From positions 1 to 58,264 of the forward strand of contig SVTM01000013.1 in NCBI GenBank assembly GCA_015063785.1: 58,264 bases of DNA. The letters run 5' to 3'. Every line of letters starts with the position of its first letter. The stretch's first letter is position 1. Shown in pieces: positions 1 to 58,264 of the stretch. The position numbers and the translations under genes are program-made. A model generated the notes under the pieces. It was not told the DNA's origin. It searched no databases and saw only the letters and a list, made by a program, of their open reading frames with translations. This DNA is from Oscillospiraceae bacterium (GTDB taxonomy: Bacteria > Bacillota > Clostridia > Oscillospirales > CAG-382).

Positions 1-317
1 TGGCCGTTCAACCTCTCAGTCCGGCTACTGATCGTCGCCTTGGTGGGCCGTTACCCCTCCAACTAGCTAATCAGACGCGAGCCCATCTATCTGCGATAAA
101 TCTTTGACAACCTAAACATGCGATCAGGTTGTGTTATGCGGTATTAGCACACGTTTCCATGTGTTATTCCCCACAGATAGGCAGGTTGCTCACGCGTTAC
201 TCACCCGTCCGCCACTAACTTTCAACAAAAGCAAGCTTCCGTATCAGTTCGTTCGACTTGAATGTGTTATGCACGCCGCCAGCGTTTATCCTGAGCCAGG
301 ATCAAACTCTCTAAAAA
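1..317 (-). rRNA. rrs: 16S ribosomal RNA, 5' end, partial
   Basis: Read on the minus strand, this stretch holds the first 310 or so bases of a bacterial 16S rRNA. The universal 27F site (AGAGTTTGATCCTGGCTCAG) lies at 291-310. It is followed by conserved helices including the GTGAGTAACGCGTGAG block and the GGACTGAGAGGTTGAAC block near position 1. The gene runs off the left edge, so the rest of the 16S gene, the spacer, 23S and 5S should lie outside the window. The sequence is of Clostridia type. I did not assign a genus. The exact mature 5' end near 317 is an estimate from the usual distance to the 27F site. Confidence 0.96.
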
Positions 318-506
318 AATATCTCAAGCCGAAACCTTCCGTCTCGACTCAATTTCTTAGAAGTCTGAGCTTTTGCTCTTTTACTTTTTCCTTGGGTAGT
401 AGTTACACTACTTCTCTTTGGAATTAACGAGTTGTTCTTTGTACTTCTCGTCTTTCGTTGTTCAATTTTCAAAGTCCGCGCCGCCGCTCTCGCGGTCAGC
501 TTTATT

Positions 507-535
507 AGAATACCACAAACATCTCACTTTGTCAA
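507..535 (-). promoter_or_regulatory. rRNA operon promoter and leader
   Basis: On the minus strand TTGACA (530-535) and TATTCT (507-512) are separated by 17 bp. This is a consensus -35 box with a near-consensus -10 box, placed about 190 bp upstream of the 16S 5' end. The transcribed leader (about 318-500) contains a GACTTTGAAAATTGAAC stretch. Sequences of this kind are common next to rRNA genes in Firmicutes, where they take part in processing or antitermination. No coding gene is seen in 318-597. Confidence 0.75.
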
Positions 536-597
536 GTACTTTTTTTCATTTTTTTGAAAAAATGTCAATTTTTATAGTTTTGTTCTACGAAAGAACC

Positions 598-1899
598 TCA
601 AAAGTTGTCGAGTTTGGCAAAAATTGCTTGTATTCTGTCGAAGTCAAGCTTTTTTCTGTGCCCCTTTATGCCAACAACAAGATTACTTGTTCTGAAAACG
701 CGTTGTGCAAGGTCTGTTATATCCTTTTCGGCAACCTTTTCATATCTTTCGCGCTTGTCGTCTATGCTCTTTATTTTTTCATCAAGGATATAATTTTCGT
801 ACGCCATGTTCCAATTGAGCTCTTCGGCGTTGTCGAGAGAAAGGCAGGCGTTGGAGGTATAGAAGACCTTGGCACGCGAAAGTCCCTCGGCATCTTTTTT
901 CATTCTATTGAAAAGATCGGTTGCCATATCAAGACTTTCATAAAGATCCTTAAGGCTGACCTCGTAGGAGATGCTGAGATTTCCTGCGTTTTTATATTCC
1001 TCTATCTTGGCATCATAGCTGTAGATATATCCCATATCCTCCGACAAAGCTTTAAAAAATTTGCAGTTCTCTCCGGCAAACATCATATCATAAAAAAGAT
1101 TGCGCACAGGTTTTGAAGCCGACGGCACGTCGAAATCGAAGCACATCTCCACCATATAATAGGAAGCATCCTTTGTGAGCACGCCGCCTTTTCTTTTCAT
1201 ATAGTCGCAGGGCAGCTCGCATACGTTGTTGCGCGTATCCGATTGCTTTATATCAAGTGCACCTACCCGACGGGCAAGATCCTCAAGGTCGGCATTGTTG
1301 TAATTTCCCGTGGCATAAAAGAAAAAGTTTCCGTGAGTAAACATTTTTTCACGGGCTTTTTCGCATTTTGCAACAGTTATTTTTGAAACGTCACCCAAGG
1401 TTCCCGTTATCATATTGGAAAGGGCGGTCTTTCCCCATACCTTGCTTTTCACAAGCCAGTCAAGAGATGCTTTTTCATCGTACTCGCGGATCTCGGCACG
1501 CACTCTTCCGCGCTCGAGCTCGAAATCCTCTTTTAGATTATTTACCGAAAGCTTTTCGAAAAGCTTCAGCAAAATATCGCCTGCCAGCAAAAATTTTGAG
1601 CTTTCGCCGGTGATGCAGAACTGAATAAACTCCTTGTAGGTCGCGGCGGTAAAGGTAAGCCCTGCCTCGTCAAGAACGTCATACAGCTTTCCACCCATAA
1701 TGGCGTTTATATTTCTGAAAACAACATGCTCTACAAAATGCGATATGCCGTGTTCGCTGTTTTCTTCATACAAAACGCCTGCCTTTGCATAAACGCATAG
1801 ACAAAACCCGTGAAGTCCGGGGCTTTTGAGACTGTATAGATCAATACCGTTTGCCGCTGTGATTTTTTCCTCGCGCCGCGAGGTGTCGGAAAATTTCAT
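598..1899 (-). CDS. M16 family zinc peptidase (insulinase/YmfH-like)
   Basis: This 433-residue protein has the inverted zinc motif HFVEH at residues 54-58. The third ligand is expected at Glu136 in the segment RAEIREYDE, at about the spacing usual for M16 peptidases. The remaining length fits one N-terminal catalytic domain plus one inactive C-terminal M16 domain, which is the size of a single half-ring subunit. Such enzymes degrade peptides in a closed chamber. In many Clostridia two M16 genes lie side by side (YmfF/YmfH type), but here only one is present. The start follows a good AGGAGA site. No signal peptide is visible, so a cytoplasmic location is likely. The substrate is unknown. Confidence 0.85.
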   Translation of the reverse strand: MKFSDTSRREEKITAANGIDLYSLKSPGLHGFCLCVYAKAGVLYEENSEHGISHFVEHVVFRNINAIMGGKLYDVLDEAGLTFTAATYKEFIQFCITGESSKFLLAGDILLKLFEKLSVNNLKEDFELERGRVRAEIREYDEKASLDWLVKSKVWGKTALSNMITGTLGDVSKITVAKCEKAREKMFTHGNFFFYATGNYNNADLEDLARRVGALDIKQSDTRNNVCELPCDYMKRKGGVLTKDASYYMVEMCFDFDVPSASKPVRNLFYDMMFAGENCKFFKALSEDMGYIYSYDAKIEEYKNAGNLSISYEVSLKDLYESLDMATDLFNRMKKDAEGLSRAKVFYTSNACLSLDNAEELNWNMAYENYILDEKIKSIDDKRERYEKVAEKDITDLAQRVFRTSNLVVGIKGHRKKLDFDRIQAIFAKLDNF

Positions 1900-1936
1900 T
1901 TTTTCTCCTATCCTGCTTTTCTGCTTGTTTCAAACC

Positions 1937-1965
1937 ATTCTATCATATTTTACAAGCAATTGCAA
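1937..1965 (-). promoter_or_regulatory. Probable promoter of the M16 peptidase gene
   Basis: On the minus strand TTGCAA (1960-1965) and TAGAAT (1937-1942) have a 17-bp spacer, about 40 bp upstream of the start codon. Both boxes are one or two bases away from consensus. Confidence 0.5.
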
Positions 1966-2160
1966 TAGTCAAAAAAACGCTCGACAAACGCCACAGCTTT
2001 TAACGAAAAAGAAAGATTTTGCGCCGCGCCGATCAATTTTTCGCCAAAAAAGCCGATCTGAGGAGATAATATGACGGCGCTTTTTTCGGGACAAAAAGAA
2101 TATTTGCGTTTACAATTTTATCAAACAACAACTACTACACTTAAAAGGAAGGTTCGTCGT

Positions 2161-3048
2161 ATGTCCCTGTTTTTCAACAATTCAAAAAACGATCGGGTGC
2201 TGAAAAGGCTCCCCATCGAAAAGATCGCTCCAAATCCATATCAGCCGCGCAAATATTTTGACGAAAACGCCATAAATTCGCTTGCCGAAAGTATCGCAAA
2301 ATACGGCGTGATCCAGCCCATAACCGTTCGACAGACAAGTATCGGATATGAACTCGTGGCAGGCGAGCGCAGATTGAGAGCTGCACGGGTGGCAGGACTA
2401 TCGGAGATACCCTGTATCATAATAAAGGCAGGTGAAAAAAGATCGGCACAACTTGCCATAACCGAAAACCTGCAAAGATGCGATCTTGACATTTTTGAAG
2501 AAGCGCAGGCACTCGAGCGTTTGCTTTCATCGGCAAACATGACGCAAAGCCAGCTCGCCATCGAGCTTTGTATGTCCCAAAGCGCTGTTGCCAACAAGCT
2601 CCGACTTTTGCGACTTGATGAAAGCACCCGTCAGATCGTGCGCAAACACGGACTTTCCGAGCGCCACGCACGGGCGCTTTTGAGGGTGCCGCCAGAAAAA
2701 AGAAGCAGCACAGCCGAAAGAATAGGCGAATGCGGCATGAGCGTGACGAACGCAGAAGAATATATCGACACGATTCTTTGCACCCGTATGGCGCGAAACG
2801 TGATCTCAGGGAAAAACGCCAAAAAAAGCGAACGTCCCTCCCTTTCGGAACAAAAAGAGAACGAGCCACCCGAAGAAAAACCGATACGCCGATTTATCAT
2901 CGGCGATCTTACCTTGTTTTACAACAGTCTTGACCGCTCGCTTTCAATGCTTCGAAGCGCAGGCTTTGATGCGGAGCTTGAAAAAACCGAGGATGACGGA
3001 AAGATCACCCTTGCCATAACCTTGAAAAATGCCGAAAGGCGGCAATAA
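2161..3048 (+). CDS. noc: ParB/Spo0J family DNA-binding protein, Noc-like
   Basis: This 295-residue ParB-family protein has an N-terminal ParB/sulfiredoxin-like CTPase domain (about 18-110) with the GERR motif at 68-71 and the conserved ITENLQR box. A helix-turn-helix centre follows (TQSQLAIELCMSQSAVANKL), then a linker and a C-terminal dimerisation segment. These proteins bind parS or NBS sites, load as CTP-dependent clamps and act in chromosome segregation or nucleoid occlusion. The short hydrophobic start MSLFF resembles the membrane-targeting N-terminus of Noc, and no parA gene lies next to it, so I prefer Noc to ParB. An upstream in-frame ATG at 2071 exists, but AAGGAAGG lies just before 2161 and homology begins there. 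Confidence 0.82.
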   Translation: MSLFFNNSKNDRVLKRLPIEKIAPNPYQPRKYFDENAINSLAESIAKYGVIQPITVRQTSIGYELVAGERRLRAARVAGLSEIPCIIIKAGEKRSAQLAITENLQRCDLDIFEEAQALERLLSSANMTQSQLAIELCMSQSAVANKLRLLRLDESTRQIVRKHGLSERHARALLRVPPEKRSSTAERIGECGMSVTNAEEYIDTILCTRMARNVISGKNAKKSERPSLSEQKENEPPEEKPIRRFIIGDLTLFYNSLDRSLSMLRSAGFDAELEKTEDDGKITLAITLKNAERRQ

Positions 3049-3053
3049 ACAAG

Positions 3054-3084
3054 AAAGGCTGTCCGAACGACAGCCTTTTCTTAT
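3054..3084 (+). terminator. Intrinsic terminator between convergent genes
   Basis: A 10-bp perfect stem, AAAGGCTGTC (3054-3063) with GACAGCCTTT (3069-3078), has a five-base loop and is followed by TTCTTATTT. It sits between the Noc-like gene and the convergent lipoprotein gene, and could serve both strands. Confidence 0.88.
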
Positions 3085-3095
3085 TTAAATTTAAG

Positions 3096-3632
3096 TTACG
3101 CAATAGGTTCAACAACAACCTCATTACCCACCTCGTTTTTTGCCAGAGTGTAAGAATAGGTGTTGCCTGCCTCGTCGGAAAAGCTTATTCCGATGTTGGG
3201 GCTGCCCTGTACTGCAAGCTCGGGGAATATCCAAATGACCTCCATGGGTTCAAGCTTTTCAACAGTATACAGTTCTTCTCCGCGCACTCCGTCTGTCACA
3301 GCAAAAAGAGAAATGTCGGATATAGGCTTTGAGCAAAGGCACATAACCGGTTGTTTGGTCTGTGCATCACCGTAAAAATACGCCTTGGAGAAAATAACCT
3401 CCTGCGTACCGTTAAGCTGAGAGGGATAATACGCCGCAAAAAGCTCGTCAAACCAAACAGAGGTTACGTCGCCCACAAGCGGAACGTGCTCGTCGGGGAT
3501 CTCCACTCCCGAAAGGTCGATCTTGCCGGGATCTTTGTCGTCTGTTTCGTCTTTTTCCGCAGGTTTGTTGCATCCGCCAAACGCCAACGCAAGCATCAGC
3601 ATTGCCAGAACGAAAGATATCTTTCTTTTCAC
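3096..3632 (-). CDS. Hypothetical lipoprotein
   Basis: A 178-residue protein begins with a lipoprotein signal peptide ending in the lipobox AFGGC, so Cys21 should be lipidated and the mature protein held on the outer face of the membrane. A short acidic linker (KDETDDKDPGK) follows the cysteine, then a compact domain of about 140 residues that I do not recognise. The start is GTG at 3632 behind GAAGGAG. The gene follows the 145-residue membrane protein by five bases and is the last gene of the minus-strand run that includes prfB. Confidence 0.75.
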   Translation of the reverse strand: MKRKISFVLAMLMLALAFGGCNKPAEKDETDDKDPGKIDLSGVEIPDEHVPLVGDVTSVWFDELFAAYYPSQLNGTQEVIFSKAYFYGDAQTKQPVMCLCSKPISDISLFAVTDGVRGEELYTVEKLEPMEVIWIFPELAVQGSPNIGISFSDEAGNTYSYTLAKNEVGNEVVVEPIA

Positions 3633-3637
3633 TTTAA

Positions 3638-4075
3638 TTACATCTCCTTCAAACTGTCCGAACCGTCTCCGAACTCGTTTTCCAATCCTTCAAGAACTTC
3701 TTTCAGAGCATCCCCCGCCTCTTCCAGGTTTTTGATGGCCTGCGAAAGGTTGGCAGAGGGGCACTTTTCTTCCTTGCCGTCGGTGGCAAGCTCTGCTTCC
3801 ACCGCCGAGGGGATGTCCTCTTCCGAGACGGCAGAAAAACCGTCGTCAAAATTCTGACCAAAAGCATTTTCAGCATTCCATTTTTCTTCTGCCTTCTTTT
3901 CAGCCTGTTCCTTTTTGTAGATAAGGACGGCGGCAATGGCGGCAAAAATTCCCGTTGCTGCAAAAATTCCTGCAGACGTCTTCTTTTTTGTCAGTATCGA
4001 AACTACCGTTCCGACAACCGACACCGCCTGAACTGCAATAAGGATAGGTCGGATATACTTTTTCAAAGATTTCAC
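3638..4075 (-). CDS. Hypothetical membrane protein with acidic cytoplasmic tail
   Basis: This 145-residue protein has two hydrophobic stretches close to the N-terminus (about 10-28 and 36-52), separated by a short KKKTS turn. A charged, coiled-coil-like, Glu-rich tail follows. I find no recognisable domain. The start is GTG at 4075, preceded by GGGAGGAAA at good distance. It lies between prfB and the lipoprotein gene on the same strand with short gaps, so co-transcription is likely. Confidence 0.65.
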   Translation of the reverse strand: MKSLKKYIRPILIAVQAVSVVGTVVSILTKKKTSAGIFAATGIFAAIAAVLIYKKEQAEKKAEEKWNAENAFGQNFDDGFSAVSEEDIPSAVEAELATDGKEEKCPSANLSQAIKNLEEAGDALKEVLEGLENEFGDGSDSLKEM

Positions 4076-4105
4076 GCTGCGTTTCCTCCCTGATAAGATG
4101 ATTTT

Positions 4106-5221
4106 TTATTTAATAAAATTGCCCTTGGCGCGAAGGTAAGCGTTCATAAATTCGTCGAGGTCGCCGTCCATAACAGCAGAAATGTTGCCGTCTTCGTAAC
4201 CTGTTCTGTTGTCCTTTACAAGTGTATAGGGCATGAAAACGTAGGAACGTATCTGCGAACCCCATTCGATATTTGCCTTTTCGCCCTTGATATCCTCGAT
4301 CTTGTCAAGGTTTTCGCGTTCTTTTATTTCAACAAGCTTTGCCTTAAGCATCTTCATGGCAGTTTCCTTGTTCTGAAGCTGGCTTCGTTCGGTCTGACAA
4401 CCAACCACGATACCGGTGGGCTTGTGGACGATTCTGATGGCAGAGTCAGTCTTGTTTACGTGCTGTCCGCCTGCGCCGCTCGAACGGTGAGCCGTGATCT
4501 CCAGGTCTTCATCACGGATCTCGATATCGGTACTGTCGTCAAGCTCGGGCAAAATCTCAACCGAGGTGAAAGAAGTGTGTCTTCTTCCCGATGAGTCAAA
4601 GGGAGAAACACGCACAAGGCGGTGAACTCCGTTTTCGCTCTTAAGATAACCGTAGGCATAGCTTCCTTCGATAAGTATGGTAACGCTCTTGATGCCGGCT
4701 TCTTCACCGTCGAGATAATCGAGCACCTTCACCTTGAATCCACGGCGTTCTGCCCAACGGCAATACATACGGTAAAGCATTTCCGCCCAGTCCTGGGCTT
4801 CTGTTCCGCCGGCACCGGGATGGATGGAAAGGATGGCATTGTTGCGGTCGTATTCGCCCGAAAGAAGCGCCTGGATCCTCTGGCTTTCCTTGCTCTTTTC
4901 AAGGTTTGAAAGCTCGGAAAGGATCTCTTCGGTAAAGCTTTCGTCGTTTTCTTCAATAGCAAGCTCGATAAGATCACGAAGGTTTGAAGCACCCGATGCA
5001 AGGGCGTTGTAATCATCAACCGTTTGCTTTGTATTTTTTAGAGAGGTAAGTATTACCTGGGTATTTTCAACGTTGTCCCAGAAGCCTGCCTCGCAGGTGA
5101 TCTTTTCAAGCTCTTCTGCCTTTTCTCTGAGTTTGTCGATCTCGAGCGAAACGGCAAGTTCGCGGATCTCTTCGTCAAGTTTATTAAGGCTCTGCAAAGC
5201 CTCTTCGAGTTGAACTAACAA
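4106..5221 (-). CDS. prfB: Peptide chain release factor 2
   Basis: RF2 recognises UGA and UAA stop codons and triggers peptide release. The protein carries the anticodon-like SPF motif (RVSPFD, near residue 206) and the catalytic GGQ motif (SSGAGGQHVNK, near 250), behind the helical N-terminal domain. I chose the TTG at 5219-5221 because AAGGGAGA lies nine bases before it and the resulting 371 residues give the usual distance to the conserved GFWDN segment. A more upstream in-frame TTG (5254) would add 11 unlikely residues. The reading frame is continuous, so the programmed +1 frameshift known from many RF2 genes is absent here. Confidence 0.95.
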   Translation of the reverse strand: MLVQLEEALQSLNKLDEEIRELAVSLEIDKLREKAEELEKITCEAGFWDNVENTQVILTSLKNTKQTVDDYNALASGASNLRDLIELAIEENDESFTEEILSELSNLEKSKESQRIQALLSGEYDRNNAILSIHPGAGGTEAQDWAEMLYRMYCRWAERRGFKVKVLDYLDGEEAGIKSVTILIEGSYAYGYLKSENGVHRLVRVSPFDSSGRRHTSFTSVEILPELDDSTDIEIRDEDLEITAHRSSGAGGQHVNKTDSAIRIVHKPTGIVVGCQTERSQLQNKETAMKMLKAKLVEIKERENLDKIEDIKGEKANIEWGSQIRSYVFMPYTLVKDNRTGYEDGNISAVMDGDLDEFMNAYLRAKGNFIK

Positions 5222-5307
5222 ATTATATATTCTCCCTTCAGGTGTTTGTTTCAAATGTCAAAATATAATCTACCGAATATTTTCTGCACAAAATTAAAAA
5301 ATATTCG

Positions 5308-5898
5308 TCACTGCCCGGAGTAAAGTCCCGAGCGTTTCACAAGGCTGTGGCGGCAGTTGTAGCAAACATTCTGCTCGACGCGGCAAAGCTCGCCGCAAAC
5401 CAGACACAAAACGTCGCGGTCGCCGGTTTTTATGGATTTTTCCAGGTGTTTTGCTCCCCAGAAATGGCGGACGTGATCGCCGATCTTGTAATATCCGGCA
5501 TCCTTGAAATCGGGATCCATCACCGTGAAAACGTGTTTTTTGCCCTTGTCGCCCCTGACGGTAAAGGTCATCAACCAGTCGTGGTGATCGTCCTTGAGGC
5601 GCGTTCGGGTTATGGTCTTGCTGGTCTTAAGGGTGCGCTCGGTCTCGATTTTTTCGATCTTTCCCGAAAAAGCACGGGTGCGAAACGCCGCCTTTATCCA
5701 CCCCATCATAAAAGGAAAGAGGACGACGAAAGCTGTGACAACGTAAGCCAGAGGGTTGGTTAGACGAAACTCGTATTCGCCGTACACGATATACTCAAAT
5801 ACGATGAAGACGAAAAGCGCATACCACGCCACGGGGCGCAAAACAAGCATGGCGCCGCGGAAGAAAAAAGATCGCTTTACATCTTTGTTTTCGTGCAT
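5308..5898 (-). CDS. Membrane protein with C-terminal zinc ribbon
   Basis: A protein of 196 residues has two predicted membrane helices near the N-terminus (about 14-36 and 46-68). A soluble basic domain follows, then a C-terminal CxxC...CxxC zinc ribbon (CLVCGELCRVEQNVCYNC). No family is recognised. The ATG at 5898 is preferred over an upstream TTG because GCGGAGG lies six bases before it. It sits 24 bp after the preceding membrane protein and upstream of prfB on the same strand. Confidence 0.6.
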   Translation of the reverse strand: MHENKDVKRSFFFRGAMLVLRPVAWYALFVFIVFEYIVYGEYEFRLTNPLAYVVTAFVVLFPFMMGWIKAAFRTRAFSGKIEKIETERTLKTSKTITRTRLKDDHHDWLMTFTVRGDKGKKHVFTVMDPDFKDAGYYKIGDHVRHFWGAKHLEKSIKTGDRDVLCLVCGELCRVEQNVCYNCRHSLVKRSGLYSGQ

Positions 5899-5921
5899 AC
5901 AAAACCTCCGCAACCTGCAAG

Positions 5922-6302
5922 TTATTCTTCGCTTTCTTTGGTCTTTGTGCCGATTGCACGCAAGATCAATGGTACAACGGTCAAAACAAGAATAAATACA
6001 AAAGCAACAAGCTCCTCAAATCTGCCCACAGAAAGAGTTTCAGTGTCAGAGCTTATGTTTTTATAGTACAGCTGTGTTATCAATTCAATGCATACAATAG
6101 AGGCAAGCATCATCACAGCATTCAAAAAAACGAACGGGAAACACTTTTTTGTACCCGAATAATTCAATATAGCAAGCATGATCTGGAGCGGCGGATAAAG
6201 AAACATAACCAAAACTCCTCCACCGCGATAAAAGAAACAGCCGATGGCAAACGGAAGAATGTTTGCGATAACAGCAAGAATAAACTTTGTTTTATCTTTC
6301 AT
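5922..6302 (-). CDS. Hypothetical small membrane protein
   Basis: This 126-residue protein is strongly hydrophobic, with four likely membrane helices and a short charged C-terminus. No family is recognised. Two ATG codons lie close together (6306-6308 and 6300-6302). The second has the better distance to GGAG. It is the first gene after a strong minus-strand promoter and so probably heads the run that continues to prfB. Confidence 0.6.
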   Translation of the reverse strand: MKDKTKFILAVIANILPFAIGCFFYRGGGVLVMFLYPPLQIMLAILNYSGTKKCFPFVFLNAVMMLASIVCIELITQLYYKNISSDTETLSVGRFEELVAFVFILVLTVVPLILRAIGTKTKESEE

Positions 6303-6364
6303 TCTCATACTCCATTCGTTTCAGAAATATGCAAAGATGCACACAGAAATCCATACTACGATAT

Positions 6365-6393
6365 ATTATACTATATTATCCGCGATTTGTAAA
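6365..6393 (-). promoter_or_regulatory. Sigma-A promoter for the minus-strand run 6302 to 3096
   Basis: On the minus strand TTTACA (6388-6393) and TATAAT (6365-6370) have a 17-bp spacer, about 65 bp upstream of the start codon at 6302. Confidence 0.75.
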
Positions 6394-6497
6394 TGATTTT
6401 TTCAAAAAATTAACCTGTGTGAACAAAAAAATCGGGGGTTTGTGAAAAAACACCATAATTTGCAGGCGACATTCTGCCTTTTTGGGCTCATCAATCA

Positions 6498-6526
6498 TTG
6501 ACATAAATACTTTTTTGTGTTAAAAT
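6498..6526 (+). promoter_or_regulatory. Sigma-A promoter for the chromate transporter operon
   Basis: TTGACA (6498-6503) and TAAAAT (6521-6526) have a 17-bp spacer, 37 bp before the first start codon. Confidence 0.78.
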
Positions 6527-6562
6527 TTGCATGTATTATTTATATTGAAGAAAGGATTCGAA

Positions 6563-7132
6563 ATGAAACTTCTTTTTCAACTGTTTTTCGCCTTTTTCAG
6601 AATTGGCGCGCTGACCTTTGGCGGAGGCTACGCCATGCTTCCCATGTTCAAAAAAGAGCTGGTTGAAAAGCACGGCTGGTGCACCGAAGAAGATATTCTT
6701 GATTATTACGCCATCGCCCAGTGTACCCCCGGAGTCATTGCCGTAAACACAGCGTCGTTTATCGGATTTAAGAAAAAAGGAGTTGTCGGTGCCATATTTT
6801 CCACCCTTGGCGTTGTGGCTCCGTCGATACTCATCATCACGGTCATTGCCGCTTTCATCAACCATTTTGCTGACAATCAATACGTTGCCCACGCCTTTGC
6901 AGGCATCCGTGTTGCCGTGTGCGCCCTTGTTTCGGTGACAATCTTCGGACTTCTCAAGAAGAACGTAAAAGATATTCTCACAGCACTTCTTGCCATTGCC
7001 GCTTTTGTTGTGACGTATTTCTTTGGACTTTCGCCCATCATTGCCGTTTTTGTGGCGGCAACGGCAGGCATAATCGCAAGTGTTATCCGCGAAAAAAACA
7101 GAAATTCAGCCGAAAAGGAGGGTAAAAAATAA
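6563..7132 (+). CDS. Chromate transporter family protein, first half-size subunit
   Basis: This 189-residue membrane protein belongs to the short-chain chromate ion transporter (CHR) family. It has the family signature FRIGALTFGGGYAMLPMF near the N-terminus and the segment AIAQCTPGVIAVNTASF. Short-chain CHR proteins occur as adjacent pairs that together correspond to one full ChrA. The transported substrate in anaerobes is not established and may be an anion other than chromate. The start at 6563 follows GAAAGGA; an upstream in-frame ATG lacks this. The stop codon shares one base with the next gene's ATG. Confidence 0.9.
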   Translation: MKLLFQLFFAFFRIGALTFGGGYAMLPMFKKELVEKHGWCTEEDILDYYAIAQCTPGVIAVNTASFIGFKKKGVVGAIFSTLGVVAPSILIITVIAAFINHFADNQYVAHAFAGIRVAVCALVSVTIFGLLKKNVKDILTALLAIAAFVVTYFFGLSPIIAVFVAATAGIIASVIREKNRNSAEKEGKK

Positions 7133-7716
7133 TGACTTTTCTCTATCTTTTCCTTGAATTTTTCAAAACAGGTCTTTTCTCCGTCGGCGGCGGCCTTGCC
7201 ACCATTCCCTTTTTGCAGGAACTTGCCGTAAACGAAAACTACGGTTGGTTCTCGCTCGATCAGCTTTCGGATATGATCGCCGTTTCCGAATCCACCCCCG
7301 GCCCCATCGGCGTAAACATGGCAACCTATGCAGGCTACAACGCCGGTTTTCAGATCAGCGGCATCGGCACGGGAATACTTGGCGGCATTGTTGCAACCCT
7401 CGGCATCGTCTGCCCTGCCATCATTATCATCTGCATCATCTCCAAATTTCTCGAAAAATTCCGCGACAACAAATTCGTAAACTATGCCTTCTACGGCATT
7501 CGTCCTGCCGTGGCAGGACTTATCACAGGCGCCATGGCAAGCGTTTTTGTTTCGGCGGTTTTCATTCTCGGCGAAACGGGTGCCATTTCGGGCGTAAATC
7601 TTGTTGCCTCCGCAGCCTTCGTGGTGCTGACGGCACTGTGCGCCATATTCAAAAAGCTTCATCCCATCGTTTTCATCGCGCTGGGTGCGCTTGTCGGTAT
7701 AATATTCGGACTGTAA
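7132..7716 (+). CDS. Chromate transporter family protein, second half-size subunit
   Basis: This is the 194-residue partner of the preceding gene, with the matching motifs KTGLFSVGGGLATIPFLQ and VSESTPGPIGVNMATYAG and about six membrane segments. It overlaps the first subunit by one base (TAATG), so translation is probably coupled and the stoichiometry equal. Both halves keep the conserved glycine-rich and TPG motifs, so neither looks degenerate. Confidence 0.9.
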   Translation: MTFLYLFLEFFKTGLFSVGGGLATIPFLQELAVNENYGWFSLDQLSDMIAVSESTPGPIGVNMATYAGYNAGFQISGIGTGILGGIVATLGIVCPAIIIICIISKFLEKFRDNKFVNYAFYGIRPAVAGLITGAMASVFVSAVFILGETGAISGVNLVASAAFVVLTALCAIFKKLHPIVFIALGALVGIIFGL

Positions 7717-7731
7717 AAATTGGAGTTTAAA

Positions 7732-8550
7732 ATGACGTCAATAGAAACAATAGCAAAAAAAGTACAGTCACAGGGCCGTCACGCCTTTTTTCTCGACATC
7801 GACGGCACCATGATCGTGGCACTCGCCGAAAACGGAGTTTCGCCCCGCCTTGCAAAAGCAATATCCGACGGACACAAAAAAGGACATCTGTTTTTCGTAA
7901 ACACGGGACGGGCATACGGATATATTCCCCCGTCGCTTCTCGCCTCCGCCGATTTTGACGGCGTGGTGTCGGGTCTCGGCGGCTACATAACCTACCGAGG
8001 TAAGGTGATCCACTCATCTTTTCTCACCGAAAAGACCGTCCGAGCCCTTTGCGAATACTGTGAAGAGCACGGTGAGAGCGTGATATTCGAGTGCGAGGAG
8101 CGCGACGAGCACGGCGGCAGAGTGACCATCGGCAATTCAGGCTTTTTCAACGCCCATCGCGACTTTGACAAAAAAGAAGAAGTGTATGATGCAATAAAGG
8201 ATATGCACCCCATAAAGATCACCGTCCCCTACGTCCCGCGCGAAGAATACGCCGCTTTTCTTGAAAAAGAATTTGATATGTCCTATATAAAGCCGATCTA
8301 CGCCGAGGGCGCATATATCGGCAACAACAAGGGCACCGCCATCTTCAAGACCTGTGATATACTCGGCATTCCTTATGAAAACACCATTGCCGTCGGCGAC
8401 AGCGACAACGACGTGAAAATGCTGTCGTGCGCCGCAATTTCGGTTGCCATGGGCAACGCCCCCGAGCATCTGAAAGCAATGACCACCCTGGTCTGTGACA
8501 GAGTTGAAAACGACGGTGCGGCAAAGCTTATCGAAACACTTATCGGATAG
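7732..8550 (+). CDS. Cof-type HAD-IIB family phosphatase
   Basis: A 272-residue HAD-superfamily hydrolase. Motif I is DIDGTM near residue 23, with the nucleophilic Asp. Motif II is the NTGRAY segment, and the C-terminal GDSDNDVKML near residue 223 binds Mg2+. The alpha/beta cap sits between, as in the Cof/YidA group. Such enzymes dephosphorylate sugar phosphates or small phosphorylated metabolites, and the exact substrate cannot be read from sequence. The ATG at 7732 follows TTGGAG at six bases. It sits 15 bp behind the chromate transporter pair and 12 bp ahead of a paralogue. Confidence 0.88.
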   Translation: MTSIETIAKKVQSQGRHAFFLDIDGTMIVALAENGVSPRLAKAISDGHKKGHLFFVNTGRAYGYIPPSLLASADFDGVVSGLGGYITYRGKVIHSSFLTEKTVRALCEYCEEHGESVIFECEERDEHGGRVTIGNSGFFNAHRDFDKKEEVYDAIKDMHPIKITVPYVPREEYAAFLEKEFDMSYIKPIYAEGAYIGNNKGTAIFKTCDILGIPYENTIAVGDSDNDVKMLSCAAISVAMGNAPEHLKAMTTLVCDRVENDGAAKLIETLIG

Positions 8551-8562
8551 GAAGAAAAAGCA

Positions 8563-9363
8563 ATGATAAAAGACAAAAACCTCCCCCACGCCATTTTTCT
8601 TGATATCGACGGAACTTTGATGGAAAGCGCAGGGGCAGCAAGCATAATATACGGTGAGATACCCGAAAGAAACAAAAAAGCAATTCTCAAAGCGCAAGCT
8701 CTCGGTCACAAAGTGCTGATAAACACAGGGCGCGGCTATGCTTGTCTTCCCGAAGCATGCTTTGACAAAAGCATCACTTTTGACGGTTTTATCACGGGAC
8801 TCGGAAGCTATGTTGAGGTTGACGGCAAAACTGTTTTTCGCAATGATATTTCCGATAAAGCCCTTGATGAAATTCTTGAATACGTTCTGTCAAACAAGCT
8901 TTGTTGCCGTTTTCATGGAAAGTATAAAAGGATATATGCCGATCCCGAAAAAAGAATTCCCACCCTTTGGGAGTGGATAGATTCAAAAGAAAGCTTCTAT
9001 GAGATGTTGGGAGACGACCGAATCTCAAAGATAACTATCGACAGAAACCTCAGCGGAGAATATCTTGAATTTCTTTCACAAAGGCTGGAGGTTTACAGAC
9101 ATTCGCCCGTCATAGGAGAAGCAGTATCTGCAGGTTGCAGCAAATCCCGCGGAATGATGCTTGCCCTTGAAGCACTCGGCATCCCCACCGAGCGAAGCAT
9201 TGCCATGGGTGACAGCATCAACGATACCGACGTTTTGCGCGCTGCCGGCACAGCTGTGGCCCCCGCAAACGCCTGCGACGAAATCAAATCCATCTGCGAA
9301 GTTGTGACTCTTTCGGATGTGGAGGGCGGAGTCGGCGCCGCCATAGAGGAGCTTCTTTTATAA
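8563..9363 (+). CDS. Cof-type HAD-IIB family phosphatase, paralogue
   Basis: This 266-residue HAD hydrolase is the tandem paralogue of the gene before it. Motif I is DIDGTLM near residue 15, followed by NTGRGY and the Mg2+-binding GDSINDTDVL near 217. The cap domains of the two proteins are clearly diverged, which suggests different substrates after a duplication. It ends 37 bp before the promoter of the aromatic operon. No clear terminator was seen in the gap. Confidence 0.87.
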   Translation: MIKDKNLPHAIFLDIDGTLMESAGAASIIYGEIPERNKKAILKAQALGHKVLINTGRGYACLPEACFDKSITFDGFITGLGSYVEVDGKTVFRNDISDKALDEILEYVLSNKLCCRFHGKYKRIYADPEKRIPTLWEWIDSKESFYEMLGDDRISKITIDRNLSGEYLEFLSQRLEVYRHSPVIGEAVSAGCSKSRGMMLALEALGIPTERSIAMGDSINDTDVLRAAGTAVAPANACDEIKSICEVVTLSDVEGGVGAAIEELLL

Positions 9364-9399
9364 AAATTGCATAAAATTCGGTTTTTTTCAAAAAAGCCC

Positions 9400-9428
9400 T
9401 TGACAAATGCAAAAAACAGGTATATAAT
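9400..9428 (+). promoter_or_regulatory. Consensus promoter of the aromatic amino acid operon
   Basis: A perfect -35 box TTGACA (9400-9405), a 17-bp spacer and a perfect -10 box TATAAT (9423-9428). The transcript should start near 9435, about 45 bases before the leader peptide. A promoter this strong fits control by premature termination downstream. Confidence 0.9.
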
Positions 9429-9478
9429 GCAAGCATCAATTTGAAACATTCACCGAAGCGAAAGGAATCAACACCCCT

Positions 9479-9565
9479 ATGCTCACAATGACAAGAAACT
9501 ACTTTTATAGCTTCTTTTTTGGCTTTGCTTTTTACTTTAGCAAGGTCTTTCGTCGTTGTGCTTAA
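9479..9565 (+). CDS. Aromatic leader peptide of the aro/pheA attenuator
   Basis: A 28-codon reading frame starts at ATG 9479 (or the in-frame ATG 9488) and stops at TAA 9563-9565, behind the purine-rich GCGAAAGGA. Eight of its 28 residues are Phe and three are Tyr, most packed into codons 8-20 (NYFYSFFFGFAFYF). The peptide has no plausible function of its own. Its size, aromatic run, position between a strong promoter and a terminator, and the chorismate-to-phenylpyruvate operon downstream match leader peptides such as E. coli PheL. Ribosomes should stall in the Phe/Tyr run when charged tRNA-Phe or tRNA-Tyr is scarce. That this ORF is translated is inferred. Confidence 0.85.
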   Translation: MLTMTRNYFYSFFFGFAFYFSKVFRRCA

Positions 9566-9644
9566 ATTCATAAGGCTTGATTTTTTAAGAGAGTAAAAAC
9601 GATGAAAGACCGTAGCAGATTATCGCCGCGGTCTTATTTTTATT
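9544..9644 (+). promoter_or_regulatory. Transcription attenuator: antiterminator and terminator helices
   Basis: Two exclusive helices can be drawn. The antiterminator pairs GGTCTTTCGTCGTT (9544-9557) with AACGATGAAAGACC (9598-9611), 14 base pairs with one G-U. The terminator pairs AAGACCG (9606-9612) with CGGTCTT (9629-9635) and is followed by ATTTTTATT. Both use 9606-9611, so only one can exist at a time. The 5' arm of the antiterminator lies in the last codons of the leader peptide. A ribosome stalled upstream at Phe/Tyr codons leaves that arm free, while one that reaches the stop codon covers it and lets the terminator form. A T-box motif is not present. Confidence 0.85.
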
Positions 9645-9702
9645 CTCGCACAAAGCAAATGAAAAAAAGAAATTTTTTTATTACCGAAAGGAAGAAAATA
9701 TC

Positions 9703-10710
9703 ATGGTAATCGTATTAAAGAACAACTACGACCAAGTACAGCTCGACAAACTCACCGCATGGATCCGCGAAATGAAGATCGAACCCCATTTCACCCACGG
9801 TGAAAGCCAGACCATCATGGGTCTTGTGGGCGACACCTCCAAGATCGACATCGATATGCTCGGTGCTCTCGACATTGTCGAAAGCATCAAGCGCGTATCC
9901 GAACCCTACAAGCAGGCAAACAGAAAATTCCATCCCGAAGATACAATCATTACTCTTGAAAACGGCGCAAAGATCGGCGGCGGCAACCTTATGGTAATGG
10001 CAGGCCCCTGCTCGATCGAATCGGAAGAACAGCTCACAGAGATCGCCATGGCAGTAAAGAAGAGCGGCGCAAACGTGCTCCGCGGCGGCGCATTCAAGCC
10101 CAGAACTTCTCCCTACGCTTTCCAGGGCATGCGTGAGGACGGACTTGCTCTGCTCATCAAGGTAAAGGAAAAGACAGGTCTTCCCGTCGTCACCGAGATC
10201 ATGGACTACGAACACCTTCCCTACTTCAAGGATGTGGATATCATCCAGGTCGGCGCCCGCAATATGCAGAACTTCGAGCTTTTGAAGCATCTGGGCAGAT
10301 GCGACAAACCCATTCTTCTGAAGCGCGGACTTTCCAACACTCTTGAGGAGCTTCTTATGAGCGCCGAATACATCATGTCCGAGGGCAACGAAAAGGTTAT
10401 CCTTTGCGAGCGCGGCATCCGTACCTTTGAAACCGCCACAAGAAACACCCTTGACATTTCGGCAGTTCCTCTTCTTCATCAGATGACACACCTTCCCGTC
10501 GTTGTCGATCCCAGCCACGCCACAGGCAAAGCGGCACTTGTTCCTTCAATGGCTCTTGCAGGCATCGTTGCAGGTACAGACGGTCTTATCATTGAAGTGC
10601 ACAACAATCCACAGAAGGCTCTCTGCGATGGCGCACAGTCGCTCACCCCTGCCCAGTTCGACGAGCTTGCAGGCAAGATTGCCGGCGTAAAGGCAGTAGC
10701 TTACAGATAA
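9703..10710 (+). CDS. aroF: 3-deoxy-7-phosphoheptulonate (DAHP) synthase, type I-beta
   Basis: The enzyme condenses phosphoenolpyruvate and erythrose 4-phosphate to DAHP, the first step of the shikimate pathway. The 335-residue protein has an N-terminal ferredoxin-like domain (about 1-70). In related enzymes such as that of Thermotoga this domain carries feedback inhibition by Tyr or Phe. The (beta/alpha)8 barrel follows, with VMAGPCSIES, RGGAFKPRTSPYAFQG, GARNMQN, LLKRGL and VDPSHATG. It is the first structural gene behind the attenuator, with AAGGAAG before the ATG. Activity is thus probably controlled both at the enzyme and by transcription attenuation. Confidence 0.96.
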   Translation: MVIVLKNNYDQVQLDKLTAWIREMKIEPHFTHGESQTIMGLVGDTSKIDIDMLGALDIVESIKRVSEPYKQANRKFHPEDTIITLENGAKIGGGNLMVMAGPCSIESEEQLTEIAMAVKKSGANVLRGGAFKPRTSPYAFQGMREDGLALLIKVKEKTGLPVVTEIMDYEHLPYFKDVDIIQVGARNMQNFELLKHLGRCDKPILLKRGLSNTLEELLMSAEYIMSEGNEKVILCERGIRTFETATRNTLDISAVPLLHQMTHLPVVVDPSHATGKAALVPSMALAGIVAGTDGLIIEVHNNPQKALCDGAQSLTPAQFDELAGKIAGVKAVAYR

Positions 10711-10732
10711 AACACGAAAGGTCAAAAATTTC

Positions 10733-11776
10733 ATGACAACAGTTGACGTCAACGCTTCAACAAAGTACAGCGTTCACATCGGAAAAGGTCTTCTCCCCCA
10801 CGCGGGCGAAATGATATCAAAGGTCGTCTCGCCCTGCAAGGCAGCAATAATTTCTGACGATAAGGTTGCGCCGCTTTATGCAAAAACGGTGAGAGAAAGC
10901 CTTGAAAAGAGCGGTTTTTCGGTGGTTGAATATGCTTTTCCCAACGGGGAAGCTTCGAAAAACATTTCAACCTTTGCACAGATACTCGAATTTCTCGCCT
11001 CATCAAAGCTTTCGCGAACCGACATTGTGGTTGCTCTGGGTGGCGGAGTGGTGGGAGACATGGCAGGCTTTTGCGCCGCGTGCTATCTTCGCGGCATTCG
11101 CTTCGTGCAGATCCCCACAACTATCCTTGCCGCCTGCGATTCGTCGGTCGGCGGAAAAACGGCGGTCGACCTTGCAGCAGGAAAAAACCTGGCAGGGGCT
11201 TTCCATCAGCCCTCTATCGTCCTCTGCGACACCGACACTTTCAAAACCCTTGACAAAAGGCAGATCTCCTGCGGTTATGCCGAGATAATAAAATACGGTA
11301 TCATCTGTGATGAAAAGCTTTTTGAAAAGCTTTCATACGATGACAACGATATTGAGGATATTCTTTCGGTCTGTGTTTCGATCAAGCGCGACATCGTTGA
11401 ACGCGACGAAAAGGAAAGCGGCGACCGCAAGCTTTTGAACCTTGGCCACACGCTGGGACACGCCGTGGAAAAGCATTCGAACTTTTCCCTCACCCATGGA
11501 GAAGCCGTGGCAATAGGCATGGTGATGATCGCAAAGATCTCTGAAAAGCTCGGTGTCGGCCAAAACATTACCCAAAGGCTTCTGCCCATTCTTTCAAAAT
11601 ATTCTCTCCCCGAAAGCTACGATATTTCGGCAGGCGAGATTTTTGACATTGCGACGGGAGACAAAAAGGTCGACGGATCGTCGATAACCCTTGTGCTTCC
11701 CGAAGAAATAGGAAAATGCAGACTTGCAAAATACTCACTTTCCGAATTTTCAAAGATCCTTTCCGAAAACATCTGA
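10733..11776 (+). CDS. aroB: 3-dehydroquinate synthase
   Basis: This 347-residue NAD+- and metal-dependent enzyme converts DAHP to 3-dehydroquinate. Recognisable parts are the NAD-binding ALGGGVVGDMAGF, the IPTTILAACDSSVGGKTAVD block, and the C-terminal GHTLGHAVE and HGEAVAIGM segments that contain metal-ligand histidines. The length is normal for the family. It lies 22 bp behind aroF and 10 bp ahead of the aroA start. Confidence 0.96.
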   Translation: MTTVDVNASTKYSVHIGKGLLPHAGEMISKVVSPCKAAIISDDKVAPLYAKTVRESLEKSGFSVVEYAFPNGEASKNISTFAQILEFLASSKLSRTDIVVALGGGVVGDMAGFCAACYLRGIRFVQIPTTILAACDSSVGGKTAVDLAAGKNLAGAFHQPSIVLCDTDTFKTLDKRQISCGYAEIIKYGIICDEKLFEKLSYDDNDIEDILSVCVSIKRDIVERDEKESGDRKLLNLGHTLGHAVEKHSNFSLTHGEAVAIGMVMIAKISEKLGVGQNITQRLLPILSKYSLPESYDISAGEIFDIATGDKKVDGSSITLVLPEEIGKCRLAKYSLSEFSKILSENI

Positions 11777-11786
11777 CGGAGACATC

Positions 11787-13082
11787 ATGGAACAGAACAA
11801 TATAACAAAAACTCTTGCCCCGAAAATGACTCTTCGGGGCAATGTGGCTGTAATATCTTCAAAATCAGAGCTTCACAGGCTGATATTTTGCGCCTGTCTT
11901 GCAGACCGTCCCTGCACAATCGCTTTCAATTCCTCCCTGTCAAAGGATATTGAGGCAACCATCTCGTGCTTTCGCGCCTTGGGGGCGCAGATCGAGATCG
12001 GCGACGGCGAGATTTTGATCAAAAAACCGCTTGATTTCGAATATATACAAAACGGTCTTGAAAAAGACTCAGAGATATTCTGCAACGAAAGCGGATCTAC
12101 GGCACGTTTTATTCTGCCGCTCGTTTCGCTTCTGTGCAAAAACGGTGCTGTGCTGACAGGTGCAGGCAAGCTTCCCGAACGTCCTTTTTCTGATCTGTGT
12201 GGCAGTCTTTCTGCCCACGGAGCTATCTTTTCTGGCGATAAAATGCCGATTAAAGTTGTAAGAAACGCAAAACCTTGCGATGGCGCCACCTTTGAGATCA
12301 GCGGAAACATAAGCTCCCAATATCTTTCGGGGCTTCTTTTCATTCTTCCCCTTTGCAAAAACTCCTGCATTCGCCTGACTACGCCTCTTGAATCGGCAGG
12401 ATATGTGGATATGACGATCGACGCCATGAAAAAATTCGGCGTTGACGTGGTAAATAATAACGGAGTATATACGGCAAGAGGAGAATACCGCGTTATCAAT
12501 GACAAAATACGCGCTTTCGGCGACTGGTCAAACGCCGCTTTCTTTCTTTGCGGTGCAACGCAAGAACCTCTTACCGTTTCGGGCATCGATCCGTCATCAC
12601 TTCAGCCCGACAAAAAAATACTTGACCTTCTCACGTCGTGTGGTATAATAATTGAAGAAAAAGCCGATTTGGTAATCGTGAAACGAGGCGAAAAAATTCG
12701 TCCTTTCAGCTTTGATGCAGGCGAAAACCCAGATCTTGTTCCGATCCTTTGCGTGCTTGCGGCATCAATCGCAGGCGACAGCGTTATCTCAAATATCCGC
12801 CGTCTGCGCTTCAAGGAAAGCGACAGAGTGGCAACCGTTATTGATATGATAAGCTCGCTTGGCGGCAAAATTTGCGAGGAGGGAGACTGCATCCGCATCT
12901 GCGGAAGTGGGAAGCTTCTGGGCGGACGCGTAAACAGTCACAACGACCACCGCATTGCCATGTCGGCCGCCATCGCATCAATTTTTTGTGAAAACGATGT
13001 TATCATAGACGGAGCACAGGCTGTGGCAAAATCCTATCCCGACTTTTTCGAAACATTCAAAACTCTTACGGAGGAGACCTGA
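11787..13082 (+). CDS. aroA: 3-phosphoshikimate 1-carboxyvinyltransferase (EPSP synthase)
   Basis: The enzyme transfers the enolpyruvyl group of PEP to shikimate 3-phosphate. The 431-residue protein has two inverse alpha/beta domains. Diagnostic segments are SSKSELHR near the N-terminus (shikimate 3-phosphate and PEP binding), ESGSTARF, RFKESDRVA, and NDHRIAM near the C-terminus. The usual NAGTAMR-type loop reads NESGSTARF here, so the PEP loop is of the divergent class. Start at 11787 follows GACGGAG; an upstream in-frame ATG at 11724 would overlap aroB. The TGA shares one base with the aroC ATG. Confidence 0.94.
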   Translation: MEQNNITKTLAPKMTLRGNVAVISSKSELHRLIFCACLADRPCTIAFNSSLSKDIEATISCFRALGAQIEIGDGEILIKKPLDFEYIQNGLEKDSEIFCNESGSTARFILPLVSLLCKNGAVLTGAGKLPERPFSDLCGSLSAHGAIFSGDKMPIKVVRNAKPCDGATFEISGNISSQYLSGLLFILPLCKNSCIRLTTPLESAGYVDMTIDAMKKFGVDVVNNNGVYTARGEYRVINDKIRAFGDWSNAAFFLCGATQEPLTVSGIDPSSLQPDKKILDLLTSCGIIIEEKADLVIVKRGEKIRPFSFDAGENPDLVPILCVLAASIAGDSVISNIRRLRFKESDRVATVIDMISSLGGKICEEGDCIRICGSGKLLGGRVNSHNDHRIAMSAAIASIFCENDVIIDGAQAVAKSYPDFFETFKTLTEET

Positions 13083-14158
13083 TGAACACTTTCGGAGACA
13101 ACATAAAACTTTGCGTATTCGGGCAGTCGCACGCCGAGTGTATCGGCGTTACCATCGACGGTCTGCCCTCGGGCACAGCTGTTGACGAAGAATACGTGGC
13201 AAATATAATGGCGCTTCGCGCCCCCGGCAACTCTCCCCTTGCCACCAAGCGCAAAGAACCCGACAAAGTTGAATTTTTGTCAGGTGTTGTCGACGGAAAA
13301 ACCGTCGGCACGTCGGTCTGCGCCATAATCCGCAATTCCGACAGCCATTCTTCGGACTATTCGAGCATATTCAAAAAACCCCGTCCCTCCCACGCAGATT
13401 TTCCTGCCTACATACGTTACGGAGAAAACTTTGATCTGCGCGGCGGCGGACAGTTTTCGGGAAGACTTACGGCACCAATCTGCATCGCAGGAGCAATTGC
13501 GCTTTCAAATCTTGAAAAGATGGGAATCTCGGTTTCGTGTCACATAAAATCTGTGGGAGAGGTGCAGGATGTCCCCTTCTCGCCTACCGATGACGAAAAC
13601 GAGCTTGCAAAAAAGCTCAACTGCATGGCTTTTCCCGTTATTGACGAAAAAGCAGGCGACAAAATGGTTGAGACGATCGTAAAAGCTTCGGCAGAGCTTG
13701 ATTCTGTCGGCGGTGTTATCGAATGCAAGATAACGGGACTTCCTGTTGGTGTCGGCGAGCCGATGTTTGGCGGCATCGAAAACGTAATATCGCGCATGAT
13801 GTTTGGAATCCCTGCCGTCAAGGGCATCGAATTTGGTGCAGGCTTTGAGGGAAGCAAAATGCGTGGCTCGCAGTTTAACGACAGTTATTATTACGACAAG
13901 GACGTCAACGTCCGAACAAAGACCAACAATGCAGGCGGCATCTGCGGAGGCATGGCAACGGGTATGCCCGTTATCTTCCGTGTTGCCATAAAACCCACTC
14001 CGTCTATTGCAAAAGCACAGGAAACGGTTGATCTTGCCACCGGCAAAAACACCGTCATCGAGATCAAAGGCAGACACGATCCCTGCATTGCATCGCGCGC
14101 TTCGGTGGTTGTTCGCGCTGCCGCCGCTTTTGCGATATTTGATCTTTTGCAAAGCTGA
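13082..14158 (+). CDS. aroC: Chorismate synthase
   Basis: This 358-residue, FMN-dependent enzyme removes phosphate from EPSP to form chorismate. Family signatures are visible: FGQSHAECIGVTIDGLP at the N-terminus, RPSHADFPAYIRYG, RGGGQFSGRLTAP, and the NNAGGICGGMATGMP region. It overlaps aroA by one base, so translation is coupled. The next gene, pheA, starts 26 bp downstream and uses its product. Confidence 0.96.
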   Translation: MNTFGDNIKLCVFGQSHAECIGVTIDGLPSGTAVDEEYVANIMALRAPGNSPLATKRKEPDKVEFLSGVVDGKTVGTSVCAIIRNSDSHSSDYSSIFKKPRPSHADFPAYIRYGENFDLRGGGQFSGRLTAPICIAGAIALSNLEKMGISVSCHIKSVGEVQDVPFSPTDDENELAKKLNCMAFPVIDEKAGDKMVETIVKASAELDSVGGVIECKITGLPVGVGEPMFGGIENVISRMMFGIPAVKGIEFGAGFEGSKMRGSQFNDSYYYDKDVNVRTKTNNAGGICGGMATGMPVIFRVAIKPTPSIAKAQETVDLATGKNTVIEIKGRHDPCIASRASVVVRAAAAFAIFDLLQS

Positions 14159-14184
14159 AATCAAAAAAGGTAAGGTGACAAAAA

Positions 14185-15336
14185 ATGCAGCTTGATCTTG
14201 AAAAAATACGCGGCATGATAAACGGCATTGACGATGAAATAGTTGAGCTTTACAAAAAACGCCTTGCCCTTTGCGACGAGGTGGCGGCATATAAGATCAG
14301 CACGGGCAAAGCCGTGCTTGACAGAAGCCGCGAGGACAAGATAATCGAACGTCTCACGTCAAAGGTCGAAGAAAAAGACCGAGATGCCGTGGCAGGACTT
14401 TACAAGAGAATATTTGAAATAAGCCGCGCACGCCAATCGGCAAAGGTTTGCGGAATCAACGATTTTTATACCGGCATCCGCGAAAAGGCGCAAAAAAACG
14501 CCCCCTTCCCCAAAGAAGCGGCGGTTGCCTGCCAGGGCGTTGAGGGAGCATATTCCAGCATTGCCTGCAAGACTCTTTTTGAAGAGCCTGCGGCGATATA
14601 TTTTGAAAACTTCGAAAGCGTTTTCAAAAGCGTTTCGGCAGGTCTTTGCGAATACGGCATTCTCCCCTTTGAAAACAGCATCTACGGAAGCGTTTCGGAG
14701 GTTTACGAAATGCTCTCGCGCTTCGAGGGCCATGTGGTGCGCTCGGTGAAACTGCCGATACATCACGCACTTCTTGCAAAAGGCGGTTCTTCTGTTTCTG
14801 GCATAAAGGAGGTATATTCCCACCGCCAAGCCATAGGCCAGTGCAGCATTTTCCTCTCGCAGAACAAAAATCTCAAGGTCATCCCTTGTGAAAACACCGC
14901 AGTTGCGGCAAAAATGGTGGCCGAAAGCGAAAGAAGCGACATTGCCGCCATCTGCTCGCCCACCTGCGCCGAAAAATACGGTCTGTCGGTGCTGAAAAAG
15001 GATCTGCAAAACAGCAGCGTAAACTACACCATGTTCTATTGTATTTCAAAAGAACCCGAAATTTTCGAGGGCATCACCAAAACAGCCTTTATGTTCAATA
15101 TCAAAAACGAGTCGGGCTCGCTTGAAGGAGTTCTTTCGCGCTTCTCGATGGCAGGCATCAATCTGACAAAGATCGAAAGCCGCCCCATCCCCGGCAAGGA
15201 TTTTGAATTTATGTTCTATGCCGAGGCAGACACCGACGGTATAAACGACAAGATGCTCGAACTGTTTACCCAGTTTGAAAACGAGCTGGATTTCTTCAAA
15301 TTCATCGGAGCGTACAAAGAGGTTTGCGCAGAATAA
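14185..15336 (+). CDS. pheA: Bifunctional chorismate mutase / prephenate dehydratase (P-protein)
   Basis: The 383-residue protein joins three parts. An AroQ-type chorismate mutase helical domain (about 1-90) has IDDEIVELYKKR and the DRSRE segment. A prephenate dehydratase domain (about 110-285) contains VACQGVEGAYSS, LPFENSIYGSV and SSVNYTMFY. A C-terminal ACT domain (about 295-375) has the ESRP motif that binds Phe for feedback inhibition. It turns chorismate into phenylpyruvate, so the operon is directed to phenylalanine. The catalytic Thr-Arg-Phe of classical dehydratases appears here as NYTMF, with Met for Arg, which deserves attention. Confidence 0.94.
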   Translation: MQLDLEKIRGMINGIDDEIVELYKKRLALCDEVAAYKISTGKAVLDRSREDKIIERLTSKVEEKDRDAVAGLYKRIFEISRARQSAKVCGINDFYTGIREKAQKNAPFPKEAAVACQGVEGAYSSIACKTLFEEPAAIYFENFESVFKSVSAGLCEYGILPFENSIYGSVSEVYEMLSRFEGHVVRSVKLPIHHALLAKGGSSVSGIKEVYSHRQAIGQCSIFLSQNKNLKVIPCENTAVAAKMVAESERSDIAAICSPTCAEKYGLSVLKKDLQNSSVNYTMFYCISKEPEIFEGITKTAFMFNIKNESGSLEGVLSRFSMAGINLTKIESRPIPGKDFEFMFYAEADTDGINDKMLELFTQFENELDFFKFIGAYKEVCAE

Positions 15337-15348
15337 ATAATAAAAACA

Positions 15349-15429
15349 GGGCAGATAGCGAACCGACCTCCAAAAGTTAGACCAAAAATCTAACAAATGG
15401 GAGGTCGGTTCAAGTTTCTGCCCGTTTTT
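15349..15429 (+). terminator. Terminator of the aro/pheA operon, with nested palindrome
   Basis: The outer stem GGGCAGA (15349-15355) pairs with TCTGCCC (15417-15423) and is followed by GTTTTTTATT, a classical terminator end. The loop is unusually long because a 52-base palindrome (15360-15411) lies inside it. Convergent with the acyltransferase gene at 15438. Confidence 0.75.
15360..15411. mobile_element. Short palindromic IS-end-like element inside the terminator loop
   Basis: GAACCGACCTCC (15360-15371) is perfectly complementary to GGAGGTCGGTTC (15400-15411), with an inner GTTAGA/TCTAAC stem (15376-15381, 15389-15394). The segment ACCTCCAAAAGTTAGAC (15366-15382) matches 16 of 17 bases of the inverted-repeat segment next to the IS3-family relic at 50235-50251 (minus strand). 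Two facing ends with almost nothing between them suggest a MITE-like or end-to-end IS relic. Mobility is inferred, not seen. Confidence 0.5.
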
Positions 15430-15437
15430 TATTACAC

Positions 15438-16319
15438 TTAATCTATGCCAACGATCTTCTCTCCGTCAAATCGAAGCACGCCGTAAGAGTCTCCGAGATT
15501 GCCGCCGTTTTTAAGATAAGCCACAAGATTTCTTCTCAGCGAGCTGTCCTGCGGAGCTTTGTCGATGTCCTTGTATTCAACGCCGAAAATACGCCAAAAA
15601 TTGTCATTTTCAGGGTCTTCTTCCGAGAAAACAAGTTCGAAAAGTTCGGCAAACTTGCGAAGATTGGTGTTTTCGCCAAAGACCTTTACGGTTTCGGGAT
15701 ATAGTATCCACGAATGGCAGGTGATGATCATAATATCATCCTTCAAAACGCCCTCTTTTTTGAAGAAAGCATACGCCTTTTTCAAAGAGGCATACACTTC
15801 CTCTATGGGAAGTCTGCCTCCCGAGGGAATGTGACAATCAAAAACGCGATCGCCCTGCTTTATTTCCTTGAACTGTTCGCGAGGATAAGTAACCGCGCCG
15901 ATCTCGAGACGACCAAAGCTGAAAAGGGTTGTGAGGAAAAAGCGTCTGAACCAGCGTTTGAAAACAAACGTGCCACGAATACCAAAAACTTCCTTGCACT
16001 CGTTGTTTTTGCATGAAAGATCGTGCATTGTGTCATAAAACATCTCGTCATCATAGCCCTTGTTGCGGTAGATGCAATGGAGTGTGCGCGCACAGTAAAG
16101 AAGGAAAGTCATGTCAAGACTGTAGCGATGGATACAAAGCTTTTCGGCGATCTCTCCGAGGGTGTCAAAATATATTTCGCCGTTTCCGAAATAATCATCG
16201 TGGGCATCGAAAAATTTCGATGTGCATTCTTTGTCTGCAAGCACCTTTGCAAGACATTCTTCAAAATAATCGCCGTCTTCGGCGGAAAAACCGATTTTCT
16301 CACAAAATTCTTTTATCAT
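15438..16319 (-). CDS. GNAT-like acyltransferase domain protein (NAT_N/GNAT_C type)
   Basis: A 293-residue protein with a helical N-terminal half and a GNAT-like C-terminal half. The segment VFDCHIPSGGRLPIEEV near the middle is typical of the Firmicutes group annotated as acyltransferase domain-containing protein (formerly DUF5596). The acyl donor and acceptor are unknown. Its start overlaps the histidine phosphatase stop by four bases (ATGA), so the two are translationally coupled. It converges on the pheA terminator. Confidence 0.7.
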   Translation of the reverse strand: MIKEFCEKIGFSAEDGDYFEECLAKVLADKECTSKFFDAHDDYFGNGEIYFDTLGEIAEKLCIHRYSLDMTFLLYCARTLHCIYRNKGYDDEMFYDTMHDLSCKNNECKEVFGIRGTFVFKRWFRRFFLTTLFSFGRLEIGAVTYPREQFKEIKQGDRVFDCHIPSGGRLPIEEVYASLKKAYAFFKKEGVLKDDIMIITCHSWILYPETVKVFGENTNLRKFAELFELVFSEEDPENDNFWRIFGVEYKDIDKAPQDSSLRRNLVAYLKNGGNLGDSYGVLRFDGEKIVGID

Positions 16320-16969
16320 TTCGTACCATTCTCCATTATGATTTTTTGTCTGTATTCCCCAAGGTGCTCGTCAATAGAGTAACCAAGGGGAGATATTTTT
16401 CCGTTTTCGTAACTATACAAGTTTACCGATGCATTTGTCGGCCATGGCACCTCGCTCATTCTGTCAACGCTTCCATACCTTGCAAAGGTTTCAAAAGCTC
16501 TGACCACCGTGGCATGGGACGTCATGGCAACCGTTTTTCCGTCATTTTCCGCGGCAATCCGCAGAATAGCCTTTCTCGAACGTTCTGCCATCTCGCGGAC
16601 GGTTTCGCCCCCTTCAATGCGACATTCGGCGATGTTTTCTGCCCAAACTGCTCTTTGCTCGGGGAAAAGCGCTGGAAGCTCGTCGATATTGTGTCCTTCC
16701 CATTTTCCTGCATATATTTCGCGCAGACCGACCTCGGTGATGATGGGGCACATGCCAAGCTTTGTGGAAATGGGGCACGCCGTGTTGTATGCACGCAGAA
16801 GATCGCTGGAATAAAGCTTGTCGATCTTGTAATTACTTGTTATATAATCTGCCGTCTTTTCGGCCTGTACAAAGCCAAGCTCGGTGAGCGGAAAATGTGA
16901 ATGTCCCGCAAAACGGTTGGTAAGATTTGCCGCACTCTGTCCGTGGCGGACAAGAAGTATGGTCGTCAT
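16316..16969 (-). CDS. Histidine phosphatase family protein (phosphoglycerate mutase-like)
   Basis: The catalytic histidine lies in LVRHGQSAANLTNRFAGH at the N-terminus, and the second conserved His is in TSHATVVRAF. Length (218 residues) and the motif EGHNIDEL fit the broad-specificity phosphatase group of this superfamily (GpmB/CobC-like). The substrate cannot be told; no cobalamin genes are near. I start at the ATG 16969, just before the conserved beta strand, with GGAGG about ten bases upstream. It lies 20 bp after the TrmB-MBL gene. Confidence 0.85.
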   Translation of the reverse strand: MTTILLVRHGQSAANLTNRFAGHSHFPLTELGFVQAEKTADYITSNYKIDKLYSSDLLRAYNTACPISTKLGMCPIITEVGLREIYAGKWEGHNIDELPALFPEQRAVWAENIAECRIEGGETVREMAERSRKAILRIAAENDGKTVAMTSHATVVRAFETFARYGSVDRMSEVPWPTNASVNLYSYENGKISPLGYSIDEHLGEYRQKIIMENGTK

Positions 16970-16989
16970 TGATGTTTCGCCTCCGTAGT

Positions 16990-18378
16990 TCAGATATCTT
17001 TTACGCAAGTTTCAAAGGTGTGTGCCGAGATCGTCGGACAATCGGGATTTTCAGCTTTGTACTTTTCTGCAATATCTTCAAAAGAAAGATCGTTGTGCTT
17101 TTCAGCATATTCTTTTAGCACAAAAATGTACTTTTCGCACTCGTCGAGGTATTTTTTAACCGCTTCTTTTCCAAAAGCACAGCTGCCGAGCGGTGCGTAT
17201 TCATGAGAAGCAATGATGTTTTCGGGATCAAGATCGCGAACTTTTTGAATTGATTTAAGATACTCTTTTGCACTGCAAATGCCCGTGCCGTATATTCCGA
17301 TGCCCCACAGCTGAAGACTGTCGGCGCTGACAAGAGTTTTTGTTCTCGTGTCAAAAAGAGCCATAGAGTCATCAGAATGGCCGCGCAAATGCACCGCCAC
17401 AACGCTTTCGGTGATCTTCTCGCCGTCGCAAAGAGCTTTTTTGCCCTCCTCCGTTTTGCCGTCGTTCGGCATTTTTGCACGAACCGCCAGGGGATATTCT
17501 TTTGCAAGAAATTCTTCGCCCCCCATGTGATCTTCGTGGTGATGAGACGAAATGATGTGTGTAGGTTCAAATCCCTTTTGTCTTATGGCAGGAATTATTC
17601 TTTCACTCACGTCGTTTTCTGTTGTTGCCGAGTCAAAAATCACAAGTCCGTCCTCGCTCTTTATGGCAAAAACGCAGGTATTGACGCTCATAAAAGGCAC
17701 GAGAAGGCGATAAATACTATCGGTTATCTCCTCAAAAACAGGAAGCGGACGGGCAACCACTCGGTTTATGCTGAAACCCTTTGCCGAAAAGTTTGCTTCG
17801 TATTCTGTGACAACGTTGTCCTTTGCCCACTGTGAGTTGTGCAGATCATATGTGACGTCCGAAAGGCTGTATGCCGAATCGTGCATCTCCTCCAGCGAAA
17901 AATCAAAGAGAGGACGGTTGTCTGTCTTGAAATATATCACACCGTCGTCACAAAGGATGTGACGGTAGATATTGAGAAAAGATCTGAAGGTCAGGCGTCT
18001 TTTTGCGTGCTTTTTCTTGGGCCAGGGATCGGAAAAGTTAAGATATATTTCGGAAAGCTCGTTTTCGGCAAAGACTTCGCAAAGTTTTTCGGCGTCGATA
18101 TCCGAAAAAACCACGTTGTCAAGACCTGCATTCTTTGCCTTTTCCATCGCCATAACCATGACGTCGCGTACCTTTTCGACAGCGATGAAAAATTTGTCGG
18201 GGTTTCTTTTTGCGGTCTCGCAAACAAAAGTGCCCTTGCCGCATCCGATTTCAAGACAAAGCTTACGGCCGTGTGCAAGCTCGTCCCATTTTCCGGGCAT
18301 CGCGGAGGGTTCTTCTATCAACAGCGCACCGCAGGCAACTATTCTGTCATCGGTGTGCTTCTTTTTTCTCATTCTCAT
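16990..18378 (-). CDS. trmB: tRNA (guanine-N7)-methyltransferase TrmB fused to an MBL-fold hydrolase
   Basis: The N-terminal part (about 1-215) is TrmB, which methylates G46 of tRNA. It shows the SAM-binding LEIGCGKGTF near residue 41, the LNFSDPWPKKKHAKRRL motif and the C-terminal TEYEANFSAKG. From about residue 222 the frame continues without a break into a metallo-beta-lactamase-fold domain with SSHHHEDHMGG near 280 (HxHxDH) and later conserved His and Asp (LRGHSDDSM, VSADSLQ, SHEYAP). The fusion is unusual. I see no stop or frameshift at the joint. Start 18378 (or ATG 18372) follows AAAGGA; the frame upstream of it lacks homology. Confidence 0.85.
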   Translation of the reverse strand: MRMRKKKHTDDRIVACGALLIEEPSAMPGKWDELAHGRKLCLEIGCGKGTFVCETAKRNPDKFFIAVEKVRDVMVMAMEKAKNAGLDNVVFSDIDAEKLCEVFAENELSEIYLNFSDPWPKKKHAKRRLTFRSFLNIYRHILCDDGVIYFKTDNRPLFDFSLEEMHDSAYSLSDVTYDLHNSQWAKDNVVTEYEANFSAKGFSINRVVARPLPVFEEITDSIYRLLVPFMSVNTCVFAIKSEDGLVIFDSATTENDVSERIIPAIRQKGFEPTHIISSHHHEDHMGGEEFLAKEYPLAVRAKMPNDGKTEEGKKALCDGEKITESVVAVHLRGHSDDSMALFDTRTKTLVSADSLQLWGIGIYGTGICSAKEYLKSIQKVRDLDPENIIASHEYAPLGSCAFGKEAVKKYLDECEKYIFVLKEYAEKHNDLSFEDIAEKYKAENPDCPTISAHTFETCVKDI

Positions 18379-18469
18379 GGCGTGTGTCGGTCCTTTCCGA
18401 AATAAAACTGATTTTTTGAAAATTGCTTTTTTGTGAAAATGAATATTTGCCGCATCTTCGGACAAACTA

Positions 18470-18510
18470 TTTTCGGACACGGCAGAAAAAAGTGTGCCGT
18501 TTTCCGAAAA
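18470..18510 (+). other. Two-stem hairpin upstream of the DUF378 gene
   Basis: TTTTCGG (18470-18476) pairs with CCGAAAA (18504-18510) around an inner ACGGCA/TGCCGT stem (18479-18484, 18495-18500). It sits in the divergent gap between trmB and the DUF378 gene, 33 bp before the latter. It could be a leader hairpin or a weak terminator; no long T run follows. Confidence 0.4.
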
Positions 18511-18543
18511 TCGTATTTTTTATAAACAAAGAGGTAATTTGAT

Positions 18544-18759
18544 ATGCTTGACAGAATAGCGCTTATTCTGACAATTGTCGGTGCGCTCAACTGGGGCGGT
18601 ATCGGTCTTTTCGGCTTTGACACCGTTGCATGGATATTCGGCGGTCAGGACGCACTTTTCAGCCGTCTTGTCTATTCGCTGGTGGCGCTTGCGGGCATCT
18701 GGTGCATTTCGCTCCTTTTCCGCAGCCGCGAACACGTTCTCGACGATCACATCGACTGA
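18544..18759 (+). CDS. DUF378 domain-containing small membrane protein
   Basis: A 71-residue protein with two membrane helices. The motif VGALNWGGIGLFGFDTVAWIFGG at its N-terminus is the hallmark of DUF378 (YuzA-like) proteins, common in Firmicutes and of unknown function. The start follows AAAGAGG. It is a single-gene unit closed by a strong terminator. Confidence 0.88.
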   Translation: MLDRIALILTIVGALNWGGIGLFGFDTVAWIFGGQDALFSRLVYSLVALAGIWCISLLFRSREHVLDDHID

Positions 18760-18777
18760 CCGTCGGAAAAGTGTCAA

Positions 18778-18815
18778 CACCGACATCGGGCATACCCGAT
18801 GTCGGTGATTTTTTT
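18778..18815 (+). terminator. Strong intrinsic terminator
   Basis: A 13-bp perfect stem CACCGACATCGGG (18778-18790) and CCCGATGTCGGTG (18795-18807) with a four-base loop is followed by ATTTTTTTAA. It ends the DUF378 unit and touches the end of the convergent solute-binding protein gene. Confidence 0.92.
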
Positions 18816-20313
18816 AATGCACAAATTTTTGTCTGATAAATGCCGAAAAAGGCTTTACACTCTGGTTGTACAGATTCGAAAACTTGACGTTTTTTTCCAT
18901 AACCGACTGCAAAAGGTCATAGGAAACCATGGAAAAGTCTGCCATTCCCTCACCAAAGGCATAGGCAACGTCATAAACCGTGCCGTCTATCGCATCGCGC
19001 ATTGCAAGGACAGAGTCGTTGTCGCGCAGGTAATAGTAGGTCCACGAAAGGTCGACGATGTCTGTACCGTAAGATTCCTCATAGGCGCAGATGGCGTCAA
19101 GTACCCGTCCCGAAAGAGACGAATCGGACGCCCCCTGAGGCACGGCATATCCGCAGACCGACGAATCGACCAGCGATGCATAACCCGCCTGATTTGCCCA
19201 TCTTTTCGGCATGGGCAAAATCCCCCAGTTCACCGGGCTGTAGGCAAGGGTGGATGCCAACGAAAGCTTTTCGCAGAAAAAGGCGAGTCTGCCCTCGTTA
19301 AAGGCGTCAAGAGCCAAAGCACCAGGATCAGAGGCAGGATATTTTGCCTTGTGCGAAACGCAGATGTTGCGGATGACAGAAATATAGTCGTCTTCTTTGG
19401 AAATGTCAAAATCCATTTTAAGAAAGCCTTCCTCGTCCACCGAGAAAAACTTTTTGCCAAAAGAGGCAAACACGGCGTTTGCAAACGAAGACGTGTTCAT
19501 CGACGAGGAATATCCGTATCTGTCCTTTGACGCCTGCATTCTGCCGTTTTTGTCAAGATCAAGAAGAGCGCCTTCGGAAATGGCAAGAAACATATCCCAC
19601 GTCCAGCTGTTGTTTTCCACAAGGTCATACGGATCGGCAAAGCCGAGATAGCTTAAAATATCCTTGTTGTAAAAAACGCACCAGACAGAGCGCTCGTCAT
19701 ACGCCGCATCGCCGTAAACACCGTAGGTGGTGTCGCTTTGGGACAGCGACGAGAGAAGCTCGGGGTCGCAATGCTCGCTTTGGTAGTCAAAGTACGGCAC
19801 CGAGTAGATGTTCATCAAAAGTCCCGAGCCTGCGCAGGAAGCAATGGTATCCTGCGGAGCATAGATAAGATCGGGCAGAGGGTTTTCCTCGCTTGCGCCC
19901 TGCAGAGAGGGCTTAACAGAATTTTGGTCGGCGCTCTTACATACTATTTTTATGTTGAATTTTTCTTCAATGGCGCGGTTTCTCTTGTAAAGCTCGGCAC
20001 CCACAATGCCCTTGCCGTCGACAGAGTCCGCAAACTGCGGCTCGGTGGCAAGGATCACAAATTCACGTCCGCCGTAATCGACAGATGGAATATTGTCAAA
20101 AGCGGCGGTTTTGGGAAGTCCGTCTTTTTCGTTTTCGGATATATCTTCATTTTCCGATACGGGAGGAATATCTTGATCTTTCTCGGGCATGGGAATGTCA
20201 ACATCCTGCCCCCGATCATTGTCGGAAGACGCTCCGTCGCTTTTCGTACACGAAAAGGCACAAAAAGAAAGCATCAGAAAAGAAAGCAAAAGCGCAATGA
20301 TTCTTTTTTTCAT
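18814..20313 (-). CDS. Extracellular solute-binding lipoprotein
   Basis: A 499-residue protein starts with a lipoprotein signal peptide (lipobox SFCAFSC, lipidated Cys22), then a low-complexity acidic linker rich in Asp, Glu and Pro. The rest has the size and pattern of family 1 type periplasmic-binding proteins for carbohydrates (WTWDMFLAISEG, DRYGYSSS, and SVCGYAVPQGASD near the C-terminus). No transporter permease or ATPase gene is near, so it is an orphan. It begins three bases after the rpiB stop and appears to be the last gene of the scpAB operon, an unusual place for a binding protein. Confidence 0.8.
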   Translation of the reverse strand: MKKRIIALLLSFLMLSFCAFSCTKSDGASSDNDRGQDVDIPMPEKDQDIPPVSENEDISENEKDGLPKTAAFDNIPSVDYGGREFVILATEPQFADSVDGKGIVGAELYKRNRAIEEKFNIKIVCKSADQNSVKPSLQGASEENPLPDLIYAPQDTIASCAGSGLLMNIYSVPYFDYQSEHCDPELLSSLSQSDTTYGVYGDAAYDERSVWCVFYNKDILSYLGFADPYDLVENNSWTWDMFLAISEGALLDLDKNGRMQASKDRYGYSSSMNTSSFANAVFASFGKKFFSVDEEGFLKMDFDISKEDDYISVIRNICVSHKAKYPASDPGALALDAFNEGRLAFFCEKLSLASTLAYSPVNWGILPMPKRWANQAGYASLVDSSVCGYAVPQGASDSSLSGRVLDAICAYEESYGTDIVDLSWTYYYLRDNDSVLAMRDAIDGTVYDVAYAFGEGMADFSMVSYDLLQSVMEKNVKFSNLYNQSVKPFSAFIRQKFVH

Positions 20314-20316
20314 AAT

Positions 20317-20763
20317 TTAAAAGTTTTCTTCAAGCTTTGTGATAAGATCAACTCTTGCGGCGTGTCTTCCGCCGTCTTCAAATTCTGCTTCAAGATATGC
20401 ATCAACGATCATCTTTGCGGTCTCGATACCAATAACACGCGCGCCAAAGCAGATGATGTTGGAATTGTTGTGGATACGGGTAAGCTTGGCGCTGTAAACC
20501 TCGCTGACTGCGGCGGCGCGCACACCCTTTACTTTGTTTGCGGCAATAGACATTCCGATACCTGTTCCGCAGATCAGAATTCCGCGGGAGGTATTGTCGG
20601 CAACGACTTTGCGTGCAACCTTTTCGGCGGCAACGGGATAGTCGATCTTTTCGCCAACGTTTATACCAAGATCTTCAACATCATGTCCCTTTTCGCGAAG
20701 GTATGCGGTAATCTCGTCTTTCATTTCAATGGCTGCGTGGTCGCAAGCAATATAAAGTTTCAT
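20317..20763 (-). CDS. rpiB: Ribose 5-phosphate isomerase B
   Basis: This 148-residue LacAB/RpiB-family enzyme interconverts ribulose 5-phosphate and ribose 5-phosphate. It has the N-terminal IACDHAAIEMK, the GILICGTGIGMSIAANK block with the catalytic Cys, and RAAAVSEVYSAKLTRIHNNSN with a phosphate-binding motif. Allose 6-phosphate or galactose 6-phosphate isomerase are alternatives in this family, but nothing in the neighbourhood supports them. A good AAGGAG site precedes it. It is 20 bp after scpB. Confidence 0.92.
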   Translation of the reverse strand: MKLYIACDHAAIEMKDEITAYLREKGHDVEDLGINVGEKIDYPVAAEKVARKVVADNTSRGILICGTGIGMSIAANKVKGVRAAAVSEVYSAKLTRIHNNSNIICFGARVIGIETAKMIVDAYLEAEFEDGGRHAARVDLITKLEENF

Positions 20764-20782
20764 GGTTTTATCTCCTTAAAAA

Positions 20783-21520
20783 TTATTCTTCTGTGTCTTC
20801 TGTGTCATCGATGGAAATCTGTATTCCCTCGTCCGACAGGTCTTCGATAACTCCCTCTTCGGGGATAACATCGGGAACATTTATCTCACCCTCGGGGTCG
20901 TTGTCCTCGGTAAGCTTTCCGTCGCCGATGTCCATTTGCTGCTGTTCCTCGCCTGCCGCAAAGGCTTTTCGGATCTCCTCAAGCTCGGGCAGATTCTCGA
21001 GTTCTGCTGTTGATTCAAGTCCAAAGGTGCGCAGGAACACGGGGGTTGTGCCGTAAAGAATCGGATGACCGGGGGCATCAAGCCTGCCGACCTCCTCAAT
21101 AAGGCCTTTTTCCGCAAGGGCGGCTGTGACCGACGGCGATTCAACGCCACGCACACGGTCGATGAACGCTCGCGTCACCGGCTGATTGTAGGCGATGATG
21201 GCAAGCACCTCCAACGCCGCGCGCGAAAGGGGCTGGTTCTTTCTCAGTTCCAGCGCAGTGCGGACGATGTCGCCGTACTCGCTTTTTGTTATCAGCTGCG
21301 CATAGCCGTCGTAAATAACAAGCTCTATGGCCGAACCGTTTTCTTGGTATTTTTTCTGCAATTTTTCAAGGGCAGGCAAGATATCGTTCTGCGCCGCTCC
21401 CACCGCAAAGGCAAGCTTGTCAAACCCAACAGCACTGCCGCAGGCAAAAAGCACCGCCTCCGAGGCTTTGATTATATATTCAAGATCGACGATGCCGTCG
21501 AACACCTGTTGATTATTCAT
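20783..21520 (-). CDS. scpB: Segregation and condensation protein B
   Basis: ScpB forms a dimer of winged-helix domains that binds ScpA and, with SMC, makes the bacterial condensin. The 245-residue protein has the typical NQPVTRAFIDRVRGVES and LIEEVGRLDAPGHPILYGTT segments. After the second winged helix (about 185) it carries an acidic, probably disordered tail of about 60 residues that is longer than usual. Its start lies within the end of scpA (8-bp overlap). Confidence 0.94.
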   Translation of the reverse strand: MNNQQVFDGIVDLEYIIKASEAVLFACGSAVGFDKLAFAVGAAQNDILPALEKLQKKYQENGSAIELVIYDGYAQLITKSEYGDIVRTALELRKNQPLSRAALEVLAIIAYNQPVTRAFIDRVRGVESPSVTAALAEKGLIEEVGRLDAPGHPILYGTTPVFLRTFGLESTAELENLPELEEIRKAFAAGEEQQQMDIGDGKLTEDNDPEGEINVPDVIPEEGVIEDLSDEGIQISIDDTEDTEE

Positions 21521-22394
21521 TGTTTTCCATATCTCCGTTTTCTCCGAGAGGCTGATATTCGTCCTCCACCTCGCGGTTCAGGGTGATATCGCAATCGGAA
21601 TAGTTATCGCTGTAATAGGTGATGCTGATTCGCTTGCCCTTTATCAGCTCGAGCAGGGCAAGAAACGTTGCCACCACCTCGCCTCGGCTCTGAACCTTGT
21701 CAAAAAAGCTGTCGAGTCTTTGCTTGTCCTTTTTTGCAAGGCTTTTCAAAACGCTCACAATCTTTTCGCCGACGCTGACCTGACGGGTGGCGGTAAGATG
21801 CTTGCCGATGTTCTGCTCCATCTCAAGGGTATTTTCCTCCAGCTCATCGTTTCGGGCAAGAATGCGATGAAGAGCCTCTTTCAGTATCTCTATGTCGTGG
21901 GTAAGCTTGTATTCGGGGTCGACGCCAATGTCCTCGGCAGGCTTTTCATAGCGTCCCCAATATGTAAATTCACGGTCGTGCAAAACCTCTGCAGTCTTTT
22001 TGGCGCGCTGATATTCGAGAAGCATATCCACAAGCTCTTGCCGTGGGTCCTCCTCGTCCTTCTGCACCGGCAAAAGCATACGGGATTTGATCAGCATAAG
22101 CCGCGCCGCCATGACGATAAACGAGGAGGCAACGTCCATGTTGAACATTTCCATCTCGTGGATATATTCCATGTACTGGTCAAGTATCACCGCGATGGGA
22201 ATGTCGTAGATGTTGACCTTATTCTTCGCAATAAGCGACAAAAGAAGATCGAGAGGCCCTTCGAAAATTTCAAGTTTAAATTTCGGAGAATCGTCCTCTT
22301 CGGCGTCAAAAAGCGATATTTCACCGTCGTTTTTTGCGGCATATTCGATTTCGCCGTCAAGTGTTTCTATATCTGTCATACTGTCTGATCTCAC
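21513..22394 (-). CDS. scpA: Segregation and condensation protein A
   Basis: This is the kleisin subunit of the SMC-ScpAB complex. The diagnostic FKLEIFEGPLDLLLSLIAKNKVNIYDIPI lies near residue 37, followed by the helical SMC-head-binding part and a C-terminal winged helix. The GTG at 22394 overlaps the stop of the M50 gene (GTGA), which suggests coupled translation; an ATG five codons later (22379) is the alternative. The first 35 residues are acidic and variable. Five genes from the M50 protease to the solute-binding protein run without gaps. Confidence 0.93.
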   Translation of the reverse strand: MRSDSMTDIETLDGEIEYAAKNDGEISLFDAEEDDSPKFKLEIFEGPLDLLLSLIAKNKVNIYDIPIAVILDQYMEYIHEMEMFNMDVASSFIVMAARLMLIKSRMLLPVQKDEEDPRQELVDMLLEYQRAKKTAEVLHDREFTYWGRYEKPAEDIGVDPEYKLTHDIEILKEALHRILARNDELEENTLEMEQNIGKHLTATRQVSVGEKIVSVLKSLAKKDKQRLDSFFDKVQSRGEVVATFLALLELIKGKRISITYYSDNYSDCDITLNREVEDEYQPLGENGDMENNE

Positions 22395-23134
22395 ATTCCT
22401 AACATACTCATGCGGATTTTGTAAAGTCCTTCTTCATTGATAAGCCCGTCGATCGGAATAAGGTTTACCGTATCAAGAATAAAACCTGCCACAGCACCCG
22501 TTGCTGTCGAAAGAATGCCCGAAAATGCGCCGAAATAAAGAAGAGCCAGCAGCGCCATCATGAATATCTGCTCGTATTTGAAAACGAACATCGCCCAGCG
22601 TCTGGGGATAAGAGCGGTGAGAAGGCGCGAACCGTCAAGGGGCGGAACGGGAAGCATATTGAAAACGGCAAGCGAAACGTTCATGAAAATGCCGATCTCA
22701 AAAAAGCGCAGGATCAGATTGAAAACCGTGCCCGAAACAGCAACCGCCACCGCAAGGTGCGACATAATGATGAAAGCGATGACGTAAACGATCGCCATAA
22801 CAAAGGCAAGCAAAAAGTTGGAAAAAGGTCCCGCAAGCGCCGACACCACAAAGCCCCATTTTCCGTTTTTCATATATCTCGTGCTTATCGGCACGGGCTT
22901 TGCCCAACCAAAGCCGAAAACGAGCATGCAGAGAAAACCGTAAAGGTCAAAATGCTTTACGGGGTTAAGGGTTATTCTGCCAAGATTCCGCGCCGTCGGG
23001 TCGCCGAGGGCATTCGCGGCAATTGCGTGCACGCTTTCGTGCACCGAAAGAGAAAGCAGGATAATGGGGATAGAAAGCAAAACGTCGATGAGAAGGCTTG
23101 TTTCAAAGCCCGATTGTATCAGATCAAGAAGCAT
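22391..23134 (-). CDS. Site-2 protease family (M50) membrane metalloprotease
   Basis: A 248-residue integral membrane zinc protease with the HExxH motif as HESVH at 32-36 and the third-ligand region NPVKHFD near 57-63. About five or six membrane helices and no PDZ domain are visible, so it belongs to the small YwhC/Rip-like group usually found beside scpA in Firmicutes. The natural substrate is unknown. I start at 23134, where GGAAAGAG precedes the ATG and the first hydrophobic helix begins; the frame is open for 26 more codons upstream. Confidence 0.88.
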   Translation of the reverse strand: MLLDLIQSGFETSLLIDVLLSIPIILLSLSVHESVHAIAANALGDPTARNLGRITLNPVKHFDLYGFLCMLVFGFGWAKPVPISTRYMKNGKWGFVVSALAGPFSNFLLAFVMAIVYVIAFIIMSHLAVAVAVSGTVFNLILRFFEIGIFMNVSLAVFNMLPVPPLDGSRLLTALIPRRWAMFVFKYEQIFMMALLALLYFGAFSGILSTATGAVAGFILDTVNLIPIDGLINEEGLYKIRMSMLGM

Positions 23135-23228
23135 AATTTCACTCTTTCCGTTAAAAATAAATATGGTATGTTTCGCTGTCACGGAAGCTTTCGGCAAATG
23201 TCCGTGCGGCAATTCCTATACATTCTAT

Positions 23229-23257
23229 ATTATATATTATTTTTGCACCAAAGTCAA
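23229..23257 (-). promoter_or_regulatory. Sigma-A promoter of the M50-scpA-scpB-rpiB operon
   Basis: On the minus strand TTGACT (23252-23257) and TATAAT (23229-23234) have a 17-bp spacer, about 95 bp upstream of the M50 start codon. Confidence 0.78.
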
Positions 23258-23301
23258 TAAACAACACCCTATTTTTGATATAACGGCAAGGAAAATTCTC
23301 C

Positions 23302-23751
23302 ATGAAAAATCCCATATCTTTCTTAACATTCTCGTCAATATCTCTGTCGGTCTGTCTGCTGGCACAATATCTGACAGAAGCAGGAGCAGACGCTTTCTTT
23401 TTGCAAGGAGTTTTTGAAGGCGGAAAAGTGATAAAAACGGCTTTTTTCGGCATCTCGCGACTGTCCCAATTGTTTTTCGGAATATATTGTGCCCTGATCT
23501 GCGAAAAAAACCGATTTGTCAATCTATATTTTTTCGGTTTTTCAAACGCCCTGTTTCTCATCGTCCACGTACTTCTTTTCGAAAACCGAGCCTGCTTTTT
23601 TGCTGCGGCTTTTTCTGCCGTCCAGCTCTTTGTTTCGGCGGTGCTTCTTTTGACTTCGGACGACAAAAAAACAAGGGGTTTTCTGATGCTGCCTAATATT
23701 CTGACGGGCATATTTCTTTTCACACTGTCTGTTTTGGGCGCAACAACATGA
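23302..23751 (+). CDS. Hypothetical membrane protein, possibly TspO/MBR-like
   Basis: A 149-residue protein with four or five hydrophobic helices. The spacing of helices and the C-terminal MLPNILTGIFLFTLSVLG weakly resemble the end of TspO/MBR proteins, but the tryptophans typical of that family are missing, so the assignment is only a suggestion. It is divergent from the M50 operon and is followed by an inverted repeat. Confidence 0.55.
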   Translation: MKNPISFLTFSSISLSVCLLAQYLTEAGADAFFLQGVFEGGKVIKTAFFGISRLSQLFFGIYCALICEKNRFVNLYFFGFSNALFLIVHVLLFENRACFFAAAFSAVQLFVSAVLLLTSDDKKTRGFLMLPNILTGIFLFTLSVLGATT

Positions 23752-23752
23752 A

Positions 23753-23778
23753 GACCCATGGCAGGATAGCCATGGGTC
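23753..23778. terminator. Inverted repeat between convergent genes
   Basis: GACCCATGGC (23753-23762) is perfectly complementary to GCCATGGGTC (23769-23778) with a six-base loop, between the small membrane protein and the convergent SLH gene. No clean T run follows on either strand, so it may be a weak terminator or an mRNA end-protecting hairpin. Confidence 0.5.
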
Positions 23779-23785
23779 AGGTATG

Positions 23786-26716
23786 TTATTTTCTCGGTAT
23801 CAGCACAAAAACACAGTCTTCGTCGCCGAGCTTCTTTTTTATCTGATATGCGCTGTCTCGGCAGGCGGATGCTCCGTCGCCCTTCAATCCGCCAACCGTT
23901 TTGTCCTCGTCCTGAACATAGATGTTGTGGCTGAATTTTTCTTTTGAATTCGCGTCTACGTCAATAAGAAATCCCGAGCATCTGTCAATGATGGTGTATT
24001 CACAAAGCATATCCTCGTTTTTTCCGTTGACTCTGGAAAAAGAATAAAGCCTTGCCAGCTCCTGTCTGTCAGTAACGATCGAGCCCCAACCATATCCGCC
24101 GTTGCGCAAAAGGTTGTAGCGCGAGCGATAGTTTTTCTGGCGGCAGGTTTTCTCTCCCGTCTGCCAACATTCTATTCCCCAATGGCAATATTCCATAAGG
24201 TTTTCGGAATATTCAATGTTTTCCATGGCAGAATCCGAACCCTGATGGGTAACGGCAGTGTCGTATATCTGATACATCCAGTTGTTGTTTACATAAAAAC
24301 CGTCGGTGTTTCCATAATTTTCAATGGCGTTGCCGTATTGAGTGGTGGTCTCGCCGTGCTTTCCCAAAAGCGATCCGCCAAGCCACGAGAAAACGCAGTT
24401 GGTAACGGTGATATTGGTGCACGAGCGCAGACCTATGGCATGCGTTCCCGTGTTTCTCATCGAAAGATTGTCAAAAACCACGCTGTCTGCGGCGGCACCG
24501 TCAAAAATTCTTACGGTGTTACCTATCTCTATCGATTGGAATCTTTCACCGGGATTTCCGCCGTCGCTTCTGACATAAAGGGTGTCGACATCACAATAAA
24601 ACTCAAGATCCTCAAGCAGAGACGAATAGTTGCTGATATTTTTGCCATAGATCCTGTTTTTGCCGTAAAGGGCATCATAGTTGCCGTAATCGTAAAGTCC
24701 GTGGTCAAAGCAGATGATGCCCACGTTCGTCAGCTTTTCTTTAAGAACGTACACGTTTTCGACATCGGTCTTTTCCCACAGCGACGGGTCGGCATAGTTT
24801 TTGAGCGAACCTGTGAGCACCGGCTTTTCGCCCTCGCCGTATGCGCCGTAGATCATACCGGGGGTCACATTTGTCTGACCGCGATATACCCCTCCGCGCT
24901 CAAACAGAATCGACGTTCCCTTGACGGGAAAACGCATTTTGCCCGTAAGCCCCGTTATGGTCTTGACGGCAGTCTGCGGAGTTTTTCCATCGTTGTTGTC
25001 ATCGCCGTGTTTTTCCGAAACGTACCATTTCTGTCCCGTCATTCGGTCGGCATAATACTCTTCGGTGTTGCCCGTCGAAAGGATATCCTTTTTCATCTGT
25101 TCGGAAACGGTGTCTATTCCTCGGCGGACAGCATCGGCACAAAGGACGTCTGACTGTTCATAAAGGGCGGTGATATAATCCTTTGCCGAACTTCCCGAAA
25201 GGACATATTCCTTTTTCGTATTGTTTTTTTCAAAATTCCCGTCGGAAGTTTTTGATGCCGAGGCGATTATCTGTCCCTTTGCCCAATGACCTTCGATATC
25301 CGAAAATTTTTGTGCCGCAAGGGCGTTTTCGTTGAAAACTCTGCCAATAAGGCGGTTGATTATCGTTACGGCTTCCGCTCTTGTTATCTTGTTCAGCGGT
25401 TTGAAACTGCCGTCCTCGTAGCCTGTGATGATTCCCTCGTTCATGGCGTACATAACCGCATCATAGCAAAAATCCGCAGGAACAAGGTCGCTTACCACCG
25501 TATACTTTTCGTTCTGTCCTTTGCCGTCGCACACCGAATAGACAAGCTGAATAAATTCGGCTCTGGTTATCGGCTCGTTAGGATTTAACGTTCCCTTCCA
25601 GACATCCTCGAAAGCGCCGATGTTATCAAGTGTTGCCACCGAATTGTAATACCACGCATCGGGCAAAACGTCGGAAAAACTTGCCGATGAAAAAGCTTTT
25701 GACTCGGGGTTTATCAAAGACGCGATGATCTTGCACGCCTCTGCCCTTGTAATGCTGTTTTGCGGGCGGAAGCTTCCGTCCTCGTAGCCGTTTATATATG
25801 CTCCGTCAAGCGCCGAAAAGTCAAACGAATAGCGCAGTTTCGGCACAAAGCTAACGTCACACCCCGCAAGCAGACGATAGCTTTCGCCGGGATGATATAT
25901 TCTGCCGTCGTAGCTGTTTTCCCAGCCCGAAAGTCTGGCGTTTTGGGGAAGCTCGCCCTTGTATTCGGGAAGTGTAACATATTCAAGATCCTTTGCTGAA
26001 ATAACAAAGCTTTCATCCTTGCCACAGGTCAAAAAGGTCAGCTTTCTTTCGGCATCGGGCATTTTTTCACGCGGGTCCCAGCTTTGGAAGGTGACGTCCC
26101 CGATATAAAGGACATCGTTTTTCCCCATATCACGCTCGATCGGATAAAATTTGAACTGATGAAGGAAATGAGCTCCCTTTTTCCTGTATTTTTCAAGAGT
26201 GGCAAAGGCCGTCTTGTCATCTTTCAGCGATATCACAAGCTTGTCCCATTTGTTTGCCACCATTGGGGTGGACATCACCTTGGTGTTCCATGCAAAGGCA
26301 AGCTTTTCGGAAAGATTATCGCGCGGGACAACCCTTCCCTGCACCCAGCCCATGCGGTTTCCCACAAGGGCCGGCTCCTCATCGGGAGAATGATAATAAT
26401 AATCCACAACGATGTAATTTGCCGTTTCTACGGGTACAAAATTTCCCTGAGAATCTTTTATCAGCTCCCACGAATACATATTGAATCCGGTTGCCGTTTC
26501 ATCCGAGCCGTTGCGGTTTATCACGCGCACCAATTTTCCGTCAAAATAATCGATGCCGGTCTCGTAACCATCGTAATTTTCTTCAAAGCCGTATATATTT
26601 GTACATGGAACGGTGTTGTGACCGAAAATGTTCAGATTTTCTGCTTCTTTGGCACTTGCCGTGACAAGCGTCGCAAATATCAGAAAAACCGCAAGGACAA
26701 CGATTGTTTTTTTCAT
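23786..26716 (-). CDS. Exported SLH-domain / right-handed beta-helix protein, copy A
   Basis: A 976-residue protein with an N-terminal signal peptide (about 1-22). A beta-rich domain of about 220 residues follows, then a small repeat resembling a Listeria-Bacteroides (Flg_new) unit (about 247-297). Three S-layer homology motifs come next (about 303-475; GYEDGSFRPQNSITRAEACK, later GYEDGSFKPLNKITRAEAV). The C-terminal half (from about 558) begins with WYVSEKHGDDNNDGKTPQTA and looks like a parallel beta-helix of polysaccharide-lyase or glycosidase type. SLH motifs bind secondary cell wall polymers, so the protein should sit on the cell surface. The SLH block in the middle is unusual. Last of three tandem paralogues; the substrate is unknown. 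Confidence 0.85.
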   Translation of the reverse strand: MKKTIVVLAVFLIFATLVTASAKEAENLNIFGHNTVPCTNIYGFEENYDGYETGIDYFDGKLVRVINRNGSDETATGFNMYSWELIKDSQGNFVPVETANYIVVDYYYHSPDEEPALVGNRMGWVQGRVVPRDNLSEKLAFAWNTKVMSTPMVANKWDKLVISLKDDKTAFATLEKYRKKGAHFLHQFKFYPIERDMGKNDVLYIGDVTFQSWDPREKMPDAERKLTFLTCGKDESFVISAKDLEYVTLPEYKGELPQNARLSGWENSYDGRIYHPGESYRLLAGCDVSFVPKLRYSFDFSALDGAYINGYEDGSFRPQNSITRAEACKIIASLINPESKAFSSASFSDVLPDAWYYNSVATLDNIGAFEDVWKGTLNPNEPITRAEFIQLVYSVCDGKGQNEKYTVVSDLVPADFCYDAVMYAMNEGIITGYEDGSFKPLNKITRAEAVTIINRLIGRVFNENALAAQKFSDIEGHWAKGQIIASASKTSDGNFEKNNTKKEYVLSGSSAKDYITALYEQSDVLCADAVRRGIDTVSEQMKKDILSTGNTEEYYADRMTGQKWYVSEKHGDDNNDGKTPQTAVKTITGLTGKMRFPVKGTSILFERGGVYRGQTNVTPGMIYGAYGEGEKPVLTGSLKNYADPSLWEKTDVENVYVLKEKLTNVGIICFDHGLYDYGNYDALYGKNRIYGKNISNYSSLLEDLEFYCDVDTLYVRSDGGNPGERFQSIEIGNTVRIFDGAAADSVVFDNLSMRNTGTHAIGLRSCTNITVTNCVFSWLGGSLLGKHGETTTQYGNAIENYGNTDGFYVNNNWMYQIYDTAVTHQGSDSAMENIEYSENLMEYCHWGIECWQTGEKTCRQKNYRSRYNLLRNGGYGWGSIVTDRQELARLYSFSRVNGKNEDMLCEYTIIDRCSGFLIDVDANSKEKFSHNIYVQDEDKTVGGLKGDGASACRDSAYQIKKKLGDEDCVFVLIPRK

Positions 26717-26748
26717 AAGCAGTTTCCTCTCATCAGGAAGTTTTAAAA

Positions 26749-29703
26749 TCAGTCGTTTTCAACAAGCACAAATACACAGTTGTCGTCGCCAAGATTTTCC
26801 GCAATCAGCTTTGCGCCGGATTCAGAAGCGTTGGTGTGGCCGCCCTTAAGTCCGCCGAGAACGTGTCCCTCGTCCTGAACGTAGATGTTCGAATAGAACT
26901 GTTCGCTGGAGGTCTTGGCAATATCAAGAAGATAACCCGAGCATCTGTCGATGATGGTGTATTGGCAGTACATATCCGAATTATTGCCCTCAACCGTCGA
27001 GAAGGAATAAAGACGTGCCGAATCCTGACGCTTTGTTACGATCGATCCCCAGCCGTATCCGCCGTTGCGCAGAACGTTGAATCTCGAGTTGTAATCACTC
27101 ATGGCAGGCGATCCGCCCTCGGCACGTGTCCAGCATTCTATTCCCCAGTGGCAGTATTCCATAAGGTTTTCTTCGTATTCGATGTGGTGCATCTGATAGT
27201 TGATACCCTGGTGGGTGATAGCAGTGTCGTAGATCTGATACATCCAATTGTTCTTTACATAATAGCCGTTGCAATCGCCGTAGATCTCAACTGCGTTGCC
27301 GTACTGGGTTGTAGTTTCGCCGTAGTTTCCGAGAAGCGAGCCGCCAAGCCACGAAAATTCGCAGTTTGTAACGGTGAGATTCTTGCAACTGCCGCTGCCG
27401 ACACCATGGGCGCCGGTGTATTTCATGCTGATGTTGTCGATGATAACATCGTTGCCGTTTCCGTCAAAAATGTCGGTTCTGTCGCCCATTTCGATCGACT
27501 TAAATCTTTCGCCGGGATTGCCCTTGTCGCTTCTGAGATAAAGCACTCTGTCGCACGAGAAAAATTCGAGGTCCTCAAGGAGAGCGTCGTAGCTGCTGAT
27601 ATTCGAACCGTAAATTCTGTTTTTGCCGTAAAGAGCGTCGTAGTTGCCGTGATCGTAAAGACCGTGGTCAAAGCATATAATACCGATGTTGTAGGTGCTT
27701 TCGGTGAGCTTATATACGTTGGGAACATCGGTTTCTTCCCAAAGGGCAGGATCGGCATAGTTTTTCTTTGCTGTGGTGATAATCGGCTTTTCGCCCTCGC
27801 CGTATGCGCCATAGATGTAGCCCGAGCTCATCATTATCTGTCCGCGGTAAAGTCCGCCGCGCTCAAACAGAATTGCGGTTCCCTTGCCGCCAAAACGGAT
27901 CTTTGCGTTGAGTCCCGCAATGGTTTTAACCGCAGTTTCGGGACTTCTGCCGTCGTTGGCATCGTTGCCGTTCTTTTCGGAAACGTACCACTTGATACCG
28001 GTCATCTTGTCGCCGTAGTATTCTTCTGTATTGCCTGTCGAGAGGATATCCTTTTTCATCTGCTCGGAAACGGTGTCGATTCCGCGACGGATAGCATCAC
28101 CCGAAAGGTGCGCCGACTGATCGTGGAGCGCCATGATATAATCCTTCGCGCTGGTACCCGAAAGAACGTATTCGTCCGAGTCCGCCTTTGCCGCGCCGAA
28201 AAGTCCGTCGGCCTCAACTGACGCAGAGGCAATCACCTGTCCCTTTGCCCAATGGCCTTCGACGTCCGAAAACTTCGATGCATCCTCTGCCTTTTCGTTG
28301 AAAACTCTGCCGATAAGGCGGTTGATAACAGTTACGGTTTCGGCTCTTGTGATATTTGCATCGGGCTTGAAGGTCTTGTCCTCGTAGCCTGTGATTATGC
28401 CGTATGCCGCAGAATGCATAACTGCGTCAAAGCACGGATCTTTTACATCAACGTCGCTGAAAACGGTGATTTTCTTGTTCTGTCCGCCTCTTGCGGAGAT
28501 GTTGTATATTATCTGCACAAGCTCTGCTCTTGTTATGGGAGTGTCGGCAGAAAATTTATCTTCGAAAATATCGAGAGCTCCAAAGCTTTCAAGGGTGGTA
28601 ACCGCACCGTAGTACCAATCCGCCTCCGAAACGTCAGAGAAAGCTGTTTTTCCCATCGCCTTGCCGTCGGGATTGATGATGGATGCCACGATCTTGCAGG
28701 CTTCGGCACGAGTTACGTTGTTCTGGGGACGGAATGTGCCGTCGGGATAACCGTTGATATATGCGCTTGTGACGCTTCCGGGCTTGAACTTAAAGCCGAA
28801 CACGGGGAAAAATTCAACGTCGTCACCACTGTTTATTTTATAAGTCGAGCCAACCTTTGTTTCTTTGCCGTTAAAGGTGTTTACCCAGCAAACAAACTCT
28901 GTGTTTTCAGGAGCTTTGCCCGAAAAAGCGGGGATGGTAACCTCTTCAAGGTCCTTTGCCTTTATTTCAGAAATAGGCTTTGCACCCGATGCAAGGTCGC
29001 TTTCTGAATTGTAAAAGCTTAAGGTTCTTGTGGTTTCGGGCATGCCTTCGGCAGGATCCCAGCTTTGGATTGTAATGTCACCGAGATAAAGAGCATCGTC
29101 GGGACCCATATGCTTTTCGAGGGGGAAAAGCTTCATCTGGTGGAGATAATGAAGACCCTCCATGCTGTATTTTACCTGACCGTCAGAATAGTTTTTGTCG
29201 TCAATAAGAGGGAAAACAAGGGTGCTCCACTCGTTGGCAACCATGGGGTTGGAATATATCTTGTGTCCCCATCCGAATTCTATTATTTCACCGAGATTGT
29301 CTGCAGGAGTGATTCTGCCCTGCATCCAATACATGCGGTTGCCCTCGAGGGCTGGGTTTTTATCGGGGGTGTCATAGTAGTATTCAATAACGATGTAGTT
29401 TGATGTTTCAAGGGGAATATAGTTGCCGTCGGCGTCTGTCATGTGTCCCCATTTGTAAAGGCAAAAATCGGTGCTTGTTGTCGGTTCGCCGTTGCGCTTT
29501 ATAACGCGGACGTTTTTGTCCTCATAAACGTCGAGGGTGCTTTCATATCCCGAATAGTCGTTTTCAAAGGCGCTGAGAAGCGAATATGAAACGTCGCTTT
29601 TTCCTACCGAGCTCGGAATGTACTCGTATTCGTCAGCACGGACGAAGCACGCGCAGGACACAATGATTGTAAAAAATAAGAGTAAAGATACCAGTTTTTT
29701 CAT
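26749..29703 (-). CDS. Exported SLH-domain / right-handed beta-helix protein, copy B
   Basis: A 984-residue paralogue of its two neighbours with the same order of parts: signal peptide (to about residue 22), beta-rich domain, Flg_new-like unit (AFSGKAPENTEFVCWVNTF), three SLH motifs (GYPDGTFRPQNNVTRAEACK and others) and a beta-helix beginning at WYVSEKNGNDANDGRSPETA. Blocks near the C-terminus such as MYQIYDTAITHQG and LMEYCHWGIECW are almost identical in all three copies. The N-terminal domain differs more. It starts 78 bp after copy C and is followed by copy A after 32 bp. Confidence 0.85.
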   Translation of the reverse strand: MKKLVSLLLFFTIIVSCACFVRADEYEYIPSSVGKSDVSYSLLSAFENDYSGYESTLDVYEDKNVRVIKRNGEPTTSTDFCLYKWGHMTDADGNYIPLETSNYIVIEYYYDTPDKNPALEGNRMYWMQGRITPADNLGEIIEFGWGHKIYSNPMVANEWSTLVFPLIDDKNYSDGQVKYSMEGLHYLHQMKLFPLEKHMGPDDALYLGDITIQSWDPAEGMPETTRTLSFYNSESDLASGAKPISEIKAKDLEEVTIPAFSGKAPENTEFVCWVNTFNGKETKVGSTYKINSGDDVEFFPVFGFKFKPGSVTSAYINGYPDGTFRPQNNVTRAEACKIVASIINPDGKAMGKTAFSDVSEADWYYGAVTTLESFGALDIFEDKFSADTPITRAELVQIIYNISARGGQNKKITVFSDVDVKDPCFDAVMHSAAYGIITGYEDKTFKPDANITRAETVTVINRLIGRVFNEKAEDASKFSDVEGHWAKGQVIASASVEADGLFGAAKADSDEYVLSGTSAKDYIMALHDQSAHLSGDAIRRGIDTVSEQMKKDILSTGNTEEYYGDKMTGIKWYVSEKNGNDANDGRSPETAVKTIAGLNAKIRFGGKGTAILFERGGLYRGQIMMSSGYIYGAYGEGEKPIITTAKKNYADPALWEETDVPNVYKLTESTYNIGIICFDHGLYDHGNYDALYGKNRIYGSNISSYDALLEDLEFFSCDRVLYLRSDKGNPGERFKSIEMGDRTDIFDGNGNDVIIDNISMKYTGAHGVGSGSCKNLTVTNCEFSWLGGSLLGNYGETTTQYGNAVEIYGDCNGYYVKNNWMYQIYDTAITHQGINYQMHHIEYEENLMEYCHWGIECWTRAEGGSPAMSDYNSRFNVLRNGGYGWGSIVTKRQDSARLYSFSTVEGNNSDMYCQYTIIDRCSGYLLDIAKTSSEQFYSNIYVQDEGHVLGGLKGGHTNASESGAKLIAENLGDDNCVFVLVEND

Positions 29704-29722
29704 ATTTTTCTCCTTTATACAG

Positions 29723-29768
29723 TTGTGACATCCGAGAAGGCGCTATTGCGGGATTGCGGATGTCACAA
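29723..29768 (-). other. Hairpin between SLH copies C and B
   Basis: TTGTGACATCCG (29723-29734) is perfectly complementary to CGGATGTCACAA (29757-29768), a 12-bp stem with a 22-base loop. In the minus-strand transcript it follows the stop of copy C directly and has no T run after it, so I read it as an mRNA stabilising or partial-termination structure rather than a full terminator. Confidence 0.6.
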
Positions 29769-29780
29769 AAAATATGCTTT

Positions 29781-32720
29781 TTATTTTTCTGCCGGAGCAA
29801 GAACAAAGACCAGGTTTTCGTCGCCGAGGTTTTCGTAAATATCCTGTGCTCCGTTCTTGGTGGCGCTCTTGCTTATACCCTTAAGGTTGCCCAGCGAATT
29901 TTCGTTGTGCTGGATGAAGATATTACCGTTGTAGGTTTCTGTCGACGGTGCAACAACGCCGATAAGGCTTCCGGCACAGCGGTCAAAGATCGAATAGTTA
30001 CACTGAAGGTTCTTGTTGGTTCCCTCCATGATACCGTAGGTGTAAAGGACAGCCCCCGTCGTTCTGGTGGAAACAATCGAGCCCCAACCGTAGCCGCCCA
30101 TGCGCATCACGTTGTATTCCGCCTTTACATTGTTGATAAGGGCATTTCCGCCTGCTTTCTTGACCCAGCATTCGATTCCCCAGTGGCAATATTCCATAAG
30201 GTTTTCGGAATAATTGATATTCATCATCGAAGCCTGGTTTCCCTGGTGGGTAATGGCGGTGTCGTAGATCTGATATATCCAGTTGTTCTTGACGTTGTAT
30301 CTGTTGGAGCTGCCAAAGATCTCGACGGCGTTGCCGTACTGTGTGGTGGTCTCGCCGTAGTTTCCGAGAAGCGAACCGCCCAGCCACGAGAAAATGCAGT
30401 TTGTAACGGTGATATCTGTCGAGCTCTGAAGACCGATACCGTGTGAACCGCAGTTTCTGATGCTGAGGTTATCAAAAATGTTGTTTCTTCCGTAACCGCC
30501 AAAAACTCTTTCCTTGGTGCCGATCTCGATCGACTTGAATCTTTCGCCGGGGTTGCCCTCGGTGCTCATGAAATAGAGGGTGTCGGCGTTCGAGAAGAAC
30601 TGCAAATCGCCGTTAAGGCTCTGATAACTACTGATGTTTCTTACTCTGTTTTTGCCGTAAAGGGCGTCGTAGTTGCCGTAATCGTGAAGTCCGTGGTCAA
30701 GCGCCATGATACCTACATTGACGATGGTCTCCTTAAGCTTGTAAACGCCTGCCTTGTCGGTCTCTTCCCAAAGGTCGGGGTTGGCATAGTTCTTGACAGA
30801 ACCCGAAAGCACGGGCTTTTCGCCCTCACCGTACGAACCGTAGATAACTCCCTGGGTCACCGTGATGCTTCCGCGGTAAAGTCCGCCGCGTTCAAAGAGC
30901 ACGGCGTCACCCTTTGCAAGGCTCGCCTTTGCATTGAGAGCCGCAATGGTCTTAAAAGGCTTTTCGGGGGATTTACCGTCGTTTTCGTCGTTGCCGTTTT
31001 TTTCGGAAACATACCATTTCTGACCTGTCATCTTGTCGGCATAATACTCTTCGGTGTTGCCTGTCGACATGACGTTTTTCTTCATCTGCTCTGAGATGGC
31101 GTCAACGCCGCGGCGGATGGCATCACCCGAAAGATTTTTTGCCTGTTCCTGAAGTGCCGGAATAGCTTCGGAGGCTCTTGTTCCTGTCAGAACGTATTCT
31201 GCCTCTGCGCCCTTGGCGGTCCATATTCCGTCGGCGGCAGCTGCGGAGGAAGCAAGAATCTGTCCCTTTGCCCAATGCCCTTCGACGTCCGAGAATTTGG
31301 ATGTCGCCGTCGTGTTTTCGTTGTAGATTCTGCCGATCAGGCGGTTGATAACGGTGACTGTTTCTGCACGGGTGATGTTGCCTTCGGGTCTGAAGGTCTT
31401 GTCTTCGTAGCCCGTGATGATTCCGTTGGCAACGCCGTAGATAACAGCGTCAAAGAATCTGTCATTTTTGTCAATGTCATTAAGGGTGAAGATCTTAAGG
31501 CTCTTTCCGCCATCATCAACAAGGGCGTAGATTATCTCCACAAGCTCGTGACGCTTTATGGGAGTCTGCGCTTCAAAATTTCCGTTCCATATGGTGAGCG
31601 CACCCGCGTTTTCAAGGGTGGTGACTGCGTTATAATACCAGTTTGCACTTGTCACGTCAGAAAAAGCCGTGTCGCCCATAAAAAGCCCTTGCGGGTTGAT
31701 GAGAGAAGCGATGATCTTGCACGCTTCGGCACGCGTTACGTTGTTCTGCGGTCTAAAGGTTCCGTCCTCGTAGCCGTTGATGTAAGCCGAACTAACACCC
31801 GAAAAATCGTAGGTGTATTTGAAAATAGGAACGAAAGCAATGTCCTTGCCTGCAAGGATGGTGTAAAACTCGCCGGGGTTGACAAGCTTGCCGTCGTGGG
31901 TACATTTCCATGCCATAAATTCAGCATTCTCGGGAACCTGCCCCATATAATCCACAATTTTTATCTTTTTCATGTCCTCGGTGGTAACGGTGCGAAGAGG
32001 TTCTGCGCCGTTCTCCGCCGATTCGTAAGAATCATAGTATCGTACGGTTCTTTCCGAAAAAGCGTTTTTGTTTTCGGGGTCCCAGCTCTGGACGGTGATC
32101 TCTTTTATGTAAAGAGTTTCGCCCTTTGCCATATCACGCTCAAAGGGATAAAGCTTGAGCTGATGCAGGAAAAACCTTCCGCGGGCGTTAAAAGCTTGCT
32201 GTGCTGCGGCATAGCCTGCATCTGTGATAAGCGGAATGGTAACGGTTGCCCACTGGTTTGCCACCATGCCGTCTCTTGAATAAACCCTTGCCGACTGTCC
32301 TGCGCTTTCGGTGGCGGTCAGGGCGTTTTCGGGAACTACCTTTTCCTGAAGCCAGCTCATGCGGTTGCCGACAAGCGAGGGGGATTGTGCAGACGACTCG
32401 TAATAATACTTGATGACGATATAGTTTGCCGTTTCAACCGGGATACATTCGCCGTTTTTGTCGTTGATACGCGACAGCTTGTAAAGGTTGAAAGCCGTGC
32501 CCACACTGTCTGATGCGCGGGTGATGGCACGCACTCTGTCACCCTTGAAGGTCTTGACAGAACTGTTGTAGGCGCTGACATCAGACGAAGGATTCAGCTC
32601 GGAAAATTCAACCGTCTGCTGACCGAATCCGTTAAGATTTGCGGCGCCTGCCATCAGCACCATGGGGATGCACGACAAAAGCAAGCACACCGTCAGCAGA
32701 AAAGATAGGCTTTTTTTCAT
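29781..32720 (-). CDS. Exported SLH-domain / right-handed beta-helix protein, copy C
   Basis: A 979-residue paralogue and first gene of the three-gene array. It has a signal peptide ending near AGA, the beta-rich domain, a Flg_new-like unit (VPENAEFMAWKCTHDGKLVNPG), three SLH motifs (GYEDGTFRPQNNVTRAEACK and others) and the C-terminal beta-helix from WYVSEKNGNDENDGKSPEKP. A consensus promoter lies about 105 bp upstream, behind an AraC-type regulator on the same strand. Expression of the array is plausibly controlled by that regulator. The role (glycan binding or cleavage at the surface) is inferred from architecture only. Confidence 0.85.
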   Translation of the reverse strand: MKKSLSFLLTVCLLLSCIPMVLMAGAANLNGFGQQTVEFSELNPSSDVSAYNSSVKTFKGDRVRAITRASDSVGTAFNLYKLSRINDKNGECIPVETANYIVIKYYYESSAQSPSLVGNRMSWLQEKVVPENALTATESAGQSARVYSRDGMVANQWATVTIPLITDAGYAAAQQAFNARGRFFLHQLKLYPFERDMAKGETLYIKEITVQSWDPENKNAFSERTVRYYDSYESAENGAEPLRTVTTEDMKKIKIVDYMGQVPENAEFMAWKCTHDGKLVNPGEFYTILAGKDIAFVPIFKYTYDFSGVSSAYINGYEDGTFRPQNNVTRAEACKIIASLINPQGLFMGDTAFSDVTSANWYYNAVTTLENAGALTIWNGNFEAQTPIKRHELVEIIYALVDDGGKSLKIFTLNDIDKNDRFFDAVIYGVANGIITGYEDKTFRPEGNITRAETVTVINRLIGRIYNENTTATSKFSDVEGHWAKGQILASSAAAADGIWTAKGAEAEYVLTGTRASEAIPALQEQAKNLSGDAIRRGVDAISEQMKKNVMSTGNTEEYYADKMTGQKWYVSEKNGNDENDGKSPEKPFKTIAALNAKASLAKGDAVLFERGGLYRGSITVTQGVIYGSYGEGEKPVLSGSVKNYANPDLWEETDKAGVYKLKETIVNVGIMALDHGLHDYGNYDALYGKNRVRNISSYQSLNGDLQFFSNADTLYFMSTEGNPGERFKSIEIGTKERVFGGYGRNNIFDNLSIRNCGSHGIGLQSSTDITVTNCIFSWLGGSLLGNYGETTTQYGNAVEIFGSSNRYNVKNNWIYQIYDTAITHQGNQASMMNINYSENLMEYCHWGIECWVKKAGGNALINNVKAEYNVMRMGGYGWGSIVSTRTTGAVLYTYGIMEGTNKNLQCNYSIFDRCAGSLIGVVAPSTETYNGNIFIQHNENSLGNLKGISKSATKNGAQDIYENLGDENLVFVLAPAEK

Positions 32721-32824
32721 AATTTTCTCCTTTTCCGGAATAAAAATTTATTTTGATCGGACCAAAAATTGTTTTTTGGGCAAAAACGTCATCTTTTTCC
32801 GATTTGAAAAGATAATTTATAGTA

Positions 32825-32853
32825 ATTATAACATATAATCGTGTGTCTGTAAA
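32825..32853 (-). promoter_or_regulatory. Sigma-A promoter of the SLH/beta-helix array
   Basis: On the minus strand TTTACA (32848-32853) and TATAAT (32825-32830) have a 17-bp spacer and lie about 105 bp before the start of copy C, downstream of the AraC gene's terminator. Confidence 0.78.
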
Positions 32854-32903
32854 CAACTTTTTCAAAAAAGTCTGTCTATATTTTATGGACTTTGCCGCAA
32901 AGG

Positions 32904-32942
32904 AAAAAAGAGATGCAAAATCTTTTTTGCATCTCTTTTTTA
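32904..32942 (-). terminator. Terminator of the AraC-family gene
   Basis: GAGATGCAAAA (32910-32920) pairs with TTTTGCATCTC (32925-32935), extended by A and T runs on both sides. It separates the regulator gene from the SLH array, so the array needs its own promoter. Confidence 0.9.
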
Positions 32943-33812
32943 TCATTTTTTGGAATTAAAAACCTCCGATGTCGCCTTTCTGATCTCAAAGCTTCCGGGA
33001 GAACAGCCCTCGATGCGCTTGAAGGTGCGGATAAAATTTGCATAATCGTTGAATCCCGACAAAACGCAGGTCTCTTTTACCGAATGACCGAGATACAAAA
33101 GCTTTTTTGCCTCGGCAATCTTGCGCAGGATTATGTAGTTGTTAAGGGTAATGCCCGTTTCCGCCTTAAAAACCTTGTTCAGGTAGTCCTCATTCACATA
33201 AAGGCTTGTGGCAATTCCGAGAACACTGATCTTTCTGAAATTTTTTTCGATATAACCCAGCGCCTTGTCCGACCAGCTTTCGGGGACGGCGCTTTTATCA
33301 TCGCAGGGGCTACTGCCAAATTCCGCACGGGCAAAAGCGAGTATCTCAAGAAGCTTTGAATAAAGCATCAGCTCGTTTCCCACTTCGTCAAGACGGTCGT
33401 ACTCGCGGATATGCATCATAAATTTTTCGTGGCGTGACTGCGAAAGGCGCACTTTTCGGGGATACTTTGTACCCACCTCGTCAAGCCACGACAGGCAGGA
33501 ATTCATCTGGGGCATGGAATTGACCGACGAAATAATCTCGTCGTCAATGTGTATAACGCATCTTTCGTAGGGCATATTTTTTTCTGCCACCACCTTGTGG
33601 ATGTGAGTCTTGGGAATAACGAAAAGATCCCGCGGACCGCATTCGTAAAACTCGTTTTCTATAAGAAAGCTTTTTCCGCCGTTGATGTTGTAATATATCT
33701 CGTAATGATAATGCAGATGGGGCACGGTGATAAACTGATTTACGTTGATACTGTGCTGAACCGACACCGCCAACTGATTATCGCGGAATATCTCCATTTT
33801 TTCGTTTATCAT
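32943..33812 (-). CDS. AraC family transcriptional regulator
   Basis: A 289-residue regulator with an N-terminal cupin-like sensor domain (about 1-150; HLHYHYEIYYNINGGKSF) and a C-terminal pair of helix-turn-helix motifs (about 190-285; ISVLGIATSLYVNEDYLNKVFK and SGFNDYANFIRTFKRIEGCSPG). Such proteins usually respond to a sugar or oligosaccharide and activate nearby genes. The likely targets are the SLH/beta-helix array just downstream and possibly the divergent ABC operon. The effector is unknown. Confidence 0.9.
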   Translation of the reverse strand: MINEKMEIFRDNQLAVSVQHSINVNQFITVPHLHYHYEIYYNINGGKSFLIENEFYECGPRDLFVIPKTHIHKVVAEKNMPYERCVIHIDDEIISSVNSMPQMNSCLSWLDEVGTKYPRKVRLSQSRHEKFMMHIREYDRLDEVGNELMLYSKLLEILAFARAEFGSSPCDDKSAVPESWSDKALGYIEKNFRKISVLGIATSLYVNEDYLNKVFKAETGITLNNYIILRKIAEAKKLLYLGHSVKETCVLSGFNDYANFIRTFKRIEGCSPGSFEIRKATSEVFNSKK

Positions 33813-33843
33813 AGATTTCCTCTTTGTTTTTTGTTACCATACG

Positions 33844-33872
33844 ATTATAGCAATCAAAAGTTTCATAGTCAA
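33844..33872 (-). promoter_or_regulatory. Sigma-A promoter of the AraC-family gene
   Basis: On the minus strand TTGACT (33867-33872) and TATAAT (33844-33849) have a 17-bp spacer, about 35 bp before the start codon. Confidence 0.8.
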
Positions 33873-33899
33873 GCGTTTTTTTCGCAAAAATCGCTTTTT

Positions 33900-33953
33900 G
33901 ACAATCTAAAATGACAATTTTTGATGAAAAAAATGTCATTTTTCGATATTGTC
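33900..33953. promoter_or_regulatory. Nested inverted repeat in the divergent control region
   Basis: AAAATGACA (33908-33916) and TGTCATTTT (33934-33942) form a perfect 9-bp inverted repeat with a 17-bp centre. It is flanked by an outer GACAAT (33900-33905) and ATTGTC (33948-33953). It lies between the AraC promoter and the ABC operon promoter. It may be an operator; a role for the AraC protein is a guess. The remaining gap 33954-34055 is AT-rich with nothing recognisable. Confidence 0.45.
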
Positions 33954-34055
33954 CCCACTCGGTATAAAAAAGCTCTGTTTCAACGAAAAAACAACCATCT
34001 GAAAATATATGTCAAAATAGATAAATAAAAAAATATATTTTGTCTGTTTTGACAG

Positions 34056-34084
34056 TTGAAATTTTTTTCTCATAATGTTATAAT
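34056..34084 (+). promoter_or_regulatory. Sigma-A promoter of the ABC/DUF1854 operon
   Basis: TTGAAA (34056-34061) and a perfect TATAAT (34079-34084) have a 17-bp spacer, 55 bp before the start codon of the first ABC gene. Confidence 0.78.
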
Positions 34085-34139
34085 GCCCCAAACGGAAAAG
34101 ATTTTTACCGTATTCGACAGAAAAAGGAGTGATCCTTAA

Positions 34140-36716
34140 ATGTTGCCTGTATATTTTCTGACCGAAGAACAAACCAAGGTTTTTGCCGGCCGCGGCGTTG
34201 AAAAAGACAATATCCTCGCCGCCATCCGCTTTGACCTTGACACCGACGGAAATTTTGGCGAAACCCTCCTTGTAATCGACAAAAAGCGAAAACGTCTTTG
34301 CAGATACGACACAGGAAAACAAAAATACGACGAATTTGAGCTTGCCATGCTCGTAAATCCGTACATAGATAACTACTGCACCTCGAATGCCCTGCTTGCA
34401 TACGCGGTAAAAAACCCTATCCTTTTTTCAGAAGGATCGAACGAAAAAGAGTTCGAAAGGGCTTGCGAAAACGCCGCAAAAGAGGGAAAAACAGAGATTA
34501 TCGGTTTTTGTACGAATGCGTGCAAGGGCAGGCTTTTTGCTTTCGTGCACATTTGGGAACGTCTTAACGTGGGCGAGATAGTCACCGAAGACGATCCGAT
34601 ATTCGAGCAGTTCCATGCAAAATGCCCCAAGTGCGGCACGGTTTACGAAGATCAGACCCGCAGGATCTGTACAAATTGCGTAAACCGCAAAGGTCTTCTC
34701 ATCCGCCTTCTGGCATATTTCAAGCCTTTCAAATTACAGCTTATCACCCTTGTCATCTGTCTTGTGCTGACGTCCATGATCTCGCTGATGTCGCCGATAC
34801 TTACGGGTCAGCTGATGTACGACCAGGTGGTTTCTACCACCGATCCCAACGTTTTTGTCGAGCACGAAGAGCTGAAGCTTGAAAGCGAAGGCTTCTTTGG
34901 CAAGATCGGCGATTTTCTGACGGTGCTGACAAGCAGAAAGTATTATTACTACGACGAGGCGGAAAACGGAAAATTCGTTTTGTCTCAAGATCCGCAATCC
35001 GCTTCAAAATACGTTTATGCCGACAATACAACCCCCGATGATGCACAAAGATACGACCTTGTGATAACCGGCAACAAAAAGGATTCGCCAAATGCCGTGC
35101 AGGTAAACGGCCGACTCCGTGACATTTCAAACGTTTACGCCGTCGTTGCCGTCATCGTGCTGCTTGCCATCATCTCGCTGTGCGTCAGCATCACCTCCAA
35201 CCGTGCCAATGCGCGCATGTCCACCCGAGTCACAAAAAACATGAAAACCGATATCTTCAAAGCAATGTCGGATCTTTCAATAGCATATTTCAACAAGCAC
35301 CCGACGGGACGCCTTGTAACCCGTGTAAACTACGACGCCGTTAAGATCAAAAATTTCTACACCGGCGGTATCCCATATCTTATCGTAAACATTCTCAACT
35401 TCGTCGGTCTTACGATCTTCCTTTTCTCGATAAACGTAAAGCTGACACTCATCGTTTTCATCCCCATCCCCATCATCATCTGCCTTTTCAGATTCATGCT
35501 TCCGAAACTGTGGAGCTCTTATTCCCGCCAGTGGAGAAGATCCTCCTCGCTCAACGCCATGCTCGGCGACGTTTTGGGTGGTGCACGCGTTGTAAAAGCT
35601 TTTGCAAAAGAAGCCGACGAAACCAACCGTTTCATCAACTACAACGAAAAACTTTGTAAGGCAAACCTTCGCACAAACCTTATCACGGTGCTGCTCTTCC
35701 CGGTTGTCGGTCTTCTCATCGGCATCACCTCGCAGGCGATCTGGGGATTTGGCGGTATCACCGTTATGGGCGGAAAAATGACCTACGGTCAGCTCGCCAC
35801 GTACATCGGATATCTCGGAATGATCTTTGGTCCGCTCGACTTTTTCTCGACCTTCACCAACCTTATCACCGACACCATAAACTCGGCACAAAGAATGTTT
35901 GAGGTGCTCGACACAGTTCCCGATATCACCGATGCAAAAGACCCCCACAAGCCCGAAAAGATCGAGGGCAACATCTCGTTTGACAGAGTTTGCTTCCATT
36001 ACACCCCCAACCGCCCCATTCTTAACAATATCACCTTTGATATCAAAAAAGGCGACCACGTCGGCCTTGTGGGACACACAGGTTCGGGAAAATCCACCGT
36101 TGCAAACCTCATCACCCGTATGTATGACGTAATATCGGGTACTGTCTCGATAGATGGCGTGAACGTAAAGGATATCAGCCTTGACGTTCTGCGCAAAAAC
36201 GTTTCGATCGTGTCGCAGGAAGTCTTCATTTTCGGCGGAACGATAGCTGACAATATCCGCTATGCAAAACCCGAGGCGACCATGGAGGAGGTCATTGCCG
36301 CTGCCACTGCCGCCAACGCCCACGATTTTATCATGCGTCTGCCTGAGGGCTACGAAACAATGGTTGGCATCGGTTCGCGCTCTCTTTCAGGCGGTGAAAG
36401 ACAAAGAATTTCGATTGCCCGCGCCCTTCTGATGTCGCCGTCGATCCTTATTCTTGACGAAGCAACCGCCGCCATGGACAACGAAACCGAAAAGCAAATC
36501 TCTGCCGCCATCGACAAGCTTATCGAAGGCAGAACCACCATTTCCATCGCCCACAGACTTTCCACCCTCAAAAACTGCAATTATATCATGGCAATAGAGC
36601 ACGGTGAGCTTGTTGAGATGGGCACCGCCGAAGAACTGCTTGAAAGAAAAGGCGTATATTACAACCTTTACACCCTGCAGAACGAACAGATGAACAGGGT
36701 AATGCAGGGACTTTAA
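34140..36716 (+). CDS. ABC exporter-like protein with N-terminal sensor-like domain and zinc ribbon
   Basis: An 858-residue half-transporter of type IV exporter fold. About 155 N-terminal cytoplasmic residues are followed by a zinc ribbon (CPKCGTVYEDQTRRICTNC, about 162-180). Six membrane helices come next, with a long extracellular loop of about 120 residues between the first two, and then an ATPase domain with Walker A GHTGSGKST near 645, signature LSGGERQR and Walker B ILILDEAT. It pairs with the second ABC gene around a DUF1854 gene. The family is known beside cyanophycin genes in Proteobacteria, but no such gene is seen here. The substrate is unknown. Confidence 0.87.
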   Translation: MLPVYFLTEEQTKVFAGRGVEKDNILAAIRFDLDTDGNFGETLLVIDKKRKRLCRYDTGKQKYDEFELAMLVNPYIDNYCTSNALLAYAVKNPILFSEGSNEKEFERACENAAKEGKTEIIGFCTNACKGRLFAFVHIWERLNVGEIVTEDDPIFEQFHAKCPKCGTVYEDQTRRICTNCVNRKGLLIRLLAYFKPFKLQLITLVICLVLTSMISLMSPILTGQLMYDQVVSTTDPNVFVEHEELKLESEGFFGKIGDFLTVLTSRKYYYYDEAENGKFVLSQDPQSASKYVYADNTTPDDAQRYDLVITGNKKDSPNAVQVNGRLRDISNVYAVVAVIVLLAIISLCVSITSNRANARMSTRVTKNMKTDIFKAMSDLSIAYFNKHPTGRLVTRVNYDAVKIKNFYTGGIPYLIVNILNFVGLTIFLFSINVKLTLIVFIPIPIIICLFRFMLPKLWSSYSRQWRRSSSLNAMLGDVLGGARVVKAFAKEADETNRFINYNEKLCKANLRTNLITVLLFPVVGLLIGITSQAIWGFGGITVMGGKMTYGQLATYIGYLGMIFGPLDFFSTFTNLITDTINSAQRMFEVLDTVPDITDAKDPHKPEKIEGNISFDRVCFHYTPNRPILNNITFDIKKGDHVGLVGHTGSGKSTVANLITRMYDVISGTVSIDGVNVKDISLDVLRKNVSIVSQEVFIFGGTIADNIRYAKPEATMEEVIAAATAANAHDFIMRLPEGYETMVGIGSRSLSGGERQRISIARALLMSPSILILDEATAAMDNETEKQISAAIDKLIEGRTTISIAHRLSTLKNCNYIMAIEHGELVEMGTAEELLERKGVYYNLYTLQNEQMNRVMQGL

Positions 36717-36743
36717 GTTCCCGACCGAAAGGAGAGAATTTTA

Positions 36744-37355
36744 ATGCCGACAGCAACAGAAACAAAAAAGGCCGATACCAAGCCGAAAGTGACCGAAGAT
36801 TACACCGACGAAGAGATAGAGGCGATGTTCAACAAGCGCGAAAGCGTGCCTCTGACCATGGAAAACGCCAGATTTTTCCTGTCATCGGGCGGACTTGTTT
36901 CGCTGGAACTGAAAAACAAAAACGGAGAAACCGAAACCTTTGAGCGCGTTGTCATCATCCGCTCGTTTCCCGTTTCGAACCCCGACGAATACATATCCAT
37001 CCGCGAACCCAACACCAAGCGCCGTGGAAACGGCGCCGAGATTGGCATGATAAAAAATCTTGCGGATTTCGACGAAGCGACGGTGCAACTTTTAAACACC
37101 GAGCTTGACAGAAGATATTTTACCCCCGAGATAACAAAGATCTTTTCCATGAAGGAAAAATTCGGATATTCCTATTGCGAAGCCATGACCAGCGCAGGAA
37201 AAACCACCTTTGTTCTCAACAACCCCTATTCCAACTTCCGCAAGCTTGAAAACGGAAGCGTCCTCATATCGGACATGGACGGCAACTGCTTTATCATTCC
37301 CTCCCCTGAGGCTCTTGACAAGGCAAGCTACAAAAAGATCGAGATCTATCTCTGA
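36744..37355 (+). CDS. DUF1854 family protein
   Basis: A 203-residue soluble protein. The first 30 residues are charged. The rest matches DUF1854, a family that occurs almost always next to a matching ABC transporter pair (segments FFLSSGGLVSLELK, VVIIRSFPVSNPDEYISI, and SVLISDMDGNCFIIPSPEAL). No catalytic motif is visible; a regulatory or adaptor role for the transporter is the simplest guess. It lies 27 bp after the first ABC gene and 36 bp before the second, with AAAGGAGAG before the ATG. Confidence 0.8.
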   Translation: MPTATETKKADTKPKVTEDYTDEEIEAMFNKRESVPLTMENARFFLSSGGLVSLELKNKNGETETFERVVIIRSFPVSNPDEYISIREPNTKRRGNGAEIGMIKNLADFDEATVQLLNTELDRRYFTPEITKIFSMKEKFGYSYCEAMTSAGKTTFVLNNPYSNFRKLENGSVLISDMDGNCFIIPSPEALDKASYKKIEIYL

Positions 37356-37391
37356 TAACAAAAAGACCTAACCGAAAGGCATGGTGACGGT

Positions 37392-39608
37392 ATGAAACTT
37401 TTATATGAGCTGCCAAAGAAGCAAAAAGAAGTCTTCGAACAGGCGCGCTCAAACGACGAAAAGCTTATGTACTGTCTGCCCTACAATATCGAGGGCGACA
37501 GCTTTATAAACGACGGATATATGGTCTTTACCGACAAATATATCTACAAAATCCGCGGCGAAAAGCTCGAAAACAAATTCGACCTTTCAAAATGCTCGGA
37601 TTTTTCCACAGAAATACTCTACGGTTCGTGCGGCTTTTATGCCAAGGTGGATGGCGATACGACTCTGCTCTGCCGCTTTGTTACGGCGCGGCATATGCCC
37701 AGATACACCGTTATGGTAAAAGCCTGCGAGCTTTTGGCAGAGCGCGCATCAAACGAACCCATAACCAACAGCGAGCCCGAAAAATTCTGCCCCAAATGCA
37801 ACAGACCTTTTATCTCAAACACCCACTTCTGCCCCTACTGTCAGGACAAAAAGGTGGTTTACAAAAAGCTTTGGGCAATGACCAAGGGTCTGCGTCTGAT
37901 GATGCTCGTTCCCCTTATCACGGTCATGATCTCGGTTGCCTTCAGGTTCATTCTGCCGGTAATACAAAAAATCGCTATCAACAATTTCATCCAGAATCCG
38001 TCGGTTGACATCGGAAACAGCGAGACCCTCGTGCACTTTATCACCATAATTCTGTGCATCGTCACGCTGGACATTTTCCATCGCGCCACCGTTGTTGTAC
38101 GAAACAGGATTGCAGCTATCTCAGGTAACAAATTTACCCAGATGCTGCGCACGGTGCTTTTTGAAAAAATCCAGACTCTTTCGATGTCCTCGATCCAGAA
38201 AAAGTCCACAGGCGACCTCATGGGAAGAATCAACAACGACGTAAACGTGGTGCAAAACTTTATGACAAATCTTCTGCCCACCTATTTCGCCCAACTCTTC
38301 TCGTTTGTTCTTGCCCTGGTGCTTCTTTTGATGATGGATCCGTTTATGAGCCTTTTTGTGCTCGTGCCGGTACCCATCGCGATAACGGCAATAACCCTTT
38401 TCCGCAAGGTCATGCGCCGCCGCAACGTGCGCGCGTGGATTCTCGGTCAGCGTACCAACCGCAAACTGCAGGACATTCTTGACGGTATGCGCGTTGTTAA
38501 ATCCTACGGCAACGAAAAAGCCGCCGTCGGCGAATTTAACGAATGCACCGAAAACCAGGCGGATCAGGACGAATCCAACTCTAAATTTTACGACACCTTC
38601 TTCCCCATCGTCGGTTGGGTGATCGGTTTCGGCAACTATCTCATCATCCTCTACGGAAACATTCTGCTTTTCGGCGGCACGATGCAGGTGGGTACCCTCA
38701 ATCAGTTCACCAGCTATTCAAGCATCATCTACGAGCCGCTGATGCAGATAACCAATATCCCCAACAACATATCGCTTTTCACCACCTCGTTGAGCAAGAT
38801 TTTCGAGATCCTCGAGGAAGAACCCGAAGTTTCCGATATCGGTCTTCCCATCGATATCCGCATTGAAGGTGACGTCAGCATCAAAAACGTAACCTTTGGC
38901 TACGATTCCTACAACCCCGTTCTCGAAAACATCAACATCGAAATAAAAAAGGGTGAAATGATCGGCATTGTCGGTCATTCGGGATGCGGAAAAACAACCC
39001 TTATCAACCTGATCATGCGCCTTTATGACGTAAGCTCGGGAGAGATAACCATCGACGGAGTAAATATCAAGGATATTTCGCAAAACGCTCTGCGTTCGCA
39101 GATGGGTGTTGTGTTACAGGAAACCCATCTTTTCTCGGGCTCGGTGCGTGACAATATCCGCTATGCCAACCCCCATGCCACAAATGAGGAGATAATAAAC
39201 GCGGCAAAACTTGCCAATGCGCATGAATTTATCCTCAATCTCCCCGAGGGTTATAACACAATGGTCGGCGAAAAAGGATTTTCGCTGTCGGGCGGAGAAC
39301 GTCAGCGAATTGCCATTGCCCGTGCGCTCATCCACGATCCGCGCATACTTATCCTCGACGAGGCGACCGCTGCTCTTGACACCGAAACCGAAAAGCTTAT
39401 TCAGGACGCCATAAACAAGGTGGTAAAAAACCGCACCACCTTTGCCATCGCCCACAGACTTTCCACCCTGCGCAACGCCGACAAACTGGTGGTTCTCGAC
39501 CACGGCAGGCTTGCAGAATTCGGTACACACCGCGAGCTTATCGACAAGAAGGGTATTTACTACCACCTTGTCACCGCTCAGCAGGAAGCGCTTTTGAAAC
39601 AGCAATAA
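37392..39608 (+). CDS. ABC exporter-like protein, partner subunit with PH-like domain and zinc ribbon
   Basis: A 738-residue half-transporter. The N-terminal part (about 1-120) resembles a bacterial PH-like fold (YMVFTDKYIYKIRGEKL) and is followed by a zinc ribbon (CPKCNRPFISNTHFCPYC, about 133-151). Six membrane helices and the ATPase domain follow, with Walker A GHSGCGKTT near 527, LSGGERQR near 631, and ILILDEAT. Both subunits keep intact Walker and signature motifs, so both ATP sites may be active. It forms the presumed heterodimer with the first ABC protein and closes the operon at a strong terminator. Confidence 0.87.
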   Translation: MKLLYELPKKQKEVFEQARSNDEKLMYCLPYNIEGDSFINDGYMVFTDKYIYKIRGEKLENKFDLSKCSDFSTEILYGSCGFYAKVDGDTTLLCRFVTARHMPRYTVMVKACELLAERASNEPITNSEPEKFCPKCNRPFISNTHFCPYCQDKKVVYKKLWAMTKGLRLMMLVPLITVMISVAFRFILPVIQKIAINNFIQNPSVDIGNSETLVHFITIILCIVTLDIFHRATVVVRNRIAAISGNKFTQMLRTVLFEKIQTLSMSSIQKKSTGDLMGRINNDVNVVQNFMTNLLPTYFAQLFSFVLALVLLLMMDPFMSLFVLVPVPIAITAITLFRKVMRRRNVRAWILGQRTNRKLQDILDGMRVVKSYGNEKAAVGEFNECTENQADQDESNSKFYDTFFPIVGWVIGFGNYLIILYGNILLFGGTMQVGTLNQFTSYSSIIYEPLMQITNIPNNISLFTTSLSKIFEILEEEPEVSDIGLPIDIRIEGDVSIKNVTFGYDSYNPVLENINIEIKKGEMIGIVGHSGCGKTTLINLIMRLYDVSSGEITIDGVNIKDISQNALRSQMGVVLQETHLFSGSVRDNIRYANPHATNEEIINAAKLANAHEFILNLPEGYNTMVGEKGFSLSGGERQRIAIARALIHDPRILILDEATAALDTETEKLIQDAINKVVKNRTTFAIAHRLSTLRNADKLVVLDHGRLAEFGTHRELIDKKGIYYHLVTAQQEALLKQQ

Positions 39609-39619
39609 TCAACAAAACA

Positions 39620-39655
39620 AGGGAACCCCTCGGGTTCCCTTTCTTTTGCTTTTTA
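39620..39655 (+). terminator. Terminator of the ABC/DUF1854 operon
   Basis: AAGGGAACCC (39620-39629) pairs with GGGTTCCCTT (39633-39642) over a three-base loop, followed by TCTTTTGCTTTTT. It may also serve the convergent MBL gene. Confidence 0.9.
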
Positions 39656-39660
39656 TATAA

Positions 39661-40440
39661 TTACAGTTCAAAATCCATATTGTCGGTGAAAACAACAACC
39701 TTTGTGCCGAGTATCTGTTCGGTCACACGGATGGCGTTTTCGGGATCGTTGCGAACATCCTCGCCGTTGTGGATATATCCCAACATTTTGGGGCAAACTC
39801 CTGCTTCCTTAAGAGTGTTTGCAGTCTTTTCGCTCGAGTGATGGCCCGTTTCGATAAGCAGCAGGTCGATCTCGTTTTCTTTGAGAATATCGGCAAAATC
39901 CGATACCTTGCCGTAATCTCCCGTGAAGAAGACCTTTTTGCCGTCCCCCTCGATAAGATAGCCGAAGGATCTCCAGTCCTCGCCCTCGGCGTGGGGCAGA
40001 TGGGTGTTGTGGTAGGCAGTCACACGAAAGTTTTCGTCCTCAAAAACAAGTCCGTCATACACCTGATGCGGCTCGATCTCGAAATTGCAAACAAAATTGC
40101 CCTCGGTGTTTTTCAGTATCTTCATAATACCCTCGTAGGTCTCGAGGTTGGGAATGTGGATATCAATGTGGGGACAAGGCTCGCTGTACTTGTGCCAGTC
40201 GAGCTTTCTTACATACCAAAGGAGATTTGCAAGTCCGCCCACGTGGTCCATGTGGGTGTGGGAAATGACCACTCTTCTCGTTTTTGCAACGTCAATACCG
40301 TTTATATATGCGTTGTAGGCACAGCTTTCGCCTGCGTCAAAAAAATACTGCAGACCGTTGCGCTCTATCGAAAAAGAAAGATGGCGCCATCCACGCAAGG
40401 GCTCTGTGCCTGCACAGGTGCCGTACATATGAAATTTCAT
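39661..40440 (-). CDS. MBL-fold hydrolase, RNase Z-like
   Basis: A 259-residue metallo-beta-lactamase-fold protein with the metal motif SHTHMDHVGG (about 81-90), FTGDYG with the bridging Asp, and later conserved His residues (ETGHHSSEKT, GYIHNGED). The arrangement is like RNase Z or ElaC relatives, but the tRNA-binding exosite is not evident, so a different phosphodiesterase or lactonase substrate is possible. AAAGGAGA precedes the start. It is divergent from the VOC gene. Confidence 0.8.
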   Translation of the reverse strand: MKFHMYGTCAGTEPLRGWRHLSFSIERNGLQYFFDAGESCAYNAYINGIDVAKTRRVVISHTHMDHVGGLANLLWYVRKLDWHKYSEPCPHIDIHIPNLETYEGIMKILKNTEGNFVCNFEIEPHQVYDGLVFEDENFRVTAYHNTHLPHAEGEDWRSFGYLIEGDGKKVFFTGDYGKVSDFADILKENEIDLLLIETGHHSSEKTANTLKEAGVCPKMLGYIHNGEDVRNDPENAIRVTEQILGTKVVVFTDNMDFEL

Positions 40441-40492
40441 ATCAATTCTCCTTTTATTTTTTGTTCACATATTATTATACTTAAAAAAAGCC

Positions 40493-40521
40493 TTGAAAAA
40501 AGGGGTTTTTGAGTATATAAT
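40493..40521 (+). promoter_or_regulatory. Sigma-A promoter of the VOC/isomerase operon
   Basis: TTGAAA (40493-40498) and TATAAT (40516-40521) with a 17-bp spacer, 30 bp before the start codon. Confidence 0.75.
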
Positions 40522-40551
40522 GTAAATAAAAAAGCAATGGAGGTTTTTGCT

Positions 40552-40956
40552 ATGGCAAACGATATCATAAAAGGGCTCGGTTTTCACCACATCGCCCTCA
40601 AAGCAAACGATTTTGAAAAGTCAAAGGAATTTTATAAAGCTCTCGGACTTAAGGAAATAGTCGGCTGGGGAGAAGGCGACGGAAGCGTTTTGATGTTTGA
40701 TCTCGGCGACGGCGGAAGACTCGAGCTTTTCGCAGGCGGTTCGGACGAATATCAGGCAGAAGGAAAATATATGCACTTTGCCATGTGCTGTGACGACGTT
40801 GACGCCGCATACGAGATCGCCCTTAAGGCAGGCGCAACACCTTTCAAAGAACCCAAAACCGTTCCGCTCGATTCTTACCCCGAAAAGATCGCCATTCGCA
40901 TTGCGTTCGTTCTCGGTCCTTCGGGCGAACAGCTCGAATTTTTCAAGCGGGTATGA
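40552..40956 (+). CDS. VOC family (glyoxalase-like) protein
   Basis: A 134-residue protein of the vicinal oxygen chelate fold with two beta-alpha-beta-beta-beta units. Likely metal ligands are the His in GFHHIALKANDFEKSKEFYKAL, Glu in RLELF, His in YMHFAMCC and Glu near the end in EQLEFFKRV. Members include glyoxalase I and many isomerases or dioxygenases, and the substrate is unknown. The ATG at 40552 has GGAGG eight bases before it. It lies 14 bp ahead of a sugar phosphate isomerase-like gene, which suggests a shared sugar pathway. Confidence 0.82.
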   Translation: MANDIIKGLGFHHIALKANDFEKSKEFYKALGLKEIVGWGEGDGSVLMFDLGDGGRLELFAGGSDEYQAEGKYMHFAMCCDDVDAAYEIALKAGATPFKEPKTVPLDSYPEKIAIRIAFVLGPSGEQLEFFKRV

Positions 40957-40970
40957 AAGGGGACGAAAAA

Positions 40971-41816
40971 ATGCTTAAAATAGGAATGTGCGACAGCGCC
41001 TATTATGCCCCCGGCACTACAGACGCGGATTATGAAAAAATGGCGTCCCATGGTTTTACCTGTGCAGATTTCGGCGGTATCTCCCGTCCCGAGCATCCCT
41101 ACTACTCGATGAACGACGACGAGTTGAGAGAGACTCTTCTTCCCATCAGAGAAAAGGCTCACAAGGCAGGCATCACATTCTCGCAGGTGCACGGCACATG
41201 GCCTGCAGGCGACGATTGGCGCGATACTGACCGCAACCTTGAATGGCTGAAACGCTGTGTCAGAGCCACCGACATCCTCGGCGACGGCAGAAACCTCGTT
41301 GTTCATCCCCAGATGCCCTATGCCTGGGGAGAAGAACTCGACCCCGCCTTTGCACGCGAAGAAAACAGAAGATTTTTCAGCGCCCTTTGCGAATATGCAA
41401 AGGACTACAACGTAAATATCTGCATCGAAAATATGCCCACAAAAAGGCATAAGCTTGCAGGTATTCCTGCCATAGTTGACTTTGTAAAAGAGCTTAACTA
41501 CGACAACTTCTTCATTTGCCTTGACACGGGTCATTGCTGTGTTTCGGGTGACGACAGCGGAGAAATGGTAAGACTGTGCGGAAAACTTCTCAAAGTTCTG
41601 CACATCCACGACAACAACGGCGAGCGCGACCAACATCTGCCCCCCTATTATGGCAAAATCAACTGGAAGAGCTTTAAGCAGGGGCTTTCCGACATCGGTT
41701 TTGACGGTTGCATTTCAAGTGAAACAAGTATCAGCCGCGGCATTCCCGAATCTATCAGAAACAATCTTCTCATCGTCTACAGTCAGCTTATGAGAAGCTT
41801 TGATTACACCATCTGA
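40971..41816 (+). CDS. Sugar phosphate isomerase/epimerase (AP endonuclease 2-like TIM barrel)
   Basis: A 281-residue TIM-barrel protein of the xylose isomerase-like family. Metal and catalytic residues expected in the family are present: Glu in ICIENMP, Asp and His in CLDTGHCC, the HIHDNNGERDQHLPP block, and Glu in ISSETS near the C-terminus. Such enzymes epimerise keto sugars, inosose or hydroxypyruvate; which one cannot be decided here. The ATG at 40971 follows AAAGGGG. Coupled with the VOC gene and ended by a terminator. Confidence 0.85.
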   Translation: MLKIGMCDSAYYAPGTTDADYEKMASHGFTCADFGGISRPEHPYYSMNDDELRETLLPIREKAHKAGITFSQVHGTWPAGDDWRDTDRNLEWLKRCVRATDILGDGRNLVVHPQMPYAWGEELDPAFAREENRRFFSALCEYAKDYNVNICIENMPTKRHKLAGIPAIVDFVKELNYDNFFICLDTGHCCVSGDDSGEMVRLCGKLLKVLHIHDNNGERDQHLPPYYGKINWKSFKQGLSDIGFDGCISSETSISRGIPESIRNNLLIVYSQLMRSFDYTI

Positions 41817-41825
41817 CGTTTTTGC

Positions 41826-41860
41826 AAAAGAGCTGTGAAGCATCTTCACGGCCCTTTTTG
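41826..41860 (+). terminator. Terminator of the VOC/isomerase operon
   Basis: GCTGTGAAG (41832-41840) pairs with CTTCACGGC (41844-41852, one G-U) and is extended by AAAAG with CTTTTT. A poly-T tail follows. Confidence 0.85.
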
Positions 41861-41896
41861 CGTCGGAGAACAGAGAGCAAAAAGTTGCTTTTTCCC

Positions 41897-41925
41897 TTGA
41901 CTTGCGGAATTATATATCATATAAT
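41897..41925 (+). promoter_or_regulatory. Sigma-A promoter of the dehydrogenase/GH110-like operon
   Basis: TTGACT (41897-41902) and TATAAT (41920-41925) with a 17-bp spacer, 37 bp before the start codon. Confidence 0.82.
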
Positions 41926-41962
41926 TGTGTAAGAAATCATTTCGTCAAAAGGAGCAAAAACA

Positions 41963-43009
41963 ATGGCAACAGTAACGATAGTTGGTTCGGGCATGATGGG
42001 CAGCGCCCTTGCTTTCCCTGCCCGTGAAAACGGCAACGAAGTAAGACTTGTCGGCACACATCTTGACCGCGAAATAATAGAAAATTGCAAAAAATGCAAC
42101 AGACATCCTAAATTCGAAAAGGATTTTCCCGACGGGGTATCCTTTTATCAGATCGAAGAACTTTCGGACGCCCTTGACGGTGCCGATCTTGTTATCGGCG
42201 GCGTCAGCAGCTTTGGCGTTGACTGGTTTGCAGACAATATTCTCCCTGTCATCCCCGAAAACATGCCTGTTCTCACCGTAACAAAGGGACTTTTCGACAC
42301 TCCTGACGGCAAGCTTTTGACATATCCCGACCTTTGGCAGAAAAAGCTTGATTCGATCGGCAAAAAGCTTTCGCTCAACGCCATCGGAGGCCCTTGCACA
42401 AGCTACGAGCTTGTGGCGCACGATCAAACCGAGGTTTCGTTCTGTGGCAAAGATATCGGGATACTTGAAAAACTGCGCAATATAATGCAGACTGACTATT
42501 ATCACATCAGCATCACCACCGACGTCACAGGTATCGAATCTGCCGTGGCGCTCAAAAACGGCTATGCCCTCGGCATTGCCCTCACCATAGGACTCAATCA
42601 GAAAAATTTCGGAGACGACACCCTGCATTTCAATTCGCAAGCAGCCGTCTTTGGCCAGGCATCAAAGGAAATGTACCGTCTTCTCGATTTTCAAAGCGCC
42701 CTTTCGCTCAACAACCTTTGCGTGGGAATGGGCGATCTTTACGTCACTGTTTACGGCGGAAGAACCCGACTCGTGGGTATTCTTCTCGGCAAGGGGCTTG
42801 ACATTGACAAGGCAAAAGCGCAGTTGAACGGCGTCACCCTTGAATCGCTCGTTGTTGCCGAAAGAGTGGCAAGAGCCGTAAAGAAGAATATTGCAGACGG
42901 CATACTTTGCGCAGAAGATTTTCCCCTTCTTCTCCACATTGACGAGATAATCAGCGAAAAAAAGCCCGTAAATATCCCGTGGGAAAGCTTCACCTACACC
43001 GAAAAATAA
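41963..43009 (+). CDS. NAD(P)-dependent glycerol-3-phosphate dehydrogenase-like protein
   Basis: A 348-residue protein with an N-terminal Rossmann fold (VGSGMMGSALA, about 7-17), the VTKGL segment, GGPCTSYELVAHDQT at the substrate pocket, and an all-helical C-terminal domain containing the catalytic Lys in AVALKNGYALG. This is the layout of GpsA. The GPS-xA motif of true GpsA reads GGPCTSYE, and it lies in a carbohydrate gene cluster, so it may be a sugar-phosphate dehydrogenase of the same family rather than the phospholipid enzyme. Confidence 0.78.
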   Translation: MATVTIVGSGMMGSALAFPARENGNEVRLVGTHLDREIIENCKKCNRHPKFEKDFPDGVSFYQIEELSDALDGADLVIGGVSSFGVDWFADNILPVIPENMPVLTVTKGLFDTPDGKLLTYPDLWQKKLDSIGKKLSLNAIGGPCTSYELVAHDQTEVSFCGKDIGILEKLRNIMQTDYYHISITTDVTGIESAVALKNGYALGIALTIGLNQKNFGDDTLHFNSQAAVFGQASKEMYRLLDFQSALSLNNLCVGMGDLYVTVYGGRTRLVGILLGKGLDIDKAKAQLNGVTLESLVVAERVARAVKKNIADGILCAEDFPLLLHIDEIISEKKPVNIPWESFTYTEK

Positions 43010-43024
43010 AAAAAGGGACCGAAT

Positions 43025-44755
43025 ATGAAAAAGATTTATCTTTCAGACGTCGGCATACTGCCGGGCACGGATATAACCCTTGCCCTTTATAAGCTTTTCA
43101 AGGAAAATCCATACGACACCGAATTTGTTTTTGAAAATGCCGACTATTATTTTTCCCCTCATGAAGAAATGCGTTTCGATTATCGCCTGTCAAATTCCGA
43201 TATCGTGCCGTGGCGCGTTCTTGCGGTGTGTATGAAGAAAATGAAAAACTGCATTCTTCGCGGCAACGGTGCTCGCCTTTTTCTTGAGGGGCAGATGCAG
43301 GTATTCACAATCGACGAGTGTGAAAACATTACTCTTTGCGATTTTACCGTAAATTGGAAAAAGCCGCTTGTGGCAGAAGGAAAGGTTTCTGCCTGCGCCG
43401 ACCGATATCTTGACGTTTGTATCGACGGCAGGGTTTTCCCCCACAGATTTTGCGACGGCGTTCTGGAATTTGACACAGGTGCCGACGAATGGTATCGGGC
43501 AAACCGCGGACTCATTGCCTTTGACGAGAATATGTGCGTCAGGCGTTCCACGGGGGATTTTTTTGTCACAAAAGTGCATGAGCTTGAAAAAGATCTTTAC
43601 AGATTTGAAACGAATTATCCCTGCGGCATACGGGTTGGCGATCTTCTTAACATCCGCCATAACGCGCGCATCCATGCCGGCGTTTTTGCCGAAAAAAGCA
43701 CAAATACTGTGGTAGAAAACATAACCTTTCATTCGTGCGGCGGCCTGGGATGCCTGGCGCAGTTCTGCCGAGATATCTCCTTTCGCGGCGTAAACTTTCT
43801 GCCGGATACAAGCTCCGGCAGGCACGTTTCGAGCGGCCGCGATGACGGAATGCATATCACCTGCTGCTCGGGCAAGGTAACGGTATCCGGTTGCTCTTTT
43901 CATGCATTGATGGACGATCCGATAAACATCCACGGTTGTTGCGTAACGAGTAACGAAGTGGTGGATGAATACACACTGCGCTGTAACTATCGCCATCCGC
44001 AAGCGTGCGGATTTAAGTATTGGGCAGAATACGGCGACGAGATCGCCTTTATCGAGCGCGGTGCCATGAACCGCATCGGTACGGCGCAGGCTCTCTCGTA
44101 CACCCTTGAGGACGACAATACATTTCTTCTGAAATTTTCGTCACCTATCCCCGATGAAATACTTGCTCTTGCCCGCCGCGGCGAAAGTCTTGCCCTTGAC
44201 AATCTGACGAACACTGCCGAATTTTTGTGTGAAAACAATCGCTTCGGTAGCTGCCGCGCCCGCGGAATACTCGTATCCACCCCCAAAAAAGTGGTTATAC
44301 GCAACAACTATTTTGAATCGTCCGGTTCCGCCATACTTGTGGCAGGCGACTCAAACTATTGGTTTGAATCGGGCGAATGCCGAGATGTTCTCATATGCGA
44401 CAATATTTTCACATCAAAGTGCAATTCGTCGGAATATGAGTTTTGCGAAGGGGTTATAAGTATCTGTCCTGTGGTACCAAAGCCCGAGCTTTCAAAACCG
44501 TACCACAAAAATATCAGCATCACAAGAAACGTTTTCGACCTGTCCCAAAAAGCGGCTTTGTACGGTTTTTCGTGCCAAAACCTTGTTTTCTCCGAAAACC
44601 GCATCCACAAAGATCCCGCCTTCGGCCGAAAAAACGAAGATCTGTTTGTTTTATCCTTCTGCTCTGACGTTGTACTGAAGAACAACGAGTTTGTAGGCTT
44701 TGAAACAAACGAACCTAAAATGTACGCTACAAACTGCGAAAACATTGTAAAATAA
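43025..44755 (+). CDS. Right-handed beta-helix protein, GH110-like (alpha-1,3-galactosidase family)
   Basis: A 576-residue protein without a signal peptide. The core (about 200-560) is a parallel beta-helix. The block DDGMHITCCSGKVTVSGCSF followed by ALMDDPINIHG (near 294) resembles the catalytic region of GH110 enzymes, which remove terminal alpha-1,3-galactose from blood-group B and related glycans and use a pair of Asp residues. Known GH110 proteins are mostly secreted; this one appears cytoplasmic. It follows the dehydrogenase by 15 bp and is closed by a strong terminator. Specificity is inferred. Confidence 0.72.
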   Translation: MKKIYLSDVGILPGTDITLALYKLFKENPYDTEFVFENADYYFSPHEEMRFDYRLSNSDIVPWRVLAVCMKKMKNCILRGNGARLFLEGQMQVFTIDECENITLCDFTVNWKKPLVAEGKVSACADRYLDVCIDGRVFPHRFCDGVLEFDTGADEWYRANRGLIAFDENMCVRRSTGDFFVTKVHELEKDLYRFETNYPCGIRVGDLLNIRHNARIHAGVFAEKSTNTVVENITFHSCGGLGCLAQFCRDISFRGVNFLPDTSSGRHVSSGRDDGMHITCCSGKVTVSGCSFHALMDDPINIHGCCVTSNEVVDEYTLRCNYRHPQACGFKYWAEYGDEIAFIERGAMNRIGTAQALSYTLEDDNTFLLKFSSPIPDEILALARRGESLALDNLTNTAEFLCENNRFGSCRARGILVSTPKKVVIRNNYFESSGSAILVAGDSNYWFESGECRDVLICDNIFTSKCNSSEYEFCEGVISICPVVPKPELSKPYHKNISITRNVFDLSQKAALYGFSCQNLVFSENRIHKDPAFGRKNEDLFVLSFCSDVVLKNNEFVGFETNEPKMYATNCENIVK

Positions 44756-44756
44756 C

Positions 44757-44800
44757 AAAAAACGGTATTTTAAGACCTTTCTTAAAATACCGTTTTATTT
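44757..44800. terminator. Bidirectional terminator
   Basis: A 16-bp perfect stem, AAAACGGTATTTTAAG (44759-44774) with CTTAAAATACCGTTTT (44781-44796), six-base loop, A run before and T run after. It serves both the GH110-like gene and the convergent M28 peptidase gene. Confidence 0.92.
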
Positions 44801-45741
44801 TACAGAATATCAATAAGCTTCAATGAACCGTTTTTTAAAAAATCAATATTCTCATGTCTGTAAACCGTGTCTTTTTTCGTGTGTATGCGGTCTATATACA
44901 ATATGCCGAGCTTTTTCGTTTTCTTAAAAGCTCCCACGCCAACACCGCACGGAAAATTCATCTGATCCGACGGATAAAAAATTCCTTTATCGGCAACCTC
45001 CACCAAAACGGTTCCGTCGCTTTCAAAAGCCTGTCTTATAACGGGCATATACTTTACCGCGCCTCTTCTTACAGCAAAAAGGATGTTTTCGCCGTCCGAT
45101 ACACAGTCAAATTTGACAAGAAGCTTGTTTTTCATGACCTTTTTGTGCTTAGACGCAAACGCCATCGAACCAAAAAGTCCTGCCTCTTCAAGGTCAAAGA
45201 AAACAAGTGCAATATCCCCACGCGACGACGGCGGACAGGATGTAATTATATCAAGCAAAAGCGTTACACCCGAGGTGTTATCGTTGACAGTGTGCTTGTT
45301 GGCAACTCCAAAAAGTGCCAGCCACAGCAAAACCACTGTTGCAAAAACAGGGATCAGTTTATATATCAAAATTATCGTATCAAAAGGCATTTCAAGAGCT
45401 ATCATGCCATCAAAGGCTAAATTCTTTGTCACCAAAAGAAGGGCGCTGTACGGAATGCAAAGCAGAAGAATATACAAAATATAAACAAAAATATTCTTGG
45501 GCGCCAGAAAATTCGGAAAAGGCAAAACGGCGCAGGTATCGTAATGTGCGCCAAACACCACCTTTGCCTTTTCGGGATCGCCCACAACTATGTTGCGAAC
45601 ACCGAACGCTCCTTTTTCGACATTAACATCAAATCCGTTTTCAGAAGCAATTTCAGAAACATAGTTTATAAAAGCACTTTTTTGCTTTTTGTTTTTGCGC
45701 ACCTGATATTTTTCAAGCACCACAGAAGTAGTTTGTGTCAT
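44800..45741 (-). CDS. M28 family metallopeptidase with membrane insertion
   Basis: A 313-residue zinc aminopeptidase-like protein with GAHYDTCA (about 80-87; His and Asp metal ligands), NDNTSGVTLLLDI, and FFDLEEAGLFGS with the catalytic and metal-binding Glu pair. Between the first and second metal motifs (about 98-170) sit two or three hydrophobic helices, an insertion not present in classical soluble M28 enzymes, so the protein is probably membrane-bound. The orientation of the active site is unclear. GAGGG precedes the start. Confidence 0.82.
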   Translation of the reverse strand: MTQTTSVVLEKYQVRKNKKQKSAFINYVSEIASENGFDVNVEKGAFGVRNIVVGDPEKAKVVFGAHYDTCAVLPFPNFLAPKNIFVYILYILLLCIPYSALLLVTKNLAFDGMIALEMPFDTIILIYKLIPVFATVVLLWLALFGVANKHTVNDNTSGVTLLLDIITSCPPSSRGDIALVFFDLEEAGLFGSMAFASKHKKVMKNKLLVKFDCVSDGENILFAVRRGAVKYMPVIRQAFESDGTVLVEVADKGIFYPSDQMNFPCGVGVGAFKKTKKLGILYIDRIHTKKDTVYRHENIDFLKNGSLKLIDIL

Positions 45742-45778
45742 TTCTGTTCCCTCGCAATTTTGCTGATACCGTATTTTT

Positions 45779-45806
45779 ATTATACCAAAATCTGTAAAAT
45801 TGTCAA
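45779..45806 (-). promoter_or_regulatory. Sigma-A promoter of the M28 peptidase gene
   Basis: On the minus strand TTGACA (45801-45806) and TATAAT (45779-45784), both perfect, with a 16-bp spacer, about 38 bp before the start codon. Confidence 0.82.
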
Positions 45807-45874
45807 CCTTTCGTGCACACCTTACACAAAACAGCGTTTTCTGCCAATTTATGCATTATTTTTCTCGTTTAGGC

Positions 45875-45903
45875 TTTACAAATTAGCACAAATGTGATAT
45901 AAT
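45875..45903 (+). promoter_or_regulatory. Sigma-A promoter of the metallophosphoesterase-sstT operon
   Basis: TTTACA (45875-45880) and TATAAT (45898-45903) with a 17-bp spacer, 48 bp before the start codon, divergent from the M28 promoter. Confidence 0.8.
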
Positions 45904-45951
45904 GTGTTTGTATTGTAAATATTTTTGACTGTTTTTTGAGGACCAACAGAT

Positions 45952-47157
45952 ATGAACTTTACACCAACTCTTCGCTTTGCGGTAATGAGCGACTTTCATT
46001 ATTCAAAGGACAATCCCGAGTATAGGGAACGCTTCGCAAAAACAATGGAAGCCTTATATAAATATGCTGAAGCCGAGAGCTACCCTTGTCTTGACGCTCT
46101 TTATGTTGTAGGCGATTTTACCGAACGCGGGACAACCGAAGAAATGCAGATGTTCTGCGACGATTGCAAGGCAAACGTAAAAAGCGATACTCTTGTGGCA
46201 ATAACTCTTGCCAATCATGAGCTTCACTATATGCCCGATTACAACAAGGCACTTTCGGACTTCAAAGAGATATTCAACATGGCTCCTGACAGACACGAGA
46301 TTATCAAAAGCTACCACTTCATTTCCCTTTCCACCATCCGCGACAAAGGGCCATGGGACGATTCTTTCAACGATGAAAAAAAGGTTTTTTTGAAAAAAGA
46401 GCTCGAAAAAGCGCGTGCAGACACGGGAAACAAACCAATATTTGTTTTCCGCCACCCGGGAATCCCCGAAACGATACTCGGCGGAGTCGGCGGAAACACC
46501 GACGTTTATCCGATACTGTCCGAATATCCTCAGGTCATTGACTTTTCGGGTCACAGCCACAACCCGGCCAACGATCCGAGAGAGATAAATCAAAAAAACA
46601 TCACCACAGTGGGCACAGGCTCCATGTCATATATCTGTGCCGGGGGATGGTCGGATTTTCACATAGCAAACAGACGGCTTGGCAGAGGGTGCGCCCATTG
46701 CAGAGTTGTCGAAGCAGACAACGCAGGAAACGTTCGTATCCGAACTTTTGATGCTTCAAGCGGAAACTTTTTTGAAAATGACGCTTTCATTTCCGATTGC
46801 CACGACAAATCAAAGCACAAATATACCGCAAGAAGAGCAATTGATGCCACACCGCCATATTTTGATCCGCAAGCCTGCGTGACAGCACAAATATGTGACA
46901 GAAAGCTGACAATTTCTTTTCCGAAAGCCCATTCCGACCACGAACGGGTGAAAGAATATAACATCCGCCTTTTTGACAAAAACGGCGTGGCTATGGGACA
47001 AAAGAATATCTATTCGGATTTCATGTATTATAAGCAAGCAGATACCGTAAGCGCAGAGCTTGATTGGACATACGATTTCATGCCTGTCATCAAGGTTTAT
47101 GCCTGCGGATTTTGGGAAAACATGTCTGAATGTATCGTTTTTCCGGGCAATTCGTAA
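45952..47157 (+). CDS. Calcineurin-like metallophosphoesterase
   Basis: A 401-residue protein with the metallophosphoesterase motifs in order: SDFHYS (Asp and His, about 13-18), GDFTERG, ANHEL (family usually GNHE), FRHPG, and FSGHSHNPAND with the final metal histidines. A C-terminal beta-rich domain of about 110 residues follows the catalytic core. No signal peptide is present. The family includes nucleotidases and phosphodiesterases, and the substrate is unknown. It is 40 bp ahead of sstT under the same promoter. Confidence 0.85.
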   Translation: MNFTPTLRFAVMSDFHYSKDNPEYRERFAKTMEALYKYAEAESYPCLDALYVVGDFTERGTTEEMQMFCDDCKANVKSDTLVAITLANHELHYMPDYNKALSDFKEIFNMAPDRHEIIKSYHFISLSTIRDKGPWDDSFNDEKKVFLKKELEKARADTGNKPIFVFRHPGIPETILGGVGGNTDVYPILSEYPQVIDFSGHSHNPANDPREINQKNITTVGTGSMSYICAGGWSDFHIANRRLGRGCAHCRVVEADNAGNVRIRTFDASSGNFFENDAFISDCHDKSKHKYTARRAIDATPPYFDPQACVTAQICDRKLTISFPKAHSDHERVKEYNIRLFDKNGVAMGQKNIYSDFMYYKQADTVSAELDWTYDFMPVIKVYACGFWENMSECIVFPGNS

Positions 47158-47197
47158 GTTAAAAAACAAAAATATATTAACTTAAAAGGAGATTTTT

Positions 47198-48430
47198 ATG
47201 AAGAAGTTTTTCGGTTTTTACACCAAAACTCCGCTGATCCTGCGAATCCTTGTTGGTCTTGTGATCGGCATTTGCCTCGGTCTGTGGGTTCCCCAGGCTG
47301 GCTTTGTCACTGTTTTCGGTGACGTTTTCGTCGGTGCGCTCAAGGCTATTGCACCTGTTCTTGTTTTCGTGCTTGTTGTTGCCTCGCTAGCAAGCGCAGG
47401 CCAGGGTATCGGAAAACGATTCCGTACAGTCATCATTTTCTACATGCTCAGCACATTCCTTGCCGCTGTTGTTGCGGTTATCATGTCCTACATTTTCAAG
47501 GTAACCATTCCGCTCAGCGAAATGGCAGACAAAACAGCCCCCACAGGACTTGGCGAAGTGTTCAGAAACCTTCTTTCGAACATGGTAATGAACCCCGTTT
47601 CCGCTCTTATCAACGCAAACTACGTCGGCATCCTCTTCTGGTCGGTTATTCTCGGTCTTACCCTTCGCTCTGCCGCAAGTGATACAACAAAGGGCGTTCT
47701 CACAGATATCTCCAACGCGGTTTCCAAAGCGGTTGCCTGGGTGATCCAGCTTGCTCCCTTCGGAATCATGGGCCTTGTTTACTCTTCTGTCAGCGAATAC
47801 GGCATTGAGATCTTCACAGACTACGGCAAACTCCTTGCAGTTCTTGTGGGCTGTATGCTTCTCGTTGCTTTCATCGTCGATCCTCTTATCGTTGCCATTG
47901 CACTTAAGAGAAACCCCTATCCCCTCGTGTTCAGATGCTTCAGAGAATCGGGCATCACCGCTTTCTTCACCAGAAGCTCGGCGGCAAATATTCCCGTCAA
48001 TATGAGCCTGTGTGAAAAGCTCGGCCTTGACCGCGAACATTACAGCGTTTCCATCCCCCTCGGTGCCACCATCAACATGGACGGTGCAGCTATCACCATC
48101 ACGGTTATGGCTCTTGCCGCCGCTTTCTCGCAGGGCATCAATGTTAATATCATTATCGCCATTCTCTTAAGCTTTGTTGCAACCCTTGGTGCTTGCGGTG
48201 CTTCGGGTGTTGCAGGCGGCTCGCTCCTTCTCATTCCCATGGCTTGCTCGCTGCTTGGCGTTGGTCAGGACGTTGCAATGCAGATGGTTGCCGTTGGTTT
48301 CGTCATCGGCGTTGTTCAGGATTCTCTTGAGACCGCCATCAACTCTTCGGGCGACGTTATCTTCTGCGCCACCGCGGAATATCGCGAATGGATCAAGCAG
48401 GGCAAAAAGCTTCCCTTTGACAAGAAATAA
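47198..48430 (+). CDS. sstT: Serine/threonine:Na+ symporter
   Basis: A 410-residue transporter of the DAACS family (glutamate transporter fold) with eight helices and two re-entrant hairpins. Family hallmarks are the serine-rich TRSSAANIPVNMSL, IPLGATINMDGAA and the C-terminal VGVVQDSLETAINSSGDVIFCA. These agree with SstT, which takes up serine and threonine with Na+. AAAAGGAG precedes the start. Very clean family match and normal length. Confidence 0.94.
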   Translation: MKKFFGFYTKTPLILRILVGLVIGICLGLWVPQAGFVTVFGDVFVGALKAIAPVLVFVLVVASLASAGQGIGKRFRTVIIFYMLSTFLAAVVAVIMSYIFKVTIPLSEMADKTAPTGLGEVFRNLLSNMVMNPVSALINANYVGILFWSVILGLTLRSAASDTTKGVLTDISNAVSKAVAWVIQLAPFGIMGLVYSSVSEYGIEIFTDYGKLLAVLVGCMLLVAFIVDPLIVAIALKRNPYPLVFRCFRESGITAFFTRSSAANIPVNMSLCEKLGLDREHYSVSIPLGATINMDGAAITITVMALAAAFSQGINVNIIIAILLSFVATLGACGASGVAGGSLLLIPMACSLLGVGQDVAMQMVAVGFVIGVVQDSLETAINSSGDVIFCATAEYREWIKQGKKLPFDKK

Positions 48431-48445
48431 GATATAAAAAATACA

Positions 48446-48485
48446 AAAATCAGTCCCGTGTGTCACACTCGGGACTGATTTTTTG
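48446..48485. terminator. Terminator after sstT
   Basis: AAAATCAGTCCCG (48446-48458) pairs with CGGGACTGATTTT (48470-48482), an 13-bp stem, followed by more T residues. It lies between convergent genes. Confidence 0.9.
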
Positions 48486-48501
48486 TCATATCGGTTTTTC
48501 G

Positions 48502-49812
48502 TTACCATTCGATAAGTATAAGGGCGTTGTTTTCAATTTTGTTTGCGTTTGGCGCCCACGAAAGAAGCCTTTCGTTGTCAAGAACGTAAAAACGAGCCGA
48601 CGAAAGATCTGCTCCGTTTATCGAAAGCTCTTGGGTTTTTCCCGTAAGATTAACAACTATACACGCATTGTGATTTCCGTCGGATGCCGCAAGAACGTGC
48701 AGACGTTCCGCATCGCTTTCTGCATACACCTGATCTTTCAACTTGTAAAGCTGATTGAAAGCAACCATGGAATAGTATGCATGTATCGGTTTTTTAGTGC
48801 GGATATCAAAAAGCGGACAATAGGGCGCCGAGTTCATTGCCATGTCGTAAATGCAAAGCACGTCGGCATAACCCTTTTGCATTTCAATCATCATGGCGGC
48901 AACCTCTGCGCTGTGATGCGCCGTGCCGTATTCGGTGCAGTAGGGGTTCCATTCGTTAAGATGAGTCTCAATTCCGCCATACCCAAGCTTTTCAAGCTCG
49001 TGATGCAACCATTTATCCATAACCTTTGCCCGGGTAACGTCGGTGTAGGTGTGCCACGAGAAGAAATCTATGGGCGAAGAATGCTCTTTTATATATGCAA
49101 AAAAACCGTAGAAGAAATCCATCAACAGTTTTTCGTGATCTGACGGAGGAATAGTGCCGGGAAGATTTGTTTCGGGATCAAGTCCCTTTTCCGGCGCAAT
49201 GGCATAAAAACCGCAGCTGGCATATCCGCCGATCATAAGATGCGGAAAACAAGCTTTCAGATGCTTTGCGGTGACGTCGTAGAGGTTGTAATATTCCTCG
49301 GGTGTGCCGCACCACATCATTTCGTTTTGAACCTCGGGCTCGTTCCATATTTCCCAATAACGGATGGTATATCTGTGTCCGTTCGCCCAGCCTTCTGTGT
49401 AATGGCGGATAATATGCTCGCAGATGCGTGCCCATTTTTCGGGATCTTTTGGAGGATGCGTATTGTATGCTTTTATGTATGCGTGGTTTTCGATGGTTAT
49501 TCCAAGACGGAAATATGGCTCTACTCCCGCATCGATTATCGCCTTTATAAGATAATCGGTAAAGACAAAATCGTAATTGTCGGGGTCGTTTTCATCGGCA
49601 TCAAAATTTCGAAAAATGTTGGGGATGTCAACAAAACGATTGCTGCCAAAGGGTCCGCCAACATCGTGTAAACGGGAAAAAGGAATGCCTGCATCTGTCA
49701 TATAATGAAAAAACTCGACAAGGTTGTATCCGCCAATGGGAGGCTGACCGCCACCGTGCATAGGCTTCATTTTTTTGACTTTCCTGTCGGTTGAAATGTT
49801 TATATTCGCCAT
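48502..49812 (-). CDS. GH39-like glycoside hydrolase
   Basis: A 436-residue clan GH-A enzyme. The acid/base Glu lies in YWEIWNEPE (near 155) and the nucleophile Glu in HLNEWNPY (near 289), both at the ends of barrel strands 4 and 7. A beta-sandwich tail of about 90 residues follows. GH39 contains beta-xylosidases and alpha-L-iduronidases, and related GH-A families cannot be excluded. No signal peptide, so the substrate is intracellular. It has its own promoter and AAAGGAGA site. Confidence 0.78.
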   Translation of the reverse strand: MANINISTDRKVKKMKPMHGGGQPPIGGYNLVEFFHYMTDAGIPFSRLHDVGGPFGSNRFVDIPNIFRNFDADENDPDNYDFVFTDYLIKAIIDAGVEPYFRLGITIENHAYIKAYNTHPPKDPEKWARICEHIIRHYTEGWANGHRYTIRYWEIWNEPEVQNEMMWCGTPEEYYNLYDVTAKHLKACFPHLMIGGYASCGFYAIAPEKGLDPETNLPGTIPPSDHEKLLMDFFYGFFAYIKEHSSPIDFFSWHTYTDVTRAKVMDKWLHHELEKLGYGGIETHLNEWNPYCTEYGTAHHSAEVAAMMIEMQKGYADVLCIYDMAMNSAPYCPLFDIRTKKPIHAYYSMVAFNQLYKLKDQVYAESDAERLHVLAASDGNHNACIVVNLTGKTQELSINGADLSSARFYVLDNERLLSWAPNANKIENNALILIEW

Positions 49813-49839
49813 ATCGCATTCTCCTTTCGTATCTACTAG

Positions 49840-49868
49840 ATTGTAACATCAGACAAAGACATTGTCAA
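49840..49868 (-). promoter_or_regulatory. Sigma-A promoter of the GH39-like gene
   Basis: On the minus strand TTGACA (49863-49868) and TACAAT (49840-49845) with a 17-bp spacer, 27 bp before the start codon. Confidence 0.8.
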
Positions 49869-50000
49869 CCTTTCGATCACCGAAAAATTTTCGTTTTTTG
49901 GCATAGCCAAAACAGCACAAATATAAAAGCTCCGAAAATTGTTGTGCCCCAATTTGTACGGGCAGCACAAAAAGCCCCTAATGGCAGAAAACATTAAAAT

Positions 50001-50211
50001 TTAAGCAACGAACTGACATCGCTTTTCGAGTGGGGTCAGTTTTGTTTTAAGTTGGATGCGTTGATGGTTGTAGAAATGGATGTATTATTCAACTTCTCAA
50101 TGAATCCCCGAGGGGATTCAAATTTTTCGTCGTAATACACATTTCAACTTTCAATCTGCCGAAGAAGTTTTCCATTATGCCATTGTCCATACAGTTACCT
50201 TTTTTGCACAT
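50001..50211 (-). pseudogene. IS3-family (IS150-like) transposase orfB remnant
   Basis: On the minus strand the start of this fragment reads KKGNCMDNGIMENFFGRLKV, which contains the catalytic Glu of the DDE integrase core (MENFFG). After a frame change it reads YYDEKFESPRGFIEKLN, and after a stop and another frame change YIHFYNHQRIQLKTKLTPLE, ending at TAA 50001-50003. These are the last parts of OrfB in the right order, with two frameshifts and an in-frame stop, and everything upstream is missing. The element cannot be active. Confidence 0.88.
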
Positions 50212-50256
50212 AAAAAATATGTACCTCCCAAAGTGTCTAACCTTTGGAGGTGCATA
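50001..50256 (-). mobile_element. Decayed IS3-family element with internal deletion
   Basis: The transposase fragment abuts an inverted-repeat segment at 50222-50256 (TACCTCCCAAA facing TTTGGAGGTGCA) of the kind found at IS3/IS150 ends. The OrfA gene and most of OrfB have been lost between them. The rest of the gene-free stretch (49869-50000 and 50257-50292) is AT-rich and holds nothing else I can recognise; a right IS end near 49940-49990 is possible but not clear. Confidence 0.7.
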
Positions 50257-50292
50257 TCATTTTTGGTGCTTTTTTATTATCTGATTTTTTGT

Positions 50293-50325
50293 ACAAAAAT
50301 GCGCCTGCGATACACAGGCGCATTT
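50293..50325 (-). terminator. Terminator of the DUF6259 gene
   Basis: AAATGCGCCTG (50298-50308) pairs with CAGGCGCATTT (50315-50325). Read on the minus strand the stem is followed by TTTTTG. It lies just behind the stop codon of the DUF6259 gene. Confidence 0.88.
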
Positions 50326-50333
50326 GGGGTATT

Positions 50334-52409
50334 TTATTTTTTCAAAAGTATCGCATTCATGGCAGGAACCGTGACCTTTTCGCCGTCAACGGTGCACTGC
50401 GCATCGGTCTCTTCGGGATTTACGAGTATCAGCGCTGTCTTTCCGCCTTCTGCCTCCCATGCCGAATAAAGCACAGCAGGAAGCTCTGCTTTGCACTCAT
50501 AACCCTCCACACGGATATCGTAGATTGTAGTGCCGCAACATATTTCGGGGGGTGCGATCATTCTGCCTGCATAAAGATAGGGCTTTGCCTGTTCTTTGTA
50601 GAAACACGAAAGATTTGCAATGAATCGGAAAGCCTTTTCCTTATCGGGAAGCACCGAAAAATCTCTCATTCCCCAGTTTGCCATAAGCTCGCCGTCGGGG
50701 GTGAGCACCAGCGTCATGCAGTCACCTGCCGCAAAGGAATATGCAAGTCTGTAACGCAGGGTGTCGGTGTGGGTATCAAATGGGCAGGAAACCTGATTTC
50801 CCATAAAGTTACGCAGATATTCGTGGTAGATATATGCATAAAGCGGAACGGAAATTCCCACGCGGTAGTTTACTTCGTATCTGTTGTCGCTGAAGGCGAG
50901 ATTGCCGATAAAAGGCTCTGCCGCCGACGATTCGCAGCCAAAAAGCATATTCTTTGCCGAATCGTTCCAGTCACCAAGCATATCCTGCATGCTTGTTGTC
51001 ATCCACTCGCCGGGTACCGGGGGATGGCCGTGGTCGCGGCTGTAGCAAAAATACTGGCCACCGCCGTGATTTTGATCGAGTATCTGTGCATAATCCACGC
51101 CGCTTTCAAACAGAGGTGTGTATGCTTCTTTAAGTATTCTTCTGCCGACCTTTGATGCAGGGCAAACGTCATATCCCGAACGCTGTGCAGGGCAGATGGC
51201 GCTGATTTCAACTTTACCTTCGGGAGATACGCACATTCCACGCCAAAGCTCGCCTTTTTTGAAATCTTCTTCTTTGTTGTATTCGTCAATAAGATTGCTC
51301 TGCATAGTATATCCGAATCCCGAGCAATAAACGCCAAGCATATCACCCTTGGCATGAAGTGCTTCAAGAAATTCTTTGAAATTCTCCTCGCCGCCAAAGG
51401 GAGGCCAAACGTAGGGCGGTGCCCAAGGTGCCGTGCCCTCCCAGTGCATCAAAAGCACGAGAAGTCGGCTGTCGCAAGCCTTGCGAATGTCGTCAAGAAG
51501 CGGTAATGCGTTGGTGTAGGGATGCAATTTGTTGGCCTTCATTTCGTCCATGTCGTGCACACCGCGAACGGGATATGAAACAACAAGGGGAGAATCAGCA
51601 TACCATTCGGGTATATCGCCGTTTTCGGTAACTTTTTTTACTCTCGGGGGCAGGTTTTCTTCAAACCAGGCGCGATAACGCTCTGCTGCAGATTCCCATT
51701 TGCCGTCGGTGGCAGCAAAAACCATGGGGTATGCGTTTTCGTATTTCTGTCCAAACTCTGTGCCGCAGAAAAGGCGGAAAATAAGCGTAACTCCATCCTC
51801 TTCCTTCACAAATTCTATGCCTTTCACACCGCGCTTTTCATCGTGCGCACCGATATAAAGACCTGCATCCTCCCAAAGATATGCCAGCATCTGCGAGCAG
51901 ACCATGTTAGGGAAAACCGGGTTGATGCCATGCGAGGGATATTCGGGATACAAGTGCGGAAATTCCAGCTTGTCGCGCAGATCGATATCCGAAATAAGCA
52001 CACCTTCGTTGTAAGGATAAAGAATCTTTCCACCCTCTCCTTTGGTGTTGTTCTTCTCAAGGGCAGGCAGATTGACAAGGGGAAAATCCACCCATTCTAC
52101 AAAATACTTATCACTTCCGGGGTCGACAGCAACATGCCACTCGGCCTCGCCGTTTTTTTCAGAAACGGCAACTCTCACAGATACGCCGTCGATCGGAAAA
52201 TCAGAATAAAGAGCGCCGTCACAGACAAGCTCGCATTTTTTCGCATCATAGGCCGAAAGGACGTATTCTTTTGCGTCAACGTCGCGAAGACGTGCACGGA
52301 AAAGAGGCAGAAGCGCATTTATTCGTTCGTGTCCGCCAAGGACAAGGGATGTTATGCTTCTTTTTTCAAAATCAACTGTAAGCAAAAGGTTCTTAAGTTC
52401 AAGCTTCAT
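50334..52409 (-). CDS. DUF6259 domain protein, glycoside hydrolase-like
   Basis: A 691-residue protein with a beta-sandwich N-terminal domain (about 1-230), a barrel-like central domain (about 270-560; segments LLVLLMHWEGTAPW, GVYCSGFGYT, YAQILDQNHGGGQYF) and a small beta C-terminal domain. The layout is that of the DUF6259 group, which resembles clan GH-D and endo-alpha-N-acetylgalactosaminidase-like enzymes from gut bacteria. Asp in QILDQNHGG is a candidate nucleophile. No signal peptide. The preceding AraC gene is divergent and may control it. Confidence 0.7.
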   Translation of the reverse strand: MKLELKNLLLTVDFEKRSITSLVLGGHERINALLPLFRARLRDVDAKEYVLSAYDAKKCELVCDGALYSDFPIDGVSVRVAVSEKNGEAEWHVAVDPGSDKYFVEWVDFPLVNLPALEKNNTKGEGGKILYPYNEGVLISDIDLRDKLEFPHLYPEYPSHGINPVFPNMVCSQMLAYLWEDAGLYIGAHDEKRGVKGIEFVKEEDGVTLIFRLFCGTEFGQKYENAYPMVFAATDGKWESAAERYRAWFEENLPPRVKKVTENGDIPEWYADSPLVVSYPVRGVHDMDEMKANKLHPYTNALPLLDDIRKACDSRLLVLLMHWEGTAPWAPPYVWPPFGGEENFKEFLEALHAKGDMLGVYCSGFGYTMQSNLIDEYNKEEDFKKGELWRGMCVSPEGKVEISAICPAQRSGYDVCPASKVGRRILKEAYTPLFESGVDYAQILDQNHGGGQYFCYSRDHGHPPVPGEWMTTSMQDMLGDWNDSAKNMLFGCESSAAEPFIGNLAFSDNRYEVNYRVGISVPLYAYIYHEYLRNFMGNQVSCPFDTHTDTLRYRLAYSFAAGDCMTLVLTPDGELMANWGMRDFSVLPDKEKAFRFIANLSCFYKEQAKPYLYAGRMIAPPEICCGTTIYDIRVEGYECKAELPAVLYSAWEAEGGKTALILVNPEETDAQCTVDGEKVTVPAMNAILLKK

Positions 52410-52439
52410 AAAAATATACTCCGTTTTATGTTGATTTTT

Positions 52440-52468
52440 TTGACATTATATGCTATTATGATTATATC
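52440..52468 (+). promoter_or_regulatory. Sigma-A promoter of the second AraC-family gene
   Basis: TTGACA (52440-52445) and TATATC (52463-52468) with a 17-bp spacer. It lies in the 100-bp divergent gap shared with the DUF6259 gene, so one bound regulator could affect both. Confidence 0.7.
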
Positions 52469-52510
52469 AAACTTTTTGCTCACAATCCATAGGAAAGGCG
52501 CGCATAAATA

Positions 52511-53416
52511 ATGCTAAAACACGCAAATTCTTCATCAAAACACTATCAAAAGCTTTTTGACCCCCTGCCCGATCCTGCAGACGGAACTCTGTTTTTTGAC
52601 AAACAACCTTTGCGGCTCCCCTATTCCGAAGATTTTCCCATGCTGCACTATCACGACAGATACGAGATTGGCATTTGCGAAAAAGGCGGCGGACTGTTTT
52701 TGGCAGAGGGCGTTTTTTCGTCGGTATCAACCGGCGACGTCATATTTGTTTCGCCCGATCGATGCCATTATTCGCGCTCGCTCGACAAGGACGACATGTG
52801 TATATGCCGCTTTGCTTTTGTGCGTGTTGAAACAGTATCCCGACTGCTTGACGTCATTTCCAACAGCAAAATCGACGGCGCGGCAGCAATGAAAAATGCC
52901 GCAAAATGTGTGCCTCCCGTCATCCACACCTCCGAGCATCCGCAGGCGGTGGCAATACTTACCGAAATAATGAATTCATGCAATCTGGACGAGCCAAATT
53001 GCGGCGCAACGGCGGCATTAAGACTTGCGGCGTTTATCCTTGAGGCAGAAAAATACTTTGGCAACACGGCATCCGCTCCTGTCATCTACAGCACAGACGA
53101 CGCCGTAACCAAAATATCCGAATATCTCTCGCTGCATTACAACAGCACCGACACGGTGCAGGAGCTGGCGGCAAAATGTCATCTCAGCGAAAGCCAGCTG
53201 CGCAGGCGTTTTATCGCAGTTTACGGCATGCCGCCCGTGGCATACAGAAATTATCTGCGCAGCAAGATCGCCGCAGAGCTTCTTTTGCGCACACGCCTGC
53301 CTGTATCAGAGATCGCAGGTCGAATAGGATATGCGGCAGAATCGGATTTCTACCGTGCTTTTGTAAAAACCTACGGCAAATCCCCGTCCGAATACCGCAA
53401 AGATGCAGGAAAATAA
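52511..53416 (+). CDS. AraC family transcriptional regulator
   Basis: A 301-residue regulator with an N-terminal cupin-like domain (LHYHDRYEIGICEKGGGLFL) and the C-terminal double helix-turn-helix (about 200-298; VQELAAKCHLSESQLRRRF and IAGRIGYAAESDFYRAF). It is divergent from the DUF6259 glycosidase gene and is likely to activate it in response to a sugar. It differs clearly from the other AraC protein in the sensor domain. Confidence 0.9.
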   Translation: MLKHANSSSKHYQKLFDPLPDPADGTLFFDKQPLRLPYSEDFPMLHYHDRYEIGICEKGGGLFLAEGVFSSVSTGDVIFVSPDRCHYSRSLDKDDMCICRFAFVRVETVSRLLDVISNSKIDGAAAMKNAAKCVPPVIHTSEHPQAVAILTEIMNSCNLDEPNCGATAALRLAAFILEAEKYFGNTASAPVIYSTDDAVTKISEYLSLHYNSTDTVQELAAKCHLSESQLRRRFIAVYGMPPVAYRNYLRSKIAAELLLRTRLPVSEIAGRIGYAAESDFYRAFVKTYGKSPSEYRKDAGK

Positions 53417-53448
53417 AAAAATCCGAAGCGAAAAGCTTCGGATTTTTT
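53415..53448. terminator. Bidirectional terminator
   Basis: AAAAAATCCGAAGC (53415-53428) pairs with GCTTCGGATTTTTT (53435-53448) over a six-base loop, between the AraC gene and the convergent membrane protein gene. Confidence 0.92.
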
Positions 53449-54028
53449 ATCGGTCTGTTTTTAAAAAGTATTTCCCGTCAATACTTTCAAAGTCATTTTC
53501 GTATACGTCATATATGTGTCTGTGAAAGCATTTCACAACCACATTCTTGTTTTTCACCTTAAGTATCAGCAAATAATATGGGTCTCCGATTTCAATCGAA
53601 TCCGCCTCCATACCGGAAAGCTTCGGAAAACTCACGCTCGGCTTTCCGTCAAAAGATATCTCAATGTCGGATTTGTAATGGCTCTTTTTGTCTTTGTGTT
53701 TTCCGTGTTCTCTGAAGATATAGACGTATTTATATCGCATCATAGATCTTCCAACCGGCAGTGCAAACCGTTTTTTAAAATCGGTCAGCGTATCCTGCGC
53801 GATATAAAACGAGTCGGAGTTTATAGCTTCAATTCTTCTCTTTGCAATAATGCAAAGGTATATCAACACCACGGCACACGAACAGATCGAGACCACCACG
53901 GCAATATCGTTTTGGGTCAGTATCCATATAGAAGAAATGACGATAAACGATATAATCGACGGGATTAGTAACATTGATCTTATGTGATCTTTGATATAAT
54001 CAATGCAAATATCTCTTGTAATGCGCAT
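53447..54028 (-). CDS. Hypothetical membrane protein
   Basis: A 193-residue protein with two adjacent membrane helices (about 18-36 and 43-62) and a soluble C-terminal domain of about 130 residues rich in Lys, Tyr and His (FREHGKHKDKKSHYKSD). No family recognised. It is the last gene of a minus-strand group with the DUF5071-like gene (17 bp upstream). Confidence 0.6.
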   Translation of the reverse strand: MRITRDICIDYIKDHIRSMLLIPSIISFIVISSIWILTQNDIAVVVSICSCAVVLIYLCIIAKRRIEAINSDSFYIAQDTLTDFKKRFALPVGRSMMRYKYVYIFREHGKHKDKKSHYKSDIEISFDGKPSVSFPKLSGMEADSIEIGDPYYLLILKVKNKNVVVKCFHRHIYDVYENDFESIDGKYFLKTDR

Positions 54029-54045
54029 AAATCCACCCCTTTGGC

Positions 54046-54483
54046 TTAATAATCCGCATACTTCAGCAAAGCGTAAGCTTCTTTCGAAACAGACACCCCC
54101 TCTGAGGCAAGCTTGTCATTAAGCATCGCGAGTCCCGAGAGCCATATATAGTCCTTTTTTTGATACGCTTCAAAAATTGCATCCTCGACAAGCGGAAGTA
54201 TCTGGGTAGATCCAACCGATGCCATAAGATCGACTGCCTCCCACGCGCCCGGCCAGTTCATGTCCTGCAAAAGCTCGAGCAATAAGGGAAAAAGAGGCAT
54301 ATTGTCCGGAAACCCAACCGCTGAAACAACAGAAACAAAAGCTTTCCGTTCGGGCTTTCCTATCGCCGCAAAAACTTTTTTAAGATCGTCTGCGCCAAGC
54401 TTTTTGAGGTATTCGATCGCTTGTTTCTGCTCTTTTTCCGTCGAATTGTGGTTAAGTCCCAAAATTGCTGTTTGAAGATCCAT
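54046..54483 (-). CDS. DUF5071/HEAT-like repeat protein
   Basis: A 145-residue all-helical protein. The segment LFPLLLELLQDMNWPGAWEAVDLM matches the characteristic motif of DUF5071 proteins, which form short HEAT-like arrays; their function is unknown and several belong to toxin-immunity neighbourhoods. A strong AAAAGGAGG precedes the ATG. It lies 18 bp after the large unassigned enzyme. Confidence 0.65.
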   Translation of the reverse strand: MDLQTAILGLNHNSTEKEQKQAIEYLKKLGADDLKKVFAAIGKPERKAFVSVVSAVGFPDNMPLFPLLLELLQDMNWPGAWEAVDLMASVGSTQILPLVEDAIFEAYQKKDYIWLSGLAMLNDKLASEGVSVSKEAYALLKYADY

Positions 54484-54501
54484 AAAAACCTCCTTTTTAT
54501 A

Positions 54502-56475
54502 TCAAATGTACACAGTGAACAGAGCAAAACCGTACGGAGGAATATCACCCTGCAACAATACTTTGTTTTTGTCTATTTTGCCGGCACAATGATAAAAATC
54601 CGCCTTTGCATACGAACGGTCCAACGTGATAACGGGGCATATCACTTCGTCGGCAAAAATATTCCATATTCCGACCGACATAGAACGCTCGTCTTTTTTG
54701 CAAATTATATATAGTTGCGGATGTCCCTCGCATACGGCAGGCAAAGGATGGCCTTGCAGCCGTTCTACGCCTGCGATCAGTTGGGTCTGACGCAGATAAT
54801 GCCTGAACAAACCTTTGCTCCATCCGCTTCTCACCCTTGTCGTATGTGCCACAAAAGAATATACCAAAAAGCGCTGACCGTCGCCATTTTCATAATAATA
54901 ACAGGCAGGAAAACGCGGCAGTTCATCGATGTCCCCGTCAATAACACCAAGTCCTTCGGCACCAGCCAAAAATTGCGAGACCACCTCTGCCCTATCGGCA
55001 AGGTCAAATTGATAAAATATCCCTTCTCTGTCCAATGCGCAGGACACAACGTCGTTTTCTGCACAAAAATACTCGGCACAGGGCACAGGAGCTTCTTTGA
55101 CCCGTCTGATACCCACGTCAATACCTTTTTGGTGCAATATCAAAGCGGCAGTGGCATCAAGTATCACGCCGCGACTCAAATCTTTCTCGCTCAGAAAATG
55201 TGCACTTTCTCCAAATACAACAGAAGCACTGCCGGGATCGTTGTACGCAGTCGGAACAGAATTGTCCACGCACATCTCCTGCGCCATGGTCGGCAAATGC
55301 CCGTTTTGGCACAAGGTGTTGGGAGTAAGTTTTTCGTTAAAAGTTGTCTTGCCGACAGTCATCATGGCTTCAAAAACGTTTAATCCGACAGACCTCTTAT
55401 TTGAAAAACGTCTTTCTATCTCAGCATAATGCTCGGCATTGCGAGCGTGTCTTTCAAAATATCCCGTTTCATACTCCGCATTTGACGTATAATCTGCCAT
55501 ATACTTCAAAATGCCGTCAAGATTTCCGTCTGCCCTCAGCGACATATCATAGTGCTCAAGCAGATTTGCAGGAACCCAATGACGCGGACGCGGATAGGTA
55601 TCCCCTTCCGCAACTATCTCGATGAACGGATCGAATCGCCTGCACCAATCCGCCTGCAGACGAACAGCCTCCATATTGGTGGCGGCAGACAGAGCGTTTT
55701 TCCAGTAGGGCGCACCCGTCAAACGAATAAAAGGGCGTGTGCTTCCCGCAATTATGGTGGCAAGCTCGGGAATCGCCACACCTTCGAGATTATACGAAGA
55801 ACTGTTGGCAGAAAGCCCGATGCGCACCTGCGGATAATCGGCATGGACTTCGCGTTCAATCTTTTCTGCAAAATTGACCAAGGTTTTCCGCAAGGCAGCT
55901 TGCCAAACCGAACGGATCTCGTTTTCCCCGCCCTCATACAAGGCTTTTTTCATCTCGACTTCGGAAATGTTTTTGCCAAGCAATTGCCTGTAAAGCGCCA
56001 TGTGCTTTGGGCACGCACAGCCAAGATCGTAGCCTTTTCCGCCCGAAATGGTAAAATCATCCTCAAACATGATAAATTTAACCCCTGTCGAGCAAAGTGC
56101 CTTCAGCGTTTGAATGTAGTCATCGGTAAAAGCATCGTCCAAAGGGCAGTAGGCATAAACAAGGCTTCCGTCAAAGTGCTTGATACGGGTATAGGCAATG
56201 TCAGCATCGTGATCGTATTGAAATTTTCTTCCCGTTCCCCCATATCCTATGGTGGGAACCAGCCAGGCGTTTACCTCGATCCCTTGTTCTTCAAGAAAAG
56301 TCTTGTTTCGCAAGAAAATATCTATCTGTTCTTCAAGGCTTTGTTTGCTTCGCAAAACGCGGGGAAATGTCAGTAATATCTCGGAGACATTTGCCTTTTT
56401 TAGTTGTTTTGCAAGCAACGCCAATTGTTCCGCCGTGAATTTTTTGTTGAAGATCGGGACAATAACACGGTACAT
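54502..56475 (-). CDS. Unassigned TIM-barrel-like protein, possible glycosidase
   Basis: A 657-residue protein without signal peptide. The N-terminal 380 residues have the alternating pattern of a (beta/alpha)8 barrel (VNAWLVPTIGYG, GVKFIMFEDDFT, IGLSANSSSY, IEIVAEGDTYPRP). It continues with a middle domain like the trimerisation domain of GH42-type enzymes and a small C-terminal beta domain. Candidate acidic residues are Glu-Asp-Asp in FEDDFT and Glu in IVAEGDT. I do not recognise a named family. ATG 56475 follows GCGAGGTG and homology-like content begins there. Confidence 0.6.
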   Translation of the reverse strand: MYRVIVPIFNKKFTAEQLALLAKQLKKANVSEILLTFPRVLRSKQSLEEQIDIFLRNKTFLEEQGIEVNAWLVPTIGYGGTGRKFQYDHDADIAYTRIKHFDGSLVYAYCPLDDAFTDDYIQTLKALCSTGVKFIMFEDDFTISGGKGYDLGCACPKHMALYRQLLGKNISEVEMKKALYEGGENEIRSVWQAALRKTLVNFAEKIEREVHADYPQVRIGLSANSSSYNLEGVAIPELATIIAGSTRPFIRLTGAPYWKNALSAATNMEAVRLQADWCRRFDPFIEIVAEGDTYPRPRHWVPANLLEHYDMSLRADGNLDGILKYMADYTSNAEYETGYFERHARNAEHYAEIERRFSNKRSVGLNVFEAMMTVGKTTFNEKLTPNTLCQNGHLPTMAQEMCVDNSVPTAYNDPGSASVVFGESAHFLSEKDLSRGVILDATAALILHQKGIDVGIRRVKEAPVPCAEYFCAENDVVSCALDREGIFYQFDLADRAEVVSQFLAGAEGLGVIDGDIDELPRFPACYYYENGDGQRFLVYSFVAHTTRVRSGWSKGLFRHYLRQTQLIAGVERLQGHPLPAVCEGHPQLYIICKKDERSMSVGIWNIFADEVICPVITLDRSYAKADFYHCAGKIDKNKVLLQGDIPPYGFALFTVYI

Positions 56476-56562
56476 AAAAACACCTCGCAATATGTGATCT
56501 CTGCCTTTTAAAACCATTTTTAGGCATTCGTTCGCTTTTCTGTCTTTGCAATAGCTGTTTAT

Positions 56563-56592
56563 AATATATCATACGCCCATGGGTTTTGTCAA
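56563..56592 (-). promoter_or_regulatory. Probable promoter of the 56475-53447 operon
   Basis: On the minus strand TTGACA (56587-56592) and TATATT (56563-56568) with an 18-bp spacer, about 90 bp upstream of the ATG. Confidence 0.65.
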
Positions 56593-56790
56593 TGGAATGT
56601 CATTTAATAATTTTTTCGATTATATCACTAAAGACTCCTGAAGTCAAGGCGCTTTTGCTTTAGTGCAAAAATTTTGATACAATGTAACACCATATCAAAA
56701 ATACAACTTTTCATTCACGCGAAACGCAACATCGTTTGGAATAAGCCCACATCATTGCGAAGCACATCATTTGCTCCATCGGCACAAATG

Positions 56791-56845
56791 AAAAAATCCA
56801 AGTCTTTCTACTTACTCTTTTGATAAAAGACCAAATGATTTGGAT
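56791..56845 (-). terminator. Possible weak terminator in the gene-poor stretch
   Basis: ATCCAAGTC (56796-56804) and GATTTGGAT (56837-56845) are nearly complementary around a long loop. On the minus strand the stem is followed by a run of six T. It lies behind the tiny ORF 56877-56996. The remaining stretch 56593-56790 is AT-rich and shows nothing I can identify. Confidence 0.3.
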
Positions 56846-56876
56846 GACACTTTTTATGCTTTTTGTGCCTGCTCTA

Positions 56877-56996
56877 CTAATTCTTTAATTCTGCACTGCC
56901 AAAGTCCGAAAAATTCTTAAGTTTTATACTTCCTTTAAAGATGTTTCCAAATAAGCACCCTGTTATTATAGATAAAAAATTCATTATTATTCCCAT
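56877..56996 (-). CDS. Possible 39-residue hydrophobic peptide
   Basis: A short reading frame with GAGGTGAAA five bases before ATG and a stop at TAG 56877-56879. The peptide begins MGIIMNFLSIITGCLFGNIF, a single hydrophobic segment containing a lipobox-like ITGC, and ends with a polar tail. It lies in an otherwise empty 780-bp stretch. It could be a small membrane peptide, a type I toxin-like product or a chance ORF. I found no family for it. Confidence 0.35.
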   Translation of the reverse strand: MGIIMNFLSIITGCLFGNIFKGSIKLKNFSDFGSAELKN

Positions 56997-57185
56997 ATTT
57001 TCACCTCGATATTATTATATCACATATAATAACAAAGGTGGTAATACTTAAATTCTGTCACATTGTAACGATAAAAACGATACTAATCTTGAATGAAATA
57101 TGTATTTAAAACACTTAACACTTTTATCATCTAAAGATTACACATGCGAAATCTTCCGCAGTCACGTGCTATACCCGTTTTGTAC

Positions 57186-57217
57186 AAAAAAGTCCAAGTC
57201 TTTCGACTCGGACTTTT
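57186..57217 (-). terminator. Terminator of the LytTR/DUF3021 operon
   Basis: GTCCAAGTC (57192-57200) pairs with GACTCGGAC (57205-57213) over a TTTC loop. On the minus strand the mismatch becomes a G-U pair and the stem is followed by TTTTTT, so it is oriented for the minus strand. Confidence 0.85.
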
Positions 57218-57258
57218 AGTTACCCCAACAATTTTGAATCTAAAACTTTAAAAACAGA

Positions 57259-57693
57259 TTATGGATTTTGTTGTTTCTTCTTCAGCATTTCATTGAGTTT
57301 TGCTGTGTTTCTTCTGATAATCGAGTAAATGATAGCCCAAATCACAATATAACCCACAACAAAAATTGCTGTGAATACTATAATCGGTATTACCCCGAAG
57401 TCAAGCCAATCGTTGAGTAAATACGTACCGAGATATCCAATATACAAAACACCGCCGTGTATCAATATCGCCGTCATTAGAGGTAAACGCTCAACTTGAT
57501 AAATAGCATTCATACCGCCTGCAATAAAGGCAAGAATGGTGAGTGAAAGTATACCTATGCAGACCTCATGAACGGTTAAAGTGCTTACGTCGGCAGATTG
57601 TTGTAAAATCAGATATACTATTGCTAATACAATCGGACCGATACCCGCGGCAATGAAGCCACGGCGCAAAAACTCCAAAACAAATTTTTTCAT
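57259..57693 (-). CDS. DUF3021 family membrane protein
   Basis: A 144-residue protein with four membrane helices and a basic C-terminus. It has the DUF3021 pattern (LRRGFIAAGIGPIVLAIVY near the N-terminus, IHGGVLYIGYLGTYLLNDWL in the third part). Proteins of this family are regularly encoded behind a LytTR regulator and are thought to modulate it from the membrane. The four-base overlap with the LytTR gene fits this pair. Confidence 0.85.
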   Translation of the reverse strand: MKKFVLEFLRRGFIAAGIGPIVLAIVYLILQQSADVSTLTVHEVCIGILSLTILAFIAGGMNAIYQVERLPLMTAILIHGGVLYIGYLGTYLLNDWLDFGVIPIIVFTAIFVVGYIVIWAIIYSIIRRNTAKLNEMLKKKQQNP

Positions 57694-58133
57694 ATTCCTT
57701 CATATCTCCTTCTGATTTCCGCAAAACAACGCCTTGAAACATATTCTCGGTAGCCACATTGAAATACGGCATCGATACCACCGCTGAATACTGCGTCAAA
57801 TCTCTGAATTCGGTGTTCATTGGCAAGAGTTGATTTGTTAATGCGGATAAAGTAAGATGGCAAAATATCCTCTAATTCTCGCAGTCTATCTTTCAGCGCA
57901 AATCGGTTGCCTTTCGTATCAATGGCAAATACCTTTCTATCAATAACAGTAATACACTCTATTTCTCCAAAAGGAAGCTTTCGTATTTCTTCTTCATGGT
58001 GTCCTATGATATAGTCTGCTCCCGAAAAGTTATGCACGAGATCTTCTATCTCTTGTGTCAGAGAAGAAGGCGCGTGAACGATTGCTATTATTTCTTCTTC
58101 GGCATCCTTGTCGATGATAAGTTTGTACTTCAT
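57690..58133 (-). CDS. LytTR family DNA-binding regulator
   Basis: A 147-residue regulator without receiver domain. The C-terminal two thirds form a LytTR domain (IECITVIDRKVFAIDTKGNRF, FIRINKSTLANEHRIQRFD). The N-terminal third is a short beta-alpha unit. Together with DUF3021 it makes a common regulator/membrane-modulator pair, often autoregulated and often placed behind an ABC transporter, as here. Overlap with the next gene is ATGA-type. Confidence 0.9.
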   Translation of the reverse strand: MKYKLIIDKDAEEEIIAIVHAPSSLTQEIEDLVHNFSGADYIIGHHEEEIRKLPFGEIECITVIDRKVFAIDTKGNRFALKDRLRELEDILPSYFIRINKSTLANEHRIQRFDAVFSGGIDAVFQCGYREYVSRRCFAEIRRRYEGI

Positions 58134-58145
58134 TTCCTATAATCC

Positions 58146-58264
58146 TTATTGTTTTTTCATTTGTCTGAGGAAACAGAACACAGCGATTGCCGTGATTGCT
58201 ACACTATACAGAAAAATCGGCAGGATGTGTGTGCCTGCAAGCCCAAAATCTCCGCTGAATAACG
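58146..58264 (-). CDS. ABC-2 type permease, C-terminal fragment
   Basis: The end of a minus-strand gene leaves the right edge. The last 39 residues contain FSGDFGLAGTHILPIFLY and a final hydrophobic helix ending in FCFLRQMKKQ. This resembles the C-terminus of ABC-2 type permeases. The stop codon is at 58146-58148, 13 bp before the LytTR start. Family assignment rests on a short tail only. Confidence 0.55.
   Translation of the reverse strand, partial: LFSGDFGLAGTHILPIFLYSVAITAIAVFCFLRQMKKQ

What the first reader, a model, noticed from the sequence alone, without database searches (positions are those of the whole stretch)
9479..9565. Phe/Tyr-rich leader peptide ahead of the shikimate/phenylalanine operon
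A 28-codon ORF between a perfect promoter and a terminator contains 8 Phe and 3 Tyr codons (11 of 28), with no Trp, and precedes aroF-aroB-aroA-aroC-pheA. Enterobacterial pheA uses such leader peptides, while Bacillota usually use T-boxes or TRAP for aromatic genes. The Phe excess matches the end product of the last gene, and Tyr could report on the common branch.
Basis: partly seen in the sequence, partly recalled or inferred. Interest (0 to 1): 0.85.

Follow-up and report, generated by a model that had tools for sequence, protein, structure and literature searches.

The report
Phe/Tyr codon-swapped attenuators in Clostridia
Ahead of its phenylalanine-making genes this uncultured clostridial bacterium has a 28-codon reading frame with eight phenylalanine codons, predicted to switch the genes on when a ribosome would stall there for lack of phenylalanine, and ahead of its tyrosine gene it has a matching element in which most of those codons are tyrosine codons.

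Summary
ORF 9479-9565 (8 Phe, 3 Tyr, no Trp) lies between a perfect promoter and a terminator, ahead of aroF-aroB-aroA-aroC-pheA. The predicted attenuator is complete: 1:2 hairpin, 14-bp 2:3 antiterminator, 3:4 terminator. Across five aroF and three tyrA leaders the antiterminator is 98% paired, with compensatory changes. In a folding model, termination drops clearly only with the ribosome on codons 12-18, five of them Phe.

Phe/Tyr-rich leaders precede 105 of 163 aroF loci surveyed in the order (reverse strand 4 of 163), in 19 of 21 families. Their Tyr share follows operon content: 0.80 for aroF-tyrA, 0.45 with tyrA plus other aro genes, 0.26 without tyrA (phylogenetic regression, tyrA present versus absent, p = 1e-5), with exceptions.

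The same genome has a separate tyrA behind a matching element with Tyr in place of most Phe codons. pheS has a T-box; tyrS a match below cut-off.

This is a new, widespread member of a known kind, ribosome-mediated attenuation, where T-boxes are expected. Closest in print: uORFC-13-1 before Acholeplasma aroF. The order-wide antiterminator signal is moderate; there are no expression data.

The parts
9400..9428 (+). promoter TTGACA-17-TATAAT
   Evidence: 12 of 12 consensus match; TTGACA and TATAAT also present in the G003, G001 and G004 rows of alignment A1
9460..9466 (+). putative ribosome binding site of the leader ORF (GAAAGGA)
   Evidence: read from sequence; 12 nt before ATG
9479..9565 (+). 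leader peptide ORF, 28 codons, 8 Phe, 3 Tyr (an internal ATG at codon 4 is a possible alternative start)
   Evidence: similar ORFs upstream of aroF in relatives
9512..9532 (+). predicted control codons (codons 12-18: F F F G F A F)
   Evidence: P(terminator) 0.08-0.50 with the ribosome here, 0.86 at codons 8-10 and 0.91 or more from codon 21 to stop
9521..9529 (+). segment 1 (GGCUUUGCU), 5' arm of the 1:2 pause hairpin
   Evidence: pairs with 9539-9547; 98.5% of cells paired over 8 sequences, nearly invariant
9539..9547 (+). 3' arm of the 1:2 hairpin (AGCAAGGUC)
9544..9557 (+). segment 2 (GGUCUUUCGUCGUU), antiterminator 5' arm, inside the ORF
   Evidence: 14 bp with 9598-9611; 98.2% paired over 8 sequences, two pairs with changes on both sides; duplex -23.5 kcal/mol against -10.1 +- 2.5 for shuffles
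9598..9611 (+). segment 3 (AACGAUGAAAGACC), antiterminator 3' arm
9606..9635 (+). intrinsic terminator hairpin 3:4
9636..9647 (+). U-rich tract, which can also pair with 9589-9599
9686..9694 (+). putative ribosome binding site of aroF
   Evidence: read from sequence
9703..10710 (+). aroF, DAHP synthase
   Evidence: NCBIfam NF006421, 484.9 bits
10733..11776 (+). aroB
   Evidence: TIGR01357, 364.7 bits
11787..13082 (+). aroA (start codon read by eye)
   Evidence: TIGR01356, 293.1 bits (scanned from 11793)
13082..14158 (+). aroC
   Evidence: NF003793, 377.3 bits
14185..15336 (+). pheA, chorismate mutase / prephenate dehydratase
   Evidence: TIGR01805 72 bits (cut-off 71.2); NF008865 185.9 bits (below cut-off 219)

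Best explanation
The ORF at 9479-9565 is likely the leader peptide of a ribosome-mediated transcription attenuator: when charged tRNA-Phe is scarce a ribosome would stall on the Phe codons among codons 12-18, which is predicted to open the 1:2 hairpin, let segment 2 pair with segment 3, and so allow read-through into aroF-aroB-aroA-aroC-pheA. When Phe is plentiful the ribosome would run to the stop codon, cover segment 2 and leave the 3:4 terminator free to form. With the ribosome absent or stalled before codon 11, the 1:2 hairpin is predicted to favour termination. A matching element with Tyr codons in place of most Phe codons precedes the genome's separate tyrA and would read Tyr in the same way. 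Shown by sequence: the ORF, the three complementary pairings, their conservation and the compensatory changes, the tyrA element, and the match between leader codons and operon content in relatives. Inferred: translation, stalling, termination, read-through, and the amino acid sensed.
For: Antiterminator duplex in all five aroF leaders of the group (L001-L005) is -23.5 to -25.5 kcal/mol and beats 100 of 100 shuffles each. The 14-bp helix is 98.2% paired in 8 sequences; C-G becomes U-A in 4 of 8 and, at another pair, 2 of 8; slid controls pair 37-64%. In the switch model P(terminator) is 0.08-0.50 at codons 12-18 and 0.92 at stop; six related leaders (four aroF, two tyrA) dip in the same stretch; for the two elements of this genome the dip persists with ribosome edges of 9, 12 and 15 nt. 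Leaders with at least 7 Phe/Tyr in 16 residues precede 82 of 107 aroF loci (reverse strand 2 of 107, shuffles 24 of 1070), and 105 of 163 in the order survey (reverse strand 4 of 163). Single substitutions in aromatic codons (23 leader pairs) are 14 synonymous, 8 Phe-Tyr and 8 to other residues, where 71-73% to other residues is expected (p = 2e-7 to 9e-7). Tyr share tracks operon content. The own tyrA element keeps the pairings and terminator, with Tyr at codons 11-13 and 17-19.
Against: No expression or ribosome-profiling data. 58 of 163 loci fall below the leader threshold, 8 of 22 in the window's own family. Order-wide the antiterminator is not always visible: the best duplex ranks in the top 5% of shuffles in 18 of 80 loci, the equilibrium switch exceeds 0.3 in 29 of 160 (shuffled 12 of 320), and the co-transcriptional measure exceeds 0.5 in 51 of 160 (shuffled 70 of 480). 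The dip is shallow in G003 (minimum 0.39) and in the own tyrA element (0.44). The ORF as a whole shows no third-position excess (126/144/158 substitutions), as expected for a leader but no support for coding. Operon rule exceptions: G139 and G189 have Tyr share 0.60 and G221 0.55 without tyrA; G058 and G149 have 0.14 with tyrA. Six of 11 tyrA genes not next to aroF have no leader. The 1:2 helix hardly varies.
Confidence: 0.82

Rival explanations
1. The same attenuator, but this copy senses Phe and Tyr about equally, with Tyr codons 8, 10 and 19 taking part.
For: 3 of the 11 aromatic codons are Tyr; G022, the genome of another genus with the most similar aroF (82%), has tyrA straight after aroF and a leader with 7 Phe and 5 Tyr, so mixed sensing may be ancestral.
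Against: The model gives P(terminator) 0.86 at Tyr 8 and Tyr 10 and 0.35-0.87 at Tyr 19 depending on ribosome edge; tyrA has its own Tyr element here; G003 has Phe instead of Tyr at codon 8.
Confidence: 0.12
2. The reading frame is not translated; the T-rich stretch is a by-product of an RNA switch whose terminator is set by a protein or a small molecule.
For: No third-position excess across the ORF; segment 2 and the 1:2 hairpin lie inside the T-rich stretch.
Against: Aromatic codons change synonymously or between Phe and Tyr far more than neutral expectation; the Phe/Tyr ratio follows operon content after correction for phylogeny; no Rfam family reaches its cut-off in 9380-9720.
Confidence: 0.04
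3. The peptide is an arrest peptide: the nascent chain in the tunnel stalls the ribosome on sensing free Phe or Tyr, as TnaC does for Trp.
For: A conserved C-terminal stretch SKVF/GKVF followed by RRC, CRC or CCC is seen in the aroF and tyrA leaders.
Against: That stretch is the RNA segment that pairs in helices 1:2 and 2:3, and its residues change (Arg to Cys) while pairing is kept by compensatory changes; stalling at the C-terminus would cover segment 2 and give termination in the model.
Confidence: 0.02

Closest known systems
uORFC-13-1 motif upstream of aroF in Acholeplasma (PMC8632094; section 26 read)
   Same: uORF with Phe codon(s), promoter, start codon, terminator, ahead of the DAHP synthase gene; attenuation proposed there
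   Different: 24 representatives in Acholeplasma and environmental sequences, a run of U coding for at least one Phe; the section mentions no Tyr codons and no operon-content rule; its consensus figure is not held, so the two were not aligned
pheL-pheA attenuator of Enterobacteria, Rfam RF01859 Phe_leader (mechanism recalled)
   Same: Phe-rich leader ORF and mutually exclusive terminator/antiterminator ahead of pheA
   Different: Only 15.5 bits against a gathering score of 55 here; here the whole aro operon follows
Leader peptides in other Bacillota: His leader of hisS paralogues in bacilli (PMC2965389, passages); Leu-rich leader of ilv-leu in Staphylococcus aureus (PMC5794164, passages)
   Same: Leader-peptide attenuation where a T-box would be expected
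   Different: Other amino acids and genes
T-box riboswitch RF00230
   Same: Found at other genes of this genome (pheS over cut-off; tyrS match below cut-off) and, instead of a leader peptide, at aroF in G048 and at the second aroF copy of G038
   Different: No T-box at the window operon; a T-box reads a tRNA through its structure, not by translation (recalled)

Membership tests
ribosome-mediated leader-peptide attenuators | short ORF rich in codons of the operon's product | tested here: met
   8 Phe and 3 Tyr in 28 codons
ribosome-mediated leader-peptide attenuators | mutually exclusive antiterminator and terminator, antiterminator arm inside or just after the ORF | tested here: met
   (predicted structures with covariation)
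ribosome-mediated leader-peptide attenuators | intrinsic terminator before the first structural gene | tested here: met
   (predicted)
ribosome-mediated leader-peptide attenuators | read-through depends on ribosome stalling at the control codons | not testable with these tools
   needs reporter or ribosome profiling
Rfam RF01859 Phe_leader | covariance-model score at or above gathering | tested here: not met
   15.5 bits against 55
T-box RF00230 | covariance-model score at or above gathering in the leader | tested here: not met
   no match in the window at gathering nor in 9380-9720 up to E 10
uORFC-13-1 | uORF with Phe codons, terminator, located upstream of aroF | tested here: met
   definition from PMC8632094 section 26
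uORFC-13-1 | match to its consensus sequence and structure | not tested
   the consensus is in a figure not held here; no Rfam family of that name came up

The most novel reading that the evidence does not exclude
Oscillospirales-type Clostridia share one codon-programmable attenuator for aromatic amino-acid genes: the RNA switch is kept while its Phe/Tyr codon mix is retuned whenever genes join or leave the operon. In the window's genus, the separation of tyrA from the operon went with two matching, codon-swapped elements, one Phe-biased on aroF-pheA and one Tyr on tyrA. The leader's codon mix can then be read as a genomic record of which end product controls the operon.
Probability: 0.7. Interest if true: 0.7.

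Novelty: new member of a known kind. Interest (0 to 1): 0.6.

Why it matters
Here a likely leader-peptide attenuator appears at the entry to the shikimate pathway in 19 of 21 sampled families of one order, and the window's genome also has T-box matches at pheS and tyrS. Because leader codons follow operon content, the family is a natural series of codon-swap experiments on attenuation, and offers a way to predict end-product control in uncultured bacteria from sequence.

Tried and rejected
Chance T-rich ORF: rejected by shuffles, reverse-strand control and substitution pattern. T-box at this operon: rejected. T-box sequence motifs seen by regular expression in L020, L026 and L220 were not confirmed by Infernal; L026 had been left out because of that false flag. 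Rfam Phe_leader: rejected. Order-wide antiterminator by best duplex against shuffles: 18 of 80 loci ranked in the top 5% and 9 beat all shuffles, so no universal helix was found by that route. Equilibrium switch model order-wide: weak. Third-position excess test: negative. His_leader on the minus strand (E 0.049, half its cut-off) judged chance. Literature: in ten searches of an open-licence PMC library I saw no report of Phe/Tyr leaders at aroF or tyrA in Clostridia; I saw only listings and abstract beginnings, several lists were capped (for example 20 of 224), and subscription papers are mostly not covered. Papers: passages seen of PMC2965389, PMC5794164, PMC1262725 and PMC8632094, and of the last also section 26 whole.

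Full report
WHAT IS THERE. The ORF 9479-9565 encodes MLTMTRNYFYSFFFGFAFYFSKVFRRCA (8 Phe, 3 Tyr, no Trp) and starts 51 nt past the end of a perfect sigma-70 promoter. A terminator hairpin at 9606-9635 follows, then aroF-aroB-aroA-aroC-pheA.

ANATOMY. Three helices compete (coordinates). Segment 1, GGCUUUGCU 9521-9529 (codons 15-17), pairs with AGCAAGGUC 9539-9547 (codons 21-23). Segment 2, GGUCUUUCGUCGUU 9544-9557, pairs over 14 bp with segment 3, AACGAUGAAAGACC 9598-9611. Segment 3 overlaps the 5' arm of the terminator. The 2:3 duplex is -23.5 kcal/mol against -10.1 +- 2.5 for shuffles; in all five aroF leaders of the group (L001-L005) it beats 100 of 100 shuffles. Over eight sequences (aroF of G000, G003, G001, G004, G022; tyrA of G000, G004, G034) 98.2% of cells pair. 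C-G becomes U-A in 4 of 8 sequences at one pair and 2 of 8 at another, and slid controls pair 37-64%. These sequences are related, so the shuffle control (0 of 500 for the covariation score) is supportive, not a probability; by number of pairs with changes on both sides, 189 of 500 shuffles do as well. The 1:2 helix is 98.5% paired but nearly invariant.

SWITCH MODEL. I folded what lies downstream of a ribosome at each codon. For the window leader P(terminator) is 0.86 at codons 7-11. It is 0.50, 0.33, 0.21, 0.19, 0.08, 0.08 and 0.35 at codons 12-18, 0.72 at 19, and 0.87 or more from 20 to the stop. Edges of 9 or 15 nt shift this by one codon. The sensitive aromatic codons are therefore Phe 12, 13, 14, 16 and 18; Tyr 8 and Tyr 10 lie before and Tyr 19 at the edge. 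Four aroF relatives dip in the same stretch, to minima of 0.39 (G003), 0.02 (G001), 0.36 (G004) and 0.02 (G022), against 0.79-0.97 at stop. This is an equilibrium model, not an experiment.

CONSERVATION. All four genomes of the genus with an aroF match (G000, G001, G003, G004) have the leader; G002 has no aroF match. Of 107 aroF loci (L001-L110 without L030, a distant hit, and L031 and L032, repeats of L002 and L004), 82 have an ORF with at least 7 Phe/Tyr in 16 residues within 330 nt, against 2 of 107 on the reverse strand and 24 of 1070 shuffles. In an order survey of 163 loci that I oriented (from the hits, not all of which were listed or fetched), 105 pass within 400 nt against 4 of 163 on the reverse strand. 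They lie in 19 of 21 families, f2 only with two loci at the threshold; f6 (0 of 2 loci) and f15 (0 of 1) had none. In the window's own family 14 of 22 loci pass. Nearest named record: L031, 99% identical AroF, a Clostridia MAG from water-buffalo colon. An identical leader peptide in named L078 (uncultured Oscillospiraceae) and unnamed G167 suggests that the order is Oscillospirales (inference). In aromatic codon columns with one substitution (23 leader pairs), 14 are synonymous, 8 Phe-Tyr and 8 lose the aromatic; chance expects 71-73% losses (p = 2e-7 to 9e-7). The peptide as a whole is not under visible coding constraint.

CODONS FOLLOW THE OPERON. For 129 leader-bearing loci with callable gene content (134 assembled with a leader score of at least 6 or 7, 4 not callable or too short, 1 duplicate) the Tyr share of Phe+Tyr codons averages 0.80 in aroF-tyrA units (n = 6), 0.45 where tyrA and other aro genes follow (n = 95), and 0.26 without tyrA (n = 28). 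tyrA present versus absent gives p = 2.6e-9 by Mann-Whitney. By phylogenetic regression p = 1.0e-5 (n = 123), and 1.0e-6 when thinned below 85% AroF identity (n = 88). The six aroF-tyrA units were fetched because their leaders were Tyr-rich; all 6 of 6 then proved to have tyrA next and no other aro gene in the DNA fetched. The tests just named leave these six out, but keep, in the no-tyrA group, the five second aroF copies of the same genomes, which were fetched for comparison. Those five (G008, G020, G028, G244, G278) have Phe-richer leaders and head aroB-aroA; pheA was seen in 4 of the 5, the fifth contig piece ending early. L275 (G040) was fetched but not tabulated. Exceptions: G139, G189, G221 (Tyr-rich without tyrA), G058, G149 (Tyr-poor with tyrA).

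CODON SWAP WITHIN ONE GENOME. The window's genome has tyrA elsewhere (G000:C27; Pfam PDH_N over its cut-off; best NCBIfam matches are prephenate dehydrogenases, below their cut-offs), behind its own promoter, leader ORF MSATKNIYGTYYYGFAYYYGKVFCCCSLCDGI and terminator. In a gapless alignment by eye to the aroF leader, Phe 12, 13, 14, 18 and 20 (and Phe 9) face Tyr, while Phe 16 and Phe 24, which lie in the RNA helices, stay Phe. Its predicted sensitive stretch is codons 11-17, with Tyr 11-13 and 17 and one Phe, 15 (P 0.44-0.59; 0.96 at stop). G004 has the same pair of elements. Of 30 tyrA loci scanned, 0 of 19 directly behind aroF has a leader of its own that reaches the threshold. Of the 11 elsewhere, 4 do (G000, G004, G019, G027), G034 scores 6 with a matching element, and 6 have none (G002, G013, G023, G038, G048, G056). 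In G022, the genome of another genus with the most similar aroF (82%), tyrA follows aroF directly and one leader carries 7 Phe and 5 Tyr. The simplest reading is that tyrA left the operon with a copy of the switch and the two copies specialised (inference).

T-BOXES. The genome has nine T-box matches, three over the cut-off. pheS has one over the cut-off; tyrS (71.9 bits) and trpB (67.5 bits) have ones below the gathering score of 93 (genes). At aroF, T-boxes over the cut-off stand in place of the leader in G048 and at the second aroF copy of G038, with UUC at the aligned specifier position (read by eye).

KNOWN OR NEW. Closest in print among what I saw is uORFC-13-1 before Acholeplasma aroF (PMC8632094). 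Leader peptides in other Bacillota are reported for His and Leu (PMC2965389, PMC5794164). Rfam Phe_leader does not match (15.5 against 55 bits). I file this as a new member of a known kind, ribosome-mediated attenuation, with an unusually wide distribution and a codon-content rule that I did not see in the listings of my ten searches.

Noticed in passing
L356 (G003:C17, around 9479-9497, minus strand): In G003 the Tyr leader and the start of its terminator are followed at once by what looks like the last codons of tyrA: the gene seems deleted while its leader remains (G003 is an 80% complete MAG with 6% contamination; no tyrA match).
   Followed up: partly
L029 (G048) and L263 (G038): aroF here is preceded by a T-box with UUC at the aligned specifier position instead of a leader peptide: two kinds of sensor at the same gene in one order.
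   Followed up: partly
L234, L235, L236, L238, L246 (f14) and L020, L193, L201, L220 (f23): Leaders that also contain one or two Trp codons and a recurring pattern such as RFTSFGYPRFFWAW or FSYGWARFMG; Trp may be sensed too, or other residues matter.
   Followed up: no
L054, L060, L080, L103, L035: Leaders also occur in contigs labelled Christensenellaceae, Treponemataceae, Lachnospiraceae, Bacteroidaceae and Bacteroidales; the 7 other loci labelled Bacteroidaceae lack one, so some labels may be wrong or the element may have moved.
   Followed up: no
G221:C21:23480-25809: Two aroF copies in tandem, with the leader before the first; the roughly 370 nt between them were not examined.
   Followed up: no
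L124 (G000:C45:52093-52330): A T-box-like match (86.1 bits, below the cut-off) precedes a protein that begins like a helix-turn-helix/cupin regulator and continues like an AMP-binding enzyme (read by eye).
   Followed up: no
loci scoring 6, such as L234-L236, L238 (f14), L193, L201 (f23): 20 of 163 loci score just below the leader threshold (10 of 163 on the reverse strand); several in f14 and f23 have conserved ORFs at the usual place, so 105 of 163 is probably an undercount.
   Followed up: partly
window 1-317, minus strand: The window begins inside a 16S rRNA gene.
   Followed up: no
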